Assembly: GCF_030944405.1 (NCBI RefSeq)
Contig: NZ_CP132339.1
Span: forward strand, 4,278,001 to 4,342,000
Length of the DNA: 64,000 nt
Source of the DNA: Janthinobacterium sp. J1-1
GTDB taxonomy: Bacteria > Pseudomonadota > Gammaproteobacteria > Burkholderiales > Burkholderiaceae_D
Direction of reading: 5' to 3'
The translations under genes and the position numbers were made by a program. A model generated the notes under the pieces. It saw nothing but the letters and a program-made list of their open reading frames with translations, ran no database searches and was not told where the DNA came from. The stretch's first letter is position 1. The number at the start of each line of letters is the position of its first letter. Shown piece after piece: positions 1 through 64,000 of this stretch.

Positions 1-721
1 TAAAGGCGACGACGATGATGATGCCCCAGACCCACAGGCCGCCCGCGCGGTGCAGGTCGAAATTGAGCTTGTAGCCGCCGGCCGCCCAGCGCAGCAGCCA
101 GGACGGCTTCCAGCGCTGCCACCAGGTGGCGGGGCTGCGGTGTGGCGCCGTGTCGTCGAGTGCGCGGGCGCGCAGGCGGCGTGGCGTGGTGAGGTAGAAC
201 GCCACCACGCTGTCGAGCAGCCAGACCAGCGCGACGGCGCCCATCAGCCAGTAGCCCCAGCGGTCCGTGCCCCAGAAAGCCGGCACGTGCAGGCTGTAAT
301 GCAGGTGGCGCAGGAAGGGCATCAGGCTGCGGCGCGACAGGGAAATCGCGGTCGAGTCGCGCGTGCCGGTGATCTGCGCCGTGACTGGGTCCACGTACAC
401 CGTGTTGTAGTCGAGCACGAAAGGCTTGCCGGTGGCCGGATCGGTCAAGGGGCGCACCAGGAACTGCGCCGCATGGCCTTCTTCCAGCCCCAGGGTGATG
501 TAATTGACTTCCACGCGCGGATCGGCGGCGGCCACTTTTTCGGCCAGCACGAAGGGCTGTTGCAGCGGGCCGCGGCCCGGTGTTTCCATGATGTCGGCAT
601 TGAGCCATTCGTCGAGCTCATGGTCCCACGAGGTGACGGCGCCGGTCAGGCCGGCGACGATCAGGAACAGGGCGACAGTGAGGCCGGCCCAGCGGTGTAC
701 AACGGTCCAGAAAGCGCGCAT
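1..721 (-). CDS. PepSY-associated transmembrane protein, 3' part outside the window
   Basis: Minus-strand frame, about 240 codons visible and still open at the window edge. It starts at the ATG read from 721 (MRAFWTVVHRWAGLTVALF), giving an N-terminal transmembrane helix with the HRWAGL pattern of PepSY-associated TM proteins. A periplasmic stretch follows (SWDHELDEW, VYVDPVTAQITGTRDS), then a second helix (WGYWLMGAVALVWLLDS) and the motif HRAGGLWVWG before the edge. Such inner-membrane proteins often accompany TonB-dependent siderophore receptors and are linked to iron uptake or ferric reduction. A strong Fur box lies about 85 bp upstream and supports an iron role. A plus-strand frame over the same DNA is a coding shadow. 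The exact function is not determined. Confidence 0.85.
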   Translation of the reverse strand, partial: MRAFWTVVHRWAGLTVALFLIVAGLTGAVTSWDHELDEWLNADIMETPGRGPLQQPFVLAEKVAAADPRVEVNYITLGLEEGHAAQFLVRPLTDPATGKPFVLDYNTVYVDPVTAQITGTRDSTAISLSRRSLMPFLRHLHYSLHVPAFWGTDRWGYWLMGAVALVWLLDSVVAFYLTTPRRLRARALDDTAPHRSPATWWQRWKPSWLLRWAAGGYKLNFDLHRAGGLWVWGIIIVVAF

Positions 722-805
722 GCGGTAGCAGTCTTCAGAAACACGGGCGTGTCGCGGGCAGCGCCCGGAAGCGGGCCGCGCTGACTGAACGCATGTGAAA
801 TTATT

Positions 806-827
806 AATGGGAATCGTTCTCATTATC
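806..827 (-). promoter_or_regulatory. Fur box upstream of the PepSY gene
   Basis: On the minus strand the sequence begins GATAATGAGAACGATT and continues CCCATT, a close match to the 19-bp Fur consensus GATAATGATAATCATTATC. It lies about 85 bp upstream of the PepSY-type start at 721. It is inferred to repress that gene when iron is plentiful. The RsbQ-like gene starts about 115 bp away on the other strand, so an effect on it is possible but less likely. Confidence 0.75.
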
Positions 828-942
828 CGCTGTGACGCTTTGTTTGGCAAGGAACCTTGGCATTGCCATCCGCGGGCGGCCCCATGTTAAGATGCCAGCG
901 AGGATATGGCCCTCTTTACAGTCAACATAAGGCGAGACCGGC

Positions 943-1773
943 ATGCGTATCGAGCAGCGCAACAATATCCGCATCAACCAAGCCGCCAACCCGGCCGATG
1001 GCGCCCCCATCGCCACCATCGTCTTCGCGCATGGCTTCGGCTGCGACCAGACCATGTGGCGCTACCTTGAGCCGATGTTCCGCGACCGCTACCGCACGGT
1101 GCTGTTCGACCTGGTCGGCAGCGGCGGCTCGGATTTGACCGCTTATGATTTCGACAGTTACACCAGCCTGCAGGCGCATGCGGACGATTTGCTGCAAGTG
1201 GTCAAGGCGGTGAGCGATGGGCCGGTGATCTGCATCGGCCACTCCGTCAGTTCCATGACGGCCTTGCTGGCCTCGATCGCCGAACCGCAGCGTTTTGCCG
1301 CGCAGATCATGCTGGCGCCGTCGCCCTGTTATGTCGACGATCCCGACGCAGGCTATTACGGCGGCTTTTCGCGCGCCGATATCGACGACCTGCTGGGCGC
1401 CATGGACAGCAACTACCTGGGCTGGGCCAGCACCATGGCGCCGGTCATCATGGGCACGCCCGGCCAGCCCGCGCTGGGTGAGGAACTGGCCCACAGCTTT
1501 TGCCGCACCGACCCGAACATCGCCCTGCATTTTGCGCGCACCACCTTTTTGTCCGACCACCGCGCCGACCTGCCGCGCAACACCACGCCGGCGCTGATCG
1601 TGCAATGCGATGACGATTTCATTGCGCCCATGCCGGTCGGCGACTACCTGCGCGCCAACCTGCCGCACAGCACCCTGCAAGTGATCGAGAACATGGGCCA
1701 TTGCCCGCACATGAGCGCGCCGCAGGCATGCCATGCGCCGATCCGCGCCTTTCTCGATGGCCTGCATCTCTGA
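943..1773 (+). CDS. RsbQ-like alpha/beta hydrolase
   Basis: 276 aa. The opening FAHGFGCDQTMWR (residues 28-40) and nucleophile elbow GHSVS are typical of the RsbQ group of alpha/beta hydrolases. The likely triad is Ser101, Asp224 (in QCDDDFIAP) and His253 (in MGHCPH), with spacing like Bacillus RsbQ. No signal peptide, so cytoplasmic. In Bacillus, RsbQ is needed by the PAS-containing phosphatase RsbP for energy-stress signalling, presumably by supplying or modifying a small ligand. Here the next gene, 14 bp downstream, encodes a PAS-histidine kinase, so the two probably form a sensing pair. The ribosome-binding site is weak. The substrate is unknown. Confidence 0.85.
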   Translation: MRIEQRNNIRINQAANPADGAPIATIVFAHGFGCDQTMWRYLEPMFRDRYRTVLFDLVGSGGSDLTAYDFDSYTSLQAHADDLLQVVKAVSDGPVICIGHSVSSMTALLASIAEPQRFAAQIMLAPSPCYVDDPDAGYYGGFSRADIDDLLGAMDSNYLGWASTMAPVIMGTPGQPALGEELAHSFCRTDPNIALHFARTTFLSDHRADLPRNTTPALIVQCDDDFIAPMPVGDYLRANLPHSTLQVIENMGHCPHMSAPQACHAPIRAFLDGLHL

Positions 1774-1787
1774 AGCGACGCCGCCCA

Positions 1788-3332
1788 GTGACTTTCCTGC
1801 CTGATGCCGAGACCCTGTTCCAGCACGCCGCCTGCGGCTTGCTGCTGTGCGCCGAAGACGGCGTCATCCTCAAGGCAAACGCCACCTTCTGCGGCTGGCT
1901 CGGCTATGCGGAACACGAACTGGTCAGTGAAAAAAAGCTGCAGGACCTCTTGACCATCGGCGGGCGCGTGTTTCACCAGACCCACTGGCGCCCGCTGATG
2001 CAGATGCAGGGCAGCGTATCGGAAGTGCTGCTCGACGTGCGCCAGCGCCAGGGCGACAAGCTGCCGATGCTGTTCAACGCCGTGCGGCGCGAGCATGGCG
2101 GCGTGCGCTACGATGAAATCGCCGTGTTTGTCGCCACCGACCGCCGCAAGTACGAGCAGCATCTGCAACTGGCGCGCAGCGACGCCAGCGCCCTCAATGC
2201 CCGGCTGGCGCAAGCCGACCGGCGCAAGGACGAATTCCTGGCCACCCTGGCGCACGAGTTGCGCAATCCGCTGGCCCCCATGCGCAATGTGCTCGAGGTG
2301 CTGAACCTGGCGCAGCTCGACGATCCGCAATTGAACTGGGCGCGCGATGTGCTGGGGCGCCAGGTCAGCCACATGACCCACCTGGTGGACGACCTGATGG
2401 AAGTGTCGCGCATCACCCAAGGCCGGATGGAATTGCGCCGCCAGAGCGTGGAACTGGCGCCGGTGCTGGAGATGGCGCTGCACAGCGTGGCCAGCCTGGC
2501 GGACAAGGCTGGCCATACGGTGCAGGTAGAGCAGCCCGACGAACCCATCTGGCTCGATGCGGATTCCACGCGGCTGTCGCAGATGATCGCCAACCTGCTG
2601 ACCAACGCCGTCAAGTACACGCCGGCCCGGGGCCATATCTGGCTCGGCGTCGCGCGCAGTGGCGGCGAAGTCGTGATTACCGTGCGCGACTCCGGCATCG
2701 GCATCGCGCCCGAGCACCTGCTGACGGTGTTCGACATGTTTTCACAGCTGGAACCGGCCCTGTCGCGCGCCCAGGGCGGCCTCGGCATCGGCCTGTCGCT
2801 GGTGCGCGGCCTGGCCCAGCTGCATGGCGGCAGCGTGAGCGCGCGCAGCGCCGGCGTGGGGCAGGGCAGCACATTCGAATTGCGCCTGCCGCTGCCGGCC
2901 GCGCCGCCGGTCGTCGCCGAACCGCCGGCCAGCCGCCAGCTGCAGGCCGGCACGCGGGTTGGCAAGGTACTCGTGATCGACGACAATGCCGACGCGGCCG
3001 ACACCCTGGCAATGGCGCTCGAGATCCTCGGCTATGAAGTGGGCACGGTCTATGATGGCCCGTCCGGCCTCACCCTGGCCGCCGCCTTCGCGCCGGATGT
3101 GGTGCTGCTCGATATCGGCCTGCCGCAGATGAATGGCTACGAGGTGGCGCGCCATCTGCGCGGCCAGCCTTGCGGCCGTGACGCCATCCTGGTGGCGGTG
3201 ACCGGCTGGGGCCAGGACAAGGACCGCCAGCTGGCCTCGGATGCGGGCTTCGACCTGCACCTGACCAAGCCGGTCGACTTTGTCGAGCTTGATGCGGTAT
3301 TGCAAAAGATGCTGGCCGCGAGGCCGGCCTGA
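1788..3332 (+). CDS. PAS domain hybrid histidine kinase with C-terminal receiver
   Basis: 514 aa from a GTG at 1788, chosen because it follows the hydrolase stop. An in-frame ATG at 1701 would overlap the hydrolase by 73 bp. PAS domain about residues 8-125 (AACGLLLCAEDGVILKAN). HisKA with phospho-acceptor His156 in AHELRNPLAPMR. HATPase with N box NLLTNAVKY (about 269-277), DSGIGI and GGLGIGLSLVRGL. Receiver domain about 393-510 with phospho-acceptor Asp442 in LLDIGLPQMNG and the conserved LTKPVD. No membrane segment, so a soluble sensor. The PAS domain together with the upstream RsbQ-like hydrolase suggests that the hydrolase product is the PAS ligand. No output regulator with a DNA-binding domain lies nearby. 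Confidence 0.9.
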   Translation: MTFLPDAETLFQHAACGLLLCAEDGVILKANATFCGWLGYAEHELVSEKKLQDLLTIGGRVFHQTHWRPLMQMQGSVSEVLLDVRQRQGDKLPMLFNAVRREHGGVRYDEIAVFVATDRRKYEQHLQLARSDASALNARLAQADRRKDEFLATLAHELRNPLAPMRNVLEVLNLAQLDDPQLNWARDVLGRQVSHMTHLVDDLMEVSRITQGRMELRRQSVELAPVLEMALHSVASLADKAGHTVQVEQPDEPIWLDADSTRLSQMIANLLTNAVKYTPARGHIWLGVARSGGEVVITVRDSGIGIAPEHLLTVFDMFSQLEPALSRAQGGLGIGLSLVRGLAQLHGGSVSARSAGVGQGSTFELRLPLPAAPPVVAEPPASRQLQAGTRVGKVLVIDDNADAADTLAMALEILGYEVGTVYDGPSGLTLAAAFAPDVVLLDIGLPQMNGYEVARHLRGQPCGRDAILVAVTGWGQDKDRQLASDAGFDLHLTKPVDFVELDAVLQKMLAARPA

Positions 3333-3348
3333 ATCACCTTTCAAGAAT

Positions 3349-4260
3349 ATGTCGATAGAAAAAACGCCTTTGCAGCAACGCTTGCCACCGCGCAGTGCCA
3401 TCCCCTCCACCCCCGAAGCAATGCTGGCCAAAAAGCAGGCGCGTGAACAAAAAGACGCGCAGGTGCGCGGCGTGCCGTCCATCGACGCCATGCGCGAGGC
3501 CATCAAGCGCGCCGCGCGCACCTTGCCGGCGATTACCGACGTGCCGCGCGTGGGGCCGCTGGACGCCGCCCGTTTCCGCGCGCTGGCCGCGCAAGGCCTG
3601 CCGTTCCTGATGACGGGTGTGGTGAAACGCTGGCCTTTGTGCCAGCTGACGCCGCAAACCCTGCGCGAACGCTACAGCCATTTGCCGGTGCGCGCGCGCG
3701 TGGGCGACTATGTCAATACCGCGTTCGCGCCCGACCGGGCGATGCAGGACATGTCGATGCTGGACTACCTGGACCTGGTGGCGCAGGGTGTCCATGAGCT
3801 GCCGCCCTACCTGGGCAACCTGGAACTGCGCGAACTGAACAGCCTGTGCCATTGGCCCGCGTATTTCGACAAGATCGGCCCGCCGCGCTACTGGCTGGGT
3901 CCTGCCGGCACCGTCACGCCGCTGCACTGCGACTATGACGACAATCTGTTCGCGCAGATCTGGGGCAGCAAGCGCATCATTTTATCGCCGCCGCATCACG
4001 ACGAATTCCTGTATCCGCGCGAAGCGAACGCGATTTTGTTCGGCTCGCCGTTCGATCCCGAAGCGCCCGACTACGAGCGCTTTCCGCTGGCGCGCCAGGC
4101 CACCATGATCGAATGCCTGGTCGAAGCGGGCGACATGCTGTACGTGCCGGCCGGCTGGTACCACCAGGTCAGGTCGCTGGCGTTTTCGCTGTCGTCGAAC
4201 CGCTGGGCCAGGGCCGTGCCGTTCGCCTTGCGCGGCGACGCCGCGTTCGACATCGGTTAG
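3349..4260 (+). CDS. Cupin-like / JmjC-domain protein
   Basis: 303 aa from the ATG at 3349, just after the kinase stop. The C-terminal half is a JmjC/cupin_8 fold with the Fe(II) triad visible: His193 and Asp195 in TPLHCDYDDN, and His272 in GWYHQVRSL. A substrate-binding pattern QIWGSKRIILSPP lies between them. Such proteins are 2-oxoglutarate/Fe(II) oxygenases, usually protein or small-molecule hydroxylases. The N-terminal 60 residues are charged and partly disordered. The target cannot be told from the sequence. It may be read with the kinase upstream (16-bp gap). Confidence 0.85.
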   Translation: MSIEKTPLQQRLPPRSAIPSTPEAMLAKKQAREQKDAQVRGVPSIDAMREAIKRAARTLPAITDVPRVGPLDAARFRALAAQGLPFLMTGVVKRWPLCQLTPQTLRERYSHLPVRARVGDYVNTAFAPDRAMQDMSMLDYLDLVAQGVHELPPYLGNLELRELNSLCHWPAYFDKIGPPRYWLGPAGTVTPLHCDYDDNLFAQIWGSKRIILSPPHHDEFLYPREANAILFGSPFDPEAPDYERFPLARQATMIECLVEAGDMLYVPAGWYHQVRSLAFSLSSNRWARAVPFALRGDAAFDIG

Positions 4261-4295
4261 ACTGGCTGTTCGCCATTTTCCGGGAGCACTCAACG

Positions 4296-5297
4296 ATGCC
4301 GCGTCGTCTTTCCACCCTGGCCAGCCTGCTGCTGGCCGCCGCCTTCTCGCCGGCCCATGCCGCCACCACCTACGGGCCGGAGCTGCAGGGTTTCAGCTAT
4401 CCACACCCTGTCCAGCACTACAAGTTTGTCTCGCAGGGCGAGCAGCTGCAGATGGCGTACATGGATGTGGCGCCGACCGGAAAGGCCAATGGCAGGACGG
4501 CCGTGCTGATGCACGGCAAGAATTTTTGCGGCGCCACCTGGGACAGCCAGATCACGGCCCTGCGCGGCGCCGGCTACCGCGTGATCGCGCCGGACCAGAT
4601 CGGCTTTTGCGCGTCCAGCAAGCCGGCCCATTATCAATACACCTTCCAGCAGCTGGCCGTCAATACGGCCGGCCTGCTGAAACAGGCGGGCGTGAGCCGC
4701 GCCGTGCTGGTGGCCCATTCGACGGGCGGCATGCTGGCCACGCGCTACGCGCTGATGTACCCGCAGGCCGTGTCGCAGCTGGTGATGGTCAACCCGATCG
4801 GGCTGGAAGACTGGAAGGCGCTGGGCGTACCGTACCGCACGGTCGACCAGTGGAACGAGCGCGAACTCAAACTGACGGCCGACAGCGTGCGTTCCTATGA
4901 AAAAGCGACCTATTACGGCGGGCGCTGGAAACCGGAATACGAACGCTGGGTCGACATGCTGGCCGGCCTGAACGCGGGGCCGGGCAAGCAGCTGGTGGCC
5001 TGGAATTCGGCGCTGATCTACGACATGATCTTCACCCAGCCGGTCATCTACGAGTTCCCGAAACTGACCGTGCCCACCGTGCTGATGATAGGCGACGCCG
5101 ACACCACCGCGATCGGCAGCGATATCGCGCCGCCCGAGGTCAAGGCAAAACTGGGCAAGTATGCGGTGCTGGGCAAGGAGGCCGCCGCCCTGATACCGGG
5201 CAGCCGCCTGATCGTGTTCCCGGGCATGGGCCATGCGCCGCAGATGGAGGAGCCGCAGGAATTCAACCGGCAGTTGCTGAAAGCGATGGAAGAGTAA
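4296..5297 (+). CDS. Secreted alpha/beta hydrolase
   Basis: 333 aa. A classic Sec signal peptide (MPRRLSTLASLLLAAAFSPAHA, cut before ATTYG) points to the periplasm. Alpha/beta hydrolase fold with MHGKNFCGATWD as the oxyanion region, nucleophile Ser142 in AHSTGGM, acid Asp266 or Asp268 (IGDADTTAI) and His312 (GMGHAPQ). The start is supported by GGGAG nine bases upstream. The HAD gene starts 3 bp after its stop, so the two are probably translated together. The substrate is unknown; the family includes esterases, haloalkane dehalogenases and epoxide hydrolases. Confidence 0.85.
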   Translation: MPRRLSTLASLLLAAAFSPAHAATTYGPELQGFSYPHPVQHYKFVSQGEQLQMAYMDVAPTGKANGRTAVLMHGKNFCGATWDSQITALRGAGYRVIAPDQIGFCASSKPAHYQYTFQQLAVNTAGLLKQAGVSRAVLVAHSTGGMLATRYALMYPQAVSQLVMVNPIGLEDWKALGVPYRTVDQWNERELKLTADSVRSYEKATYYGGRWKPEYERWVDMLAGLNAGPGKQLVAWNSALIYDMIFTQPVIYEFPKLTVPTVLMIGDADTTAIGSDIAPPEVKAKLGKYAVLGKEAAALIPGSRLIVFPGMGHAPQMEEPQEFNRQLLKAMEE

Positions 5298-5300
5298 TCA

Positions 5301-5795
5301 ATGACGCGCAAACTGCTGATCTTCGACCTGGACGAAACGCTGGTGCATGCGAGCACGGCGCAGCTTGCGCAGGCTGCAGACTTTGCATGCGGCCCGTATC
5401 TTGTCTACCAGCGCCCGTATCTGCATGAGCTGCTGCGGGCCATGCAACCGTATTACGACTTTGCGGTGTGGTCGTCTTCGTCGCGCGCCTATGTCGATGC
5501 GGTGGTGGCGCAGGTTTTTGGCAGCGAATTCGAACTGAAATTTGCCTGGTCGGTCGAGCGCTGCGTGCAGCGCGTCGACGTGCAGGCAAATGGCTATGTG
5601 TATATCAAGGACTTGCGCAAGGTGCAGGGCCAGGGGTATGCGGTGGAGGACATTACGATGCTGGATGACTCGCCAGAAAAGATCGCGCGCCAGCCGCGCA
5701 ATCATTTCAGAGTAAAGCCCTACCTGGGCCAGCTTGATGACAGGGAATTGCTGGTGGTTGCGGAGGAATTGCTGCGCCGTAGGCACATCGCGTAG
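5301..5795 (+). CDS. HAD-family phosphatase, FCP1/NIF-like
   Basis: 164 aa. Motif I is FDLDETLVH (nucleophile Asp9, acid/base Asp11), followed by RPYLHELL and VWSSSSRAYVDAVV as motif II, and DDSPEKIARQPRNHF as motif III. This is the FCP1/CTD-phosphatase (NLI-interacting factor) branch of the HAD family, which is usual in eukaryotes and scattered in bacteria. It is cytoplasmic and follows the secreted hydrolase by 3 bp. Its TAG stop lies inside the start of a dispersed palindromic repeat, so the last codons may have been reshaped by the repeat. The target is unknown. Confidence 0.85.
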   Translation: MTRKLLIFDLDETLVHASTAQLAQAADFACGPYLVYQRPYLHELLRAMQPYYDFAVWSSSSRAYVDAVVAQVFGSEFELKFAWSVERCVQRVDVQANGYVYIKDLRKVQGQGYAVEDITMLDDSPEKIARQPRNHFRVKPYLGQLDDRELLVVAEELLRRRHIA

Positions 5796-5917
5796 GTCGG
5801 ATTAGCGTAGCGTAATCCGACAACATTGTTGGCCAGGCCGCTGGTGTCTGTCGGATCACGCGCTTGCGCGCCTGGGCGGCCCCGCTAATCCGACCTGCCG
5901 AAGCCACCCGACCTACG
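5791..5917. repeat. Dispersed palindromic element, paired form
   Basis: Begins CGTAGGTCGGATTAGCG and continues with the matching TAATCCGAC, then CAACATTGTTGG, a spacer, and CGCTAATCCGACC ending in CGACCTACG. This is a two-hairpin element resembling REP/BIME pairs. The same arms recur at 25484-25590, 33809-33845 and 63929-63964. Its first TAG is the stop codon of the HAD gene. Confidence 0.85.
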
Positions 5918-5926
5918 TAAAATCGT

Positions 5927-7144
5927 TCAAGCCGGCTGCACGCCCGCCAGATTGCGGCTGCGGTTTTCCACCATCACCGAAATGCCCAGCACGACGATGC
6001 CGCCGCAGGCCAGCAGGGCGCCGACCCAGCCGGTCGACTGCAGGCCCGCGCCCATGGCGATCGCGATGCCGCCGGCCCAGGCGCCCAGGGCGTTGGCGAT
6101 ATTGAAGGCCGAGTGGTTCAGGGCGGCGGCCACGGTCTGCGCGTCGCCGGCCACGTCCATCAGGCGGGTCTGCACGGCTGGCGCGACCGCGATGCCGGCG
6201 CCGATGGCGAACAGGTTGATCGCCGTCAGCCAGACATTGGTGGTGGTGTAGCTGAAGGCGACCAGGGCCACCACGTTCCATACCAGCACGCCGAAGATGG
6301 TCCACAGGCGCGAGCGGTCGGCCAGCCAGCCGCCGACCATGTTACCGACCGTCATGCCGATACCGATCACGGCCAGCAGGATCGAGATCACCAGTGGCGA
6401 GACCTTGGTGATTTCCGTCAGGGTTGGGGTAATGAAGGTGTAGACGGCGAACATGCCGCCGAAACCGATCGCCACCATCAGCAGGGTCAGCCACACTTGC
6501 AGACGGCGGAAGACGCCCAGTTCACGGCGCGGGCTCGAATCGCCGGCCGCTACTTTCGGCACGAAAATGCGCATCATCAGCATGGTCAGGAGGCCCAGCG
6601 CGGCGACCAGCAAAAAGGCCGGGCGCCAGCCCATGGTCTGGCCGATATACGTGGCCAGCGGCACGCCGAAGATATTGGCCACCGTCAGGCCCATCAGCAC
6701 GCGGGCGACGGCCTGGCCGCGCCGGTCCGGTTCGGCCATGGCCGCGGCCACCAGCGCCGCCACGCCAAAGAAGGCGCCGTGCGGAATGCCGGCCACGAAG
6801 CGGGCCACCACCAGCAGGCCGTAGTTGGGTGCGATCGCGCTCAGCAAGTTGCCGCCGGCGAACATCAGCATCAAGCAGATCAGCATCAGCCGGCGCGGCA
6901 TGCGCGCGAGGAAGATCGTGATCAGCGGTGCGCCGACCACCACGCCCAGCGCATAGGCGCTGATCATATGACTCATTTCCGGCAGGGTGGTGCCCAGGTC
7001 ATTCGCCACCACGGGCAGGATGCTCATGGAGGCGAATTCGCCGGTGCCGATCGCCAGGCCGCCGATGGCCAGGGCCAGGTCGGCATAGCCAGCGCCAAAA
7101 GGCGCATTAACGCGCGGTATGAATGAGTCTGCGGAAGCGTGCAT
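5927..7144 (-). CDS. MFS transporter, DHA1 (AraJ/Bcr-like)
   Basis: 405 aa with about 12 hydrophobic segments in two six-helix halves. The loop after helix 2 has LARMPRRLML, fitting the MFS motif A region, and helix 5 has the small-residue-rich PHGAFFGVAALVAAAM. It resembles the AraJ/NepI branch of drug-H+ antiporters, which export sugars, nucleosides or drugs. It is a single-gene unit with poor Shine-Dalgarno at the ATG. The substrate is not predictable. Confidence 0.9.
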   Translation of the reverse strand: MHASADSFIPRVNAPFGAGYADLALAIGGLAIGTGEFASMSILPVVANDLGTTLPEMSHMISAYALGVVVGAPLITIFLARMPRRLMLICLMLMFAGGNLLSAIAPNYGLLVVARFVAGIPHGAFFGVAALVAAAMAEPDRRGQAVARVLMGLTVANIFGVPLATYIGQTMGWRPAFLLVAALGLLTMLMMRIFVPKVAAGDSSPRRELGVFRRLQVWLTLLMVAIGFGGMFAVYTFITPTLTEITKVSPLVISILLAVIGIGMTVGNMVGGWLADRSRLWTIFGVLVWNVVALVAFSYTTTNVWLTAINLFAIGAGIAVAPAVQTRLMDVAGDAQTVAAALNHSAFNIANALGAWAGGIAIAMGAGLQSTGWVGALLACGGIVVLGISVMVENRSRNLAGVQPA

Positions 7145-7332
7145 GTTCTAAGGTTCGGTAAGGGGTGGAGACGGGAGGGAGTGGCGCGCCCGGGTTCTGG
7201 TTGCCACAAGCGTTATTGTATTGGATACGGGCCGGCTCTGCAGGCGGCGGCATAAAAATGCTGCGCCGCACACCACAGCGGGCGGGGCGCGTCGCCTTCG
7301 GTGGCAACGTGCCCCGCCTGTTTTGTACCGGC

Positions 7333-7749
7333 TTATTGCGTCAAGGTCTGCTGCAGCGCAGAGAGACCATCGCTATAAATGCCGTGAAACAGGGCCGCGA
7401 CCTCGTCATCGCTGACGCCGACCGGCGTGAATTGCCCCGACCAGGTGACCCGGCTCCCGCTTCCGCCATCGATGCCATCGACCTGCAAGGTAGACAGATA
7501 ATCGGTGGCGGGAAACGGCGCCTGCAGGATGGAATAGCTGTAGCTGCGCGCCGCATGGTCGTACTTTTCCAGCCGCTCGACGATGGCTTCGCCGGCCGGA
7601 TTGGCCAGGTGGCGCACGCTGCCGCCTTCGCTGAGCGTGCTGGCGGGGATATACGGCAGCCAGTCCGGCAGCGAGTTGAAACCCTTGATCAGATTCCACA
7701 CCCGATCCGGGGTGGCGTCGATCTCGATGGAAGTGGTGGTGCTGGCCAT
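7333..7749 (-). CDS. SRPBCC-family protein (polyketide cyclase/START-like)
   Basis: 138 aa. It begins MASTTTSIEIDATPDRVWNL, the usual first strand and helix of SRPBCC proteins, and has FNSLPDWLPYI and a central beta sheet. These proteins bind hydrophobic ligands in a deep cavity. AGGAG lies upstream of the ATG. It follows the broken aldo/keto reductase gene by 13 bp on the same strand, so the two formed one operon controlled from the divergent LysR region. Confidence 0.85.
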   Translation of the reverse strand: MASTTTSIEIDATPDRVWNLIKGFNSLPDWLPYIPASTLSEGGSVRHLANPAGEAIVERLEKYDHAARSYSYSILQAPFPATDYLSTLQVDGIDGGSGSRVTWSGQFTPVGVSDDEVAALFHGIYSDGLSALQQTLTQ

Positions 7750-7762
7750 GAGTGGCTCCTGA

Positions 7763-8770
7763 TCAGATAGGCAGTGGCGCGTTGGCGGCCACCAGTTGTT
7801 CGGCGCGCATCTCCTGCCAGAAGGCGGCGGGGATCACGCTGTTCAGGGCTGCCATGTCTTCGGCCAGGCGGCCAGGGCGGCTGGCGCCGGGAATCACGGC
7901 GGCCACGGCCGGATTGGCCAGCGAGAATTGCAGGGCGGCGGCCTTGACGCTGACGCCGTGGCGCGCGGCAATCGCCTTGATGCGTTCGACCTTGGCGATG
8001 ATTTCGGGCGAGGCCTGCTGGTATTCGAAATGGCTGCCGCCGGCCAGGATGCCCGAGCTGTAGGGGCCGCCAACGACGATGTCGACGTTCTGCAGTGCCG
8101 CCTCCGGCATCAATCGCTGCAGGGCACGTTCATGGTCGAGCAGGGTGTAACGACCGGCCAGCAGGAAGCCGTCCGGCTGGGCTTCGGCCAGGCCCAGGGT
8201 CAGTTCCAGCGGTTCCACTTTGTTCACGCCGATGCCCCAGGCCTTGATCACCCCTTCTTCGCGCAGGCGGGTCAGCACGCGGAAGGCGCCGGTGCGGGCG
8301 ATTTCGAATTGCGCCAGCCAGTTGTCGCCATGGAAGTCCTGGGCAATATCGTGCACCTAGACGATGTCGAGCCGGTCCGTATCGAGGCGTTTCAGACTGT
8401 CTTCGATCGAGCGCAGGGTGGCGTCGGCCGAATAGTCATCGACGATCTTGTTCGGGCGGCCGAATTCGAACAGCCCGCCTTTTTCGCCCAGTTCGCGGCT
8501 GGCCGGGTCTTCCACTTCGTCCAGGATCAATCGGCCGACCTTGGTGCTCAGCACATAGTCGTCGCGGCGGTGTTTTTTCAGGGCCGCGCCCAGGCGCAGT
8601 TCGGCCAGGCCGGCGCCATAGAAGGGGGCGGTATCGAAGTAGCGGATGCCGCTGTCCCAGGCCGCGTCGACGGTGGCCAGCGCTTCGTCTTCCGGAATAT
8701 TGCGGAACATATTGCCCAGCGGTGCGGTGCCAAAGCCCAGTTTGCCAGTCAGCAGGTGTTTGATGCTCAT
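7763..8770 (-). pseudogene. Aldo/keto reductase interrupted by one in-frame TAG
   Basis: Read through, this is a 335-codon aldo/keto reductase of the D-threo-aldose 1-dehydrogenase / pyridoxal dehydrogenase group. It starts at the ATG MSIKHLLTGKLGFGTAPLG and ends at 7763. The frame is unbroken except for TAG at 8357-8359 in LDTDRLDIV*VHDIAQDFHG. Relatives usually have Tyr there, so one base change (TAC or TAT to TAG) explains it. The catalytic Asp and Tyr (DTAPFYG) and Lys (STKVGR) lie before the stop; the catalytic His (VHDI) lies two codons after it, so the truncated product cannot be active. No other damage is seen, so the change is recent or a sequencing error. Confidence 0.85.
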
Positions 8771-8872
8771 GATGTTTTCCTTGAAGGTGTTGGGTAGTGC
8801 AATCAGAATAGCTGGACAAGTTAAGCCTGTCCAAGACATAATTTGCGCAACTTAAGTCTTTGAAGGTCTGAT

Positions 8873-9790
8873 ATGCTTGATATCCGCCAGTTGCAATACT
8901 TCGTCGCCGTGGCCGAGGAAGAACACGTTGGGCGCGCCGCCGAGCGTTTGCATATTTCGCAGTCTCCGCTGAGCCGGCAGATCGCGCAACTGGAAGACAA
9001 ACTGGGCTTGACCCTGTTCGAACGCAATGCCCAGCGCATCCGCCTGACGCGCGATGGCCGCACGTTCCTGGCCGAAACGCAGGCGTTCCTGACGCATGGC
9101 AACCGGCTCGAAGCGCTGGCCAGGCGCCTCGGCAGGGGTGACGAGGGCGGCCTGTGTATCGGCTATATCGAAAACGCCATGCATTCGGGCGTGCTGCCGG
9201 ACGGCTTGCGGGCGCTGCGCCTGACCCGGCCCGCCGTCCATATCGCGCTCTACAATATGCATTCGGCCGAACAGGTGGAAGGCTTGCGCCAGCGCAGCCT
9301 CGATATCGCGCTGCTGTGCGAGCCACCGCTGCCGGGCGACCCCGATCTTGATTGCGCACAAGTGCTGAGCGATCCGATGCTGCTGGCCATGCCGGAAACG
9401 CATGCGCTGGCGAGCAAGGAAAACCTGACGCCGGAAGACCTGGCGGGCCAGGAATGGATCGCCGTGCTGCACAAGGAAAGCGCGCTGAAACACGATAATT
9501 TCGTGGCCGCCTGCGCCCGCGCCGGTTTTACGCCCGATATCCGCATGGAGGCGACCGAACCTCTGACGGCCCTGGGCTTGGTGGCGGCGGGGCTGGGCAT
9601 GGCCATGATCCAGCACAGCCTGCGCCAGCATGCGCCGGCCGGCGTGGTGCTGCGCGCCTTGCCCTGGTTCGCTTATCGCACGCCGCTGTGGGCCGCCTGG
9701 CACAAGGTCAACCTGCGCCCGCTGGTGGGCATCTTCCGTGCAACCTTGCTGGCGCAAGCCGGCGTCGACAGTGCGGCGGCCGAGGCCTGA
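8873..9790 (+). CDS. LysR-family transcriptional regulator
   Basis: 305 aa. Winged helix-turn-helix at residues 1-60 (LQYFVAVAEEEHVGRAAERL, then SQSPLSRQIAQLE), followed by a periplasmic-binding-protein-like effector domain. It is divergent from the aldo/keto reductase-SRPBCC pair across a 102-bp gap containing GACAAGTTAAGCCTGTC, so it probably controls that pair. The effector is unknown. Confidence 0.9.
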   Translation: MLDIRQLQYFVAVAEEEHVGRAAERLHISQSPLSRQIAQLEDKLGLTLFERNAQRIRLTRDGRTFLAETQAFLTHGNRLEALARRLGRGDEGGLCIGYIENAMHSGVLPDGLRALRLTRPAVHIALYNMHSAEQVEGLRQRSLDIALLCEPPLPGDPDLDCAQVLSDPMLLAMPETHALASKENLTPEDLAGQEWIAVLHKESALKHDNFVAACARAGFTPDIRMEATEPLTALGLVAAGLGMAMIQHSLRQHAPAGVVLRALPWFAYRTPLWAAWHKVNLRPLVGIFRATLLAQAGVDSAAAEA

Positions 9791-9807
9791 ACCGGCGTAT
9801 CCCGATC

Positions 9808-10185
9808 TCAGCGGTTTTTTAAAATCACGCCGCTCATGTAGTCATTGAGATCGCGAAAATCCTTCACCCTCCACGCATAGGGCGCCAGCTTGACGCCATT
9901 CTCTTTCAGCGTGCGCGGTATCAGGTCGCCATTCGGACGCAGTATCACCGACGAAACGATCACGCCCGGATATTCCTGCAGCCGTTTTTTGAATGCGGAT
10001 GTCGTCAGGTCGGGTGTGCGGGGAGTGCTTTTATTTGCCAATGGTCCGCTTCCCCTGATATCGGCGCCGTGGCACACGGCACATCGCTGCACATACAGAT
10101 TTTTGCCGTTGAGATTCTCCGCGAACGATGGCGATGAGTTAATGAGCGATAAGATTCCCAGTGTGGCGATCAATACTGTCTTCAT
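9808..10185 (-). CDS. Secreted monohaem cytochrome c
   Basis: 125 aa from the ATG at 10185. Signal peptide MKTVLIATLGILSLINSSPSFA, then a class I-like cytochrome c with one haem site, Cys35-Ala-Val-Cys38-His39. The domain runs through VSSVILRPNGDLIPRTLKEN to the C-terminal helix FRDLNDYMSGVIL. No methionine sits at the usual sixth-ligand place before the last helix; the only late Met is in that helix (DYMSG). It may be a small electron carrier or an orphan. Base composition is less GC-rich than its neighbours by eye. Confidence 0.8.
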   Translation of the reverse strand: MKTVLIATLGILSLINSSPSFAENLNGKNLYVQRCAVCHGADIRGSGPLANKSTPRTPDLTTSAFKKRLQEYPGVIVSSVILRPNGDLIPRTLKENGVKLAPYAWRVKDFRDLNDYMSGVILKNR

Positions 10186-10269
10186 TGTGGTCGTTGATTT
10201 CTGAATAATTCCAATGGCCGCCATCCTACTTCCGGGCGCCCTGGCTTGCAAGGGTCGCCTGCAGCGGAT

Positions 10270-11022
10270 TCATTGCCCGGCCGGCCCAAGAAATTGCGTC
10301 GGCGTCATGGCCGTGACCTGCCGGAAGGCGCTTGAAAACGCGGCCGTGCTGGAAAAGCCGAACTCGGTGGATACGCGGGCGATCGGCGTGCCCCGGGCCA
10401 GGCTGTCCATCGCCTGCACGATGCGCGCCCGCTGCCGCCAGGCCTTGAAGGTCAGCCCGGTTTCTTTCGGGAACAGCCGGCTGACGCTGCGCACCGAGGT
10501 CGCCGCGCGCGCGCTCAGTTCGTGCAGGCCCAGCAGTTGTTGCCGGTCGGCGAGCACAACCTCGGCCATGCGCCGCCCGACCGCGCTCGCCGGCAGCGGC
10601 AGGAACGTCGGCGCATGGGCCGTTTCGGTCAGCTCGTGCAACATCAGCCTGACGATCAGCTCGGCCTTGGCCGCGCCGATACCGTCCGCCATCGCTGCCG
10701 TGAGCAGGGAGCGCAGCAGCGGCGTGACGCGCAGCGCGAACGGCCGGTCGACGGCGATCGGGGGCGCCCACGCGCCGACCATCGCCGGCTGCCACTGCAC
10801 CATCCACAATCGGGCATCGGACAGTACCTCCAGCCTGTGCGAGGTGCCCGCGGGTATCCAGACGGCCAGCTGCGAGGGCACCAGCCAGCGCCCTTCAGGC
10901 GTATGAATCTGCACCATGCCTGCGGCGGCATAGATCAGTTGCGCCTCGTCGTGGGCGTGCATGGGCAAACCCATGCCGCGCCGCTTGCTGCCGCGATGGA
11001 TGGTGAAAGCGGGTTCCTGCAT
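10270..11022 (-). CDS. AraC-family regulator with N-terminal cupin domain
   Basis: 250 aa. The N-terminal cupin sensor includes [15 protein letters not shown] and [10 protein letters not shown]. The C-terminal double helix-turn-helix includes [20 protein letters not shown] and [20 protein letters not shown]. The length and layout match the AraC type-II cupin group. It is divergent from the NADP-dependent oxidoreductase gene across 92 bp, so it is likely to regulate that gene. The inducer is unknown. Confidence 0.9.
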
Positions 11023-11114
11023 GGATTGGCCTTTGTGCGATGTGGACAGGCGTTACATCGTGTAGCGCCTGGTCTACCATTGTCTTGTATCACCAAAACA
11101 AGTCAAGGATAAAC

Positions 11115-12029
11115 ATGAAAGCAATCATCATCAACGAATACGGCGACAACCACGTGGTGCAGCTGGTGGACGCGGTTCGTCCCGAACCCAAGGCTGGGCA
11201 ATTGCTGGTCAAGGTGCATGCGGCCGGCGTGAATCCGCTCGACTGGAAGATCCGCGATGGCGCGGGTCAGCGCATGGGCATGACCCTGCCGATCGGCCTG
11301 GGCAGCGAGATGGCCGGCACCGTCGAACAGCTGGGCGAGGGCGTCGGCGATTTGAAAGTGGGCGATGCCGTGTTTGGCATTATCCGCTCGGGCGGTTTTG
11401 CCGAGTATGCCATTGCCAGGGCCGGCGAGATGGCGCTCAAACCGCCCAACCTGGACTTCATCGAGGCGGCGGCCGTGCCGCTGGGCGCCCTGACGGCATG
11501 GCAGGCGATGTTCGGACTGGCCGGCTTGAAGCCTGGACAGCGCCTGTTCATCACCAACGCTTCGGGGGGAGTCGGCGCGCTGGCGGTGCAAATCGCCAAA
11601 TCGATCGGCGCGCATGTCACGGCCATGGCATCGAGCGCGAACGAAGCGTATGTGCGCGGCCTGGGCGCCGACGCATTCGTCGGTCACGACCGGCAGCTGT
11701 TCGAGGACGTCGTGCGCGAGATGGATGTGGTGTTCGACACGGTCGGCGGCGACATTTTCCAGCGCGCCTTTGCGAGCCTCAAAAAGGGTGGTTTCATGGT
11801 GACGGCGGTCGCGTTTCCCCAGGATGAGGCGCGGCAGCATGGCGTCGGCGTGGCGCGCGTGTTGTGCAAGGCCGACGCCGCGCAGCTGGCGGCCATCCGC
11901 ATGCTGGTGGAAGCGGGCCAGCTCAAGGCGAAAGTGGGCGCGGTACTGCCGCTTGGCCATATCCGCGAAGCGCTGGCGCTGGTGCGGGCGGGGAGTACGC
12001 GTGGCAAGGTGGTGCTGCAAATCGCCTGA
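11115..12029 (+). CDS. NADP-dependent quinone oxidoreductase-like protein (MDR superfamily)
   Basis: 304 aa from the ATG at 11115 with AAGGA upstream. Medium-chain dehydrogenase fold: GroES-like half with [14 protein letters not shown], then the Rossmann half with [20 protein letters not shown]. No zinc-ligand cysteines are seen, as usual for zeta-crystallin/QOR-like members. It reduces quinones or enones with NADPH. It is divergent from the AraC/cupin regulator, which suggests induction by an electrophile or aromatic compound. Confidence 0.9.
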
Positions 12030-12050
12030 GCTGCAGGCCTGGCCGCCAGC

Positions 12051-12536
12051 TCAGATCGTCGTGCGGTGCCGCAAGTACATTGGCATCCACCACCACATGG
12101 CCATGATCAGCGTGCCGATGATGGCGCAGGCGACGATGCCGGCCACCTGGCCGAACACTTCCGAGATGACCAGGTTGGTACCCAGGGTAAATGCGAAGGC
12201 CAGCGACAGGGCGCCGGCCATCATGATGCGGTCGGCCACGCGCTTGAAGCGCTCGCGGTCGTTCAGTGGCCGCATGATGCGGTGCTGGATGGCGGGCGCG
12301 CTCAGCAGCACCAGGCTGGTCATGGACAGGAAGAAGGTGGCCAGGAAGACGATTTTTTCCGCCTGCACGATTTTCGCAAAGCCGCCGTTGAATGGCAGGA
12401 TGATCAGAAAGGCCGTGAGCATCTGCGCGCCGGGCAGCAGGATGCGCAGCTCGCTGAGCAGGTCGGACAGGTCGCCGCTGTCGCTCGCGTCCTGCTGTTC
12501 CTTCTGGTCCCGCTCGGTATCGATATTGTTGACCAT
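12051..12536 (-). CDS. DUF6328-family membrane protein
   Basis: 161 aa from the ATG at 12536. A charged N-terminus precedes LLSELRILLPGAQMLTAFLI, the hallmark of the DUF6328 family. There are four hydrophobic segments ending in IIGTLIMAMWWWMPMYL. Predicted inner-membrane protein of unknown function. It stands alone, convergent with the oxidoreductase gene. Confidence 0.8.
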   Translation of the reverse strand: MVNNIDTERDQKEQQDASDSGDLSDLLSELRILLPGAQMLTAFLIILPFNGGFAKIVQAEKIVFLATFFLSMTSLVLLSAPAIQHRIMRPLNDRERFKRVADRIMMAGALSLAFAFTLGTNLVISEVFGQVAGIVACAIIGTLIMAMWWWMPMYLRHRTTI

Positions 12537-12612
12537 GTTGCGACTATCCCGCTTGCTGTAAAAATGCCAGTCTAGGCCGGATCGCAGGCCCCGACTGTGG
12601 GCGTGCGCACAT

Positions 12613-13344
12613 TCAGAACCATTGTTGCCAGCGCTGCGGTGTGCGCAAGGCGAATTCGCGCAGGCGCTGCAAGGGATTCGAGACCATCGCTTGCGCGCTC
12701 CGGCTGGCGTCGTGGCCACAGTTGCCGCAGTAATGGCGCCGGTGCGCTTCCTGCGCGAAGTCGCCCAGGTCCAGGTGCGGATGGCCGCAGCGGCCACAGT
12801 CGCTGCAACCCAGCGGCGCACCTTGTTGCAGCGCCTGCACGTAGGCCAGCGCGGCCGGTGGCGTGATATTGATCTGCACCACAGACGGATGAAACAGGCC
12901 CGGCAGGGCGCGGCAGTCGATCGCCAGCGCCATCGCGGTGCGTACCAGCAGGGCGCCGCCATCGTCGGACCTGGCCTGCAAGTGCAGCAGGCCATCGTCG
13001 CCCAGGCTCAGGCTGCTGGCGTGATGGCGGGCCGGATCGAACACTTCCGGGTACAGCAGATAGCCCATCGGGCTGTCATGCAGCTTGCATTGCCGCCGGC
13101 CGGACGCCTCCAGTTGCGCCAGGTCGGCGTTGACGCCCCAGTAGCACTGGTGGGTGCGGCACCACTGGCGTGGCGCGCCGTTGCGAAATTTTCCGGCGTC
13201 GACCAGCTCGCATTGCACGATGGCATCGCTTCCCGCACCGGCCTTGAAGTGCCCGGTGATGCTTTGCGTGGTGACGGCGATATGCCCCACCGTTGCTTGC
13301 AGGGGCCAGCTGATGCCGGGCAGGGTCAGGGGAGGCATGGCCAT
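12613..13344 (-). CDS. Unrecognised protein with C-terminal zinc-ribbon cysteines
   Basis: 243 aa, not assigned to a family I recognise. Two cysteine clusters are visible: a middle one (QWCRTHQCYWG and QCKLHDSP) and a C-terminal CSDCGRCGHPHLD paired with HYCGNCGHDA, as in a zinc ribbon. No signal peptide or membrane segment. Its ATG overlaps the TGA of a 36-codon frame upstream (TGATG), so translation of the two is probably coupled. Confidence 0.7.
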   Translation of the reverse strand: MAMPPLTLPGISWPLQATVGHIAVTTQSITGHFKAGAGSDAIVQCELVDAGKFRNGAPRQWCRTHQCYWGVNADLAQLEASGRRQCKLHDSPMGYLLYPEVFDPARHHASSLSLGDDGLLHLQARSDDGGALLVRTAMALAIDCRALPGLFHPSVVQINITPPAALAYVQALQQGAPLGCSDCGRCGHPHLDLGDFAQEAHRRHYCGNCGHDASRSAQAMVSNPLQRLREFALRTPQRWQQWF

Positions 13345-13454
13345 CAGCGTGCTTCCTTGGGGAGATTGAGCGGGGCCGGGAAAAAGGCGCCCGCCTGCCA
13401 GCGGCGATCAGCCCTGCGTTCCAGCAAGAGAAAGTCGGCGACGGTAGCGGCCAT
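13344..13454 (-). CDS. Possible 36-aa protein coupled to the zinc-ribbon gene
   Basis: A 36-codon frame beginning MAATVADFLLLERRADRRWQ, preceded by GGGGGA six bases upstream of the ATG. Its TGA overlaps the next gene's ATG in TGATG, the usual arrangement for translational coupling. No family is recognised. It could be a true small protein or a leader that sets translation of the zinc-ribbon gene. Confidence 0.45.
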   Translation of the reverse strand: MAATVADFLLLERRADRRWQAGAFFPAPLNLPKEAR

Positions 13455-13613
13455 GGCGCATCCCCCAATGAAGTCGTGGCGAAAAAGGCCATCATAGTAT
13501 TTTTTCAAGGGGCGTGGCGCACGGGCACGAGGAAAGGCGCCGCCGGACGCAGTACAATCATGCGGGGCAGGGACGTTCCCTGCCGCGCACATGGCTGACA
13601 TAGGGAGAAAATC

Positions 13614-14048
13614 ATGGGTTTGTTTGATCAACTGGCAGGACAGGCCATCGATATGCTGGGGAACAAGGGAGACGTGGCGGGCGCGGCGGCAGGAGGCCAG
13701 TCGGGCTTGCTGGCCAGCGTGATGGACTTGATCAACCAGCATGGCGGCTTGGCGGGCCTGCTGCAGAAATTCCAGGAAAGCGGCTTGCAGGACCAGGTGG
13801 CCAGCTGGATCGGCACGGGTGCGAACGCGTCGGTGTCGGGCGAGCAGGTGCAAGGGGCGCTCGGTGCGGACACCATCAGCCAGATCGCCGCGAAACTGGG
13901 CCTGCCGCAGGATGCGGCCTCGGGCGGCCTGGCGGCGCTGCTGCCGCAACTGATCGATCATCTGACGCCGAACGGCCAGGTGCCGGAAGGCAATGACCTG
14001 ATGGCGCAGGGCTTGAATTTGCTGAAGGGCAAGTTTTTCGGACAATAA
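13614..14048 (+). CDS. YidB-family protein (DUF937)
   Basis: 144 aa. MGLFDQLAGQAIDMLGNK, a glycine-rich stretch, then GLLASVMDLINQHGGLAGLL and a C-terminal repeat of helices ending LMAQGLNLLKGKFFGQ. This matches the YidB/DUF937 family, which has no known enzymatic function. No signal peptide. Its stop abuts the stop of the convergent LacI-family gene with no spacer. Confidence 0.85.
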   Translation: MGLFDQLAGQAIDMLGNKGDVAGAAAGGQSGLLASVMDLINQHGGLAGLLQKFQESGLQDQVASWIGTGANASVSGEQVQGALGADTISQIAAKLGLPQDAASGGLAALLPQLIDHLTPNGQVPEGNDLMAQGLNLLKGKFFGQ

Positions 14049-15149
14049 TCAGGCGGCCCGCAGGCCCAGCTGCTGGCCCGGATAGCCGGGCTCGCCGCTA
14101 AGGCGGGCCGTGCTGCCTTCGATCAGGCAGGAAACATACTGCCGCCGTTCCGCCGCGCCGGGCCGCCGTTCCATCAACTGCAGCAGCATGGCGACGGCAT
14201 CGGCGGCCATTTTTTGCGTCGGCTGGCGCAGGGTGGTGACGTCATAGCTGAGCCAGCCCGACGCCTCCAGCGCGTCGAAGCCGGCCACCGACATGTTCAA
14301 CGGCACTTGTATGCCCAGCAAATGGCGTGCCGTGTCGAGGCAGCCGATGGCCATGATGTCGTTGCCGCAGATAACCGCGTCCGGCACCCGGCCTAGGCGG
14401 TCGATAATCTTGCGCAAGCCCTGGCCGCCGCTGGCGTAATCATAATTGCCGCTGACCACCACCGGCAACGGCAGGCCCAGTTCCAGCAAGCGCTCGACCA
14501 TGCCGGACTTGCGTTCCTGGGCCGTGGTCGAGTCGCCGGGGCCGTCGATCATGGCGAACTGGCGGTGGCCGGCCTCGGCCAGGCGCGACACCAGCAGGCG
14601 CGCCGCCTCGGCCTGGTCGCACAGCACGGCATGCACGGCATGGCCGCGCGGGCAGCGGTTGTACAGCACCAGCGGCACTTCGCGCCGCGCGAATTCGGCC
14701 AATTGCTCGTCAGACAGCCAGGCCGCCACGATGGCGCCATCGACCTGGTATTGCCAGACATCGCACAAGACCTTGCCGACGTCGGCCTCGCGTTCCAGTG
14801 TAAACAGCAGCAAGCGCTTGCCCTGGCGCGCGATCTGCTCGCTCAGGTCGGACAGTACTTGAGGGTAATACAGATTGGCCAGGTTGGAGACGATCACGGC
14901 CACCAGGTTGGAGCGGCGCGTCGACAGGCTGCGCGCGGCCGCGTTCGGAATATAGTCGAGCGCGGTGGCCGCCTGCATCACCTTGGCGTGGGTGGTGGGC
15001 GAGACGCTGGCGCCCGGCTTGAAGCTGCGCGACACGGCCGATTGCGAGACGCCGGCCAGCAGCGCCACGTCATAGGAGGTGACCCGGCGCGCGGCGCCAT
15101 CGACGGGGCCGCTGCCGGCCCGGCTTTCAACTGCAGTCTGTTTTCGCAT
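14049..15149 (-). CDS. LacI-family transcriptional regulator
   Basis: 366 aa from the ATG at 15149 (MRKQTAVESRAG). After a 20-residue tail the LacI helix-turn-helix appears (VTSYDVALLAGVSQSAVSRS) with hinge ALDYIPNAAARSLS. A sugar-binding-type core follows (NLVAVIVSNLANLYYPQVLS, GNDIMAIGCLDTARHL). Such proteins bind carbohydrate or nucleoside effectors. No transporter or catabolic operon lies next to it, so its target genes are probably elsewhere. Confidence 0.9.
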   Translation of the reverse strand: MRKQTAVESRAGSGPVDGAARRVTSYDVALLAGVSQSAVSRSFKPGASVSPTTHAKVMQAATALDYIPNAAARSLSTRRSNLVAVIVSNLANLYYPQVLSDLSEQIARQGKRLLLFTLEREADVGKVLCDVWQYQVDGAIVAAWLSDEQLAEFARREVPLVLYNRCPRGHAVHAVLCDQAEAARLLVSRLAEAGHRQFAMIDGPGDSTTAQERKSGMVERLLELGLPLPVVVSGNYDYASGGQGLRKIIDRLGRVPDAVICGNDIMAIGCLDTARHLLGIQVPLNMSVAGFDALEASGWLSYDVTTLRQPTQKMAADAVAMLLQLMERRPGAAERRQYVSCLIEGSTARLSGEPGYPGQQLGLRAA

Positions 15150-15292
15150 GGGATCCTGGCTCGCCACCTGTCTCGGGTAGTCTTGCGGTCCTGGCCGCGC
15201 CAAGTGCGGGGCGGCCGGGTCGGACGGTGAGCATAGCGCAGAAGATTGCTTCTTGGCAAGACTGTTTCTTTTGTATACGGCAAAATTATTTT

Positions 15293-15314
15293 GCTGGCAA
15301 GAACCCTTGCCGGC
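15293..15314 (-). terminator. Hairpin downstream of the Ig-like lipoprotein gene
   Basis: Inverted repeat GCTGGCAAG - AACC - CTTGCCGGC (8 of 9 pairs) six bases past the lipoprotein stop. On the minus strand it is followed by AAAATAATTTTG, so the T-tract is poor. A weak intrinsic terminator is the simplest reading. Confidence 0.4.
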
Positions 15315-15319
15315 GCCAG

Positions 15320-17338
15320 CTATTGCGCCGTATCGCAGGGCCCCGTGCCGTAGGGACTGGTCTGTCCCGGTGGCGGCACGCGGCGTGCGCTGAAATCCGT
15401 GGCCAGGGTGGGCAAGGTCAGCTCCGTGGTGGACGCCGCCTCCGTGCCGGCCACGCTGCCGCGCACGCTCAGGGCCAGTTGCACCCAGGAGCCGTAGTTG
15501 CGCGGATAGCTGATGGTGAGCGTGGCCAGGCCCAGCGCATCGGTCTGGCCGCTGGCCGTGACCGTCAAGGGGATGCCGGGGTCCAGCACGCCGTTGCCGT
15601 TGAGGTCGTAGGCCGCATCGAAGATGCCGTTGCGCAGCACGTCTTCATTGGCGCAGCTGTAGCGGGGCAGCGCCAGGCGCCAGGCGCCCGTGTCGGGGAA
15701 CTCCTGCTTGTCCGCCTCCCACACATAATAGCCCTTGCCGTAACGGCTGGGCCAGCCGGCCGCCGTGATGGCCACGCCCGGCACGGCATTGCCGGCGCTG
15801 TCGGAAACAAACACGGCGATGTCCTTCTGCAGTACGCTGGCGGAATATTCGCGCACGTTGTTGCCGGTGCCAAACTTGATCGACAAGGCTTTCCTGGCCA
15901 CCGTCAGGCGCACTTGCGCCGTCGCGGCGGCCTGGGTCGCGCCGGCGATGCTGGCCTGGATCAGCACGCCATCGCGCCCGCTGTCGGCCGGGCCGGCCAC
16001 ATACACGGTGCTTGCCAGGCCGTTTGATCCCGTCAAGATATGCCCCGCCTGGCGCAGGTAGCCGCCGCTGGGGTCGCTCAAAATGCTAAACACCACCGGC
16101 GCATGCTTGACCAGGTTATTCGCGGCGCCGTCGCGCACCACGGCGCTGAGGGTGGCGACATTGTCGCTGGCACCAGCCGCGTTCGCGCCCAGCACGGCGG
16201 GGTCGGCCTGCACGCCGAGCTTGCTGGCCGCGCTCAGCAAGGCGACGAATTCCAGCCGCGTTTGCGCAGTGGGTCCGCCGGCCACCGTCGCCGTGATGGT
16301 GGCCACGCCGGCATTGGCCGACTGCACATAGCTGCGCGGCAAGTTGCCATTGGTAAATGTCAGGCTGGACGGCAAGGCGACGCCGCAGGCGCTGTCGGCA
16401 TATAAAGTGCCGCGCGAGGTCGACAGGCTGGCGCTGCCGGTCCGCGCCACGCCGTTGGACTCGTAGCGCACATCGATGGCCTCGCAGGCCATCGCCGGCA
16501 CTTCCTGCAATATTTCCCCGCCGCCGGCATCCATGCCCACGGCGGGCGTCAGGCGCAGCTCGCCGCCGGCCACCGTGTAGGCGTGCGAGACGGTGGCGCC
16601 GAGGGCGCTGGCCGACACCGCGTTATTGCCCAAAGCGCCAGCGGCCAGGCGCAGCAGCAGCTGGCCTTGCGCATTGCTGAGCGCTGCCGCGCCATCCTTG
16701 ACCGCCAGGCCGGCCGCGCCATTGCCCGCATAGCTGATGGTGGCGCCGCTGACGGGCTGGCGCGCCGAGTCGCGCACCGTCACCGTGAAGTCCGCTTGCT
16801 GGCCCAGGGTCAGCAGGCTGGGGCCGGCCAGCTCCACCGTGCTGCCCGTCACCGCCACCGTGCCGCTGCCGGCCTGGCTGCCGACCGTGGCCGTGACCTT
16901 GATGCTGCGATTGTTCTTGTCGCCGCCGGTGCCCAGCACGGCACGCGCCTGGCCGTTCTTGTCGGTGACGGCGTCGACACTGCCCAGGATGCCGGAGTCG
17001 GCGGCAAACGCGATCTTGGCGCCCGGCAGAGCCAGATTGGCGGCGTCCTTCACCAGCGCGGTAACGCTCACTTCGCTGCCGGCCACGCCGCTCGATGCCA
17101 GTTCGGCGCCGGAAAACACCAGCCGCACGGAACTGGCCAGGCTGGCCGGGTCGCTGGGGGTCACGGGCGTGGTAACTGGCGGTATCACCGGATCGGGCAG
17201 GGTGCCGCCGCAGCCCGCCGTGCTTTGCAAGGTGCAGCCGCTGGCGGGCTGGGTGTCGGCGGCGCCTCCGCCGCAAGCGCCCAGCAGTATCAAGATGGAT
17301 AGTGGCAAGGCGCTTCGGATCAATCGGCTAGTGGTCAC
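15320..17338 (-). CDS. Ig-like repeat lipoprotein
   Basis: 672 aa. N-terminus MTTSRLIRSALPLSILILLG followed by Ala-Cys22 gives a clear lipobox (LGAC). A Gly/Pro/Thr-rich linker precedes several invasin/Big_1-type immunoglobulin-like domains, recognised by repeated phrases such as VTALVKDAANLALPGAKIAF, FTVTVRDSARQPVSGATISY and IAVFVSDSAGNAVPGVAITA. Such domains are usually surface exposed and used for adhesion or scaffolding. There is no autotransporter or anchoring domain, so it is probably attached to the membrane only by lipid. Confidence 0.8.
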   Translation of the reverse strand: MTTSRLIRSALPLSILILLGACGGGAADTQPASGCTLQSTAGCGGTLPDPVIPPVTTPVTPSDPASLASSVRLVFSGAELASSGVAGSEVSVTALVKDAANLALPGAKIAFAADSGILGSVDAVTDKNGQARAVLGTGGDKNNRSIKVTATVGSQAGSGTVAVTGSTVELAGPSLLTLGQQADFTVTVRDSARQPVSGATISYAGNGAAGLAVKDGAAALSNAQGQLLLRLAAGALGNNAVSASALGATVSHAYTVAGGELRLTPAVGMDAGGGEILQEVPAMACEAIDVRYESNGVARTGSASLSTSRGTLYADSACGVALPSSLTFTNGNLPRSYVQSANAGVATITATVAGGPTAQTRLEFVALLSAASKLGVQADPAVLGANAAGASDNVATLSAVVRDGAANNLVKHAPVVFSILSDPSGGYLRQAGHILTGSNGLASTVYVAGPADSGRDGVLIQASIAGATQAAATAQVRLTVARKALSIKFGTGNNVREYSASVLQKDIAVFVSDSAGNAVPGVAITAAGWPSRYGKGYYVWEADKQEFPDTGAWRLALPRYSCANEDVLRNGIFDAAYDLNGNGVLDPGIPLTVTASGQTDALGLATLTISYPRNYGSWVQLALSVRGSVAGTEAASTTELTLPTLATDFSARRVPPPGQTSPYGTGPCDTAQ

Positions 17339-17517
17339 GGCGGTCTCCAGGAACGGTCTAGTTGCTCGAAGTCAATTTCCTAAGAGTAGCTTTTGCCCGT
17401 GCTTGCCTCTTGATGCAAAGCAAGCTTGCCCCGCAAGCGGGCAGCCACGCTTATTTTTCTGGTGAAAGAGACTGCTTTCTGGTAGCATGACGCCCCTTTA
17501 TTCAGGGAAGGGTCGAC

Positions 17518-18768
17518 ATGGCCAATGCTTGCGGCGTCGATTTCGGTACGTCAAATTCCACGGTAGGCTGGGCGCGTCCCGGGCAGAGCACCATGCTCGG
17601 CCTGGAAGACGGCAAGACCACGCTGCCGTCGGTGGTGTTCTTCAATGCGGAAGACGAAGAAGTGAGCTTTGGCCGCGCCGCCCTGGCCGGCTACCTGGCC
17701 GGCTACGAAGGCCGCTTGATGCGCTCGCTGAAAAGCCTGCTAGGCACCAGCCTGATCGATGGCCAGACGGAAGTGGGCGGCCGCGCGATTCCGTTCCGCC
17801 TGCTGTTGTCGCAATTTATCGGCGAAGTCAAGAAACGCGCCGAGCAGTCGGCCGGCCGCGAATTTACCTCGGCCGTGTTTGGACGCCCCGTCTTCTTTAT
17901 TGATGACAACGCCCAGGCCGACCAGCTGGCCCAGGACACCCTGGCCGAAGTGGCGCGCTCGGTCGGCTTCAAGGACGTGGCCTTCCAGTTCGAGCCGATC
18001 GCCGCCGCGTTCGATTACGAGTCGCAAATCGATCGTGAAGAGCTGGTGCTGATCGCCGACATCGGCGGCGGGACCTCGGACTTCTCGCTGGTGCGCCTGT
18101 CGCCCGAACGCGCCAAAAAGGCCGAGCGCCGTGACGATATCCTGGCCACCGGCGGCGTGCATATCGGCGGTACCGACTTCGATAAATACCTGAGCCTGTC
18201 GTCGGTAATGCCGCTGCTGGGCTATGGCAGCCGTTTGAACAACAATAGCGAAGTGCCATCCAGCTATTATTTCAACCTGGCCACATGGCATACCATCAAC
18301 CTGGCCTACACCAAGAAGATCTGGGTGCAGCTGGCCGATGTGTGCCGCGATGCGCGCGAGCAAGATAAAGTAAAACGCCTGCAAAAGCTGATCGACGAGC
18401 GCGCCGGCCACTGGCTGGCGATGAAGGTCGAGGAAGGCAAGATCGCCCTGTCCGACGCGCAGGAAGTGCAGCTGGAGCTGGATCGCCTGTCGCCGGCGCA
18501 AAGCCTGCTGCTCAAGCGCGCCCAGTTCGACGAAGCCATCGGCCACCTGTGCGGCAGCGTGGAAGACACCGTGCTGCGTTTGCTGCGCGACGCGGGCGTG
18601 GCGCCGGAAGCGGTCGATACCGTGTTCTTCACGGGCGGCTCGAGCGGCGTGCGCCTGCTGCGCGAAAAAATCGCGGCCCTGGTGCCGTCGGCGCGCAAGG
18701 TGGAAGGCGATCTGTTCGGCAGTATTGGTGCCGGACTCGCGCTCGACGCGGTGCGCAAGTTCGGCTAA
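17518..18768 (+). CDS. Hsp70-family protein, YegD-like
   Basis: 416 aa. Hsp70/actin ATPase motifs: phosphate-1 VDFGTSNSTVGWA, phosphate-2 IADIGGGTSDFSLV and adenosine site FFTGGSSGVRLLREKI. It stops after the nucleotide-binding domain and lacks the peptide-binding and lid domains of DnaK, matching the YegD group in length. Client and partner are unknown. An 85-bp hairpin-forming sequence begins at its stop codon. Confidence 0.9.
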   Translation: MANACGVDFGTSNSTVGWARPGQSTMLGLEDGKTTLPSVVFFNAEDEEVSFGRAALAGYLAGYEGRLMRSLKSLLGTSLIDGQTEVGGRAIPFRLLLSQFIGEVKKRAEQSAGREFTSAVFGRPVFFIDDNAQADQLAQDTLAEVARSVGFKDVAFQFEPIAAAFDYESQIDREELVLIADIGGGTSDFSLVRLSPERAKKAERRDDILATGGVHIGGTDFDKYLSLSSVMPLLGYGSRLNNNSEVPSSYYFNLATWHTINLAYTKKIWVQLADVCRDAREQDKVKRLQKLIDERAGHWLAMKVEEGKIALSDAQEVQLELDRLSPAQSLLLKRAQFDEAIGHLCGSVEDTVLRLLRDAGVAPEAVDTVFFTGGSSGVRLLREKIAALVPSARKVEGDLFGSIGAGLALDAVRKFG

Positions 18769-18851
18769 TAAAATGCCCATGGCGGCGTTGCCGCGTCTTG
18801 CCGTACTATCGTACTGTCTGCGACGCGGCGCCTTGCCCTGAGCATTTTATT
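18767..18851. repeat. Nested inverted repeat between yegD-like and exonuclease genes
   Basis: Outer arms AATAAAATGC (18767-18776) and GCATTTTATT (18842-18851) are perfect 10-bp complements. Inside, GCCGCGTC pairs with GACGCGGC, and the centre holds GTACTATCGTAC. The outer arm overlaps the upstream stop codon. It lacks a T-tract on the plus strand. It may be a mobile palindromic unit, an RNA-stabilising hairpin or a processing site. Confidence 0.6.
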
Positions 18852-18887
18852 GATGTGCCCACTGCTGCACCTGAGAAAGCCCGCTAC

Positions 18888-19517
18888 ATGAATGTGTTTG
18901 AGCAACCGATCGTCATGATCGACTTTGAAACCACCGGTTTGTCGCCCGACATGGGCGACCGCATCACGGAAGTGGCGGCGCTGCGCATCGAGGGCGGGCG
19001 TATCACCGACCGCTTTGTGTCGCTGATCAACTGCAATGCACGCATTCCGTCGTTTATCACGGGCTTGACCGGGATTACCCAGGCGATGGTCGACAAGGCG
19101 CCGCCGGTGGCCGAGGTGGTGCCGCAGTTGCTGGACTTTATCGGCAGCGATGCCTTGTCGGCCCATAACGCCAGCTTCGATGAAAAATTCCTGCGCGCCG
19201 AAAGCGCCCGCCTGGACCTGGCACCAAAGCACCGCTCGCTGGTGTGTTCATTGAAACTGTCGCGCCGCGTGTTTCCAGGCCTGTCCAGCTACAAGCTGGG
19301 CCTGCTGTCCGGCCAGCTGGGCATCGCCTTCAAGAGCGCGGCCCACAGGGCCGAGTCCGATGCGGAAGTGGCCGCCCAGGTGCTGATCCATATCGGCCGC
19401 CATTTGCACAGCAATTACGGCATCGATGGCGTCGACGCCGAGCTGCTGGTGTCGCTGAACAAGCTGGCCGCCGCCAAGGTGCCGCAGTTTCTGCAGAAAC
19501 ATCCGCGCAAGCGTTAA
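18888..19517 (+). CDS. DnaQ-like 3'-5' exonuclease
   Basis: 209 aa from the ATG at 18888. The DEDDh motifs are visible: Asp12 and Glu14 in DFETTGL, Asp98 in AHNASFDEKF, and His153 and Asp158 in HRAESDAEV. The length is like the isolated exonuclease domain of DNA polymerase III epsilon or RNase T-type proteins. The rest is a short C-terminal helix region. It could be proofreading-like or RNA-directed; no polymerase-binding tail is evident. Confidence 0.9.
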   Translation: MNVFEQPIVMIDFETTGLSPDMGDRITEVAALRIEGGRITDRFVSLINCNARIPSFITGLTGITQAMVDKAPPVAEVVPQLLDFIGSDALSAHNASFDEKFLRAESARLDLAPKHRSLVCSLKLSRRVFPGLSSYKLGLLSGQLGIAFKSAAHRAESDAEVAAQVLIHIGRHLHSNYGIDGVDAELLVSLNKLAAAKVPQFLQKHPRKR

Positions 19518-19709
19518 CTCAGCGCGCCGACCCTCGCAGCCCGCCTTCCAGGCGGGCTCGGCAATCGATATAATTTTATTATTGCCTTTGAGTTCGCTCA
19601 AGCCTGCCGGTTCCCCCGAATTTACAATTCACTGCATCAGCGATATTGCCGTTGCGGGCTGCCGTGCCTGGCCGCCTGGCGTGATGACAGGGCAATCGAG
19701 GGGGCGCAC

Positions 19710-21092
19710 ATGGACAAGCACCATACTGCCAGGGACAGCCACCAGGCCTATATCTGGTTCCGCACGGCGGCCGAGCAAGGCAATGCCTATGCGCAATTCA
19801 ACCTGGGTTTGATGTATAAAAAAGGCGAGGGCGTCAGGCACGACGACGCGCGCGCCTTTATCTGGCTGCGCCTGGCCGCGCTGCAGGGGCTGGCGTTTGC
19901 GCAGAATCACCTGGGCGCCATGTATTACCACGGCCGCGGCGTGGCACAAAGCGACGAGGAGGCGGTGCAGTGGTTCCGCCGCGCGGCGGCGCAAGGCGAC
20001 GCCTCGGCCCAGCAGAACCTGGGGCAGATGTACCGCAAGGGACGCGGCGTGCTGCAAAACGACGAGCTGGCGCTGGCCTGGTTCTACCGTGCGTCCGAGC
20101 AGGGCGTGGCCAGCGCCCAGTCGCTGCTGGGCGAGGCCTATGCGCGGGGGCTGGGCGCAAAACGCAACGATGCGCTGGCGCTGGCCTGGTTCCGCAAGGC
20201 CGCGCTGCAGGGCGACGCCCAGGCCCAGCTGAACCTGGGCCTGGTGTACAAGCGGGGCCAGGGCGTGATGCAAAGCGATACCCAGGCCGTGGCCTGGTTC
20301 CGCCAGGCGGCCGCGCAAGGCCTGGCCGTGGCGCAGCGCCAGCTGGGCGTGGCCTATGCCGAAGGCGTGGGCGTGGCGCTGGACCAGTTGCGCGCTTACG
20401 CCTGGCTGCTGCGGGCGGCCGAGCAGGACGATGCCGACGCCCAGTTCAACCTGGGCCTGATGCTGGCGCGCGGCCAGGGCGTTGACCAGGACGAGGCGCG
20501 CGCCGTGGCCTGGTACCGCCGTGCCGCCCGACAAGGCCACTGCTCGGCGCAATACAACCTGGGCGGCATGCTGGCCGGCGGGCGCGGCGTGGCGCGCAAT
20601 GTGCGCGAGGCCGTCGAATGGTATCGCAAGGCGGCCGAGCAGGGCGCCGCCAACGCCCAGTTCAACCTGGGCGTGCTGTACGCCAACGGCGAGGGCGTGC
20701 CGCACGATCCGGCGCGCGCCGTGCGCTGGTACCGCAAGGCCGCCGACCAGGGCGACGCCAGCGCGCAAAACAACTTGGGCGTGATGTATGCGAACGGCCA
20801 TGGCGTGCCGCAGGACGACGACATGGCCGTGCACTGGTATGCGCGCGCGGCCGAACAGGGCCATGCGCTGGCCCAGTACAACCTGGGCGGCATGTACAAC
20901 AGCGGGCGCGGCGTGCCGAAAGACCCGGTGCGTTCCTATATGTGGGTGGCGTTGGCGGCCGAGAGCGGCGACGCCACGGCCGGCGGCGCCGTCGCCGGCT
21001 ATGCCCGCAAGCTGTCTACCGACGACCTGGGCCGGGCCCGCGCGCTGACCCGGCAATGGAAGCGCACGCGCGCCCCGGCGCCCGACTGCTAG
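19710..21092 (+). CDS. Sel1-repeat protein
   Basis: 460 aa made almost wholly of about 11 tandem 36-residue Sel1 repeats with the core A.WFRKAA.QG.A.AQ.NLG and G.GV. No signal peptide is visible, so it is probably a cytoplasmic scaffold. Repeats are also evident as a 108-base period in DNA. The repeat at GLGAKRND lacks the usual GV. The gene converges on an EAL-CBS-GGDEF gene, with both TAG stops drawn from one shared CTAG. Confidence 0.9.
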   Translation: MDKHHTARDSHQAYIWFRTAAEQGNAYAQFNLGLMYKKGEGVRHDDARAFIWLRLAALQGLAFAQNHLGAMYYHGRGVAQSDEEAVQWFRRAAAQGDASAQQNLGQMYRKGRGVLQNDELALAWFYRASEQGVASAQSLLGEAYARGLGAKRNDALALAWFRKAALQGDAQAQLNLGLVYKRGQGVMQSDTQAVAWFRQAAAQGLAVAQRQLGVAYAEGVGVALDQLRAYAWLLRAAEQDDADAQFNLGLMLARGQGVDQDEARAVAWYRRAARQGHCSAQYNLGGMLAGGRGVARNVREAVEWYRKAAEQGAANAQFNLGVLYANGEGVPHDPARAVRWYRKAADQGDASAQNNLGVMYANGHGVPQDDDMAVHWYARAAEQGHALAQYNLGGMYNSGRGVPKDPVRSYMWVALAAESGDATAGGAVAGYARKLSTDDLGRARALTRQWKRTRAPAPDC

Positions 21093-22975
21093 ATAGCGTC
21101 CGGGCGCGGCGCCGCCGCTTGCCGCCGGTCCAGGAACAGGCTGTTGCCATGGATTTTCTTGGCTTGCCGCTTGGCTTCCGCCGCCTGCGTGGCGATCTGG
21201 TGGTGGGTGTAATACTGGTGCGCCGAGACCTTGATCACGCCCAGCGACAGGCTGATCAATGAATAAAACACTTTCTTTCCCTGCCGGTCTTCGCTGATAT
21301 AGCCGCCGCGCTCGCAGTCGTCCACGCTGTAGAAGGCCAGGATGGCGGCCGCGAAGTCGTCCAGCATGGCCTGGCAGCGAGTCTCCCAGTCTTCGCTCTG
21401 GAACAGGATCATGAAATCGTCGCCGCCGATATGGCCGATGAAGTCGCGGTTGGCATCGCAATGGCTGCTGAGGATTTCTCCCGTCAGCTGGATCACGTCG
21501 TCGCCCTTGCGGTAGCCATACACGTCGTTGAAGGGCTTGAAATGATCGAGGTCGCAATAGCAGACCCAGAAGCGGCTGCCACTGTGCAGCAAACGGTCGA
21601 TATGCTCGTTGATCGGCACATTGCCGGGCAATTGCGTGAGCGGATTGGCGTAGCGGGCCGCATTGATCTGCATCTGCGTGATTTCACGCATCAAATCGTG
21701 GCCCGTGCCCATGCCCATGTAGCGGCCGTGCTCGGTGATGATGAAACCGTTGTACAGGTGATGGGCATCCGACTGGGCCATGATATAGCTCAGTTCCTGC
21801 AAGCTCGTTTCATGGTCGGCGATCAGGGGCTTGGCGTCCATGAACACGCTGCACGATTTCTTGCCATACAGTTCGCGCTGATACGGGCGGGCAAAATGGT
21901 CGATCATGTCGAAGCGGCTGATCAGGCCCAGCGGTACGCCGTCGTCCACCACGGGGATGATCATGAGCTTGGGTTCCTTCATGAAAATCTCGTACACCTC
22001 GTTGTTGTTCCTGGCCGTCGAAATCGATGACACGCGGTGCAGCAGCTTGCGGATGCTGGCGCCATTCTTTTCCAAACTGCTGCGCTGCGGATACACGGCC
22101 ACGCCGTTGCGCCCCAGCGCCTGCACCACTTCGGCCGGCAGCGCGCGCGCCGGCATGGCGTTGGGCCGGCCCAGATGGTAGCCCTGGCCGAACGCCACGC
22201 CCAGGTCGCGCAAGACCAGCAATTCCGTCTGTGCCTCAATGCCCTCGGCGATCACCAGGGTGCCGGACTTTTCCGCGATCTCCTGGATCGAGCGCACGAA
22301 CTGCAGTTTCACGGGGTCGTTATTGATGCCCTGGATAAAATGCATGTCGATCTTGACATATTCCGGCCGCAGCTCCGACCACAGGCGCAGGCTGGAAAAA
22401 CCTTCGCCCAGGTCGTCGATGGCGATCTGGAAGCCCATGTTACGGTAATGCAGCACGGCTTCGCGCATCAGCTCGTAATCATAAGTGGGCTGGTTTTCCG
22501 TCAGTTCGATGATCACCCGTTCCGGGTTGATGCCGATCTGCTCGATGTATTCCAGGGTTTCACCGTGGCGCGCATTGCGCAGCAACAGGCATTCCGGGCT
22601 GACATTGAGAAACAGCTTGCCTGGCAGATTCAATTCGGCGAAGCGTTCCAGCACCACCTGCCGGCACAGATGCTCGACCTCCAGCGTCAGGCCGCAGGCG
22701 CGCGCCACCTTGAACAGATTCATGGGCGCATGCAGGGGGCTGTCGGACGGCCCGCGTATCAGGCCCTCGTAGCCGATGATGTTGCCGCTGGCCATCTGGA
22801 TAATCGGCTGGAACAGGGCGCTGAGCTTGCGCCCGGCCAGGATATCGTGCAATACATCGGCGGCTTCGACTGTCATGGGGAGCGGGGACGATGCCGGCGG
22901 TTTCAAATAGGCCACATTCGCAGGCAGCGCTGGGTCCGGGGCGGACATGGCGGAAGAGAGAGCGAATGTGTGCAT
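21089..22975 (-). CDS. EAL-CBS-GGDEF cyclic-di-GMP protein
   Basis: 628 aa. The EAL domain is about residues 45-275, with Glu70 in EGLIRGP, Asn124 in FLNVSP, ELTEN (157-161), Asp187-Asp188 in AIDDLGEGFSSL, Lys208 in VKIDMHF and Glu244 in AEGIEAQ. Metal and catalytic residues are kept although the signature reads EGL and loop 6 reads DDLGEG rather than DDFGTG. A CBS pair covers about 305-435. The GGDEF domain is about 445-610 with GGDDF (517-521). It probably makes or degrades c-di-GMP under control of a nucleotide bound to CBS. The start is uncertain because neither ATG has a good Shine-Dalgarno. Confidence 0.9.
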   Translation of the reverse strand: MHTFALSSAMSAPDPALPANVAYLKPPASSPLPMTVEAADVLHDILAGRKLSALFQPIIQMASGNIIGYEGLIRGPSDSPLHAPMNLFKVARACGLTLEVEHLCRQVVLERFAELNLPGKLFLNVSPECLLLRNARHGETLEYIEQIGINPERVIIELTENQPTYDYELMREAVLHYRNMGFQIAIDDLGEGFSSLRLWSELRPEYVKIDMHFIQGINNDPVKLQFVRSIQEIAEKSGTLVIAEGIEAQTELLVLRDLGVAFGQGYHLGRPNAMPARALPAEVVQALGRNGVAVYPQRSSLEKNGASIRKLLHRVSSISTARNNNEVYEIFMKEPKLMIIPVVDDGVPLGLISRFDMIDHFARPYQRELYGKKSCSVFMDAKPLIADHETSLQELSYIMAQSDAHHLYNGFIITEHGRYMGMGTGHDLMREITQMQINAARYANPLTQLPGNVPINEHIDRLLHSGSRFWVCYCDLDHFKPFNDVYGYRKGDDVIQLTGEILSSHCDANRDFIGHIGGDDFMILFQSEDWETRCQAMLDDFAAAILAFYSVDDCERGGYISEDRQGKKVFYSLISLSLGVIKVSAHQYYTHHQIATQAAEAKRQAKKIHGNSLFLDRRQAAAPRPDAI

Positions 22976-23290
22976 GGCGAAAGGTGGTGCGTGATAGTGG
23001 CACGGCCACCGGACGGGCCATGATCATGTTGCCTATAGTAAATATGTTTTATGACCGCTTGATGAAATGCGAGCGCTTCTGACAATATTTCTTTACTGGC
23101 GATTAACAGTGCGTGATTTTCCGTAGCACGCAATAAACGGCTTTTTGAGCCGTAGTATCCTGAAATTCTCCAAATAAAAAATGGAGAAACGCTGGTATAA
23201 CTGTGCATTAAAAACTGCGATACGCGCTATGATTTATGTTGGCGAAAGTCAACATGGGCAGCCGCAGGCTTGCTTCCTTAGACATCTACA
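22976..23290. other. Divergent intergenic region with four inverted repeats
   Basis: No gene seen in 315 bp. It holds GCGTG..CACGC (23111-23131), ACGGCT-TTTTG-AGCCGT (23137-23153), TTCTCCA-aataaaaaa-TGGAGAA (23166-23188) and ATGTTG-gcgaaagt-CAACAT (23236-23255). It is AT-richer than its surroundings. It must hold promoters for both flanking genes; none is clear enough to place. Confidence 0.5.
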
Positions 23291-25477
<2,187 letters not shown>

Positions 25478-25483
25478 GAAGCG

Positions 25484-25590
25484 CAGGTCGGATTAGCGGG
25501 GCGCAGCCCCGCGTAATCCGACAACATTGTTGGCGTTGATTAGCGCCTCTGGTGGTGTTGGATTACGCGCAAGCGCTAATCCGACCTACG
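25484..25590. repeat. Dispersed palindromic element, paired form
   Basis: Starts CAGGTCGGATTAGCGGG, continues CCCGCGTAATCCGAC, CAACATTGTTGG, a spacer, then GGATTACGCGCAAGCGC and TAATCCGACCTACG. It has the same arms and the same CAACATTGTTGG centre as the element at 5791-5917. It lies between the peptidase and the STM4011-family gene, converging from both sides. Its right part supplies the last codons and stop of that radical SAM gene. Confidence 0.85.
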
Positions 25591-26475
25591 GTCACACGGC
25601 GACATGGTCACAATCCTGGCCAATACACCGTCCCCAAACACCGTCTGAAACGGCAAATCCTTGCGCTGCGCATAGCCGATATAGCAGTCGCACTTGAAAC
25701 GCGGGCAGCTGCGTTCCTGCAGCATGTCGGCCAGATTATCCTGATACAGATTCCCCAGCCGCTCCGGCAAAAAATGGCAGCGCGCCAGCTCGCCGTCGCC
25801 GTCGACCGACAGCGCCGTCTCGCCGGCGTAGCATCCCTTGCCGCGTGACGGTACCGGGCGCCGGTTCTGCAAAAACCACGGATCGATGGCATCGAGCCAT
25901 TCCAGGTCCTCGGCGCTGTAGTAGCCGGGACCGCGCCGGTCATAGGCATTCAGCCATAAATAGACGTGTTCTGGCAGCGCCGCGCGCAGCGCTTGAATGG
26001 CGTCGTAGTGTGCATGCAGCGCCACCACCCCGACCGAATAGCGCACGCCCATGGCGTCCAGCCGCGCGCAGCGTTCGACAAAGCGCGCGATTGTCGTCTG
26101 GCCCGGGTGATAGGTGCACCACAGGCCGATCTTGGCGCGGCTGGCAGCATGCATCTCGCTCAGCCACGCAAGCGGGCCGGCCAGGTTGGTCTGCAGCGCC
26201 ACCTGCCGCACATGGGGCAGGGCCGCCAGCGCCTGCATGGCGCTGCGGTAATGGCGCCGCACCAGCGCTTCGCCCCACGGCGTAAACAGCACGCTGATGG
26301 CGCGCGTCTGCCGCGCCACCCAGCCGGTAAAGCGGGCCACTTCCCGCGCATCGCGCGCCAGCACGGCGCGGCTGTCCTGCTTCTTGGCGAAGGGGCAGTA
26401 GGCGCAGGCGTAGTTGCAGCTCGATAGCGTACCCCTGTATAAGAGGGACAAGCTTCCGGGTGGCGCTGTCAGCAT
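25576..26475 (-). CDS. STM4011-family radical SAM protein
   Basis: 299 aa, last gene of the STM4015-to-STM4011 cassette. Radical SAM cluster cysteines are in SSCNYACAYCPFAK (CxxxCxxC). The C-terminal part has further cysteines (GCYAGETALSVDGDGELARC, then SCPRFKCDCYIGYA) in a SPASM/twitch-like pattern that would bind a second iron-sulfur cluster, as in peptide-modifying radical SAM enzymes. It overlaps the STM4012-family gene by 7 bp. The final residues, about DRRSD plus TAG, are encoded by a palindromic repeat. The substrate is unknown. Confidence 0.9.
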   Translation of the reverse strand: MLTAPPGSLSLLYRGTLSSCNYACAYCPFAKKQDSRAVLARDAREVARFTGWVARQTRAISVLFTPWGEALVRRHYRSAMQALAALPHVRQVALQTNLAGPLAWLSEMHAASRAKIGLWCTYHPGQTTIARFVERCARLDAMGVRYSVGVVALHAHYDAIQALRAALPEHVYLWLNAYDRRGPGYYSAEDLEWLDAIDPWFLQNRRPVPSRGKGCYAGETALSVDGDGELARCHFLPERLGNLYQDNLADMLQERSCPRFKCDCYIGYAQRKDLPFQTVFGDGVLARIVTMSPCDRRSD

Positions 26476-27848
26476 GCCTGGCCGCTTTCGGCCATCAGCG
26501 CGCGCACGGTATTCGACGCCAGCCAGGGGCCGATGGTGTCGGCGTAGGAGTAGCCATTGTCATTCAGGCGCAGCAGCGGCCCATGCTGCGTCACCAGTTC
26601 CAGCGCAAACAGTTCGGCCAGCTGCGGCAGGTCCAGCAGGCAGTCGCTGCCGAAACGGGCCATGTAGGCGTCCAGGTCCAGGCCCGGCTCCGTCAGCAGC
26701 GACTGGATCACATAGCGGCGCCGTTGATCCTCGTCCCCCAGCCGATAGCCATGTTCGGCCTGTGCGAAGCGCGCTTCGTCCAGCGCCAGGTAGTTGTCGA
26801 TAATGCCGATGGTTTCCGTGCGCGCCACCGCGTATTCGCTCGAATAGTGCAGCTGCGACGTGTACGAACGGGCGCCCGCACCCAGGCCCACCATGCCGTC
26901 GTTCTGGCAGCAGTAGGAGGGGCCGGCGTCTTCGGGCGCATGCGGAGCGCGGAACATGCGCATCGAAACCTGCACATAGCCCTGGGCGCGCAGGTGGTCG
27001 CGCGCGGCCGCGTACAGGGCCAGGCGGCTGTCGCCGTCGCGCGCCAGCATGATGGGGTCCAGGGTCCCGGCGCCCTTGCGGCGCGCGATCTTGCCCAGGC
27101 CAGTCTGCTCGCGCACATACAGCGGATACAGATAGATTTCTTCGGGCCGGAACGCCAGCGCGCTGTCGATCGACGCCAGCAGGCTGGCCACCGTCTGGCC
27201 CGCGATGCCGTAGATCAGGTCCAGGTTCAGGGTGGGAAACCCCGCTTCGCGGATCAGGGCGATGGCCTGGCGCACGGTGGAGTTTTGTTGGGGCCGCGCC
27301 AGCGCGCGCATTTCGCCGGCGGCAAAGCTCTGGATGCCCAGGCTGACCCGGTCGATGCCATGCGCGCGGCAGACGGCCAGCCGCTCGGCCGTAATGGTTT
27401 CGGGCGAGGCTTCGATGCCGGCCGGCGTGGCCTGCAAATCGATGCCGAGGATATCGCGCGCGCCGCACAGCAGGGTGTCGAGCTGCGACGCCGACAGATA
27501 GGTCGGTGTACCGCCACCGAGCGCGAAGCGGGCAAAGCGTCGCTCACCGAGGGCGCCGTCCATCGCGCGCATCTGCACCAGCACCTGCTGCACATAGCGC
27601 TCGACCATCTCGGCGCTGGGCCGCGCCATGGCGAACAGATTGCAGAAGCCGCAGCGCATTTCGCAGAACGGAATATGGATGTAGGCGAACAGGGCGGAAC
27701 GGTCCTGCCGCGCCCAGATGGGCGCCAGCGGCGTGGCCCGGGCCAGTGTGCGGTAGGCCGCCTTGTGCGGGTAAGAATAAGAATACGCCTGGTAAGGCGT
27801 GTGGCGCATGCGCTGCGCCAGGGTACCCGGCTGTTCGGATGGATTCAC
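26469..27848 (-). CDS. STM4012-family radical SAM protein (HemN/HemW-like)
   Basis: 459 aa from a GTG that overlaps the upstream TGA (GTGA). The radical SAM motif is IPFCEMRCGFCNLF. A HemN/HemW-type architecture follows: GGGTPTYL, SLGIQSF, NLDLIYGIAGQT and a C-terminal winged-helix-like HemN_C part. HemN/HemW relatives act on haem or porphyrin precursors or carry haem, but members of this group sit in the five-gene cassette and their substrate is not established. Confidence 0.9.
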   Translation of the reverse strand: MNPSEQPGTLAQRMRHTPYQAYSYSYPHKAAYRTLARATPLAPIWARQDRSALFAYIHIPFCEMRCGFCNLFAMARPSAEMVERYVQQVLVQMRAMDGALGERRFARFALGGGTPTYLSASQLDTLLCGARDILGIDLQATPAGIEASPETITAERLAVCRAHGIDRVSLGIQSFAAGEMRALARPQQNSTVRQAIALIREAGFPTLNLDLIYGIAGQTVASLLASIDSALAFRPEEIYLYPLYVREQTGLGKIARRKGAGTLDPIMLARDGDSRLALYAAARDHLRAQGYVQVSMRMFRAPHAPEDAGPSYCCQNDGMVGLGAGARSYTSQLHYSSEYAVARTETIGIIDNYLALDEARFAQAEHGYRLGDEDQRRRYVIQSLLTEPGLDLDAYMARFGSDCLLDLPQLAELFALELVTQHGPLLRLNDNGYSYADTIGPWLASNTVRALMAESGQAC

Positions 27849-28684
27849 GGTGCGGCTCCCTGGGAATGCTGGTGTGAAGGTTCAATGAAAAAATGCGCGT
27901 ACGGCACGTTCCAGACGCTGTCGTGGGCCACGCGGTGGCCGCGGTAGCCGTCTTCGCCATAGGCACTGCCGTGGTCCGAGCAGACGATGGCAAAGGTCGG
28001 CGCACGTCCGGCGCAGGCGTCGAACAGCGGCGCCAGCGCCTGGTCGACATAGCGCAGCGCGGCCGCGTGGCTATCGAGATTATCAAGCCGGCAGCCGGGC
28101 AGGTAGGCGCGGTTCGGCGTATGCAGGGCCGCCACGTTGATGAATAAAAAAGTGCGCTGGTCGTTTTCCGCCAGCAGCCGGGTGGCCAAGGCCACCTGTT
28201 TTTCCGTGGAATGGCGCCCGGCCACGCCCATGCCGGCGCTCCAGTGACTTTCCTGGAACAGCGCCGGCAGCACACGGCCCAGCGCCGTTTGTTTGTTAAA
28301 AAAGCCCACGCCGCCGATGCAGATGGTGCGGTAGCCGCGCGCGGCCAGCGCCTCGGGGATGCTCGCTTCCTCGAAGGCGAAGGTGCGTGGCGACGTCGTC
28401 TCGCTGCCGGCAAAGGCGCTGGCGAACAGGCGCGGATGGCGGCTGGGCGCGCAGGGCGTCGGCAAAAAGCCGGCAAAGAAGGCCTGGTGTGCGGCGTAGG
28501 TAAAGGTGGCGGGCGAGTGGCGCTTGTCCCAGCCCGTGGCCGGCAGGAAGCGCCCAAGCACCGGCAGTTCGCCTGCCTCGAACAGGGCCTGCGCCACGTC
28601 GTAACGCAGGGTGTCGAGGGTAAGGAAGACCATATCGTGGCTGCCCACGACAAGGTTCATGTCGGGAATGGCCGGCTCAGTCAT
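27845..28684 (-). CDS. STM4013-family sulfatase/alkaline-phosphatase-fold hydrolase
   Basis: 279 aa from the ATG at 28684, which overlaps the STM4014-family gene by 8 bp. The alkaline phosphatase superfamily core is seen as VFLTLDTLRYD (metal-binding Asp and the Thr nucleophile position) and CSDHGSAYGEDGYRGHRV (metal-binding DHG). It is shorter than normal sulfatases and lacks a signal peptide, so it acts in the cytoplasm. It may cleave or transfer a phosphate, sulfate or phospho-group for the cassette. Confidence 0.85.
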   Translation of the reverse strand: MTEPAIPDMNLVVGSHDMVFLTLDTLRYDVAQALFEAGELPVLGRFLPATGWDKRHSPATFTYAAHQAFFAGFLPTPCAPSRHPRLFASAFAGSETTSPRTFAFEEASIPEALAARGYRTICIGGVGFFNKQTALGRVLPALFQESHWSAGMGVAGRHSTEKQVALATRLLAENDQRTFLFINVAALHTPNRAYLPGCRLDNLDSHAAALRYVDQALAPLFDACAGRAPTFAIVCSDHGSAYGEDGYRGHRVAHDSVWNVPYAHFFIEPSHQHSQGAAP

Positions 28685-29771
28685 GATGGAAGTGCCGCAG
28701 CTGCGCCACATGGGTATCGTGCCCCTGCCACAAGAGGCCGGGCAGCAGGTCGCCAAACGCATTCGCCTCCAGCACGTGGGCCTGACCACGGCGCACCACC
28801 AGGTCGTAGCCGGCCACGCCGCTGGCGGGAAAGGCCAGCGCCGCCTGGCGGGTAGCCGCTTCCAGCGCCGCCATGTCAAGCTCGTTCAGCAGCGAGCAAG
28901 GATCGCCGCGCTGGTTGTCCAGGTGCAGATTGGTCATCATTTGCGTGCCCAGGCGCGCCACCCGGTGCGCGGGCTGGCCGGCAATCGCCACCACGCGCAG
29001 GTCATAATGGCTGTCGCCGCAGCGCGGCTTGGCTAGCCAGGCTTCCGCATACAATTCCTGCTTGGCCAGCGCGTCGACTAGGGCGGCGATATCGGCGGCG
29101 TTTTCATGGCGCGCGATGCGCTTGACATTGAACAGCCGCGTTGCGCCGTCCACCTGCACGATGCTGGCCGAGGTGGTGGCCTGCTGGCGGCCGCTCCGGT
29201 TGCGCCGGTAGGCCACCACGCCCGAGGCGGACGAGCCATAGCGCGGTTTCAGGTAGACCCGATCAAGATCGTGCTGGTGCAGCAGCGACTGCAGATGGTC
29301 GTAGCCGTCGATACGTCCAAGCAGCGCGGGGATCACTACGCCGTGCTCGGCCAGGTGGCGCTGGCAAGCCAGTTTGTCGGTCATCAGGGTAATCTCGCCC
29401 GGCGCGTTGAAAACATGCGCCCGGGGCAGGGCGGCCAGCTGGCGTGACAGGCGCGCCATGGCGTCCGAGAAACCGGCAAACCAGGCGTCCATCGCCAGCA
29501 GTTCGCCATGCTCGGGCGCACGCACGGGCGCGCGGTCCAGCAGGCGGCAGCCGTCGTGCAGCAGCTGCACATGCGTTGCCGCATCGTCGCCCGGCGGTTC
29601 GATCTTGAACCGGCAGGGCTGGCTCAGCGCGGTCTCAAGCAAGGCCGGCTGCGCCAGCCAGTCGCGCCATTCGAGCACCCGGGCAGGCGGCAGCGCCAGC
29701 TGCGCGCGCGCCGCCTGCAGCAGGCGCACGCGCTTGCTGCCACCGGTGGCCAGCAAGATCATCGCGGACAA
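28677..29771 (-). CDS. STM4014-family ATP-grasp-like protein
   Basis: 364 aa. The TTG at 29771 is chosen because GAGGG lies six bases before it; the ATG at 29762 is too far from that site. ATP-grasp features: VYLKPRYGSSASGVVAYRR (ATP-binding Lys and glycine loop), DLRVVAIAGQPAHRVARLG, and metal-binding EANAFGD. ATP-grasp enzymes join carboxylates to amines or thiols through an acyl phosphate, as in peptide ligases. Here the likely acceptor or substrate is the product or partner of the radical SAM enzymes. The stop is in the STM4013-family gene. Confidence 0.85.
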   Translation of the reverse strand: MSAMILLATGGSKRVRLLQAARAQLALPPARVLEWRDWLAQPALLETALSQPCRFKIEPPGDDAATHVQLLHDGCRLLDRAPVRAPEHGELLAMDAWFAGFSDAMARLSRQLAALPRAHVFNAPGEITLMTDKLACQRHLAEHGVVIPALLGRIDGYDHLQSLLHQHDLDRVYLKPRYGSSASGVVAYRRNRSGRQQATTSASIVQVDGATRLFNVKRIARHENAADIAALVDALAKQELYAEAWLAKPRCGDSHYDLRVVAIAGQPAHRVARLGTQMMTNLHLDNQRGDPCSLLNELDMAALEAATRQAALAFPASGVAGYDLVVRRGQAHVLEANAFGDLLPGLLWQGHDTHVAQLRHFHHD

Positions 29772-29783
29772 GGCGTACCCTCT

Positions 29784-30710
29784 TTACTCGCCGACGGCCA
29801 CGTAGCGATACACGTCGCCATCGTCTTCGTCGTCTTCCTGCGGATCGTCCAGCACCACCTCGAACGGCAGGGCCTTGAGTTTTTCCTGGTTCGCTTCCGA
29901 GATATAGTGGTGCGACAGGTCCAGGAGGGTCAAATTGCCAAGTTGCGTGCCGTGCAGCAGCGCTTCGGCGCCCACGTCGCCGAGCGTGCCCAGCGACAGG
30001 TCGAGCGTGGTGATGGTGGCCAGCAGCGGCTCGTTGGCCAGCCAGACGGCCAGTTCGTCGGCGATCTGCGCGTCGCGCAGGCCCAGATAGCGCAGGGTCG
30101 GCGTGGCCAGTTGCGCCAGCACTTTCCGGTATAGCGCCACGTCGCCCGAAAAGCCATAGTCGTCGGTGCCCAGCCACAGCTCCAGGTGTTCCAGTTTCGG
30201 CATGCTCGATTCCGCCAGGGCCTGGGCTATCTTCTGGTCCAGGCCACCGGATTCGATGGTGAGCTTGCGCAGGTTCTGGTGCGCGAACGGCTCCAGTATC
30301 AATTCATTGCCGCCGCGGATACGCAACTCTTCCAGCTGCGGGAAGGCGTCCAGCAGCGGCTTGTAGCTGCCTTGCACGATCCACGAGATTTCGCATTCCT
30401 CGTACGTCATGTCGCCGATAAACAGCGCGCGCAGTTTTGGCAGCTGCGGCGCATGGCCGGCCAGCGCGGCGATCACCTCGTCGGCGCCCGCTTCATACGG
30501 GTCGCCCCACATGCCGATGATCAGCGCCTCCAGCGCATTCTTGTCGGCTTTTTCCAGGAAGCCGGCGATCAGGTCCGGCATCTTGCGCTTGTCGTCATAT
30601 TCCAGCGACAAACGATACACCACGTCCGGCGAGGGATCGAAAGCGATCTCGGGGTCGTACTGCACGACTTTTTTATGGTGGAAGGTGGTGGTGCTGTCGG
30701 AAATGGTCAT
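29784..30710 (-). CDS. STM4015-family leucine-rich protein
   Basis: 308 aa, first gene of the cassette, with GGAG eight bases upstream of the ATG. It holds leucine-rich repeat-like units (LPKLRALFIGDM, FPQLEELRIRGG, MPKLEHLELWLG, TPTLRYLGLRDA, ITTLDLSLGTLG, LTLLDLSHHYIS). The C-terminus is strongly acidic (DDPQEDDEDDGD) and ends VYRYVAVGE. No signal peptide, membrane part or catalytic motif. As the only non-enzyme in a set with two radical SAM proteins and an ATP-grasp protein, it may be the scaffold or the substrate that they modify. This role is inference. Confidence 0.85.
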   Translation of the reverse strand: MTISDSTTTFHHKKVVQYDPEIAFDPSPDVVYRLSLEYDDKRKMPDLIAGFLEKADKNALEALIIGMWGDPYEAGADEVIAALAGHAPQLPKLRALFIGDMTYEECEISWIVQGSYKPLLDAFPQLEELRIRGGNELILEPFAHQNLRKLTIESGGLDQKIAQALAESSMPKLEHLELWLGTDDYGFSGDVALYRKVLAQLATPTLRYLGLRDAQIADELAVWLANEPLLATITTLDLSLGTLGDVGAEALLHGTQLGNLTLLDLSHHYISEANQEKLKALPFEVVLDDPQEDDEDDGDVYRYVAVGE

Positions 30711-30801
30711 TGCGGAGGCTCCATGAAAGGCAGTGGAAAGCTTGTCTATTCCAAAATCTTAGCATGGGCGCAAGGGCTTCTTGCACACCGCTGGACAGCA
30801 A

Positions 30802-31377
30802 CTATCGGTGGATGACAACCAGCAGTGCCTTGCCTTCGGTCTTGCCGAGGTTGCGGATGGTATGCGGCTGGTCGGCAGGATAGCGCGCCGTGCCGCCATT
30901 CTTGACCTTTTTCTTTGCTGTGCCCACTTCCAGTTCCAGGTTGCCGTGGATGACGGTCAGGTGTTCGGTGGTGCCCGGGTCGTGCGGCTGCGAAGCCAGT
31001 TCGCCGCCCGGCGCCAGGGTCACCTCATACCATTCATATTTGCCTGCCAGTTCCATCGGTCCCAGGATGCGCAGCACATAGCCGGCATGGTCGCCGGGCA
31101 GGGTGGGGGTTTCGTGGGCGTCGGTGACGCGGATGGTTTCCACCGCTTTTTCCGCGCTGGACAGCAATTCGCCGATCTGCACGCCCAGCGCATTGGCCAG
31201 GCGCCAGGTAATGGCGATGGTCGGATTGGCCTTTTCGCGCTCGATCTGCGACAGCATGGACTTCGAGACGCCCGCGATGCGCGACAAATCCTCCAGTGTC
31301 AGGCCGCGCGCCAGGCGCAACCGTTGCAAAGTGGCGCCCACTTCGGGCGGAGAATTGGTCGAAACACTGGTTTTCAT
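30802..31377 (-). CDS. XRE-family regulator with cupin domain (PuuR-like)
   Basis: 191 aa from the ATG at 31377. The helix-turn-helix is at about residues 12-65 (LRLARGLTLEDLSRIAGVSK, SMLSQIEREKANPTIAITWR). A small cupin domain fills the C-terminal half (PGGELASQPHDPGTTEHLTV, HGNLELEVGT). The pattern matches XRE/cupin regulators of amino-acid or amine catabolism. It is divergent from kbl-tdh, with a perfect palindrome between them, so it is likely to control threonine breakdown. An in-frame TTG at 31401 is an alternative start. Confidence 0.9.
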   Translation of the reverse strand: MKTSVSTNSPPEVGATLQRLRLARGLTLEDLSRIAGVSKSMLSQIEREKANPTIAITWRLANALGVQIGELLSSAEKAVETIRVTDAHETPTLPGDHAGYVLRILGPMELAGKYEWYEVTLAPGGELASQPHDPGTTEHLTVIHGNLELEVGTAKKKVKNGGTARYPADQPHTIRNLGKTEGKALLVVIHR

Positions 31378-31415
31378 CGGCGGTTGGCTTGCAAAGTTCA
31401 ATAGGCTTGGGTAAT

Positions 31416-31451
31416 ATCCACTATATTGAATTTCAGTTCGACATAGTGGAT
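31416..31451. promoter_or_regulatory. Palindrome between the XRE/cupin gene and kbl
   Basis: Arms ATCCACTAT (31416-31424) and ATAGTGGAT (31443-31451) are perfect 9-bp complements separated by 18 bp. The site lies 39 bp upstream of the regulator start and about 140 bp upstream of kbl. It is a good candidate operator for the XRE/cupin protein. Confidence 0.6.
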
Positions 31452-31587
31452 TTTGAGGCGAAACACGGAAAACGTGTAGACTTCAAACAGCGCTTCACGG
31501 TACAGCATATGGCGCGCAGCGGTCAAGCGGCCGGCCTTTCCCTATGGCGGCGGGTACGAAACATACAACACGGACACAAGGATCATC

Positions 31588-32814
31588 ATGAGCGAGCAAG
31601 CGAAGAACACCTTTTTCAGCGGTCTGCAACAGAACCTCGATCAACTGCGCCAGCAGGGCCTGTACAAGCCCGAGCGCGTGATCGCCTCGCGCCAGGGCGC
31701 TGAAGTGGTGTGCGACGATGGCCGCACCCTGATCAATATGTGTGCCAACAATTACCTGGGCCTGTCGGGCGACCTGCAGACGCAGCAGGCGTCGATCGCC
31801 GCCACCGAAAAATACGGCTATGGCCTGTCGTCGGTGCGCTTTATCTGCGGCACGCAGACCGTGCACAAGGAACTGGAACAGGCCATCTCGTCTTTCTTGG
31901 GCACCGAAGACACGATACTGTACGCGGCCGCGTTCGACGCCAACGGCGGCGTGTTCGAGCCGCTGTTCGACGAGAACGACGCCATCATCTCCGACGCGCT
32001 GAACCACGCCTCCATCATCGACGGCATCCGCCTGTGCAAGGCCGGCCGCTACCGCTATGCCCACAACGACATGGCCGACCTGGAAGTGCAGCTGCAGGCC
32101 GCGATCGCCGCCGGCAAGCGCCACAAGGTGATCGTCACCGACGGCGTGTTTTCGATGGACGGCACGATTGCCCAGCTCGACAAGATCTGCGACCTGGCCG
32201 ACAAATACGATGCGCTGGTGATGATCGACGAATGCCACGCTTCCGGCTTTATGGGCGCGACGGGGCGCGGGACGCACGAACACCACAATGTGATGGGCCG
32301 CATCGACATCATCACCGGCACCCTGGGCAAGGCCCTGGGCGGCGCCATGGGCGGCTTTACCTCGGCACGCAAGGAAGTGATCGACACCCTGCGCCAGAAG
32401 TCGCGTCCTTATCTGTTCTCGAACACGCTGGCGCCATCGATCGCCGGCGCCTCGCTGTCGGTGCTCGAGCGCCTGGCAAAGTCGACGGAACTGCGCGACC
32501 GCCTGCATAAAAACACGGCCTTCTTCCGCAGCGAGATCGAACGCATCGGCTTTACCATCAAGCCGGGCACCCACCCTGTGGTTCCGGTGATGCTGTTCGA
32601 CGCGCCGGTGGCGCAAAAATTCGCCGCACGTCTGTATGAACTGGGCGTGCTGGTAACGGGCTTTTTCTATCCGGTGGTGCCGATGGGCCAGGCGCGCGTG
32701 CGCGTGCAGCTGTCGGCCGCACATACCCGCGAACAGCTGGTGACGGTGCTGGCCGCGTTCGAGCAGGCCGGCAAGGAACTGGGCCTGATCCAGGCCACCA
32801 CGACCACCAATTAA
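31588..32814 (+). CDS. kbl: Glycine C-acetyltransferase (2-amino-3-ketobutyrate CoA ligase)
   Basis: 408 aa with AAGGA upstream of the ATG. PLP enzyme of the alpha-oxoamine synthase group. Lys248 in TGTLGKALGGAMGG is the PLP-binding lysine, and MIDECHASGFMGATGRGTHE holds the cofactor-binding Asp and His. It splits 2-amino-3-ketobutyrate with CoA into glycine and acetyl-CoA. It is followed 23 bp later by tdh, giving the complete threonine-to-glycine route. It is about 10 residues longer than E. coli Kbl. Confidence 0.97.
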   Translation: MSEQAKNTFFSGLQQNLDQLRQQGLYKPERVIASRQGAEVVCDDGRTLINMCANNYLGLSGDLQTQQASIAATEKYGYGLSSVRFICGTQTVHKELEQAISSFLGTEDTILYAAAFDANGGVFEPLFDENDAIISDALNHASIIDGIRLCKAGRYRYAHNDMADLEVQLQAAIAAGKRHKVIVTDGVFSMDGTIAQLDKICDLADKYDALVMIDECHASGFMGATGRGTHEHHNVMGRIDIITGTLGKALGGAMGGFTSARKEVIDTLRQKSRPYLFSNTLAPSIAGASLSVLERLAKSTELRDRLHKNTAFFRSEIERIGFTIKPGTHPVVPVMLFDAPVAQKFAARLYELGVLVTGFFYPVVPMGQARVRVQLSAAHTREQLVTVLAAFEQAGKELGLIQATTTTN

Positions 32815-32837
32815 TAATAAAAATTTAGGAATACAGC

Positions 32838-33812
32838 ATGGAACGCATTTTAGTCATCGGCGCAAACGGCCAGATCGGCAGTGAACTGGTCGGCGCCCTG
32901 GCGCAGCAGCACGGCGCGGACAACGTCATCGCCAGCGATATCGGCACCAAGAACGTGTACGACGCCAAGCGCTATGCGCAGCTGAACGTGCTTGACAAGG
33001 ACGGCCTGGCACAGATCATCGCCGACGAAAACATCACCCAGGTGTACCAGCTGGCGGCCATGCTGTCGGCCACCGGCGAAGCGGCGCCGCTGAAGGCCTG
33101 GAGCCTGAACATGGATGGCCTGCTCAATATCCTGGAGCTGGCGCGCGAACGTGGCGAGGCGGGCAAACCGCTGCGCATCTTCTGGCCTTCGTCGATCGCC
33201 GCCTTCGGCCCGAATACGCCGCAGGTCAACACGCCGCAGATGACGGTGATGGACCCGACCTCGATGTACGGCATCAGCAAGCTGGCCGGCGAGCGCCTGT
33301 GCGAGTACTACCATGCGAAATACGGCGTCGACCTGCGCAGCATCCGCTACCCGGGCATCATCAGCTACAAGTCGCCTCCGGGCGGCGGCACCACCGACTA
33401 CGCGATCGCGATTTTCCATGCGGCCCTGCGCGGCGAGCGCTATGACTGCTTCCTGAATGCGGCCACCACCTTGCCGATGATCTACATGCCCGACGCGATC
33501 CGCGCCACCATCGAACTGATGGACGCGCCGGCGGAATCGATCAAGATCCGCTCCTCGTACAACGTGGCCGGCGTGTCGTTCAATCCGGACCAGCTGGCGC
33601 AAGCCATCGCCGCCAAGGTGCCGGGTTTTGCCATCAGCTACACGCCGGACAGCCGCCAGGCGATCGCCGACAGCTGGCCGCAAAGCCTGGACGACAGCAC
33701 GGCCCATGCGGACTGGGGCTGGACGGCCCGGATCGGCGTCGAGCAGATGGTGGCCGACATGCTGGCCAATGTGGACGTTGGCCAGTCCGAAAAAGCCGCG
33801 CAGGCCGCGTAG
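32838..33812 (+). CDS. L-threonine 3-dehydrogenase, short-chain (epimerase-like) type
   Basis: 324 aa, AGGA upstream of the ATG. NAD-binding GANGQIG at residues 8-14, catalytic Tyr144 and Lys148 in SMYGISKLAGERL, and substrate-binding YPGIISYKSPPGGGT. This is the NAD-dependent epimerase/dehydratase-like threonine dehydrogenase found in Cupriavidus and relatives, not the zinc-dependent E. coli type. It oxidises threonine to 2-amino-3-ketobutyrate for Kbl. Its TAG stop lies in a palindromic repeat (GCCGCGTAGGTCGGATTAG). Confidence 0.93.
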   Translation: MERILVIGANGQIGSELVGALAQQHGADNVIASDIGTKNVYDAKRYAQLNVLDKDGLAQIIADENITQVYQLAAMLSATGEAAPLKAWSLNMDGLLNILELARERGEAGKPLRIFWPSSIAAFGPNTPQVNTPQMTVMDPTSMYGISKLAGERLCEYYHAKYGVDLRSIRYPGIISYKSPPGGGTTDYAIAIFHAALRGERYDCFLNAATTLPMIYMPDAIRATIELMDAPAESIKIRSSYNVAGVSFNPDQLAQAIAAKVPGFAISYTPDSRQAIADSWPQSLDDSTAHADWGWTARIGVEQMVADMLANVDVGQSEKAAQAA

Positions 33813-33845
33813 GTCGGATTAGCCGCGCCAGCGGCGTAATCCGAC
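33809..33845. repeat. Dispersed palindromic element, single form
   Basis: GTAGGTCGGATTAGCCGC, then GCCA, then GCGGCGTAATCCGAC: one hairpin unit with the same arms as the elements at 5791, 25484 and 63929. It supplies the tdh stop codon and separates tdh from sdaA. Confidence 0.85.
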
Positions 33846-33892
33846 AAACACCCAATACATAGAACATAGATAAAACAATAAAGAGACATCGC

Positions 33893-35281
33893 ATGGATAT
33901 GAGCGTATTTGACCTGTTCAAGATCGGCATCGGGCCGTCGAGTTCCCACACGGTGGGGCCGATGGTGGCGGCGCGGCGTTTTCTGGTTGAATACGGTGCT
34001 CTGGATGACGTCATCGGCGTGGAAGCGGCCCTGTATGGCTCGCTGGCGCTGACCGGCGTCGGCCACGCCACCGACAAGGCCGTGATCCTTGGCCTGATGG
34101 GGGAAACGCCGCAGGACGTGGCGCCCGATGCGGTCGACGCCAAGCTGGCGGCCATCGAGTCGGCAGGCAGCATCCATTTGCTTGGCATTCATCCCGTGCC
34201 GTTTACGGCCGCGACCTGCCTGCTGTGGCACAAGAGCGAGTCCTTGCCCGAACATCCGAACGGCATGCGCTTTACCTTGAAGCTGGCCGATGGCACGCGC
34301 GTCGACAAGGTGTATTACTCGATCGGCGGCGGCTTTATTCGCGAGGCGGGCGAAGTGCCGGTGCCGGCGGCGCCTGGCGCGCAACCGGTGTTCCCCTTCG
34401 ATACGATGGAGCAGTTGCTGGCGCATGGCGTGGCCAGCGGCCTGTCGATCCCCGAGATGCTGCGCGCGAACGAGGGAGTGCGGCGCAGCGAAACCGAATT
34501 GAACGAAGGCCTGGACCGCATCTGGCACGTGATGCGCGACTGTATCGCGCACGGCCTGGAGACCACCGGCAAGCTGCCGGGCGGCCTGGATGTGAAACGC
34601 CGCGCCGCCAAGCTGTGGCGCCAGGCGCAGGACGCGAAAGCGTCCGACAACCGCGCCAACGACCTGCCGCACGACGCCGTGCACCTGGTCAGCCTGTATG
34701 CGATGGCCGTCAACGAGGAAAACGCGGCCGGCGGACGCGTGGTGACGGCACCCACCAATGGCGCGGCCGGCATCATTCCCGCCGTGCTGCGCTACTACGC
34801 CGAGGATTGCCGCCCCAGCGATCCGGTCGGCGGCGTGCGCCGCTTCATGCTGACGGCCGCCGCCATCGGCATGCTGTGCAAGCGCAATGCCTCGATCTCG
34901 GGCGCCGAAGTGGGCTGCCAGGGCGAAGTGGGCGTGGCCTGCGCGATGGCGGCGGCCGGCCTGGTGGCGGCCCTGGGCGGCACGAACGAACAGATCGAGA
35001 ACGCGGCCGAAATCGGCATCGAGCACCACCTGGGCATGACCTGTGACCCGATCGGCGGCCTGGTGCAGATCCCCTGCATCGAACGCAACGGCATGGGCGC
35101 CGTGAAAGCCATCACCGCCGCCTCGCTGGCCCTGAACGGCGACGGCACCCATTTCGTCAGCCTCGACGAAGTGATCGAAACCATGCGCCAGACCGGCGCG
35201 GACATGCAGGACAAATACAAGGAAACGTCGCTGGGCGGCTTGGCCGTGCACGTCATCACCGTCAATCACGCGGCTTGCTGA
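33893..35281 (+). CDS. sdaA: L-serine ammonia-lyase (single-chain, iron-sulfur)
   Basis: 462 aa. N-terminal beta domain begins MSVFDLFKIGIGPSSSHTVG. The C-terminal alpha domain carries SGAEVGCQGEVGVACAMAAA and CDPIGGLVQIPCIERNGMGA, which hold the cysteines of the 4Fe-4S cluster. It turns L-serine into pyruvate and ammonia. With kbl and tdh upstream it makes a threonine/glycine/serine breakdown block. The ATG at 33893 has AAAGAG upstream; a second in-frame ATG lies two codons later. Confidence 0.95.
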   Translation: MDMSVFDLFKIGIGPSSSHTVGPMVAARRFLVEYGALDDVIGVEAALYGSLALTGVGHATDKAVILGLMGETPQDVAPDAVDAKLAAIESAGSIHLLGIHPVPFTAATCLLWHKSESLPEHPNGMRFTLKLADGTRVDKVYYSIGGGFIREAGEVPVPAAPGAQPVFPFDTMEQLLAHGVASGLSIPEMLRANEGVRRSETELNEGLDRIWHVMRDCIAHGLETTGKLPGGLDVKRRAAKLWRQAQDAKASDNRANDLPHDAVHLVSLYAMAVNEENAAGGRVVTAPTNGAAGIIPAVLRYYAEDCRPSDPVGGVRRFMLTAAAIGMLCKRNASISGAEVGCQGEVGVACAMAAAGLVAALGGTNEQIENAAEIGIEHHLGMTCDPIGGLVQIPCIERNGMGAVKAITAASLALNGDGTHFVSLDEVIETMRQTGADMQDKYKETSLGGLAVHVITVNHAAC

Positions 35282-35285
35282 TCCT

Positions 35286-36029
35286 TCATTCGTCCTCGAA
35301 CAATTGCTCCAGCCGTCGCGGATAGTTGTTCAGGAAATCGCGCGTCACCGCATAGTGCTCGGTGTCCTCATACGCCACCTCGTGGATGCCGCCGCCCGTA
35401 AACATGTAGATCCTGGCATGCGGGTAGGCCAGCAGGATAGGCGAGTGGGTGGCGATGATCAGCTGCGAGTCGTCTTCCACCAGCTGGTGGATCACCGACA
35501 GCGCCGCCAACTGGCGGCTCGGTGACAGGGCCGCTTCCGGTTCGTCCAGCAAATACAAACCTTTTCCCCGCAGCTTGTTGAGCATGGTGGCCATGAAGGC
35601 TTCGCCGTGCGACTGGGCGTGCAGCGACTTGCCACCGTAGCTGGTCAAATATTCGGCAGGCATCTCGTCCATGTAGCTGGCGACGTTGAAGAAGCTCTCG
35701 GCGCGCAGGAAGTAACTGTCGTCCGGCTTCTTGTAGCTCTTGCTCAGGCGCAGGTGTTCGTGCAGGCCCGAGACCTGGTCCGATACGGCCGTGATGCGCA
35801 CGCTGCGCGTGCCGCCATCCTTGCCGAAGCCCAGCGCCACGGCCAGCGCTTCGAGCATGGTCGACTTGCCGCTGCCGTTCTCGCCGACGAAAAACGTCAC
35901 GTCGCGATGGAAATCCATCTGCACGAAATCGCGGATGGCCGGAATGGTGAACGGGTAGCGTTCCAGGTCGACCACGGCATCGGGCCGCAGCGCGGCGCTT
36001 TGCAGATAGGGCTTTTTGCTGATCGGCAT
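35286..36029 (-). CDS. AAA/ABC-type ATPase (SMC-like, single protein)
   Basis: 247 aa from the ATG at 36029. Walker A is FFVGENGSGKST, the Walker B region is GLYLLDEPEAALSPSRQL, and a signature-like GGKSLHAQSHGEAFM and switch ATHSPILLAYP are present. This is the AAA_21/AAA_23-type ATPase seen in stand-alone or toxin- and OLD-type systems. No adjacent partner nuclease is recognised. It converges on sdaA by five bases. The genes just upstream on the same strand are unknown, so a link to them is possible. Confidence 0.85.
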   Translation of the reverse strand: MPISKKPYLQSAALRPDAVVDLERYPFTIPAIRDFVQMDFHRDVTFFVGENGSGKSTMLEALAVALGFGKDGGTRSVRITAVSDQVSGLHEHLRLSKSYKKPDDSYFLRAESFFNVASYMDEMPAEYLTSYGGKSLHAQSHGEAFMATMLNKLRGKGLYLLDEPEAALSPSRQLAALSVIHQLVEDDSQLIIATHSPILLAYPHARIYMFTGGGIHEVAYEDTEHYAVTRDFLNNYPRRLEQLFEDE

Positions 36030-36133
36030 GGTGTTTTCCACAGATGGCCTCCGCGAGGCGGACAAGTTGCAGTTTGGCCCAATTGGACAGAGTGCGCCAG
36101 CGATTGTGGGCGATTTCTTGACTTTCCCTGTTT

Positions 36134-37096
36134 TCAGGCAGGCAAAGAAATACGCGCGCAAGAGCCGCTACCTGTCTCTTCGGTTGGCAGGGTTTCCCAA
36201 GAAACCGAATCGAAACAGCGCAAATCATAGCCCAGCATGAATAAGCATGCCTCAAAGGCATGGCAGCGCGTGGCCATGTCAGTATCATGGGTGCTGAACC
36301 AGTCACCTCGCTCGAGCGTGGCGCGTAATATCCATCCGAGTTTTACCTGCCATTGTGCCCAGTCCTGCACACTGACTGCCGACGTATAAAATTGCGGCGC
36401 CTTGGCAAGTTCACTATGGATATGTACTGGGTTGCGCAACTGTTTGCCTCGTGCTGGCCCGGAAGGAAACGCGAGTTGCTGATGTTTCGGTACAGGTAGC
36501 GCCTTTTGGCGCTGATACAAGGCATACAGCATGGCGATGGCGGCGCCGACACGCGTGTCGTAAATGGGTGATCCGCTGTCGTCAATCAGGGCATGGATCT
36601 TGGTAATGCCTGCGTCGAAATGCTCAATTCTGGTTTCGTTGAGTGCATCGAGCGATGTGTCGGAGGTGAGCGACATCCACGGGGTCAGTCGGGTGAAATA
36701 GGCGACCAGACGGCCTTGCGCGTGCAAGTCCTTGAGAAAGGGAATAGCGCCCTTTACTCCGCCCCAACGCAAGACCGCGAGGCAAGCGGCCAGCATCTGG
36801 TCTTCATTCCTTTGTGCCATAGCCGATTTGAGCCAAGCTCGCAGCTTGCTGAGCGATGTACGGGTTTCAGCCCACGTGGCCGATTTTACCGTTACTCCTC
36901 GCGCATCTTTCCATCTGGTGCTCCACACATAGTGGCGCAATACCGCTTCGAGACCGGTGACTTTCACTGCCAGGCCGCCTGGCACATACCTGCTGTGCGC
37001 CATCCTCAATTGAAAAGACCGCGTGGGCAAGCTCTCTGCCAGCCAGTCGATAAAGCCCTTGATATCATCCTGCTTGAGAAAATCGTCGCGATTCAT
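36134..37096 (-). CDS. Unrecognised 320-aa protein
   Basis: 320 aa, mostly alpha-helical in character, no signal peptide or membrane segment. Motifs visible include WSTRWKDARGVTVKSATWAE, IYDTRVGAAIAMLYALYQR and FSTHDTDMATRCHAFEACLF. No family is recognised. By eye the GC content is lower than in the neighbouring genes, and with the next gene it breaks the usual hom-thrC neighbourhood, which suggests acquisition. Real coding is supported by an uninterrupted frame with few rare codons. Confidence 0.7.
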   Translation of the reverse strand: MNRDDFLKQDDIKGFIDWLAESLPTRSFQLRMAHSRYVPGGLAVKVTGLEAVLRHYVWSTRWKDARGVTVKSATWAETRTSLSKLRAWLKSAMAQRNEDQMLAACLAVLRWGGVKGAIPFLKDLHAQGRLVAYFTRLTPWMSLTSDTSLDALNETRIEHFDAGITKIHALIDDSGSPIYDTRVGAAIAMLYALYQRQKALPVPKHQQLAFPSGPARGKQLRNPVHIHSELAKAPQFYTSAVSVQDWAQWQVKLGWILRATLERGDWFSTHDTDMATRCHAFEACLFMLGYDLRCFDSVSWETLPTEETGSGSCARISLPA

Positions 37097-37158
37097 CTGT
37101 TCTACATTCCATCGTCGTTTTTGGTGGGGTGCGCCGCATCATCGGCAATGGCGCGGTT

Positions 37159-37575
37159 TCAGAAATCTTCGGCCCGGCGATCCCAGTAGCCTGGTTCGTC
37201 ATGGGCGGCATTTTTCATGGCGTGGTCCAGCGGTTGCACGCAGAACCGCACACCGGCGTGGCGCATGCTGCCATCGGGTAATTCAAGATAGTCGCGCAAC
37301 TGGCAGTACGCCGGCAGTGCCTCGTCATAGGCAATGTCAAAACAGACTTGGCCGCGCCAGGAACTCATGGCGAGCGGCGAGCTGGCATTCGGTCCGCACG
37401 GCAGCCAGTCGATGCCATTGGCAGCGAGCCACGCCAGGATGGTGTCGCGTTGCGGGTCGGCCTCATGGTGATACAAACGATATCGTTCATGGTCTTGCGG
37501 ATGGAACTCCAGGTACAGCACGTCGCATTGGCGCTGACGCGCGATGGCGTCGATATGGTGGATCAGGGTGGGCAT
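37159..37575 (-). CDS. Unrecognised 138-aa protein
   Basis: 138 aa from the ATG at 37575 (MPTLIHHIDAIARQRQCDVL); a TTG five codons earlier is an alternative. The sequence has YLEFHPQDHERYRLYHHEAD, a Trp-rich middle (ILAWLAANGIDWLPCG) and YWDRRAEDF at the end. It is same-strand and 62 bp upstream of the 320-aa unknown, so they may be one unit. No function is assigned. Confidence 0.65.
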   Translation of the reverse strand: MPTLIHHIDAIARQRQCDVLYLEFHPQDHERYRLYHHEADPQRDTILAWLAANGIDWLPCGPNASSPLAMSSWRGQVCFDIAYDEALPAYCQLRDYLELPDGSMRHAGVRFCVQPLDHAMKNAAHDEPGYWDRRAEDF

Positions 37576-37733
37576 GATGTTGGTGCGCAATCAGTTCGGC
37601 TGAGGTAATAGACAGAGCGCATCATACAGTTACTATACGACAAGATGTGTCGTTTGATAATAGTTCTTGCTTGAATGGCTGAGCACTTGACTTGGCGGAC
37701 GTCGCGCGATTCCCCATGGACTGCCGCTCGCAC

Positions 37734-37739
37734 TATAAT
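37734..37739 (+). promoter_or_regulatory. Possible thrC -10 element
   Basis: TATAAT at 37734-37739, 56 bp upstream of the thrC ATG. The -35 region at the right spacing is a poor match, so this is only a candidate. Confidence 0.3.
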
Positions 37740-37795
37740 ATCGGCTCGTTTGCCATTCATTTTCAACGCTCTCAGCCCAACTGGACTCTACTCTC

Positions 37796-39286
37796 ATGCA
37801 CTATGTGTCTACCCGCGCTGACCAAGCGCCATCGCAATCGCAACAGCCGCAACAATTTTCCGACATCCTGCTGGGCGGCCTGGCCCCCGATGGCGGACTG
37901 TATCTCCCTGAACACTACCCGCAAGTCAGCGGTGCCGAGCTCGATGCCTGGCGCACATTGTCGTATGCCGACCTGGCATTCGAAATCCTGAAAAAGTTCG
38001 CCACCGATATCCCGGCGGCCGACTTGAAGGCGCTGACCGCGAAAACCTATACCAAGGCGGTTTACCGCAATGCCCGCGCCGGCGAAAACGCCGCCGACAT
38101 CACGCCGCTGCGCGTGCTCGAAGAAAACCTCGTCAAGGGCGGCTCGACCACCCTGATCCTGCAGGCGCTGTCCAACGGCCCGACTCTCGCCTTTAAAGAC
38201 ATGGCGATGCAGTTGCTCGGCAATCTGTTCGAATACACCCTGGCCAAGACGGGCGCCGAACTCAATATCTTTGGCGCGACGTCGGGCGACACCGGCAGCG
38301 CGGCCGAATATGCGATGCGCGGCAAGAAGGGCATCCGTGTCTTCATGCTGTCGCCGCACAAGAAGATGAGCGCGTTCCAGACGGCGCAGATGTTCAGCCT
38401 GCAGGACCCGAATATCCATAATATCGCCGTCGAAGGCGTGTTCGACGACTGCCAGGACATGGTCAAGGCGGTCTCGAACGACCTGCCATACAAGGCCAGG
38501 CAGAAGATCGGCACCGTCAATTCGATCAACTGGGCGCGCGTGGTGGCGCAGGTGGTGTACTACTTCCGCGGCTACCTGGCGGCGACCACCAGCAACGACC
38601 AGAAAGTGTCGTTTACGGTGCCGTCGGGTAACTTCGGCAATATCTGCGCCGGCCATATCGCGCGCATGATGGGCTTGCCGATCGCGAAGCTGGTGGCTGC
38701 CACCAACGAAAACGACGTGCTCGATGAATTCTTCCGCACCGGCGTCTACCGCGTGCGCAAGTCGTCCGAAACCTATCACACCAGCAGCCCGTCGATGGAT
38801 ATCTCGAAGGCCTCGAACTTCGAGCGCTTCGTCTACGACCTGGTCGGCCGCGACAGCGCGCGCGTGAAAACCCTGTTCGCCAAGGTCGATACGCATGGCG
38901 GTTTTGACCTGTCCGGCAAGCCGGGCAGCGACGGCGACGAATTCAAGCTGGTGGCCAAGTATGGCTTCAAGTCGGGCAAGTCGACCCACAAGGACCGCCT
39001 GGACACCATCCGCGACGTGGCCGACGACTACGGCATCACCATCGACACCCACACGGCCGACGGCATCAAGGTGGCGCGCGAGCACCTGGAGCCGAACGTG
39101 CCGATGATCGTGCTGGAAACGGCATTGGCGGCCAAGTTCAACGAAACCATCCTCGACGCCCTGGGAGTGGATGCGGAACGACCAAAAGGCTTCGAGAACA
39201 TCGAAGACCTGCCGCAAAAATTCGTCGTGATGGACACCGACGTGGCGAAAATGCAGGCGTATATCGCCAGGCATACGGGTCTGTGA
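37796..39286 (+). CDS. thrC: Threonine synthase
   Basis: 496 aa. Begins MHYVSTRADQ and includes FSDILLGGLAPDGGLYLPE, the fold II PLP lysine Lys134 in LAFKDMAMQLLGN, and GATSGDTGSAAEYAMRGKKG. It makes threonine from O-phosphohomoserine. In many betaproteobacteria hom lies directly upstream; here two unknown genes on the other strand are upstream instead. Its TGA overlaps the moeA ATG (TGATG). Confidence 0.96.
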   Translation: MHYVSTRADQAPSQSQQPQQFSDILLGGLAPDGGLYLPEHYPQVSGAELDAWRTLSYADLAFEILKKFATDIPAADLKALTAKTYTKAVYRNARAGENAADITPLRVLEENLVKGGSTTLILQALSNGPTLAFKDMAMQLLGNLFEYTLAKTGAELNIFGATSGDTGSAAEYAMRGKKGIRVFMLSPHKKMSAFQTAQMFSLQDPNIHNIAVEGVFDDCQDMVKAVSNDLPYKARQKIGTVNSINWARVVAQVVYYFRGYLAATTSNDQKVSFTVPSGNFGNICAGHIARMMGLPIAKLVAATNENDVLDEFFRTGVYRVRKSSETYHTSSPSMDISKASNFERFVYDLVGRDSARVKTLFAKVDTHGGFDLSGKPGSDGDEFKLVAKYGFKSGKSTHKDRLDTIRDVADDYGITIDTHTADGIKVAREHLEPNVPMIVLETALAAKFNETILDALGVDAERPKGFENIEDLPQKFVVMDTDVAKMQAYIARHTGL

Positions 39287-40509
39287 TGGCGGACGTGACC
39301 GAACGCAAACCGATGCTGTCGGTGGCCGAGGCGCAAGCCTTTATGGCCGCCGCCTGCAGACCAATCACCGAAATCGAGCAGGTCGACACCATGCATGCCA
39401 ACGGCCGCGTGCTGGCCGTGGCGCAGACGTCGACCCTGAACGTGCCCGAGCGCGACAATACGCAGATGGACGGCTATGCCGTGCGGGCGCTTGACTGCGC
39501 CAGTGGCGCGGCCAGCTTGCCGGTGTCGCAGCGCATCGCGGCCGGCCACGTGGGCCAGCCCTTGCAGGCAGGTACTGCAGCGCGCATCTTTACCGGCGCG
39601 CTGATCCCCGATGGCGCCGACTGCGTGGTGATGCAGGAGCAGTGCGTGCTGAACGACGGCGTGGTCACCATCAACCATCTGCCGCAGGCGGGCGAATGGG
39701 TGCGCCGCCAGGGCGAGGATATCCGCGCCGGCAGCGTGATCCTGGAAGCGGGCCGGCGCTTGCGCAGCCAGGAAATGGGCCTGGCCGCGTCGGTCGGCCT
39801 GGCGCGGTTGCCGGTGCTGCGCAAGTTGCGCGTGGCGCTGTTTTCCACCGGCGACGAGCTGGCCATGCCGGGCCAGCCCTTGCCGCCAGGTGCCGTTTAT
39901 AACTCGAACCGTTTTACCTTGCGCGGGCTGCTGGAAAACCTGGGCTGCGAGATCCACGACCTGGGCATCGTGCCCGATACGCTGGCGGCCACGCGCGCCG
40001 TGCTGCGCCAGGCGGCGCAGGGCAGCGATCTGATCATCACCTCGGGTGGCGTGTCGGTCGGCGAGGAAGACCATATCAAGCCGGCGGTGGAAGCGGAAGG
40101 GCGGCTGAACATGTGGCAGATCGCCGTCAAGCCGGGCAAGCCGCTGGCGTTCGGCGAAGTCGAGCAGGCCTTTTTCGTCGGCCTGCCCGGCAATCCGGTG
40201 TCGAGTTTTGTCACCTTTCTGCTGTTCGTGCGGCCGTTTATCCTGCGCCTGCAGGGCGTCACCGGCAGCGTGGCGCCGCGCAGCTACCGGCTGGCGGCCG
40301 CGTTTGAACGCGTCAAAGCCGACCGGCGCAACGAGTTCCTGCGCGCGAAAATCAACGACGATGGCGAGCTGGAACTGTTTGCCAACCAGAGTTCGGGCGT
40401 GCTGACGTCCACCGTGTGGGGCGACGGCCTGATCGACTGTCCACCGGGGCTGTCGATCGCGCGCGGCGACCTGCTGCGGTTTATCCCGTTTAATGAATTG
40501 CTGTATTAA
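39286..40509 (+). CDS. moeA: Molybdopterin molybdotransferase
   Basis: 407 aa from the ATG overlapping the thrC stop. MoeA motifs: TLNVPERDNTQMDGYAVRA, IFTGALIPDGADCVVMQE, SGGVSVGEEDHIKPAVEAEG and GLPGNPVSSFVTFLLFVRP. It inserts molybdate into adenylylated molybdopterin in the last steps of cofactor synthesis. Translationally coupled to thrC and followed by moaD 9 bp later. The order thrC-moeA-moaD is usual in this family of organisms. Confidence 0.95.
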   Translation: MADVTERKPMLSVAEAQAFMAAACRPITEIEQVDTMHANGRVLAVAQTSTLNVPERDNTQMDGYAVRALDCASGAASLPVSQRIAAGHVGQPLQAGTAARIFTGALIPDGADCVVMQEQCVLNDGVVTINHLPQAGEWVRRQGEDIRAGSVILEAGRRLRSQEMGLAASVGLARLPVLRKLRVALFSTGDELAMPGQPLPPGAVYNSNRFTLRGLLENLGCEIHDLGIVPDTLAATRAVLRQAAQGSDLIITSGGVSVGEEDHIKPAVEAEGRLNMWQIAVKPGKPLAFGEVEQAFFVGLPGNPVSSFVTFLLFVRPFILRLQGVTGSVAPRSYRLAAAFERVKADRRNEFLRAKINDDGELELFANQSSGVLTSTVWGDGLIDCPPGLSIARGDLLRFIPFNELLY

Positions 40510-40517
40510 GGAAGTCG

Positions 40518-40775
40518 ATGAAAATCAATCTGCGTTTTTTTGCCAGCGTGCGTGAACTGGTGGGCACTGGCCAGGAAGTGCTGGAGCTCCCGCAAGCGAC
40601 CACCACCGTGGGTGAACTGCGCGCCGTGCTGGTGGCGCGCGGCGGCAACTGGGCCGAGGCGCTGGCCGAAGGCAAGCTGCTGCGCATGGCGCACAACCAG
40701 CTGATGTGCAAGGCCGATACGCCGGTGGCCGATGGCGATGAAGTGGCGTTTTTCCCGCCCGTGACGGGCGGGTGA
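40518..40775 (+). CDS. moaD: Molybdopterin synthase small subunit (MoaD/ThiS family)
   Basis: 85 aa, beta-grasp fold, ending PPVTGG. The C-terminal Gly-Gly becomes thiocarboxylated and donates sulfur to cyclic pyranopterin phosphate. The usual partner moaE is not downstream in this window. The last codons fold as a perfect CCCGCCCG-tga-CGGGCGGG hairpin (40754-40772) within the coding sequence. Confidence 0.92.
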   Translation: MKINLRFFASVRELVGTGQEVLELPQATTTVGELRAVLVARGGNWAEALAEGKLLRMAHNQLMCKADTPVADGDEVAFFPPVTGG

Positions 40776-40785
40776 CGGCATCGGC

Positions 40786-41010
40786 TTAGCGTGGCTTGAC
40801 GGTATCGCTGCAGCTGGCGCATTGCACCGCCTTGCGGTAGCGCCAGTATTTCGAGCCGATAAAGATGGCGGAAGCGACCAGCGACCAGGCCAGCGCGCTC
40901 AAGATGTCGGCCTGGCTGGTGGTGCCCTTGCTGTATTCGACCACGGTCAAGATGATGAATAAAATGCCGCTGGCCAGAAAATAGCGGGAAATCCAGAAAC
41001 CTGCGCCCAT
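40786..41010 (-). CDS. Small membrane protein of unknown function
   Basis: 74 aa with GGAGAGTGAC before the ATG at 41010. Two hydrophobic segments (YFLASGILFIILTVVEY and ILSALAWSLVASAIFIGSKY) and a C-terminal CASCSDTVKPR tail. Predicted inner-membrane protein; family not recognised. It converges on moaD. Confidence 0.75.
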   Translation of the reverse strand: MGAGFWISRYFLASGILFIILTVVEYSKGTTSQADILSALAWSLVASAIFIGSKYWRYRKAVQCASCSDTVKPR

Positions 41011-41142
41011 GTCACTCTCCTGTGTTTTATCTTCATAAAACTAGTTTGTCGCAGCAGTATGCACTAATTTGCGGCTTTGTCGTCATTTGGCCGCTCAATC
41101 TCGACTAAAATGCCGGGGTTTTCATCGCCGCCTTCCATACCC

Positions 41143-42390
41143 ATGTCTTCCGTTTCCCTACCTTCTTTTCGTGTCGCCGTGATCGGTGGCGGTCCCGCCG
41201 GGCTGATGGCCGCGCAGGCCGCCGCCAGCAGTGGCGCGCAGGTCGACCTGTTCGACGCCATGCCCTCCGTCGGCCGCAAATTCCTGCTGGCCGGGCGCGG
41301 CGGCATGAATATCACGCATGCGGAAGGCTACCAGAGCTTTGTCACGCGCTATGGCCGGCAGTCGCACCGGCTGCGCCCCGCGCTCGACCAGTTCGGCCCG
41401 CAGCAGGTGCGCGACTGGGTGCATGGCCTGGGCGTGGATACTTTCGTCGGTTCCTCGAACCGCGTCTTCCCGACCGACATGAAGGCCGCGCCCTTGCTGC
41501 GTGCCTGGCTGCACCGGCTGAGGGAAAGCGGCGTGCAATTCCATATGCGCCACCGCTGGACGGGCTGGCAGGACGGCCAGCTGGCCTTCGACACGCCCGA
41601 CGGCCCACGCCTGCTGGCATTTGACGCCGTGATCCTGGCGCTCGGTGGCGGCAGCTGGGCCAGGCTCGGTTCCGACGGTGCCTGGGTGCCGCTGTTGCAA
41701 GCCCAGGGCGTCACTGTGGAACCGTTGGTCCCGGCCAATTGCGGCTTCGACGTGGACTGGAGCGCGCATTTCAGCAGCCGGCACGCGGGCGAGCCGCTGG
41801 CGACGGTGGCCATCACCGCGACGGATAGCGATGGCTTGACGATCAAGCGGCAAGGCCAGTTCGTGATCACGGCTGGCGGCGTCGAGGGCAGCCTGATCTA
41901 TGCGCTGTCGGCGGCGCTGCGCGAGCAGATTGCGCGTGACGGCAGCACCACCATCTGGCTCGACCTGGTACCCGATTTCAGCGCCGAGCGCGTGTTCGAT
42001 GAAGTGACGCGTCCGCGCGGCGCGCGTTCGATGTCCAGTCACCTGCAAAGCCGGCTCGGCATCAAGGGCGTGAAGTCCGGCCTGCTGCGCGAATGCGTCA
42101 GCGCTGCCGACTTTGCCGACCCGGAAAAACTGGCGCGCGCCATCAAGCTGCTGCCGGTCATCCTGACGCGTCCGCGTCCGATCGACGAAGCCATCAGCAG
42201 TGCCGGCGGCGTGTCTTTCGAGGGCATCGACGGCAGCATGCTGCGCGCCATGCCGGGCGTGTTCGTGGCGGGGGAAATGCTGGACTGGGAAGCGCCGACC
42301 GGCGGCTATCTGCTGACGGCCTGCCTGGCCGGCGGCAAGGCGGCCGGGGAGCAGGCGGTGGCGTGGCTGGAAAAATCTCTCTCTTCATAA
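41143..42390 (+). CDS. HI0933/TIGR03862-family flavoprotein
   Basis: 415 aa. FAD-binding GxGxxG in VAVIGGGPAGLMAAQAA near the start, then GRKFLLAGRGGMNITHAEG and GGSWARLGSDGAW. The C-terminal SAGGVSFEGIDGSMLRAMPG and GEMLDWEAPTGGYLL motifs are typical of this oxidoreductase family. The substrate is unknown. The ATG at 41143 is picked by homology to family N-termini; a poor Shine-Dalgarno leaves the ATG at 41110 possible. Confidence 0.88.
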   Translation: MSSVSLPSFRVAVIGGGPAGLMAAQAAASSGAQVDLFDAMPSVGRKFLLAGRGGMNITHAEGYQSFVTRYGRQSHRLRPALDQFGPQQVRDWVHGLGVDTFVGSSNRVFPTDMKAAPLLRAWLHRLRESGVQFHMRHRWTGWQDGQLAFDTPDGPRLLAFDAVILALGGGSWARLGSDGAWVPLLQAQGVTVEPLVPANCGFDVDWSAHFSSRHAGEPLATVAITATDSDGLTIKRQGQFVITAGGVEGSLIYALSAALREQIARDGSTTIWLDLVPDFSAERVFDEVTRPRGARSMSSHLQSRLGIKGVKSGLLRECVSAADFADPEKLARAIKLLPVILTRPRPIDEAISSAGGVSFEGIDGSMLRAMPGVFVAGEMLDWEAPTGGYLLTACLAGGKAAGEQAVAWLEKSLSS

Positions 42391-42395
42391 TGTAG

Positions 42396-42425
42396 TTGAC
42401 AATAAAATCTCGTTTGCGCTACTAT
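42396..42425 (+). promoter_or_regulatory. Sigma70-type promoter for the PadR operon
   Basis: TTGACA at 42396-42401 and TACTAT at 42420-42425 with an 18-bp spacer. The -35 is a perfect consensus. The operator begins 7 bp after the -10, so bound repressor would cover the start of transcription. Confidence 0.7.
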
Positions 42426-42432
42426 CGGGTCT

Positions 42433-42457
42433 CGCTATATCGACTATCGATATAGCG
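42433..42457. promoter_or_regulatory. PadR operator (palindrome)
   Basis: CGCTATATCGA - CTA - TCGATATAGCG is a perfect 11-bp inverted repeat lying between promoter and PadR start. A further half-site CGATATA follows at 42463-42469. Spaced ATATCGA/TCGATAT elements are common in PadR targets. It fits autoregulation. Confidence 0.8.
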
Positions 42458-42477
42458 AACAGCGATATAGGGGTGTT

Positions 42478-42813
42478 ATGGATGATATCGATTTTTCGCG
42501 CTACCTGCCCTTGTCCGAGGCGACGTTCTACGTGCTCGCCTGTCTGCACGAACCTTTGCACGGCTACGCCATCATGCAAAAGGTCGATGCACTCAGCGGT
42601 GGCAGTGTCAGCATCGGACCCGGCACGCTGTATGGCGCATTCGCCACTCTGGAAAAGCAGGGTCTGATTCTCAAATTGAGGGAAGAGGAGCGGCGCAAGG
42701 TGTATGGCATGACGGCGCTTGGGCGGCGCGTGCTGGCCGAGCAGGCCCGGCGCCTGGCCATCATGGCTGCCGCGGCAAACAACACATTGGCACTTTTGGG
42801 GGAGATGGCATGA
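42478..42813 (+). CDS. PadR-family transcriptional regulator
   Basis: 111 aa. PadR winged helix: LSEATFYVLACLHEPLHGYA, GGSVSIGPGTLYGAFATLEK and KVYGMTALGRRVLAEQAR. It overlaps the DUF2812 gene by 4 bp (ATGA). Such PadR/DUF2812 pairs are usual and the PadR protein represses its own operon. The ligand or signal is unknown, but membrane stress or toxic compounds are known PadR signals. Confidence 0.93.
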   Translation: MDDIDFSRYLPLSEATFYVLACLHEPLHGYAIMQKVDALSGGSVSIGPGTLYGAFATLEKQGLILKLREEERRKVYGMTALGRRVLAEQARRLAIMAAAANNTLALLGEMA

Positions 42814-43352
42814 GCACAGCGACGCAAGGGCAAGCGGTAAAAAAATTCAAATGGTGGTGGACGTGGCAGGACGGCATGCACGAGCAGTGGCTGCAGGCGC
42901 AGGCGCGCCAGGGCTTGCACTTGCGTTCCACCGACCCCTTGGGCCTGTTGATGACGTTCGAGCGGGGCGAGCCGGCCCAGATGGCCTACCGATGGGATTA
43001 TCACGCCTTCAAGGCCGATCCGGCCTACACGCAGCTGTTTGTGGATGGCGGCTGGGAACGGGTAGTGGACGTGGCTGGCTGGCGTTGCTGGCGCAAGCCG
43101 GTCATCAATGGCAAGACGCCGGAAATTTTCACGGATACGGCCTCGAAAGTGCGCAAGTATGGGCGCAATCTGGCGACCGTCATGGTGTGTGGCCTGCCGC
43201 TGATCCTGGTGGCGGCCATGCCGTCGTCGCGCCAGGCGGTGCTGGCCGAGCCACGCGCAGCCTGCGTGGCGGGCGCTGGCTTGCTGATGCTGGCCTATGC
43301 GGCAGGCGGTCTGGTGCGACGCATCCGTCAGTTACATGCCGGCCGTTCTTGA
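42810..43352 (+). CDS. DUF2812-domain membrane protein
   Basis: 180 aa. Soluble N-terminal part (FKWWWTWQDGMHEQWLQAQA, LGLLMTFERGEPAQMAYRWD) with the DUF2812 pattern, then two hydrophobic segments (VMVCGLPLILVAAMPS and ACVAGAGLLMLAYAAGGLV). It starts inside the PadR stop. Function unknown; probably a membrane protein controlled by PadR. Confidence 0.85.
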   Translation: MSTATQGQAVKKFKWWWTWQDGMHEQWLQAQARQGLHLRSTDPLGLLMTFERGEPAQMAYRWDYHAFKADPAYTQLFVDGGWERVVDVAGWRCWRKPVINGKTPEIFTDTASKVRKYGRNLATVMVCGLPLILVAAMPSSRQAVLAEPRAACVAGAGLLMLAYAAGGLVRRIRQLHAGRS

Positions 43353-43430
43353 ACTGGTTTGTGAAAAGCAAAGCGGGACGGGAATGGCGCATCAAACCGA
43401 GCGCCATGACCGTCGCGCGAACGTTAAATA

Positions 43431-43559
43431 TTACCGAGCAAAAATGGCGGCCAGAACGACCATGGAAAAACCGATTGCTCCGATGGAAAGACTTGCCACG
43501 CAAATCGCGGTCATTGCATGTTTCGGATCAATAAAATGACTTTTCACCCAAGCTGTCAT
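43431..43559 (-). CDS. 42-aa membrane protein
   Basis: A frame too short for most ORF lists: MTAWVKSHFIDPKHAMTAIC, then a hydrophobic stretch VASLSIGAIGFSMVVLAAIF ending AR. The ATG is preceded by AAGGAGAAAATC, an excellent Shine-Dalgarno. One transmembrane helix is predicted. No family is recognised. The strong ribosome-binding site makes it likely to be real. It lies downstream of the other membrane gene on the same strand and may be co-transcribed. Confidence 0.7.
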   Translation of the reverse strand: MTAWVKSHFIDPKHAMTAICVASLSIGAIGFSMVVLAAIFAR

Positions 43560-43578
43560 GATTTTCTCCTTCTGTTGG

Positions 43579-43953
43579 TCATTGCTTTAGTACGCCATAG
43601 TGTACCACGCTGTAAGCGAGGGCCGACAGAAACGTCAGGGCCAGCGAGGTAGCAAGGGCCTGGTAATGTTTGTGCCAGCTGTTCCGTCTGACTGCTTTGA
43701 TTTTTGTGGGAAATACCGCGCCACCTGCTGCAATCACCGCCGAGGTCGCCAATAAAAGAACAAAGCCGCCATTCAACCAATGAACGGTGTTTCCCGATGC
43801 CAGTGGACCTTGCGCACTTGGCACAGCGATTTCATACATCGCCAGCGCGCAGAAGGCGACAGAAGCCCAGCAAAGTTGGCCATCCTTTATCGGGATTAAC
43901 AGGTGTTTCTGACTATTATTGACAGGCAATGGCAGGCGCTGCAAGACCAGCAT
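43579..43953 (-). CDS. Unknown membrane protein, 5' end unclear
   Basis: 124 aa from the first ATG, with several hydrophobic segments (LCWASVAFCALAMYEIAVPS, LLATSAVIAAGGAVF, ALATSLALTFLSALAY). The frame stays open upstream through hydrophobic codons (WFVVSILIPLIAPILGM) to a TAG just past 44043, but has no ATG, GTG or TTG in that stretch, although AAGGAG is present there. Either the start is unusual or the 5' end has been lost, leaving a partial gene. The region is less GC-rich than its surroundings. Confidence 0.6.
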   Translation of the reverse strand: MLVLQRLPLPVNNSQKHLLIPIKDGQLCWASVAFCALAMYEIAVPSAQGPLASGNTVHWLNGGFVLLLATSAVIAAGGAVFPTKIKAVRRNSWHKHYQALATSLALTFLSALAYSVVHYGVLKQ

Positions 43954-44117
43954 GCCGAGTATGGGAGCAATTAACGGTATCAGTATGCTGACGACAAACC
44001 AGCCCCACGGCAGTTCTCCTTCTGCGATGGGCCAGTATATGACCTAAGACACGTGCTCAAGCCGGCTGCAAGCACTTCAGTACGCATATTTTTGCGCAGG
44101 AACAGGAGTTCAACCGT

Positions 44118-44924
44118 TCAATGCCAGGTAATCTCGCCCGACCCCGTGCGCTGTGCGTCGCGCTGGCGCGGGTTGCCGTGGACGTGGATGTCGCCGCTGC
44201 CGCGCAGGGTCAGTTTGGCCGTGTCGCGTACAAACACGGTGCTCTGGCCCGAGCCTTGCAGGCTGACGGTGGCGGTGTCCGAGGCCAGGTGTTCGGCGTC
44301 GATATCGCCGGAACCGCTCAGCTCGGCGTTCAGCACCTTGCTGTTGCCGCTGGCGCTGATGCGGCCCGAACCGATCATTTCCAGGGTCACCTTGTCGCTG
44401 TTGCCGCCGTTGATGTCGAGGTTGCCGCTGCCGTTGACACTGGCTTCGACCTGCTTGTAGCGGCCCGTAAAGCTGATATCGCCCGAGCCGGCCAGTTCCA
44501 GGGTGAACTTGTCGCCGCTGAAACCGGTGATGCGGCTGTTGCCGGTGCCGTGGACTTCGATGCCCGTCAGCGCGGGCAGGACCAGTTCGACCTGCAGCGG
44601 CTGGCGGTGGTGGAACAGCATGCCTTTCGGGCCGATATGGAGGGTGGAACCGTCGACAGTGGTGTCGACATTGGCCAGCAGGCGCTGCTCGCCGCTCACT
44701 TTCAGGGACGCCGTGGCGCCGCGGCGCAGGGTCAGGTCGATCGGGCCGCTGAGGTCCACATGGGTCACGGCGGCGGAAATCGGGCGGGTATCGGCGCGCA
44801 CGGCGCGGCCCGCTGAACTGCTGGGGTTGCTGATGCCCTTGGCACGCAGCGCCGTGTAGGACAGGGCGATCAGGACCAGGGCCAGCAGGAACATGGACAG
44901 GCCGACTTTGAACAGGCGTTTCAT
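44118..44924 (-). CDS. GIN-domain (DUF2807) protein
   Basis: 268 aa with AAGGAGACACGCC before the ATG. Signal-anchor MKRLFKVGLSMFLLALVLIA, then the DUF2807 right-handed beta repeats with recurrent GSG (LAGSGDISF, VNGSGNLDI, MIGSGRIS, LSGSGDIDA, LQGSGQSTVF, LRGSGDIHV). Function unknown. Expressed with the DUF1700 gene 11 bp upstream. Confidence 0.9.
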   Translation of the reverse strand: MKRLFKVGLSMFLLALVLIALSYTALRAKGISNPSSSAGRAVRADTRPISAAVTHVDLSGPIDLTLRRGATASLKVSGEQRLLANVDTTVDGSTLHIGPKGMLFHHRQPLQVELVLPALTGIEVHGTGNSRITGFSGDKFTLELAGSGDISFTGRYKQVEASVNGSGNLDINGGNSDKVTLEMIGSGRISASGNSKVLNAELSGSGDIDAEHLASDTATVSLQGSGQSTVFVRDTAKLTLRGSGDIHVHGNPRQRDAQRTGSGEITWH

Positions 44925-44935
44925 GGCGTGTCTCC

Positions 44936-45718
44936 TTAATGACCTTTGAGCAGGGAAATATTCATCGCGATATAGCGCCTGATGCCGATCAGGGTGTAGC
45001 GGGTGACGACCAGGCTGAGCAGGAACAGCGCAATGCCTCCCAGCACCATGGCCATGCCGAACAGGGTTTGCGTGGTGCGCGCATCCTGGTCCAGGTCGGT
45101 GTAGATATGGATGCCGCTGCCGGCCAGCGCCTCGGCCCGTTCGATCACGCGTGAAGACGGCGACGGCGGACTGTCCGGGGCCGTGCCAACCGGGCCGGGC
45201 AGGTGGTCGATCTCGATGCCGGTGTCGCCGATGGTGATGCGGGTCTGCCGCTGGTCGTCGCCTTCGCCGCCATCGTCGTCGTGGATCAGCATGTAGCGCA
45301 GCGGGCCGTCGAGCAGCAGTTCGTTGGCGCCCGACAGGCCGCTGGCCGTGATGGCGATGCCGGCCAGGTAAAAGCTCAGGCCGACGGCATACAGCGTCGC
45401 CAGCAGCGCCGCATAGACGGCGGCGGGTATCACCATGAACAGATTGAAGATGGCCAGCCCTGCCAGCGAGACCAGCAGGCGCAGCAGGTTGACCGGTGTT
45501 TTCTTCTGTTCGAAGGCCCGGCGCTGGGTGCTGGCGCGCAGGGTGAGGGCGATTTTTTTCGGATCGCCCAGGTCGTGTGCGATTTCCTGGGCGCTGCGCC
45601 CGGCGGCCAGGCCTTCGTTGAAGCGCTGCTCATAATAGCTCATGGTCTTGGCGACCAGGTCTGGCGGCAGGCCGGCCAGCGCGCGCCGCAGCGCGTCGAG
45701 ATAGTCTTGTTGATGCAT
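44936..45718 (-). CDS. DUF1700 / HAAS-domain membrane protein
   Basis: 260 aa from the ATG at 45718 with AGGAAA upstream. The N-terminal HAAS domain (MHQQDYLDALRRALAGLPPD, MSYYEQRFNEGLAAGRSAQE, LGDPKKIALTLRA) is followed by transmembrane helices and a C-terminal pair of helices near IRRYIAMNISLLKGH. DUF1700 and GIN proteins often form an operon started by a PadR gene; here the PadR gene is 2.9 kb away and on the opposite strand, so it is not in the same operon. Confidence 0.85.
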   Translation of the reverse strand: MHQQDYLDALRRALAGLPPDLVAKTMSYYEQRFNEGLAAGRSAQEIAHDLGDPKKIALTLRASTQRRAFEQKKTPVNLLRLLVSLAGLAIFNLFMVIPAAVYAALLATLYAVGLSFYLAGIAITASGLSGANELLLDGPLRYMLIHDDDGGEGDDQRQTRITIGDTGIEIDHLPGPVGTAPDSPPSPSSRVIERAEALAGSGIHIYTDLDQDARTTQTLFGMAMVLGGIALFLLSLVVTRYTLIGIRRYIAMNISLLKGH

Positions 45719-45756
45719 GATGTTTCCTGTGCTTTCCGTTTCCACCGGCGTCCGGT

Positions 45757-45918
45757 CTAGCCCAAGGCCGGCAGCAGCATGCTTGCCTGGCTCAGCATCA
45801 ACGGTGCGTGCCGGGCCGCCTGGCCTTGATGGGTGCCGGCCACGATCGCCATCGCCAGCGCCACGAAGCCCAGCAGCAGCACGGTTTTGCAAGCGGTTTT
45901 GAAAGACGTGGTTTTCAT
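45757..45918 (-). CDS. 53-aa membrane or secreted peptide
   Basis: MKTTSFKTACKTVLLLGFVA, then LAMAIVAGTHQGQAARHAPL and MLSQASMLLPALG. AGGAAA lies before the ATG at 45918. A basic start and one hydrophobic segment look like a signal peptide or a single-span anchor. It is 38 bp upstream of the DUF1700 gene and so probably heads that operon. No family is recognised. Confidence 0.65.
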   Translation of the reverse strand: MKTTSFKTACKTVLLLGFVALAMAIVAGTHQGQAARHAPLMLSQASMLLPALG

Positions 45919-46054
45919 GGTATTTCCTGGGTTGATTGCGTTGGTGGCCTGGTAGCCGATGATGTGACTGTATCCAAACCGCCTGGCACGCACCAGTGCG
46001 GTGCGACAGGCTGCACAAATCAAGGGGTCAGCGACGCCACAGGGCGATACGCGG

Positions 46055-47431
46055 TCATGCTTTCGTGGCAGGCGTGTTGATCTGGCACACGAGAGCGGCC
46101 GCCTGCACGCCGCTGCGCACGGCCGCCTCGATGGTGGCCGGATAGTCGCCGGTCGTGTAGTCGCCGGCCAGCACCAGGCCCGGCAAGCCGGTGGCGTTGG
46201 CCGGGCGCGGCAAGTCCGGCGTGCAGGCAAAGGTGGCGCGTTTTTCGGTAATCACCTGCGTCCAGGCGGGCTGGGCCAGCTGCGGCATGCGCAATACCTG
46301 CGCCAGTTGCGCCGCCACCGCCTGCGCCAGGGCCTCGTGGCCTTGCGCGGCGGCCCGGCCCGAGGCGCTGATCACCACCGCCAGCAAGCCCGCTTGCCGC
46401 GCATCGAGCTGCCCGCGGTCGAACACGAACTGACCCCAGTGCGCCTGTTCGGGCGCATCGACCAGGGCGTAAAAGGGCAGGTCCAGGCGCACGGCGGTGT
46501 CGTACTGCAGGTAGCAGGTGCTGATCGCCTCGAAGGCAAAAGCCTGCAATTGCGCGACCACGCCCTCGACGGCTGGATCGCCCACGCTGGCCAGCAGGCT
46601 GGCGGCCTGGCTGCTGGAGGTGGCCAGCACCACGCGGTCATGGGTGGCTGCACGGTTGAGCTGCCAGCGTCCGTCCGGCAACGCTTGCAGGGAGACCACC
46701 TTGGCCCCCAGCTTGAGCTGCCCGCCATGGCTTTCCACGTAGCGGGCGGCGGCTTCGGGAAACAATGCGCTTAAATTAGTTTTCGGAATCAGCATGTCCG
46801 AGGCGCGGCGCCGGCGCGCGCCCAGGCTGTCGTGCAGCACGTTGACGAAGACCTTGGCCGAGGCCCGTTCGGGCGGCGTGTTCAGCGCCGCCAGGCACAG
46901 TGGGCGCCACATCAGCTGGATCAGGCGGTCGGTCTGGTCGAAGCGTTCGAGCAGTTCGCTGACCGTGCAATCGTTGTACAGTTGCCAGCCCATCCAGCGC
47001 ATGGCGCTGGAAAAACGCATCAGCGCTACCTTGTCGGCGCGCCCCAATCCTGTGGCGCGCAGCAGGGCCCACGCCAGGTGCAGCGGCGCCGGCCAGCGCG
47101 GTGCAATAAAATCCATGCCGCCGCTGCCGTCGGGATAGCGCATCTGCAAGGGCAGGTCGAGAATGACATCGCTCGGATCTTGCCCCGACAGTTTGAGCAG
47201 GCGCAAGGTTTCGGTATAGGCGCCCAACAGGATATGCTGGCCATTGTCCAATACAGTGAGTTTGTCCTGCGCCTCGCGTTCAACCTTGCGCGCGCGGCCA
47301 CCGAGGGTGCGCGCCGCTTCGTAGACGGTGACGGCATGGCCGGCGCGCGCCAGTTCCATGGCGGCGGCGCAACCGGCCCAGCCGCCGCCGATGACGGCGA
47401 CCGACAGTGCTTGCAAGACTGCCTTAGCCAC
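46055..47431 (-). CDS. hpnE: Hydroxysqualene dehydroxylase
   Basis: 458 aa from a GTG at 47431. FAD-binding VAVIGGGWAGCAAAMELA and the C-terminal LAGDYTTGDYPATIEAAVRSG typical of phytoene-desaturase-like amine oxidases. HpnE reduces hydroxysqualene to squalene. It overlaps hpnD by 8 bp. The three genes hpnC, hpnD and hpnE in this order convert farnesyl diphosphate to squalene. No squalene-hopene cyclase is in this window. Confidence 0.92.
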   Translation of the reverse strand: MAKAVLQALSVAVIGGGWAGCAAAMELARAGHAVTVYEAARTLGGRARKVEREAQDKLTVLDNGQHILLGAYTETLRLLKLSGQDPSDVILDLPLQMRYPDGSGGMDFIAPRWPAPLHLAWALLRATGLGRADKVALMRFSSAMRWMGWQLYNDCTVSELLERFDQTDRLIQLMWRPLCLAALNTPPERASAKVFVNVLHDSLGARRRRASDMLIPKTNLSALFPEAAARYVESHGGQLKLGAKVVSLQALPDGRWQLNRAATHDRVVLATSSSQAASLLASVGDPAVEGVVAQLQAFAFEAISTCYLQYDTAVRLDLPFYALVDAPEQAHWGQFVFDRGQLDARQAGLLAVVISASGRAAAQGHEALAQAVAAQLAQVLRMPQLAQPAWTQVITEKRATFACTPDLPRPANATGLPGLVLAGDYTTGDYPATIEAAVRSGVQAAALVCQINTPATKA

Positions 47432-48257
47432 GTATCCAGGTCTTCCAGGCCAGCCACAGTTTGCGGATAGGCGTCAGCGAGATACGCTGCTTGAGCACAT
47501 GGTAGCCGTCGCGCTCGACTTCATTGAGCAGGGTGCGGTAGATGGCGGCCATGATGAGCCCCGGGCGCTGGGCGCGGCGGTCTTCCGCCGGCAGCAGCGC
47601 GAAGGCCTCGTCATAGGTCTTTTGCGCGCGTGCCACCTGGAAGCGCATCAGGTTTTCAAAGTTTTCGGTGTGGCGCGCGTTCAGCAGGTCGGCCGCCGTG
47701 ACATTAAATTGCTGCAATTCGCTGATCGGCAGGTAGATGCGCCCCTTGCGCGCATCTTCGCCCACGTCGCGGATGATATTGGTCAGCTGGAAGGCATGGC
47801 CCAGTTTCTCGGCGTACAGCAGGGTTTCCGGGCGGGTCGCGCCAAAAATACTGGCCGACAAGATGCCCACCACGCTGGCGACATGCCAGCAATAGCGGCT
47901 CATGGCCTGGTAATCGAGGTAGCGGGTCTGGTTCAAATCCATTTCCATGCCGTCGATAATTGCCTGCAAGTGCTTTTCTTCCAGCTTGTAGACGGCCAGG
48001 TGCGGTTCCAGCGCGCGCATCACGGGATGGGTGGGGTTGCCCTCGTACATGGACTTGACTTCCTTGCGCCACCAGACCAGCTTGGTACGTGCCACGTTTT
48101 CGTCCGTGCAGTCGTCCACCGTATCGTCGACCTCGCGGCAGAACGCATACAGGGCCGTGATCGCCTTGCGGCGCTCGACCGGCAGGAACAGGAAACTGTA
48201 GTAGAAGCTGGAGCCGCTCTGGGCGGCCTTTTGTTGGCAATATTCGTCGGGAGACAT
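47424..48257 (-). CDS. hpnD: Presqualene diphosphate synthase
   Basis: 277 aa from the ATG at 48257 (an in-frame TTG two codons earlier is possible). Aspartate-rich motifs REVDDTVDD and DVGEDARKGRIYLP are the squalene/phytoene synthase signatures. It condenses two farnesyl diphosphates to presqualene diphosphate, which HpnC and HpnE process further. Cytoplasmic, membrane-associated in action. Confidence 0.92.
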   Translation of the reverse strand: MSPDEYCQQKAAQSGSSFYYSFLFLPVERRKAITALYAFCREVDDTVDDCTDENVARTKLVWWRKEVKSMYEGNPTHPVMRALEPHLAVYKLEEKHLQAIIDGMEMDLNQTRYLDYQAMSRYCWHVASVVGILSASIFGATRPETLLYAEKLGHAFQLTNIIRDVGEDARKGRIYLPISELQQFNVTAADLLNARHTENFENLMRFQVARAQKTYDEAFALLPAEDRRAQRPGLIMAAIYRTLLNEVERDGYHVLKQRISLTPIRKLWLAWKTWIRG

Positions 48258-48303
48258 AGTCAAAAGTGCAAGGGTTACAGATCGAAGCCGCTATTCTATC
48301 GTC

Positions 48304-49176
48304 TTAGCGGGTAGGCGACGGTGGAAATAGCGGGTTTTCTTGAGCGGCGGCCGCCACGCTTTTGCGCGACATGCGCAGGGCGCGCCAGAAAATCACCAGC
48401 CAGTCGCGCCTCGACAGTTTCGGGCGGCGCCGGAATACGTCGTAATTGACGGCCTCGATCATTTCCAGGATGCGCAAGCCGCCTTGCACCACCAGGCGCA
48501 GCTCCCAGCCGATGCGTCCGCGCAGGCGCAGGGCCAGCGGCGCGCCGGACAGCATCAGCGCGCGCGTGCGCGCCACTTCGAAACGCATCAGCGCGCTCCA
48601 TTTGCCATGCGCTTCGGGCCGTTCGAAGGCGGCCGGCGAGACGGCAAAGCGGTTCAGGTCTTCCATCGGCAGGTAGATGCGCTCCTTCTGCCGGTCGATC
48701 GCCACATCTTGTAAAAAATTAATTAGTTGCAAAGCAGAACATATTGCGTTGGAATCGCGTACATTCTCTTCATCGGCCGCCTTGTACAGGCTCAGCATCA
48801 ACAGGCCGACCGGATTGGCCGAGCGGGCGCAATAGTCGAGCACGTCGGCATGGCTGGCGTAGCGCGTGGTCACCACATCCTGCTTGAAGGCGGACAACAA
48901 GTCGTAAAACGGCTGCATCGGCAGCTCGAATTTGGCGATGGTGGCGGCCAGGCGCACGAACATGGGGTTGGTTTCCGGCTCATGGCGCTCGATGCGTCCC
49001 AGCGCCGCCTCGTATTCCTGCAGGGCGGCCAGGCGTTCGGCGGGCAGGGCGTCGCCTTCATCGGCCAGGTCGTCCGCGCTGCGGGCAAAGGCATAGATGG
49101 CCTCGACGGCGGGTACCAGGCGGCGTGGCAATAAAACAGATGCTACAGGAAAATTTTCGTAATGGTCTACAGGCAT
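48304..49176 (-). CDS. hpnC: Squalene synthase HpnC (hydroxysqualene-forming)
   Basis: 290 aa from the ATG at 49176. Aspartate motifs RSADDLADEGD and LQDVAIDRQKERIYLP. HpnC converts presqualene diphosphate to hydroxysqualene. It is the first gene of the hpnC-D-E operon. It is divergent from the RND efflux operon across a 296-bp gap containing two similar palindromes. Confidence 0.92.
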   Translation of the reverse strand: MPVDHYENFPVASVLLPRRLVPAVEAIYAFARSADDLADEGDALPAERLAALQEYEAALGRIERHEPETNPMFVRLAATIAKFELPMQPFYDLLSAFKQDVVTTRYASHADVLDYCARSANPVGLLMLSLYKAADEENVRDSNAICSALQLINFLQDVAIDRQKERIYLPMEDLNRFAVSPAAFERPEAHGKWSALMRFEVARTRALMLSGAPLALRLRGRIGWELRLVVQGGLRILEMIEAVNYDVFRRRPKLSRRDWLVIFWRALRMSRKSVAAAAQENPLFPPSPTR

Positions 49177-49262
49177 GAACACACTTCTCTCATCATGCAC
49201 GGCCAGCAACGGCCGATGCAAAGGTGACACAGTAAATAGTTATCGACGCAATAAAACAATGA

Positions 49263-49284
49263 TTAATGACGCAAAAGTCACTAA
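49263..49284. promoter_or_regulatory. Palindrome 1 in the hpnC-RND intergenic region
   Basis: TTAATGAC - GCAAAA - GTCACTAA, 7 of 8 pairs matched. It shares the form TTA.T.AC-N6-GTCA.TAA with palindrome 2 and resembles TetR-type operators of efflux operons. The two start 44 bp apart. Confidence 0.55.
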
Positions 49285-49306
49285 AAAAATACCGCCACGA
49301 TTATAA

Positions 49307-49328
49307 TTACTAACCAGAAAGTCAGTAA
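49307..49328. promoter_or_regulatory. Palindrome 2 in the hpnC-RND intergenic region
   Basis: TTACTAAC - CAGAAA - GTCAGTAA, 7 of 8 pairs matched, with TATAAT at 49302-49307 overlapping its edge. No tetR-like gene is next to it in this window, so its regulator would be encoded elsewhere. Confidence 0.55.
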
Positions 49329-49472
49329 GGAAAGACACTTCCTCGCCAGACTGTCTGCCATTGTCACAAATTTAAGGATATTGCGTGAGAAAAAGTTTGG
49401 CGCTACCCAGTCGGCAGGCAAAAAGTTTCCTCATATAAAAATCTAACAGCCCGCATAGTAAAGGAAAATACC

Positions 49473-50633
49473 TTGTTTGCCCTGAAAACCCTGCGCCGCG
49501 AGACCGGCGCCCCAGCTCTTCCCGCCCTGCGCCTGCTGGCGGCGGCCGCCCTGGCCGCCACGCTCGCCGCTTGTTCCAAGCCCGCGCCCAATGTCGACGA
49601 CGTGCGCCCGGTGCGCGCCATCGTGTTGGCCAGCAGCAATGTCGATGTGAATGCCGAGTTCTCCGGCGAAGTGGTGGCGCGCGTGACCTCGCAGCTGGGC
49701 TTCCGCGTGGGCGGCAAGATCGTCGAGCGCAAGGTCGACGTGGGCGCCGTCGTCAAGCGGGGCCAGGTGCTGATGCAGCTCGATCCGCAAGACTTGCAAT
49801 TGTCGCAGGCACAGGCCAAGGCCAGCCTGAACAGCGCGGAAACCAGCCGCGACCTGGCGCGCGCCGAACTGAAACGCTACCAGGATTTGCGCGAAAAGAA
49901 TTTCGTCAGCCAGGCCGTGCTCGATGGCAAGGATGCCACCTACAAGGCGGCGCAGGCGCAGGTCGAAGCGGCGCAGGCTGTCTACCGTGGTCAAAGCAAC
50001 CAGTCCGGCTACGCCAGCCTGTTGGCCGACGGCGACGGCGTGATTACCCGCCTTGACGGGGAAGTCGGGCAGGTGGTGTCGCCGGGCACGCCGGTGGCCG
50101 TGCTGGCACGCAATGGCGACAGGGAAGTGGTGATTGGCATTCCGGAGGACAAGGTCGAGACCATGCGCGGCGTGAAAAACGTGGTGGTGCGCCTGTGGGC
50201 CGACCCGAAACAGGCGCTGCCGGGCAAGATCCGTGAAGTGTCTCCGGTGGCCGACCCCGCCACCCGTACCTATCTGGCCAAGGTGACCATCCCCAACGCG
50301 CCCGAGGCGCGGCTGGGCATGACAGCGGTGGTGCAATTCGCATCCACCACGGCAACGCCGCAAATCAGGGTGCCGCTGACGGCGCTGTTCAATGAGAAAT
50401 CGCAAAGCTCGGTGTGGGTGGTGGAGAATGGCGCCGTGAAACTGGTGAATGTCACCGTCGGCGGCGTGGCCGGCAATGATCTGTTGCTGAGCTCTGGCGT
50501 GAAAGAAGGCCAGACGGTGGTCACGGCCGGCGTCAATCTGCTGAAACCGGGCCAGAAGGTGACGATCCTCGGCGCCGAGCTGGTGGCGCCCGCCAAGGCC
50601 GCGCCTTTGGGTACCGCAGGGGCCGCCAAATGA
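49473..50633 (+). CDS. RND efflux periplasmic adaptor lipoprotein
   Basis: 386 aa from a TTG at 49473 with AAGGA eight bases upstream. Signal peptide and lipobox LAAC (Cys34). Adaptor features follow: a lipoyl-like domain with GEVVARVTSQLGFRVGGKIV, a coiled-coil hairpin (SQAQAKASLNSAETSRDLAR), and beta-barrel and membrane-proximal parts. It overlaps the pump gene by 4 bp (ATGA). It bridges the inner-membrane pump to an outer-membrane channel, which is not encoded here. Confidence 0.93.
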   Translation: MFALKTLRRETGAPALPALRLLAAAALAATLAACSKPAPNVDDVRPVRAIVLASSNVDVNAEFSGEVVARVTSQLGFRVGGKIVERKVDVGAVVKRGQVLMQLDPQDLQLSQAQAKASLNSAETSRDLARAELKRYQDLREKNFVSQAVLDGKDATYKAAQAQVEAAQAVYRGQSNQSGYASLLADGDGVITRLDGEVGQVVSPGTPVAVLARNGDREVVIGIPEDKVETMRGVKNVVVRLWADPKQALPGKIREVSPVADPATRTYLAKVTIPNAPEARLGMTAVVQFASTTATPQIRVPLTALFNEKSQSSVWVVENGAVKLVNVTVGGVAGNDLLLSSGVKEGQTVVTAGVNLLKPGQKVTILGAELVAPAKAAPLGTAGAAK

Positions 50634-53600
50634 AGGGCGGCTTCAATCTGTCACGCTGGGCGCTCGAGCATATACCACTGACGCGCTACCTGATGGCGGT
50701 GCTGCTGATCGGCGGCATGCTCAGCTATGCCAACCTGGGGCAGGACGAAGATCCGCCGTTTACCTTTCGCGCCATGGTGCTGCAGGCGTACTGGCCCGGC
50801 GCCACCGCCCTGCAGATGGCCGAGCAGGTGACCGACAAGCTGGAACGCAAGCTGCAGGAAACCCCGTATATCGACGAGATCACCAGCTATTCCAAGCCGG
50901 GCGAGACCTTGATTTTGCTGGAATTGCGCGAATCGACGCCGCCGAAGGAAACCTCGGCCGCCTGGTACCAGGTGCGGAAAAAAATCGGCGATATCAAGAA
51001 TACCTTGCCGGCCGGCGTGGTGGGGCCGTTCTTCAACGATGAGTTCGGCGACACCTATGGCTCCATCTTCGCCCTGTCCGGCGATGGTTTTACCTATGCC
51101 GAAATGAAAGATTACGCCGATGACGTGCGCCAGCAATTGCTGGGCGTGTCGCAAGTGGCCAAGGTGGAACTGTTTGGCGTGCAGGATGAAAAGGTCAATA
51201 TCGTCTTTTCACACAAGAAATTCGCCCAGCTGGGCATCCCGTTCGAGGCCATCGTCAATCAGCTGTCGGAACAGAACAGCATCAACGCCACCGGCGTGCT
51301 GGTCACGCCGACCGACAATCTGCAGGTGCGGGTCACGGGCGCCATGGTGAAAGTGAAAGACCTGGAAAACCTGGAGCTGCGCGCCAATGGCACCACTTTC
51401 CGCCTGGGCGACTTTGCCACCGTGAAACGCGAATTCATCGATCCGCCCAAGGACAAGATGCGTTTCAATGGCAAGGAAGTGATCGGCCTCGGCGTCTCGA
51501 TGGAAAAGGGCGGCAATATCATCGAGATGGGCAAGGCCTTGCAGGCGACCGTCACGCGCATGGAAAAAGCGCTGCCGGTCGGCATCCAGCTGCAACGCGT
51601 GTCGAACCAGCCGGCGTCCGTGTCGGCCTCGGTCGGCGAATTCGTCCATACCCTGATCGAAGCCATCCTGATCGTGCTGGCCGTCAGCTTTGTCGCGCTG
51701 GGCTTGCATACAAAACCGCTGCGCATCGACGTGCGCCCGGGCCTGGTGGTGGCGCTGACCATCCCGCTGGTGCTGGCCGTCACCTTTTTGTTCATGCGCA
51801 TGCTCGACATCGACCTGCACAAGATTTCGCTGGGCGCCCTGATCATCGCGCTGGGCCTGCTGGTGGACGATGCCATCATTGCGGTGGAGATGATGGTGCG
51901 CAAGATGGAGGAGGGCATGTCGCGCTTCGACGCCGCCACCTTCGCCTATACCTCGACCGCCATGCCGATGCTGACCGGCACCCTGATCACGGTGGCGGGC
52001 TTTTTGCCGATCGGCCTGGCCAAATCGACCGCCGGCGAATACACCTTTTCGCTGTTCTCCGTCAATGCGCTGGCGCTGATCATCTCGTGGGTGGTGGCGG
52101 TGGTGTTTACGCCCTATATCGGCTATTTGCTGCTGAAGGTCAAGCCGCACGCCAATAATGACCATGAGCTGTTCGATACGCCGAACTTCCGCCGTTTCCG
52201 CCGCGCCGTCACCTGGTGCGTGGAATGGCGCAAGACGACGATTGCCGCCACCCTCGCCATCTTCGCGCTGGGTATCTATGGATTCAATTTTATCGAGAAG
52301 CAATTTTTCCCCGATTCCAGCCGGCCGGAACTGATGGTGGAGATGTGGTCGCCCGAAGGTACGACGTTCGCGGCCAATGAAAAGCAGGTGAAGAAATTCG
52401 AAGCGTTCGTGAGCAAACTCGACGGCGTGGACAGCGTGACCAGCTATGTCGGCACGGGCAGCCCCCGTTTCTACCTGCCGCTGGACCAGATTTTCCCGCA
52501 GACCAATGTCTCGCAGATCGTGGTCCTGCCGAAGAGCCTGGCCGACCGTGAATTGCTGCGCAAGAAGATCGTCGATGTCTTCAAGCAGGATTTCCCGGAA
52601 GTGCGGGGCCGTGTAAAACTGTTGCCGAATGGCCCGCCGGTGCCGTATCCGGTGCAGTTCCGCGTCACCGGCACGGAAGTGGCCACGGTGCGCCATATCG
52701 CCGACCAGGTCAAGGATATCCTGCGCGCCAATCCGAATACGGTGGGTGTCAACGACAACTGGAATGAGTCGGTCAAGGTGATGCGCCTGGACCTTGACCA
52801 GGACAAGATGCGTGCGCTGGGGATCACGTCGAAGACCGTGATGCAGGCCGCCAATACCATCCTGTCGGGTACGGTGATCGGCCAGTTCCGCGAAGACAAC
52901 AAGCTGATCGACATCCAGGTACGCCAGCCACTGGAAGAGCGCAACACGATTTCCGTGCTGAACGACACGAATATCCCAACCGCGAATGGCAAATCGGTGA
53001 CGATTTCGCAGATCGCCCGCGTCCATTTTGTGTGGGAGCCGGGCGTGGTCTGGCGCGACAAGCGCGAATGGGCGATTACCGTGCAGTCCGACGTGGGCGA
53101 CAATATCCAGGGCGCCACCGTCTCGACCCAGCTGGCGCCGCAACTGGATGCCTTGCGGGCAAAATTGCCGCCCGGTTACCGCATCACGCTCAAGGGCGTG
53201 GCGGCCAACAGCGGCAAGGCCGAGGCGTCGATCGCGGCCAATCTGCCGCTGGCAATTTTCCTGATATTCACCTTGCTGATGCTGCAGCTGCACAGTTTCT
53301 CGCGCGCGCTGCTGGTCTTCCTGACAGGGCCGCTCGGTGTGGCGGGCGCCGCGTTTGCCTTGCTGGCCTTGCACCGTCCGCTGGGCTTTGTCGCCAACCT
53401 GGGCGTGATCGCCCTGTTCGGCATGATCATCCGCAACTCGGTGATCCTGGTCGACCAGATCGAGCAGGATATCAAGGACGGTTCCGCGCCGTGGGACGCC
53501 ATCATCGACTCGGCCGTGCGCCGCTGCCGTCCCATCGTGCTGACGGCCGCCGCCGCCGCGCTGGCCATGATCCCGCTGTCGCGCTCGGTGTTCTGGGGGC

Positions 53601-53719
53601 CGATGGCGGTCGCCATCATGGGTGGGCTGATCCTGGCCACGGCCTTGACCTTGCTGTTCCTGCCGGCCCTGTATGCGGCCTGGTTCCGCGTCAAGAAGCC
53701 GGTGGCGCTGGACAAGTAG
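50630..53719 (+). CDS. RND efflux pump, inner-membrane transporter
   Basis: 1029 aa with 12 predicted membrane helices and two large periplasmic loops. TM4 has LGLLVDDAIIAVE with the proton-relay Asp pair. This is the HAE-1/AcrB-type superfamily. The substrate is unknown. It forms an operon with the adaptor; no outer-membrane factor gene follows, so a shared TolC-like protein is likely. A hairpin with 13-bp arms follows the stop. Confidence 0.95.
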   Translation: MKGGFNLSRWALEHIPLTRYLMAVLLIGGMLSYANLGQDEDPPFTFRAMVLQAYWPGATALQMAEQVTDKLERKLQETPYIDEITSYSKPGETLILLELRESTPPKETSAAWYQVRKKIGDIKNTLPAGVVGPFFNDEFGDTYGSIFALSGDGFTYAEMKDYADDVRQQLLGVSQVAKVELFGVQDEKVNIVFSHKKFAQLGIPFEAIVNQLSEQNSINATGVLVTPTDNLQVRVTGAMVKVKDLENLELRANGTTFRLGDFATVKREFIDPPKDKMRFNGKEVIGLGVSMEKGGNIIEMGKALQATVTRMEKALPVGIQLQRVSNQPASVSASVGEFVHTLIEAILIVLAVSFVALGLHTKPLRIDVRPGLVVALTIPLVLAVTFLFMRMLDIDLHKISLGALIIALGLLVDDAIIAVEMMVRKMEEGMSRFDAATFAYTSTAMPMLTGTLITVAGFLPIGLAKSTAGEYTFSLFSVNALALIISWVVAVVFTPYIGYLLLKVKPHANNDHELFDTPNFRRFRRAVTWCVEWRKTTIAATLAIFALGIYGFNFIEKQFFPDSSRPELMVEMWSPEGTTFAANEKQVKKFEAFVSKLDGVDSVTSYVGTGSPRFYLPLDQIFPQTNVSQIVVLPKSLADRELLRKKIVDVFKQDFPEVRGRVKLLPNGPPVPYPVQFRVTGTEVATVRHIADQVKDILRANPNTVGVNDNWNESVKVMRLDLDQDKMRALGITSKTVMQAANTILSGTVIGQFREDNKLIDIQVRQPLEERNTISVLNDTNIPTANGKSVTISQIARVHFVWEPGVVWRDKREWAITVQSDVGDNIQGATVSTQLAPQLDALRAKLPPGYRITLKGVAANSGKAEASIAANLPLAIFLIFTLLMLQLHSFSRALLVFLTGPLGVAGAAFALLALHRPLGFVANLGVIALFGMIIRNSVILVDQIEQDIKDGSAPWDAIIDSAVRRCRPIVLTAAAAALAMIPLSRSVFWGPMAVAIMGGLILATALTLLFLPALYAAWFRVKKPVALDK

Positions 53720-53743
53720 TCCATCAGGGCGGCCCGCAGTAAA

Positions 53744-53786
53744 AAAGGCGGCATTCCTCAGGGAAATCCAGTAGAATGCCGCCTTT
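53744..53786. terminator. Hairpin after the RND pump gene
   Basis: AAAGGCGGCATTC pairs with GAATGCCGCCTTT (13 bp). On the minus strand it would be followed by a T-tract (the plus-strand AAAAAA), while the plus strand has no T-tract after it. It may act mainly for minus-strand transcripts or as a 3' stabilising hairpin. Confidence 0.55.
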
Positions 53787-53905
53787 GCTCTGGCAGCCAG
53801 CTTTTATGGCAAGTAACATCAGCCATGCCAGAGCGAGGTAGCCAGATCGCTCCCGAGTTGTTAAAATCAGGAGTGTCTGGACCAGGCAGCAGAAGTAAGC
53901 GGTAA

Positions 53906-53988
53906 GCGGATGTGGTGGAATTGGTAGACACGCTGGTCTTAGAAGCCAGTGCTTCGGCTTGGGAGTTCGAGTCTCCCCATCCGCACCA
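53906..53988 (+). tRNA. tRNA-Leu (UAG anticodon)
   Basis: Acceptor GCGGATG pairs with CATCCGC, followed by A and encoded CCA. The anticodon stem is CTGGT and GCCAG around the loop CTTAGAA, so the anticodon is UAG (tRNA-Leu for CUA and related codons). It has a long variable arm (TGCTTCGGCT region) as leucine tRNAs do. It lies between the RND operon and tig. Confidence 0.93.
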
Positions 53989-54631
53989 CCCCAGGCGGTT
54001 CCAGCCTGGACGTGCAATCAGGTTTTTCTCCGGCGAACATGCCATTCTCTCCATTTGATCGTTTCAGTCAGCTTTCGAAGCGCCATTTCGGCCGTTTTTC
54101 TGCATTTCAGCGTAAAACAGGCGGTTTTTGCATGAAAACTTGGCCCTTTCGGTATTTCTTTGTTTGGGGCGTGGCGGCAGATGACATATACTAATAGACG
54201 AAGCGGGCTGGAAAGCCTCGTTTCAGGCGATAACAAGGAATGCCGGAGATAGCGGCACAGACAGGGGGCAAGCAGGTTGTGGTGAGTCATTTGCCGCCGC
54301 CGGTATTCTCTGTGTCCGGGCCGCAAACCCGGGCCACTTTTCCAGGTCCTTTGTTATAATGCCACGCTTTACCGAATGAAGCCCGGCCCTGCGATTTATA
54401 CATGAAGCAGTGCCGGACAGTCGGAGCCCTGCTGCAGTTTGAAGACAGCGGATTGTCTGGTGCCTGGTGATTATCGCCGGGCAGACCGGGTCCATTACCC
54501 TGTCGTCATGCTGGGCAGATGAATATGCGAGCGAGTGAAGCTGGACCCATGTCTTGCCGCCAGTGATGGCGCAAGGGGTCGGGTCTTCTTTTCTCGCACC
54601 AACAGTGTTTATTTTTTGGACGATTTTTTAC
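53989..54631 (+). other. Intergenic region upstream of tig
   Basis: 643 bp without a gene I can support. It holds a candidate -10 TATAAT at 54355-54360 with a poor -35, about 270 bp upstream of the tig ATG, which would give a long leader. Short minus-strand frames here overlap the tRNA and are not supported. No riboswitch fold was recognised. Confidence 0.5.
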
Positions 54632-55972
54632 ATGGCAACTGCAGTCGAAACCTTGGGCAAACTCGAACGTCGTATCACCATCTCCTTCCCGCTGACGGAC
54701 GTCCGCACGGAAGTCGAGAAGCGCCTGAAAGTGCAAGCCCGTACGGCCAAGGCACCGGGCTTCCGTCCGGGTAAAGTGCCGTTGAAAATGGTCGCGGCAC
54801 AATACGGCTATCAAATTGAATCCGAAGTGCTGAATGACAAAGTCGGCCGCGCGTTCAACGACGCCGCCAACGAAAACAATCTGCGCGTGGCCGGTTTCCC
54901 GAACATCGTGCCGAAAGAAGAAGCCGCCGAAGGCCAGCTGGCATTCGACGCAACGTTTGAAGTGTATCCGGAAGTCACCATCGGTGACCTGGCCGCCGTT
55001 GAAATCGAAACCGTGCAAGCCGAAGTGTCGGAAGCCGAAATCGACAAGACCATCGACATCCTGCGCAAGCAGCGCGTGCACTTCCACACCAAGGGCGAAG
55101 CCGGCGAACACGGCGACGGCGGCGAGCCAGTCGCTGCTGAAGGCGACCGCGTGACGGTGGACTTCGTCGGTTCGATCGACGACGTGGAATTCCCTGGCGG
55201 CAAAGCTGATGGCTACGCTTTCGTGCTGGGCGAAGGCCGCATGCTGCCGGAATTCGAAGCAGCGACCCTGGGCCTGAAAGTGGGCGAGTCGAAGACTTTC
55301 CCATTGTCGTTCCCTGAGGACTACCATGGCAAGGACGTGGCCGGCAAGACCGCCTCGTTCACGATCACCCTGCAAAAGCTGGAATGGGCGCACCTGCCGG
55401 AAGTCGACGGCGAATTCGCCAAGTCGCTGGGCGTTGCCGATGGCGACCTGGCTAAAATGCGCGAAGACATCAAAGTCAACCTGCAACGCGAAGTCGCTGG
55501 CCGCGTGAAAGCACGCAACAAGGAAGCCGTCATGGACGCGCTGGTCAAGGTTGCCGAGCTGGACGTGCCAAAAACGCTGATCACCCAGGATTCGGACCGC
55601 CTGGCTGAAATGACCCGCCAGGACATGGCGCAGCGCGGCATGAACGTCAAGGATGTGCCTTTCCCACCAGAACTGTTCGCGGAAAAAGCCGAGCGTCGCG
55701 TACGCCTGGGCCTGATCCTGTCGCAACTGGTTGGCGACAACAACCTGCAGGCAACGCCTGAGCAAGTCAAGGCGCAAATCGAAGATTTCGCCCAAAGCTA
55801 CGAAGACCCGCGCGAAGTGCTGAAGTACTACTACAGCGACCGTCGTCGCCTGGGTGAGATCGAAGCCCTTGTATTGGAAGAAAACGTCGTCACTTACGTG
55901 TTGGGCCTGTCGAAAGTGACCTCGAAAGCAGTTGCTTTCGATGAACTGATGGGAAGCAACGCACAAGCGTAA
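54632..55972 (+). CDS. tig: Trigger factor
   Basis: 446 aa from the ATG at 54632 ([20 protein letters not shown]). N-terminal ribosome-binding domain with the GFRPGKVP signature ([15 protein letters not shown]), central FKBP-like prolyl isomerase domain ([20 protein letters not shown]), and C-terminal helical chaperone domain. An acidic Gly-rich insert ([15 protein letters not shown]) precedes the FKBP domain. It receives nascent chains at the ribosome. It heads the tig-clpP-clpX-lon block. Confidence 0.97.
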
Positions 55973-56048
55973 ACCAGTTGGCATCCGGATGCCGCCATCT
56001 GCCGCAAGGCCGGGGCGGCGCCCTCTAACTGCTTCACAAGGAAATGAA

Positions 56049-56675
56049 ATGACAGGTATGAACCGTAATCCAGCGCTGGACACACAGATGCTCGGCCTGG
56101 TGCCGATGGTGGTGGAACAAAGCGGCCGCGGCGAGCGCTCGTATGATATTTACTCGCGCCTGCTGAAGGAACGCTTGATTTTCATGGTCGGTCCGGTCAA
56201 TGACCAGATGGCCAACCTGGTCGTGGCCCAGCTGCTGTTCCTGGAAAGCGAAAATCCGGAAAAGGAAATCTCGCTCTACATCAACTCGCCAGGTGGTTCG
56301 GTTTCGGCCGGCATGGCCATCTACGACACGATGCAGTTCATCAAGCCGGACGTCTCGACCCTGTGCACCGGCATGGCCGCCTCGATGGGCGCGTTTTTGC
56401 TGGCCGCAGGCGCCAAGGGCAAGCGTTTTTCGCTGCCGAACTCGCGCATCATGATTCACCAGCCGTCCGGTGGTTCGCAAGGCATGGCGTCCGATATCGA
56501 GATCCAGGCGAAAGAAATTCTCTACCTGCGTACACGTCTGAACGGCATCATGGCCGAACGCACGGGCCAGTCGATCGAACAGATCGCCAAGGACACCGAC
56601 CGCGATCGTTTCATGTCCGCCGACGAGGCTGTCGAGTACGGTTTGATCGACAAAGTGTTGACCAGCCGCGCTTGA
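56049..56675 (+). CDS. clpP: ATP-dependent Clp protease proteolytic subunit
   Basis: 208 aa with AAGGAA before the ATG. Catalytic triad Ser112 (GMAASMGAF), His137 (MIHQPSGG) and Asp186 (DRDRF), at a constant offset from E. coli numbering. A short propeptide precedes the mature part. It degrades proteins delivered by ClpX or ClpA. It is followed by an intrinsic terminator before clpX, so the two genes can be expressed separately. Confidence 0.98.
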
Positions 56676-56708
56676 TGTGCCCCTACCGGTATTGCTAAGT
56701 ATTTAAGT

Positions 56709-56751
56709 AAACGCCCGGGCGCTCAAACGTTCGGGCGTTTCGCTTTTATTT
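56709..56751 (+). terminator. Terminator between clpP and clpX
   Basis: AAACGCCCG pairs with CGGGCGTTT around a 14-base loop, then CGCTTTTATTT. It would reduce read-through from clpP into clpX. The T-tract is interrupted, so it may be partial. Confidence 0.7.
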
Positions 56752-56878
56752 CGGGTAGCATGGTGCTTGTGCATGCTTATCCGACTTGCGCCATGGGTGC
56801 CAGCCTCACGGGGTTGGCACCGCCTTCCCGGCCAGCGATTTTGCAATATTGTTAATGCAGTTCCAACCAAAATGCCTT

Positions 56879-58147
56879 ATGTCAGACAAAAAATCCTCTA
56901 GCGGCGAAAAATTACTGTATTGCTCGTTCTGCGGCAAAAGCCAGCACGAGGTGAAGAAACTCATCGCCGGTCCATCCGTCTTTATTTGTGACGAATGCAT
57001 CGACTTGTGCAACGACATCATCCGTGATGAAACGTCGAGCATCGAGACGGTGACCGGCGCCAAGTCGGACCTGCCGACTCCGCAAGAAATTGCCGCCATG
57101 CTCGATCAGTACGTGATCGGCCAGCAGACTGCCAAGCGCATCCTGTCGGTGGCGGTGTACAACCATTACAAGCGCCTCAAGCACCTGGGCAAGAAAGACG
57201 ACATCGAACTGGCCAAGAGCAACATCTTGCTGGTCGGTCCTACCGGTTCGGGCAAGACCCTGCTGGCCCAGACCCTGGCGCGCATGCTCAACGTGCCGTT
57301 CGTGATCGCCGATGCGACTACCCTGACCGAAGCCGGTTATGTGGGCGAAGACGTGGAAAACATCATCCAGAAGCTGCTGCAAAGCTGCAACTATGATGTC
57401 GAGAAAGCCCAGCGCGGCATCGTCTATATCGATGAGATCGACAAGATTTCGCGCAAGTCCGATAACCCGTCCATCACGCGCGACGTGTCGGGCGAGGGCG
57501 TGCAGCAAGCGCTGCTGAAGCTGATCGAAGGCACCATGGCCTCGGTGCCGCCACAAGGCGGGCGCAAGCATCCTAACCAGGACTTCGTACAGATCGACAC
57601 GACCAACATCATGTTCATCTGCGGCGGCGCGTTCGACGGCCTGTCGAAGGTCATCTCGAACCGTTCCGACAAGAGCGGCATCGGCTTCTCGGCCAGCGTG
57701 AAGAGCAAGTCGCAACGCTCGGCCAGCGATCTGCTGCTGGAAGCGGAACCGGAAGACCTGGTGAAATTCGGCCTGATCCCGGAACTGGTGGGTCGCCTGC
57801 CCGTCATCGCCACCCTGGCGGAACTGACGGAAGAGGCGCTGATCCAGATCCTGGTCGAGCCGAAGAATGCGCTGATCAAGCAATACTCGAAGCTGCTCGA
57901 CATGGAAGGCGCGGAACTGGAGATTCGTCCGGCCGCCCTGCATGCGATCGCCAAGAAGGCGCTCGCGCGCAAGACCGGCGCGCGTGGTTTGCGTTCGATC
58001 CTGGAGCACGCCCTGCTGGACGTGATGTACGAACTGCCGAGCCAGCAAAACGTGGTGAAGGTCGTGATCGACGAAAACACCATCACCAGCGGCGCCAAAC
58101 CTTTATTGATTTACCAAGAGACCGCCAAGGCCTCCGGAGAAAATTGA
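56879..58147 (+). CDS. clpX: ATP-dependent Clp protease ATP-binding subunit ClpX
   Basis: 422 aa from the ATG at 56879. N-terminal zinc-binding domain with Cys15, Cys18, Cys37 and Cys40 (LYCSFCGKS and ICDECIDLC). Walker A GPTGSGKT (residues 120-127), Walker [10 protein letters not shown], and the IGF tripeptide in [10 protein letters not shown] that docks to ClpP. It unfolds tagged proteins and feeds them to ClpP. Confidence 0.98.
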
Positions 58148-58238
58148 TTACTGCTGAGACATTTGCATGAAAAAGGGTTTTGATTCCTTAATGCATGGCA
58201 GTACAATTTAAATCAATAATATTGCAGGCTTCAATCGG

Positions 58239-58278
58239 AAAGCCACTCGCGGCAGACCTGCTGCGCGTGGCTTTTTTA
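58239..58278 (+). terminator. Terminator after clpX
   Basis: AAAGCCAC pairs with GTGGCTTT around an inner GCAG/CTGC stem, then a T-run (TTTTTTACT). Clear intrinsic terminator on the plus strand, ending the clpX transcript before lon. The 149 bp that follow before lon must hold its promoter; I could not place one. Confidence 0.8.
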
Positions 58279-58427
58279 CTATGAATGCCGCATTTATTAG
58301 AGTCATGCGGGTGTGTTTTGCGAAATAAACAAAAGAAAGTTTGTTTCACAGAATTATTTATTCTCGCCGGTCTTGTGTTTTGGCAGCGAGCGCCAACATC
58401 GTAAACACGCTTTCTATAAGGTACGCC

Positions 58428-60839
<2,412 letters not shown>

Positions 60840-60860
60840 CGTTTTACGGCCGTTTTACCC

Positions 60861-60887
60861 AAACAAGCGCTTTTAGAGCGCTTGTTT
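60861..60887 (+). terminator. Hairpin after lon
   Basis: AAACAAGCGCT pairs perfectly with AGCGCTTGTTT around TTTAG; the right arm ends in TTT. It probably ends lon transcription. It is symmetric enough to work from either strand. Confidence 0.7.
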
Positions 60888-61043
60888 CATATTGAAACGT
60901 GAATTGCGGCCCCAAAGCGCTTGACACATATACAGTGCGGCTTGTTTAATACGGCTGCACATTTTTTTCGCCGCACCGCTGTAGCGCCAAAAGCGCCGCA
61001 ACAGCGCGGTAAACGTTTTATACCTTTGTAATTGGGGATGCTA

Positions 61044-61316
61044 GTGAACAAGACTGAATTGATCGACCACATTGCTGAAACAGCTGACATTTCCAAAGCC
61101 GCCGCTGCGCGCGCACTCGACGCTGTTATCGGCGGCGTGACGGAAACCCTGAAAAACAACGACAGCGTGACACTCGTTGGTTTCGGCACTTTCTCGGTAA
61201 GCGAGCGTGCAGAACGCACCGGCCGCAATCCACGTACCAAGGAAGCGATCACCATCGAAGCGGCAAAAGTTCCAAAATTTAAAGCTGGTAAAGCTTTGAA
61301 GGATGCTGTAAACTAA
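61044..61316 (+). CDS. hupB: DNA-binding protein HU
   Basis: 90 aa from the GTG at 61044 with GGGGA a few bases upstream; this gives exactly the length and N-terminus ([20 protein letters not shown]) of HU-beta. An in-frame ATG two codons earlier would add two residues. DNA-binding arm [20 protein letters not shown] and C-terminal [12 protein letters not shown]. It binds and bends DNA without strong sequence preference. A TTCGGTGA / TCACCGAA hairpin (61322-61345) follows the stop. Confidence 0.95.
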
Positions 61317-61427
61317 CGGACTTCGGTGAGGTGACAATCACCGAAAACATCTGGCGGCGCTTTCGGGTGCCGTAATTCAGCCCAGGTAACTGGCTGAAAC
61401 AGATGCAAGTCGTACTGTGTATTTTTC

Positions 61428-61504
<77 letters not shown>

Positions 61505-61520
61505 AAAAAATACGCTCTTA

Positions 61521-61597
61521 GGAGTGGTAGTTCAGTTGGTTAGAATACCGGCCTGTCACGTCGGGGGTCGCGGGTTCGAGTCCCGTCCGCTCCGCCA
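61521..61597 (+). tRNA. tRNA-Asp (GUC anticodon), copy 2
   Basis: 77 bases with encoded CCA, 16 bp after copy 1. Identical to it except position 26 is A and position 44 is G. A strong terminator follows, so the two copies form one unit. Confidence 0.95.
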
Positions 61598-61607
61598 GAA
61601 TATGAAG

Positions 61608-61642
61608 ACCCGCGCTGCATGAATATGCAGCGCGGGTTTTTT
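61608..61642 (+). terminator. Terminator of the tRNA-Asp pair
   Basis: Perfect 13-bp stem ACCCGCGCTGCAT / ATGCAGCGCGGGT with loop GAAT, then TTTTTT. A textbook intrinsic terminator. Confidence 0.92.
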
Positions 61643-61851
61643 GTTTTATGCGCCCGATTATCCTGATGCCGGCCGACGTAATTCCCTCGGCCTGTTTTTG
61701 ATTATCAAATCCACCTTGTTTTAAATCTTGCTTAAGCCTGGACGGGTTTAATGCCGTGGCCGCCATGGCCGCTTGCGGGCCGGGCGCGCGCCCTGATTTA
61801 CCCTTGCTATAGCGCTATGGGCATTGTAGAATCAGGAGGTAAAGGGGAAGT

Positions 61852-61876
61852 GGGCTTGTGTCCCGTCCATTCCGCC
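61852..61876 (+). pseudogene. Degraded 3' end of a tRNA-Asp
   Basis: 25 bases, 20 of 25 identical to the 3' end of the two tRNA-Asp genes (T-arm and acceptor, ending CCGCC). The T-stem can still pair but the loop TTCGAGT has become CTTGTGT and the acceptor has changed. Upstream, TAGAAT and GGAGGT match other parts of the tRNA out of register. A terminator follows directly, as in a real tRNA unit. An old attachment-site scar is the other explanation. Confidence 0.5.
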
Positions 61877-61887
61877 GAAGAAATCAA

Positions 61888-61912
61888 GGCGAACGCATGT
61901 TCGCCTTTTTTT
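61888..61912 (+). terminator. Terminator just upstream of ppiD
   Basis: GGCGAAC - GCAT - GTTCGCC then TTTTTTT. It ends only 32 bases before the ppiD ATG. It fits a terminator left behind by a lost tRNA gene, or an attenuator for ppiD. Confidence 0.85.
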
Positions 61913-61944
61913 ATAGTGATCCACTCATCCCGAATTGGCTGACC

Positions 61945-63867
61945 ATGTTTGAATTTATTCGTACCCATCGACGTTTGATGCAGTTTCTCCTGATGCTGGT
62001 CATCGTCCCGTCATTTGCACTGGTCGGTATCAGTGGTTATCAAAGCTTCGGCGACGGCGCGAACACCATCGCCAAGGTCGGCGACCAGGTCGTGACGCAG
62101 CAGCAATATGAAGAAGCGCAACGCCAGCAGATCGACCGCTACCGCCAGATGATGGGCGAGCAGTTCGACCAGAAAATGTTCGATACGCCGGAAGCGCGCC
62201 AGAGCATCCTTGACAACCTGATCGCCGAGCGCGCCGTGGCCGCCGAAGTCGGTCACAGCAAGCTGGTCATCAGCGACGCCGTGCTGCAGAAGGAAGTGCT
62301 GGAGATTCCTGGCCTGACCATGGCCGACGGTAAATTCGACCTGGAAAAATACAAGGCCATGCTGGCCGCCCAAGGCATGACGCCGCAGATGTACGACGCG
62401 CGCCGCCGCAGCGATCTGGCCCTGCAGCAACTGGCCGGCGCCGTGCAGAATACCGCATTTGCACCGAACACCGTGTCGAAGCGCTTGTCGGACATCACCT
62501 CGGAAGAGCGCGAAGTGCAGGAGTTGCTGTTGCCGGTGGCCCAGTTCGTGCCGGAAGTCAAAGTGACCGACGCCATGGTCAAGGATTTCTACGACAAGAA
62601 CGGCAAGTTCTTCGAGATCCCTGAGCAGGCCAAGATCGAATACGTGGTGCTCGACGCCGCCGCCGTGGGCGACCAGGTCGACGTCAGCGACGCCGACGTG
62701 CAAAGCTACTACGACAAGAACCAGAAGGCCTACACCACCGCCGAAGCGCGCAACGCCAGCCATATTCTGGTGACCGTCAAGAAAGACGCATCCGCCGCCG
62801 ACAAGGCCGCCGCCAAGGCCAAGGCCGAAGCCATCCTGGCCGAAGTGCGCAAGGCGCCGGCAACCTTTGCCGCCGTGGCCAAGGCCAAGTCGGAAGATCC
62901 GGCTTCGGCCGAACTGGGCGGCGACCTGGGTCCGGTCGTCAAGGACGCGCTGCCAAAACCGCTGGAAGAGGCCGCCTACAAGCTCAAGCAAGGCGACATC
63001 AGCGATGTCATCACCTCGGACTACGGCTACCACGTGCTGACCGTCACCAGCGTCAAGCCGCAGCACATCCAGACGCTGGACGAAGTGAAGGGTCAGATCA
63101 CGGCCGACCTGCGCAAGCAATTCGCCGCGAAAAAATACTCGGAAATGGCCGAACAGTTCACCAACACCGTGTACGAGCAATCGGACAGCCTGAAACCGGT
63201 GGCCGACAAGCTGAAACTGAAAGTGGAAACCGTCGCCAACCTGTCGCGCACGCCGTCGCCAGCCCTGGGTACGGCGCCGTACAACAACGCCAAGTTCCTG
63301 ACCGCCATCTTCTCGAACGATTCCCTGAAGGACAAGCGCAACACCGAAGCCGTATCCGTTGGCGCCAATACCCTGGTCGCCGGCCGCGTAGTGGAATTCA
63401 AGCCAGCCTCGAAACGCCCGTTGGCCGAAGTCGACGCCATGATCCGCCAGCGCGTGACCCTGGAAGAAGCGGCCAAGCTGGCCAAGAAAGCCGGCGAAAC
63501 CAAATTGGCAGCGCTGAAAACCTCGGGTGACGCCACCGGTTTCGGCGCCGCGCAGTGGGTCTCGCGCAGCAAGCTCGACGGCGTGAACCGCGCCGCCATC
63601 GCGCAAGTGATGAAGGCCGACACCAGCAAGCTGCCAGCCTATGTGGGCGTGGAATTGCCGGCCCTGGGCTATGGCATCTACCGCGTCGGCAAGGTACAGC
63701 AGCCGGCCGAAGTGGACGCCGCGCGCCGCCAGCAAGAGAAAGACCAGATCGGCGGCATCCTGGCGCAACAGGAAATGTTCGACTACGTCGAGTACCTGAA
63801 ACACAAGGCCAAGGTGAAGATCGTCAAACCGGTCACCGCCGCCGCCCCGGTCGCCGAAGCGCCGTAA
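61945..63867 (+). CDS. ppiD: Peptidylprolyl isomerase, PpiD-like
   Basis: 640 aa from the ATG at 61945. N-terminal membrane anchor (LMQFLLMLVIVPSFALVGIS), a SurA_N-like helical region, then a parvulin domain (ARNASHILVTVKKDASAADK to SDVITSDYGYHVLTVTSV). The C-terminal half is helical. PpiD is anchored in the inner membrane and acts on proteins leaving the Sec translocon. The order lon-hupB-ppiD is widespread. Its promoter must lie in the short gap after the upstream terminator, or expression depends on read-through. Confidence 0.93.
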   Translation: MFEFIRTHRRLMQFLLMLVIVPSFALVGISGYQSFGDGANTIAKVGDQVVTQQQYEEAQRQQIDRYRQMMGEQFDQKMFDTPEARQSILDNLIAERAVAAEVGHSKLVISDAVLQKEVLEIPGLTMADGKFDLEKYKAMLAAQGMTPQMYDARRRSDLALQQLAGAVQNTAFAPNTVSKRLSDITSEEREVQELLLPVAQFVPEVKVTDAMVKDFYDKNGKFFEIPEQAKIEYVVLDAAAVGDQVDVSDADVQSYYDKNQKAYTTAEARNASHILVTVKKDASAADKAAAKAKAEAILAEVRKAPATFAAVAKAKSEDPASAELGGDLGPVVKDALPKPLEEAAYKLKQGDISDVITSDYGYHVLTVTSVKPQHIQTLDEVKGQITADLRKQFAAKKYSEMAEQFTNTVYEQSDSLKPVADKLKLKVETVANLSRTPSPALGTAPYNNAKFLTAIFSNDSLKDKRNTEAVSVGANTLVAGRVVEFKPASKRPLAEVDAMIRQRVTLEEAAKLAKKAGETKLAALKTSGDATGFGAAQWVSRSKLDGVNRAAIAQVMKADTSKLPAYVGVELPALGYGIYRVGKVQQPAEVDAARRQQEKDQIGGILAQQEMFDYVEYLKHKAKVKIVKPVTAAAPVAEAP

Positions 63868-63881
63868 GCTTCTTCCGCCGC

Positions 63882-63915
63882 AAAAAAATAGCCGCTTTCG
63901 AGCGGCTATTTTTTT
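63882..63915. terminator. Terminator after ppiD, UUCG loop
   Basis: AAAAAAATAGCCGCT - TTCG - AGCGGCTATTTTTTT, a perfect 15-bp stem with a UUCG tetraloop and T-runs on both strands, so it can work in either direction. Confidence 0.92.
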
Positions 63916-63928
63916 ATCTGACCAAACT

Positions 63929-63964
63929 GTCGGATTACGCCGCTGCGCGGCTAGTCCGACCTAC
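63929..63964. repeat. Dispersed palindromic element, single form
   Basis: GTCGGATTACGCCGC, then TGC, then GCGGCTAGTCCGACCTAC. It is the fourth copy of the arms seen at 5791, 25484 and 33809, with one changed base in the right arm (TAGTCC for TAATCC). It follows the ppiD terminator. Confidence 0.75.
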
Positions 63965-64000
63965 CTTGCCCCCAATAAGGGCGACAACTGCGGCCATATA

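Follow-up and report, generated by a model that had tools for sequence, protein, structure and literature searches.

What reaction could five adjacent genes carry out, and on what substrate, when two of their products are radical SAM enzymes, one is an ATP-grasp ligase, one a hydrolase and one a leucine-rich (LRR) protein? The cassette that raises this question lies in a stretch of 64,000 nucleotides from Janthinobacterium sp. J1-1 (the window). By the reading-frame list and the DNA, its five minus-strand genes run in the order STM4015 to STM4011, joined by a 12-bp gap and then by overlaps of 8, 4 and 7 bp, which bears out the original prediction of five same-strand genes with gaps or overlaps of at most 13 bp. 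The predicted family identities hold as well, all five proteins lying above their NCBIfam cut-offs: fam_STM4015 with 339 bits (cut-off 275), fam_STM4014 with 322 (175), fam_STM4013 (NF038075) with 396 (250), the STM4012 family model (NF006067) with 573 (380), and rSAM_STM4011 (NF038073) with 372 (200). Among Pfam models, ATP-grasp_3 (STM4014), Sulfatase (STM4013, 45 bits) and Radical_SAM (STM4012) exceed the gathering score; LRR_6 (STM4015), HemN_C (STM4012), and both Radical_SAM and SPASM (STM4011) fall slightly below it.

Features of the cassette, which spans positions 25576-30710 of the window
Feature	Position	Strand	Remarks
STM4015 family LRR protein	29784-30710	-	308 aa; proposed carrier or substrate
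Acidic linker DDPQEDDEDDGDVY	29808..29849	-	precedes the tail
C-terminal heptapeptide RYVAVGE and stop	29784..29807	-	last residue Glu308; proposed site of action
STM4014 family ATP-grasp ligase	28677-29771	-	TTG start; alternative ATG at 29762
STM4013 family hydrolase, alkaline phosphatase/sulfatase fold	27845-28684	-	279 aa from ATG
STM4012 family HemN-like radical SAM enzyme	26469-27848	-	GTG start, 459 aa
STM4011 family radical SAM enzyme, SPASM-like cysteines	25576-26475	-	299 aa

The grouping of these genes is not due to chance. The complete set is present in 64 of the 78 loci retrieved via STM4012, in identical order in 62 of these 64, as expected of families said to travel together; in the strict co-occurrence survey proposed as a test, all five profiles score above cut-off in one identical set of 25 out of 195 genomes sampled from the taxonomic family of the window, these 25 being related to one another. 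A dedicated, co-occurring pathway, as originally proposed, is thereby supported; that it performs a modification is what we infer. Many genomes with single members, the pattern named beforehand as contrary, are not seen in the 195-genome sample, and scattered or incomplete sets do occur outside it: STM4012 and STM4011 occur in a Thiotrichaceae assembly with no match to STM4015 or STM4014, single genomes lack STM4014 (Pseudanabaenaceae LEGE 13415) or STM4011 (Calothrix PCC 7716), and in Gemmata the LRR protein is divergent and ends in QGDYE. These families are uncommon; of 299 genomes sampled from the phylum, only the window's own passes the STM4015 cut-off, with one further weak match, and their range takes in Salmonella, cyanobacteria, Deinococcus, Streptomyces and planctomycetes.

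An XRE-cupin regulator and a prolyl oligopeptidase adjoin the cassette, each matched in 17 of 82 loci (E 1e-30); since both are seen only in Janthinobacterium and the window locus, they are taken as local synteny. The adjoining S9 peptidase gene is convergent and seen only in Janthinobacterium loci and the window locus. Other conserved neighbours were sought by comparing 35 of the 78 loci all against all; the groups listed consist mostly of antisense shadows of the cassette's own genes, and a DUF6745 pair is present among them. A promoter scan over 30650-31600 found none.

The most informative feature of the cassette is the C-terminal tail of STM4015, which is newly noticed here and on which the original prediction was silent. 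STM4015 proteins share a heptapeptide R-Y-x-x-x-x-E at their very end: among 47 non-redundant sequences (thinned to less than 60% identity), E occupies position -1 in 44, R position -7 in 42, and Y position -6 in 39, with F in 5 more. The pattern R[YF]....E is found in 40 of the 47 and absent from 7, of which 3 also lack the final E. Across 31 Oxalobacteraceae STM4015 genes, the R, Y and E codons vary only synonymously. The tail is specific to the family; it occurs in 0 of 24 other LRR frames, and all 36 matches to the tail pattern in 39 genomes fall at an STM4015 end. Not every member keeps it in full: Salmonella STM4015 ends in MNAMYTE, with the final E and no R-Y, Bacteroides finegoldii STM4015 ends in YYPMITE, and some STM4015 paralogues have no tail. 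The window protein was aligned with 32 of the 44 non-redundant sequences scoring at least 255 bits; of the 34 drawn for this alignment two were left out, one of them the tail-less L066, which ends in DYELISF, so that its 'invariant' R and E are not unbiased. Of all 44, 41 carry R(-7) and 43 carry E(-1). The remainder of STM4015 is an LRR fold with no Cys in the invariant or nearly invariant alignment columns.

The tail is preceded by a linker that is mostly acidic: in the 44 non-redundant sequences whose last residue is E, the mean net charge over the 12 residues ahead of the heptapeptide is -3.3, compared to -0.75 for random 12-mers from the same proteins, the linker not being acidic in 10 of the 44. 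In the AF2 model the last block has a mean pLDDT of 81; the tail is thus not predicted to be plainly disordered. A solved LRR structure of the family exists in 2RA8 (Bacteroides fragilis Q64V53), titled only as an uncharacterised protein, which differs from the window STM4015 by an N-terminal extension, at the place where the B. finegoldii relative carries a WGR domain, and by Ser instead of Arg at -7. Its 362-residue chain is seen up to residue 354, ending in ...DDYSYPMITE; the unseen last 8 residues are probably a purification tag.

Since the tail is nearly always kept with its final glutamate, the other four enzymes probably act on it. Of the two targets originally suggested, the LRR protein is favoured by the Glu tail, by its absence from the other LRR frames, by the paralogues found within clusters and by the type of ligase, which is that of RimK, LysX and ArgX; nothing was found in favour of a small molecule bound by the protein. 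STM4014 resembles these ligases, of which LysX and ArgX join amino acids to the last glutamate of a carrier protein (PMC10433800) and RimK adds to the C terminus of ribosomal protein S6 (PMC10092738, PMC4431377). Residues K175, D257, R259, D323, E335 and N337 are invariant in 25 aligned STM4014 sequences (24 of 27 relatives were taken in) and include the E-x-N motif, which PMC4431377 gives as catalytic in RimK/LysX-type ATP-grasp ligases. Profile kinship to LysX, ArgX and RimK is weak: rimK_fam is matched by 19 of 25 members at E up to 0.01, the window protein not being one of them, and the LysX model is not listed for it. Against PDB sequences, the STM4014 profile has no match at E 0.01; relaxing the limit to E 10 brings up biotin carboxylase (0.013) on a level with RimK (0.015) and LysX (0.016). 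The fold is likewise akin to RimK, LysX and ArgX, with ATP-grasp structures close in Z (a difference below 1 being a tie) and another LysX entry, 1UC9, reaching only 19.3, on par with D-Ala ligases. Iyer and colleagues are said to have surveyed ATP-grasp amidoligases in 2009.

The remaining three proteins have conserved catalytic residues of their own. In STM4012, C62, C66 and C69 are invariant (27 aligned sequences, taking in 26 of 31 relatives), and in the PDB it matches HemN (1OLT, E 3.9e-53) and NocN (9P2U, E 1.3e-33). In STM4011, C20, C24 and C27 are joined by C215, C233, C257, C262 and C264 as invariant residues (23 aligned sequences). In STM4013, F-T-x-x-x-H, D-H-G and G-H-R are invariant (22 aligned sequences), the Thr likely sitting at the place of the nucleophile.

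These features are consistent with a LysW-type amino-group carrier protein pathway with radical SAM tailoring, a reading to which we give an even chance. STM4015 would be the carrier or protein substrate, its rigid LRR domain and mostly acidic linker presenting the tail. STM4014 would activate a carboxylate of the terminal glutamate (Glu308) and attach an amine-bearing building block; SPASM-type STM4011 and HemN-type STM4012 may then alter the tethered group or the neighbouring tail by radical steps, with the R-Y motif and the LRR domain as their recognition features, and STM4013 may cleave or transfer an ester (phosphate-type) on an intermediate. Like the cassette, the LysW/LysX/ArgX pathways (lysine, arginine, vazabitide) have a protein with negative charge and a conserved C-terminal motif ending in Glu, placed behind a globular domain, and an ATP-grasp ligase encoded nearby, which in the cassette is related to LysX/ArgX by fold and weakly by profile. 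They differ in that the domain is a small zinc-binding one with three or four Cys rather than an LRR, and in that the further enzymes are a kinase, a reductase, an aminotransferase and a carboxypeptidase rather than radical SAM enzymes. The motif differs too, being EDWGE in LysW (PMC10433800) and RYxxxxE in STM4015. Since neither a LysZ/LysY/LysJ/LysK-like enzyme nor a peptidase is found among the five genes, the carrier reading leaves product release unexplained. Also counting against it are the R and Y, which are not universal in the tail, the close ATP-grasp Z values and weak profile-to-PDB matches of STM4014, the fairly ordered tail of the AF2 model, the incomplete sets and the divergent Gemmata protein, and viperin as the commonest other-family match of STM4011; moreover, several paralogous carriers per genome, if carriers they are, would be unusual.

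A rival reading is a RiPP, with the heptapeptide as the core and the LRR domain serving as an outsized leader. Tyr(-6), Glu(-1) or the variable positions between them would be cross-linked or otherwise changed by the radical SAM enzymes, while STM4014 would make an amide or ester, and the modified peptide or cofactor would be cut off. Y and E are conserved with four residues between them, several paralogous precursors vary in their inner residues, and SPASM-type STM4011 members weakly match the peptide maturases PapB (7 of 23) and HxsB (5 of 23). SPASM radical SAM systems (PQQ, mycofactocin, ranthipeptides) resemble the cassette, which also has such an enzyme beside a candidate protein substrate with a conserved C-terminal motif. 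This reading is nevertheless rather unlikely. A 300-residue LRR domain is an unusual leader, contrasting with the short ones of those systems, as do the HemN-like and sulfatase-fold partners; the most frequent other-family match of STM4011 is no peptide maturase but viperin (8 of 23, best E 0.0007), and neither a peptidase nor an exporter is among the five genes. Phe takes the place of Tyr(-6) in 5 of the 47 sequences of the non-redundant set, and Asn does so in Salmonella, which makes a phenol-dependent step, such as a PQQ-like Tyr-Glu cross-link (PQQ derives from Glu and Tyr of PqqA), less likely. A graspetide-type ring within the tail ranks low, as the 47 tails offer no conserved Ser/Thr/Lys acceptor; a search of a graspetide paper (PMC8939145) found no mention of LRR, STM40 or LysX. 

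Pearlin pathways (TglA/TmoA with a PEARL enzyme) resemble the proposed carrier scheme in modifying the C-terminal end of a scaffold made by the ribosome, and TmoD is a radical SAM enzyme working on the tethered residue (PMC9303977). They proceed, however, by PEARL and aminoacyl-tRNA where the cassette has an ATP-grasp enzyme; by NCBIfam and Pfam none of the five genes encodes a PEARL enzyme, all belonging to other families, and the cassette differs further in its folded LRR scaffold and in having no protease.

Quite unlikely is a lasting modification, by which STM4014 would extend the end of STM4015 with amino acids to switch its LRR binding activity, the others decorating the tag and no small product being freed. 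RimK treats S6 in this way, on the C terminus (PMC10092738, PMC4431377), most STM4014 members match its family model as given above, and the cassette has no release enzyme. The LRR paralogues differ in their N-terminal parts (a WGR domain or weak HEAT-like matches) and so resemble a group of effectors more than a single carrier. A simple tag would nonetheless hardly call for a hydrolase and a pair of radical SAM enzymes, which with the dedicated LRR target set the cassette apart from RimK/S6. That the tail might serve only to dock the four enzymes, while the LRR solenoid binds the true substrate (a small molecule or other protein), is improbable; R and Y can be read as a docking motif and the tail is modelled as fairly ordered, but this leaves unexplained both why the last residue is the most conserved of the tail and why the ligase has terminal-glutamate kinship. 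STM4011 as an anaerobic maturase for sulfatase-fold STM4013 is scarcely credible and was rejected, even though weak matches to the sulfatase maturase model occur in 6 of its 23 members (best E 0.0005), since STM4013 has its invariant F-T-x-x-x-H in place of the formylglycine motif of sulfatases (C/S-x-P-x-R) and thus no convertible Cys/Ser at the site, and STM4015 and STM4014 would be left without explanation. Anti-phage defence was rejected as well: four of the five proteins match no PADLOC model at E 0.01, and the sole match, of STM4012 to PDC-M51A (29.8 bits, E 6.4e-8), is confined to residues 150-251.

Among the open-licence papers listed, no title or opening of an abstract describes the cassette or the tail, though subscription papers may touch on them, and the two papers that mention STM4013 and STM4015 do so in tables only. 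The proposal offers five uncharacterised protein families a single reaction open to test, the action of a ligase on the final residue of an LRR protein, by analogy to some microbes that build lysine on a carrier protein. If true, it would link radical SAM chemistry to biosynthesis on carrier proteins (LysW, pearlins), and give the 2007 structure 2RA8 a function that can be tested. It is possible, although tentative, that the cassette represents an unrecognised class of protein-tethered biosynthesis, in which an ATP-grasp enzyme loads the terminal glutamate of an LRR amino-group carrier and two radical SAM enzymes turn the building block into a novel compound or cofactor; the class would span some nine bacterial phyla, with several parallel carriers in cyanobacteria.

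The five genes lie on the minus strand where the original prediction had placed them, separated by a 12-bp gap and then by overlaps of 8, 4 and 7 bp, and each encoded protein exceeds the NCBIfam cut-off of its own model. The genome comprises 6.95 Mb on two contigs. Nested inverted repeats with 17-nt arms lie between the cassette and a prolyl oligopeptidase gene that converges on it, extending into the final codons of STM4011. Directly upstream, in the same orientation as the operon, is an XRE-cupin regulator gene; its matches (17 loci) are confined to Janthinobacterium, and it is thus probably not part of the system.

Relatives were gathered by an STM4012 scan with one genome per species; the best 80 of 86 were retained, giving 78 loci, a sample biased towards close relatives, the closest being Janthinobacterium. 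In searches with profiles made from these loci, with the window proteins as seed, 64 of the 78 loci carry all five genes, 62 in the order 4015-4014-4013-4012-4011. Several of the other 14 are truncated by contig ends; in Sinosporangium, STM4014 is absent from the locus and present elsewhere in the genome, while the profiles found neither STM4015 nor STM4014 in a Thiotrichaceae assembly, no STM4014 in Pseudanabaenaceae LEGE 13415 and no STM4011 in Calothrix PCC 7716. The proposed co-occurrence of the five families is borne out in the window's family, where the identical 25 of 195 genomes (6 of 44 genera) exceed the cut-off for every profile, not as 25 independent events, since the genomes are related; six further genomes have weak LRR matches to the STM4015 profile below cut-off. 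Across the phylum, the STM4015 cut-off is exceeded in one of 299 genomes, that of the window itself. Cassette organisms span nine phyla: Pseudomonadota, Cyanobacteriota, Myxococcota, Chloroflexota, Planctomycetota, Actinomycetota, Deinococcota, Bacillota and, with an incomplete set, Bacteroidota.

STM4015 proteins carry the heptapeptide R-Y-x-x-x-x-E at their exact C terminus. From 123 profile hits, 108 were kept (200 profile positions, >150 bits) and 15 dropped; the C terminus reads RY....E in 93 of those kept, R[YF]....E in 96 and a looser version of the motif in 100, and 101 have a final E. After thinning to <60% identity, the 47 remaining sequences have E at -1 in 44, R at -7 in 42, and Y or F at -6 in 39 and 5, with R[YF]....E whole in 40; three of the seven others also lack the final E. 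Positions -8 to -15 show no comparable conservation in this set. R302 and E308 are among the 12 invariant columns of a 33-sequence alignment that left out one tailless candidate; over all 44 candidates, R is found in 41 and E in 43. All 31 Oxalobacteraceae genes encode R, Y and E, using two different codons for each, which shows that selection acts on the protein sequence.

The tail is specific to this family. Back-translated, its pattern has 36 matches, in 28 of 39 whole genomes, each where an STM4015 match ends, against 6 for the reversed pattern; the other 11 genomes may carry other tail forms, because the search pattern is narrower than the motif. R[YF]....E terminates none of 24 LRR frames (23 distinct; two open-ended ones dropped) weakly similar to STM4015 outside the clusters, three of which end in E. 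The first 82 loci contain 9277 frames, of which just one outside the profile hits has R[YF][CVSYWIA]...E: a 66-residue fragment adjoining an STM4015 gene. Paralogues largely retain the tail: more than one long STM4015, and up to six, occur in 18 of the 78 loci, mostly cyanobacterial, varying widely in the LRR part and at residues -5 to -2, and of 56 such frames R[YF]....E is intact in 48 and the final E in 50. Eleven STM4015 frames lie away from STM4011-4013, which in draft assemblies may reflect a contig break; counted from their printed ends, eight have R[YF]....E and nine the final E, and two adjoin an STM4014 gene (loci L134 and L140). All 14 complete frames in plasmid records have the final E, and 12 have the whole R[YF]....E; those of Salmonella (MNAMYTE) and B. 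finegoldii (YYPMITE) do not. The record of Salmonella phage JD01 (L184) has a partial, Salmonella-like STM4015 gene at its very end, which may be host DNA or reflect misassembly.

Coordinates of features in the window and in gathered relative loci (L numbers)
Feature	Source	Position
Nested inverted repeats	window	25482-25590
XRE-cupin regulator gene	window	30802-31401
HAD-IIB (Cof-type) phosphatase gene	Salmonella, L178	8084-8818
B. finegoldii cluster	L183	6758-10775
STM4014 + STM4013 frame	Isosphaeraceae assembly, L078	6974-8977
STM4014 + STM4013 frame	Embleya, L182	3499-5793
DUF6745 pair	L068, L070, L071, L074, L078, L180, L181, L187, L188	

Among the partner enzymes, STM4012 carries the cysteines typical of radical SAM proteins and lies close to HemN and the methyltransferase NocN. 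STM4011 adds five invariant, SPASM-like cysteines to its radical SAM set. Apart from the model of their own family, its members show weak matches to viperin (8 of 23), PapB (7), a tungsten-enzyme maturase (7), a sulfatase maturase (6) and others. STM4013 has a sulfatase/phosphodiesterase fold; the position that we infer to be the likely nucleophile is Thr, ruling out a formylglycine sulfatase. STM4011 overlaps at its end with a HAD-IIB phosphatase gene in Salmonella and carries a fused HAD domain in B. finegoldii, hinting that an intermediate is phosphorylated; in the B. finegoldii cluster, STM4015, STM4014 and this fusion are open, with STM4013 and STM4012 reduced to short remnants. STM4014 and STM4013 twice share one stop-to-stop frame, apparently as a fusion. 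Possible accessory genes, paired near the cassette in nine loci (Methylobacterium, actinomycetes, Anaerolineae, Isosphaeraceae, Deinococcus), encode a DUF6745 protein and one of ~100 residues that has a stretch reading QREY towards its end.

The five-gene cassette of the original prediction is confirmed as an observation; its interpretation as a dedicated modification pathway, perhaps acting on the leucine-rich protein or on a small molecule it binds, is supported in part and sharpened to STM4014 and the tail Glu. STM4014 would join something to the terminal Glu of STM4015 in the manner of the LysW pathway, the simplest reading, since it accounts for both the most constant tail residue and an adjacent ligase with terminal-glutamate kinship. 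In both motif and domain, STM4015 differs from the LysW family and does not belong to it. It has a mean net charge of -21, and its linker is acidic, averaging -3.3 across 12 residues (44 sequences, 10 with no acidic linker) against -0.75 for random 12-mers. The cassette probably works like the LysW system.
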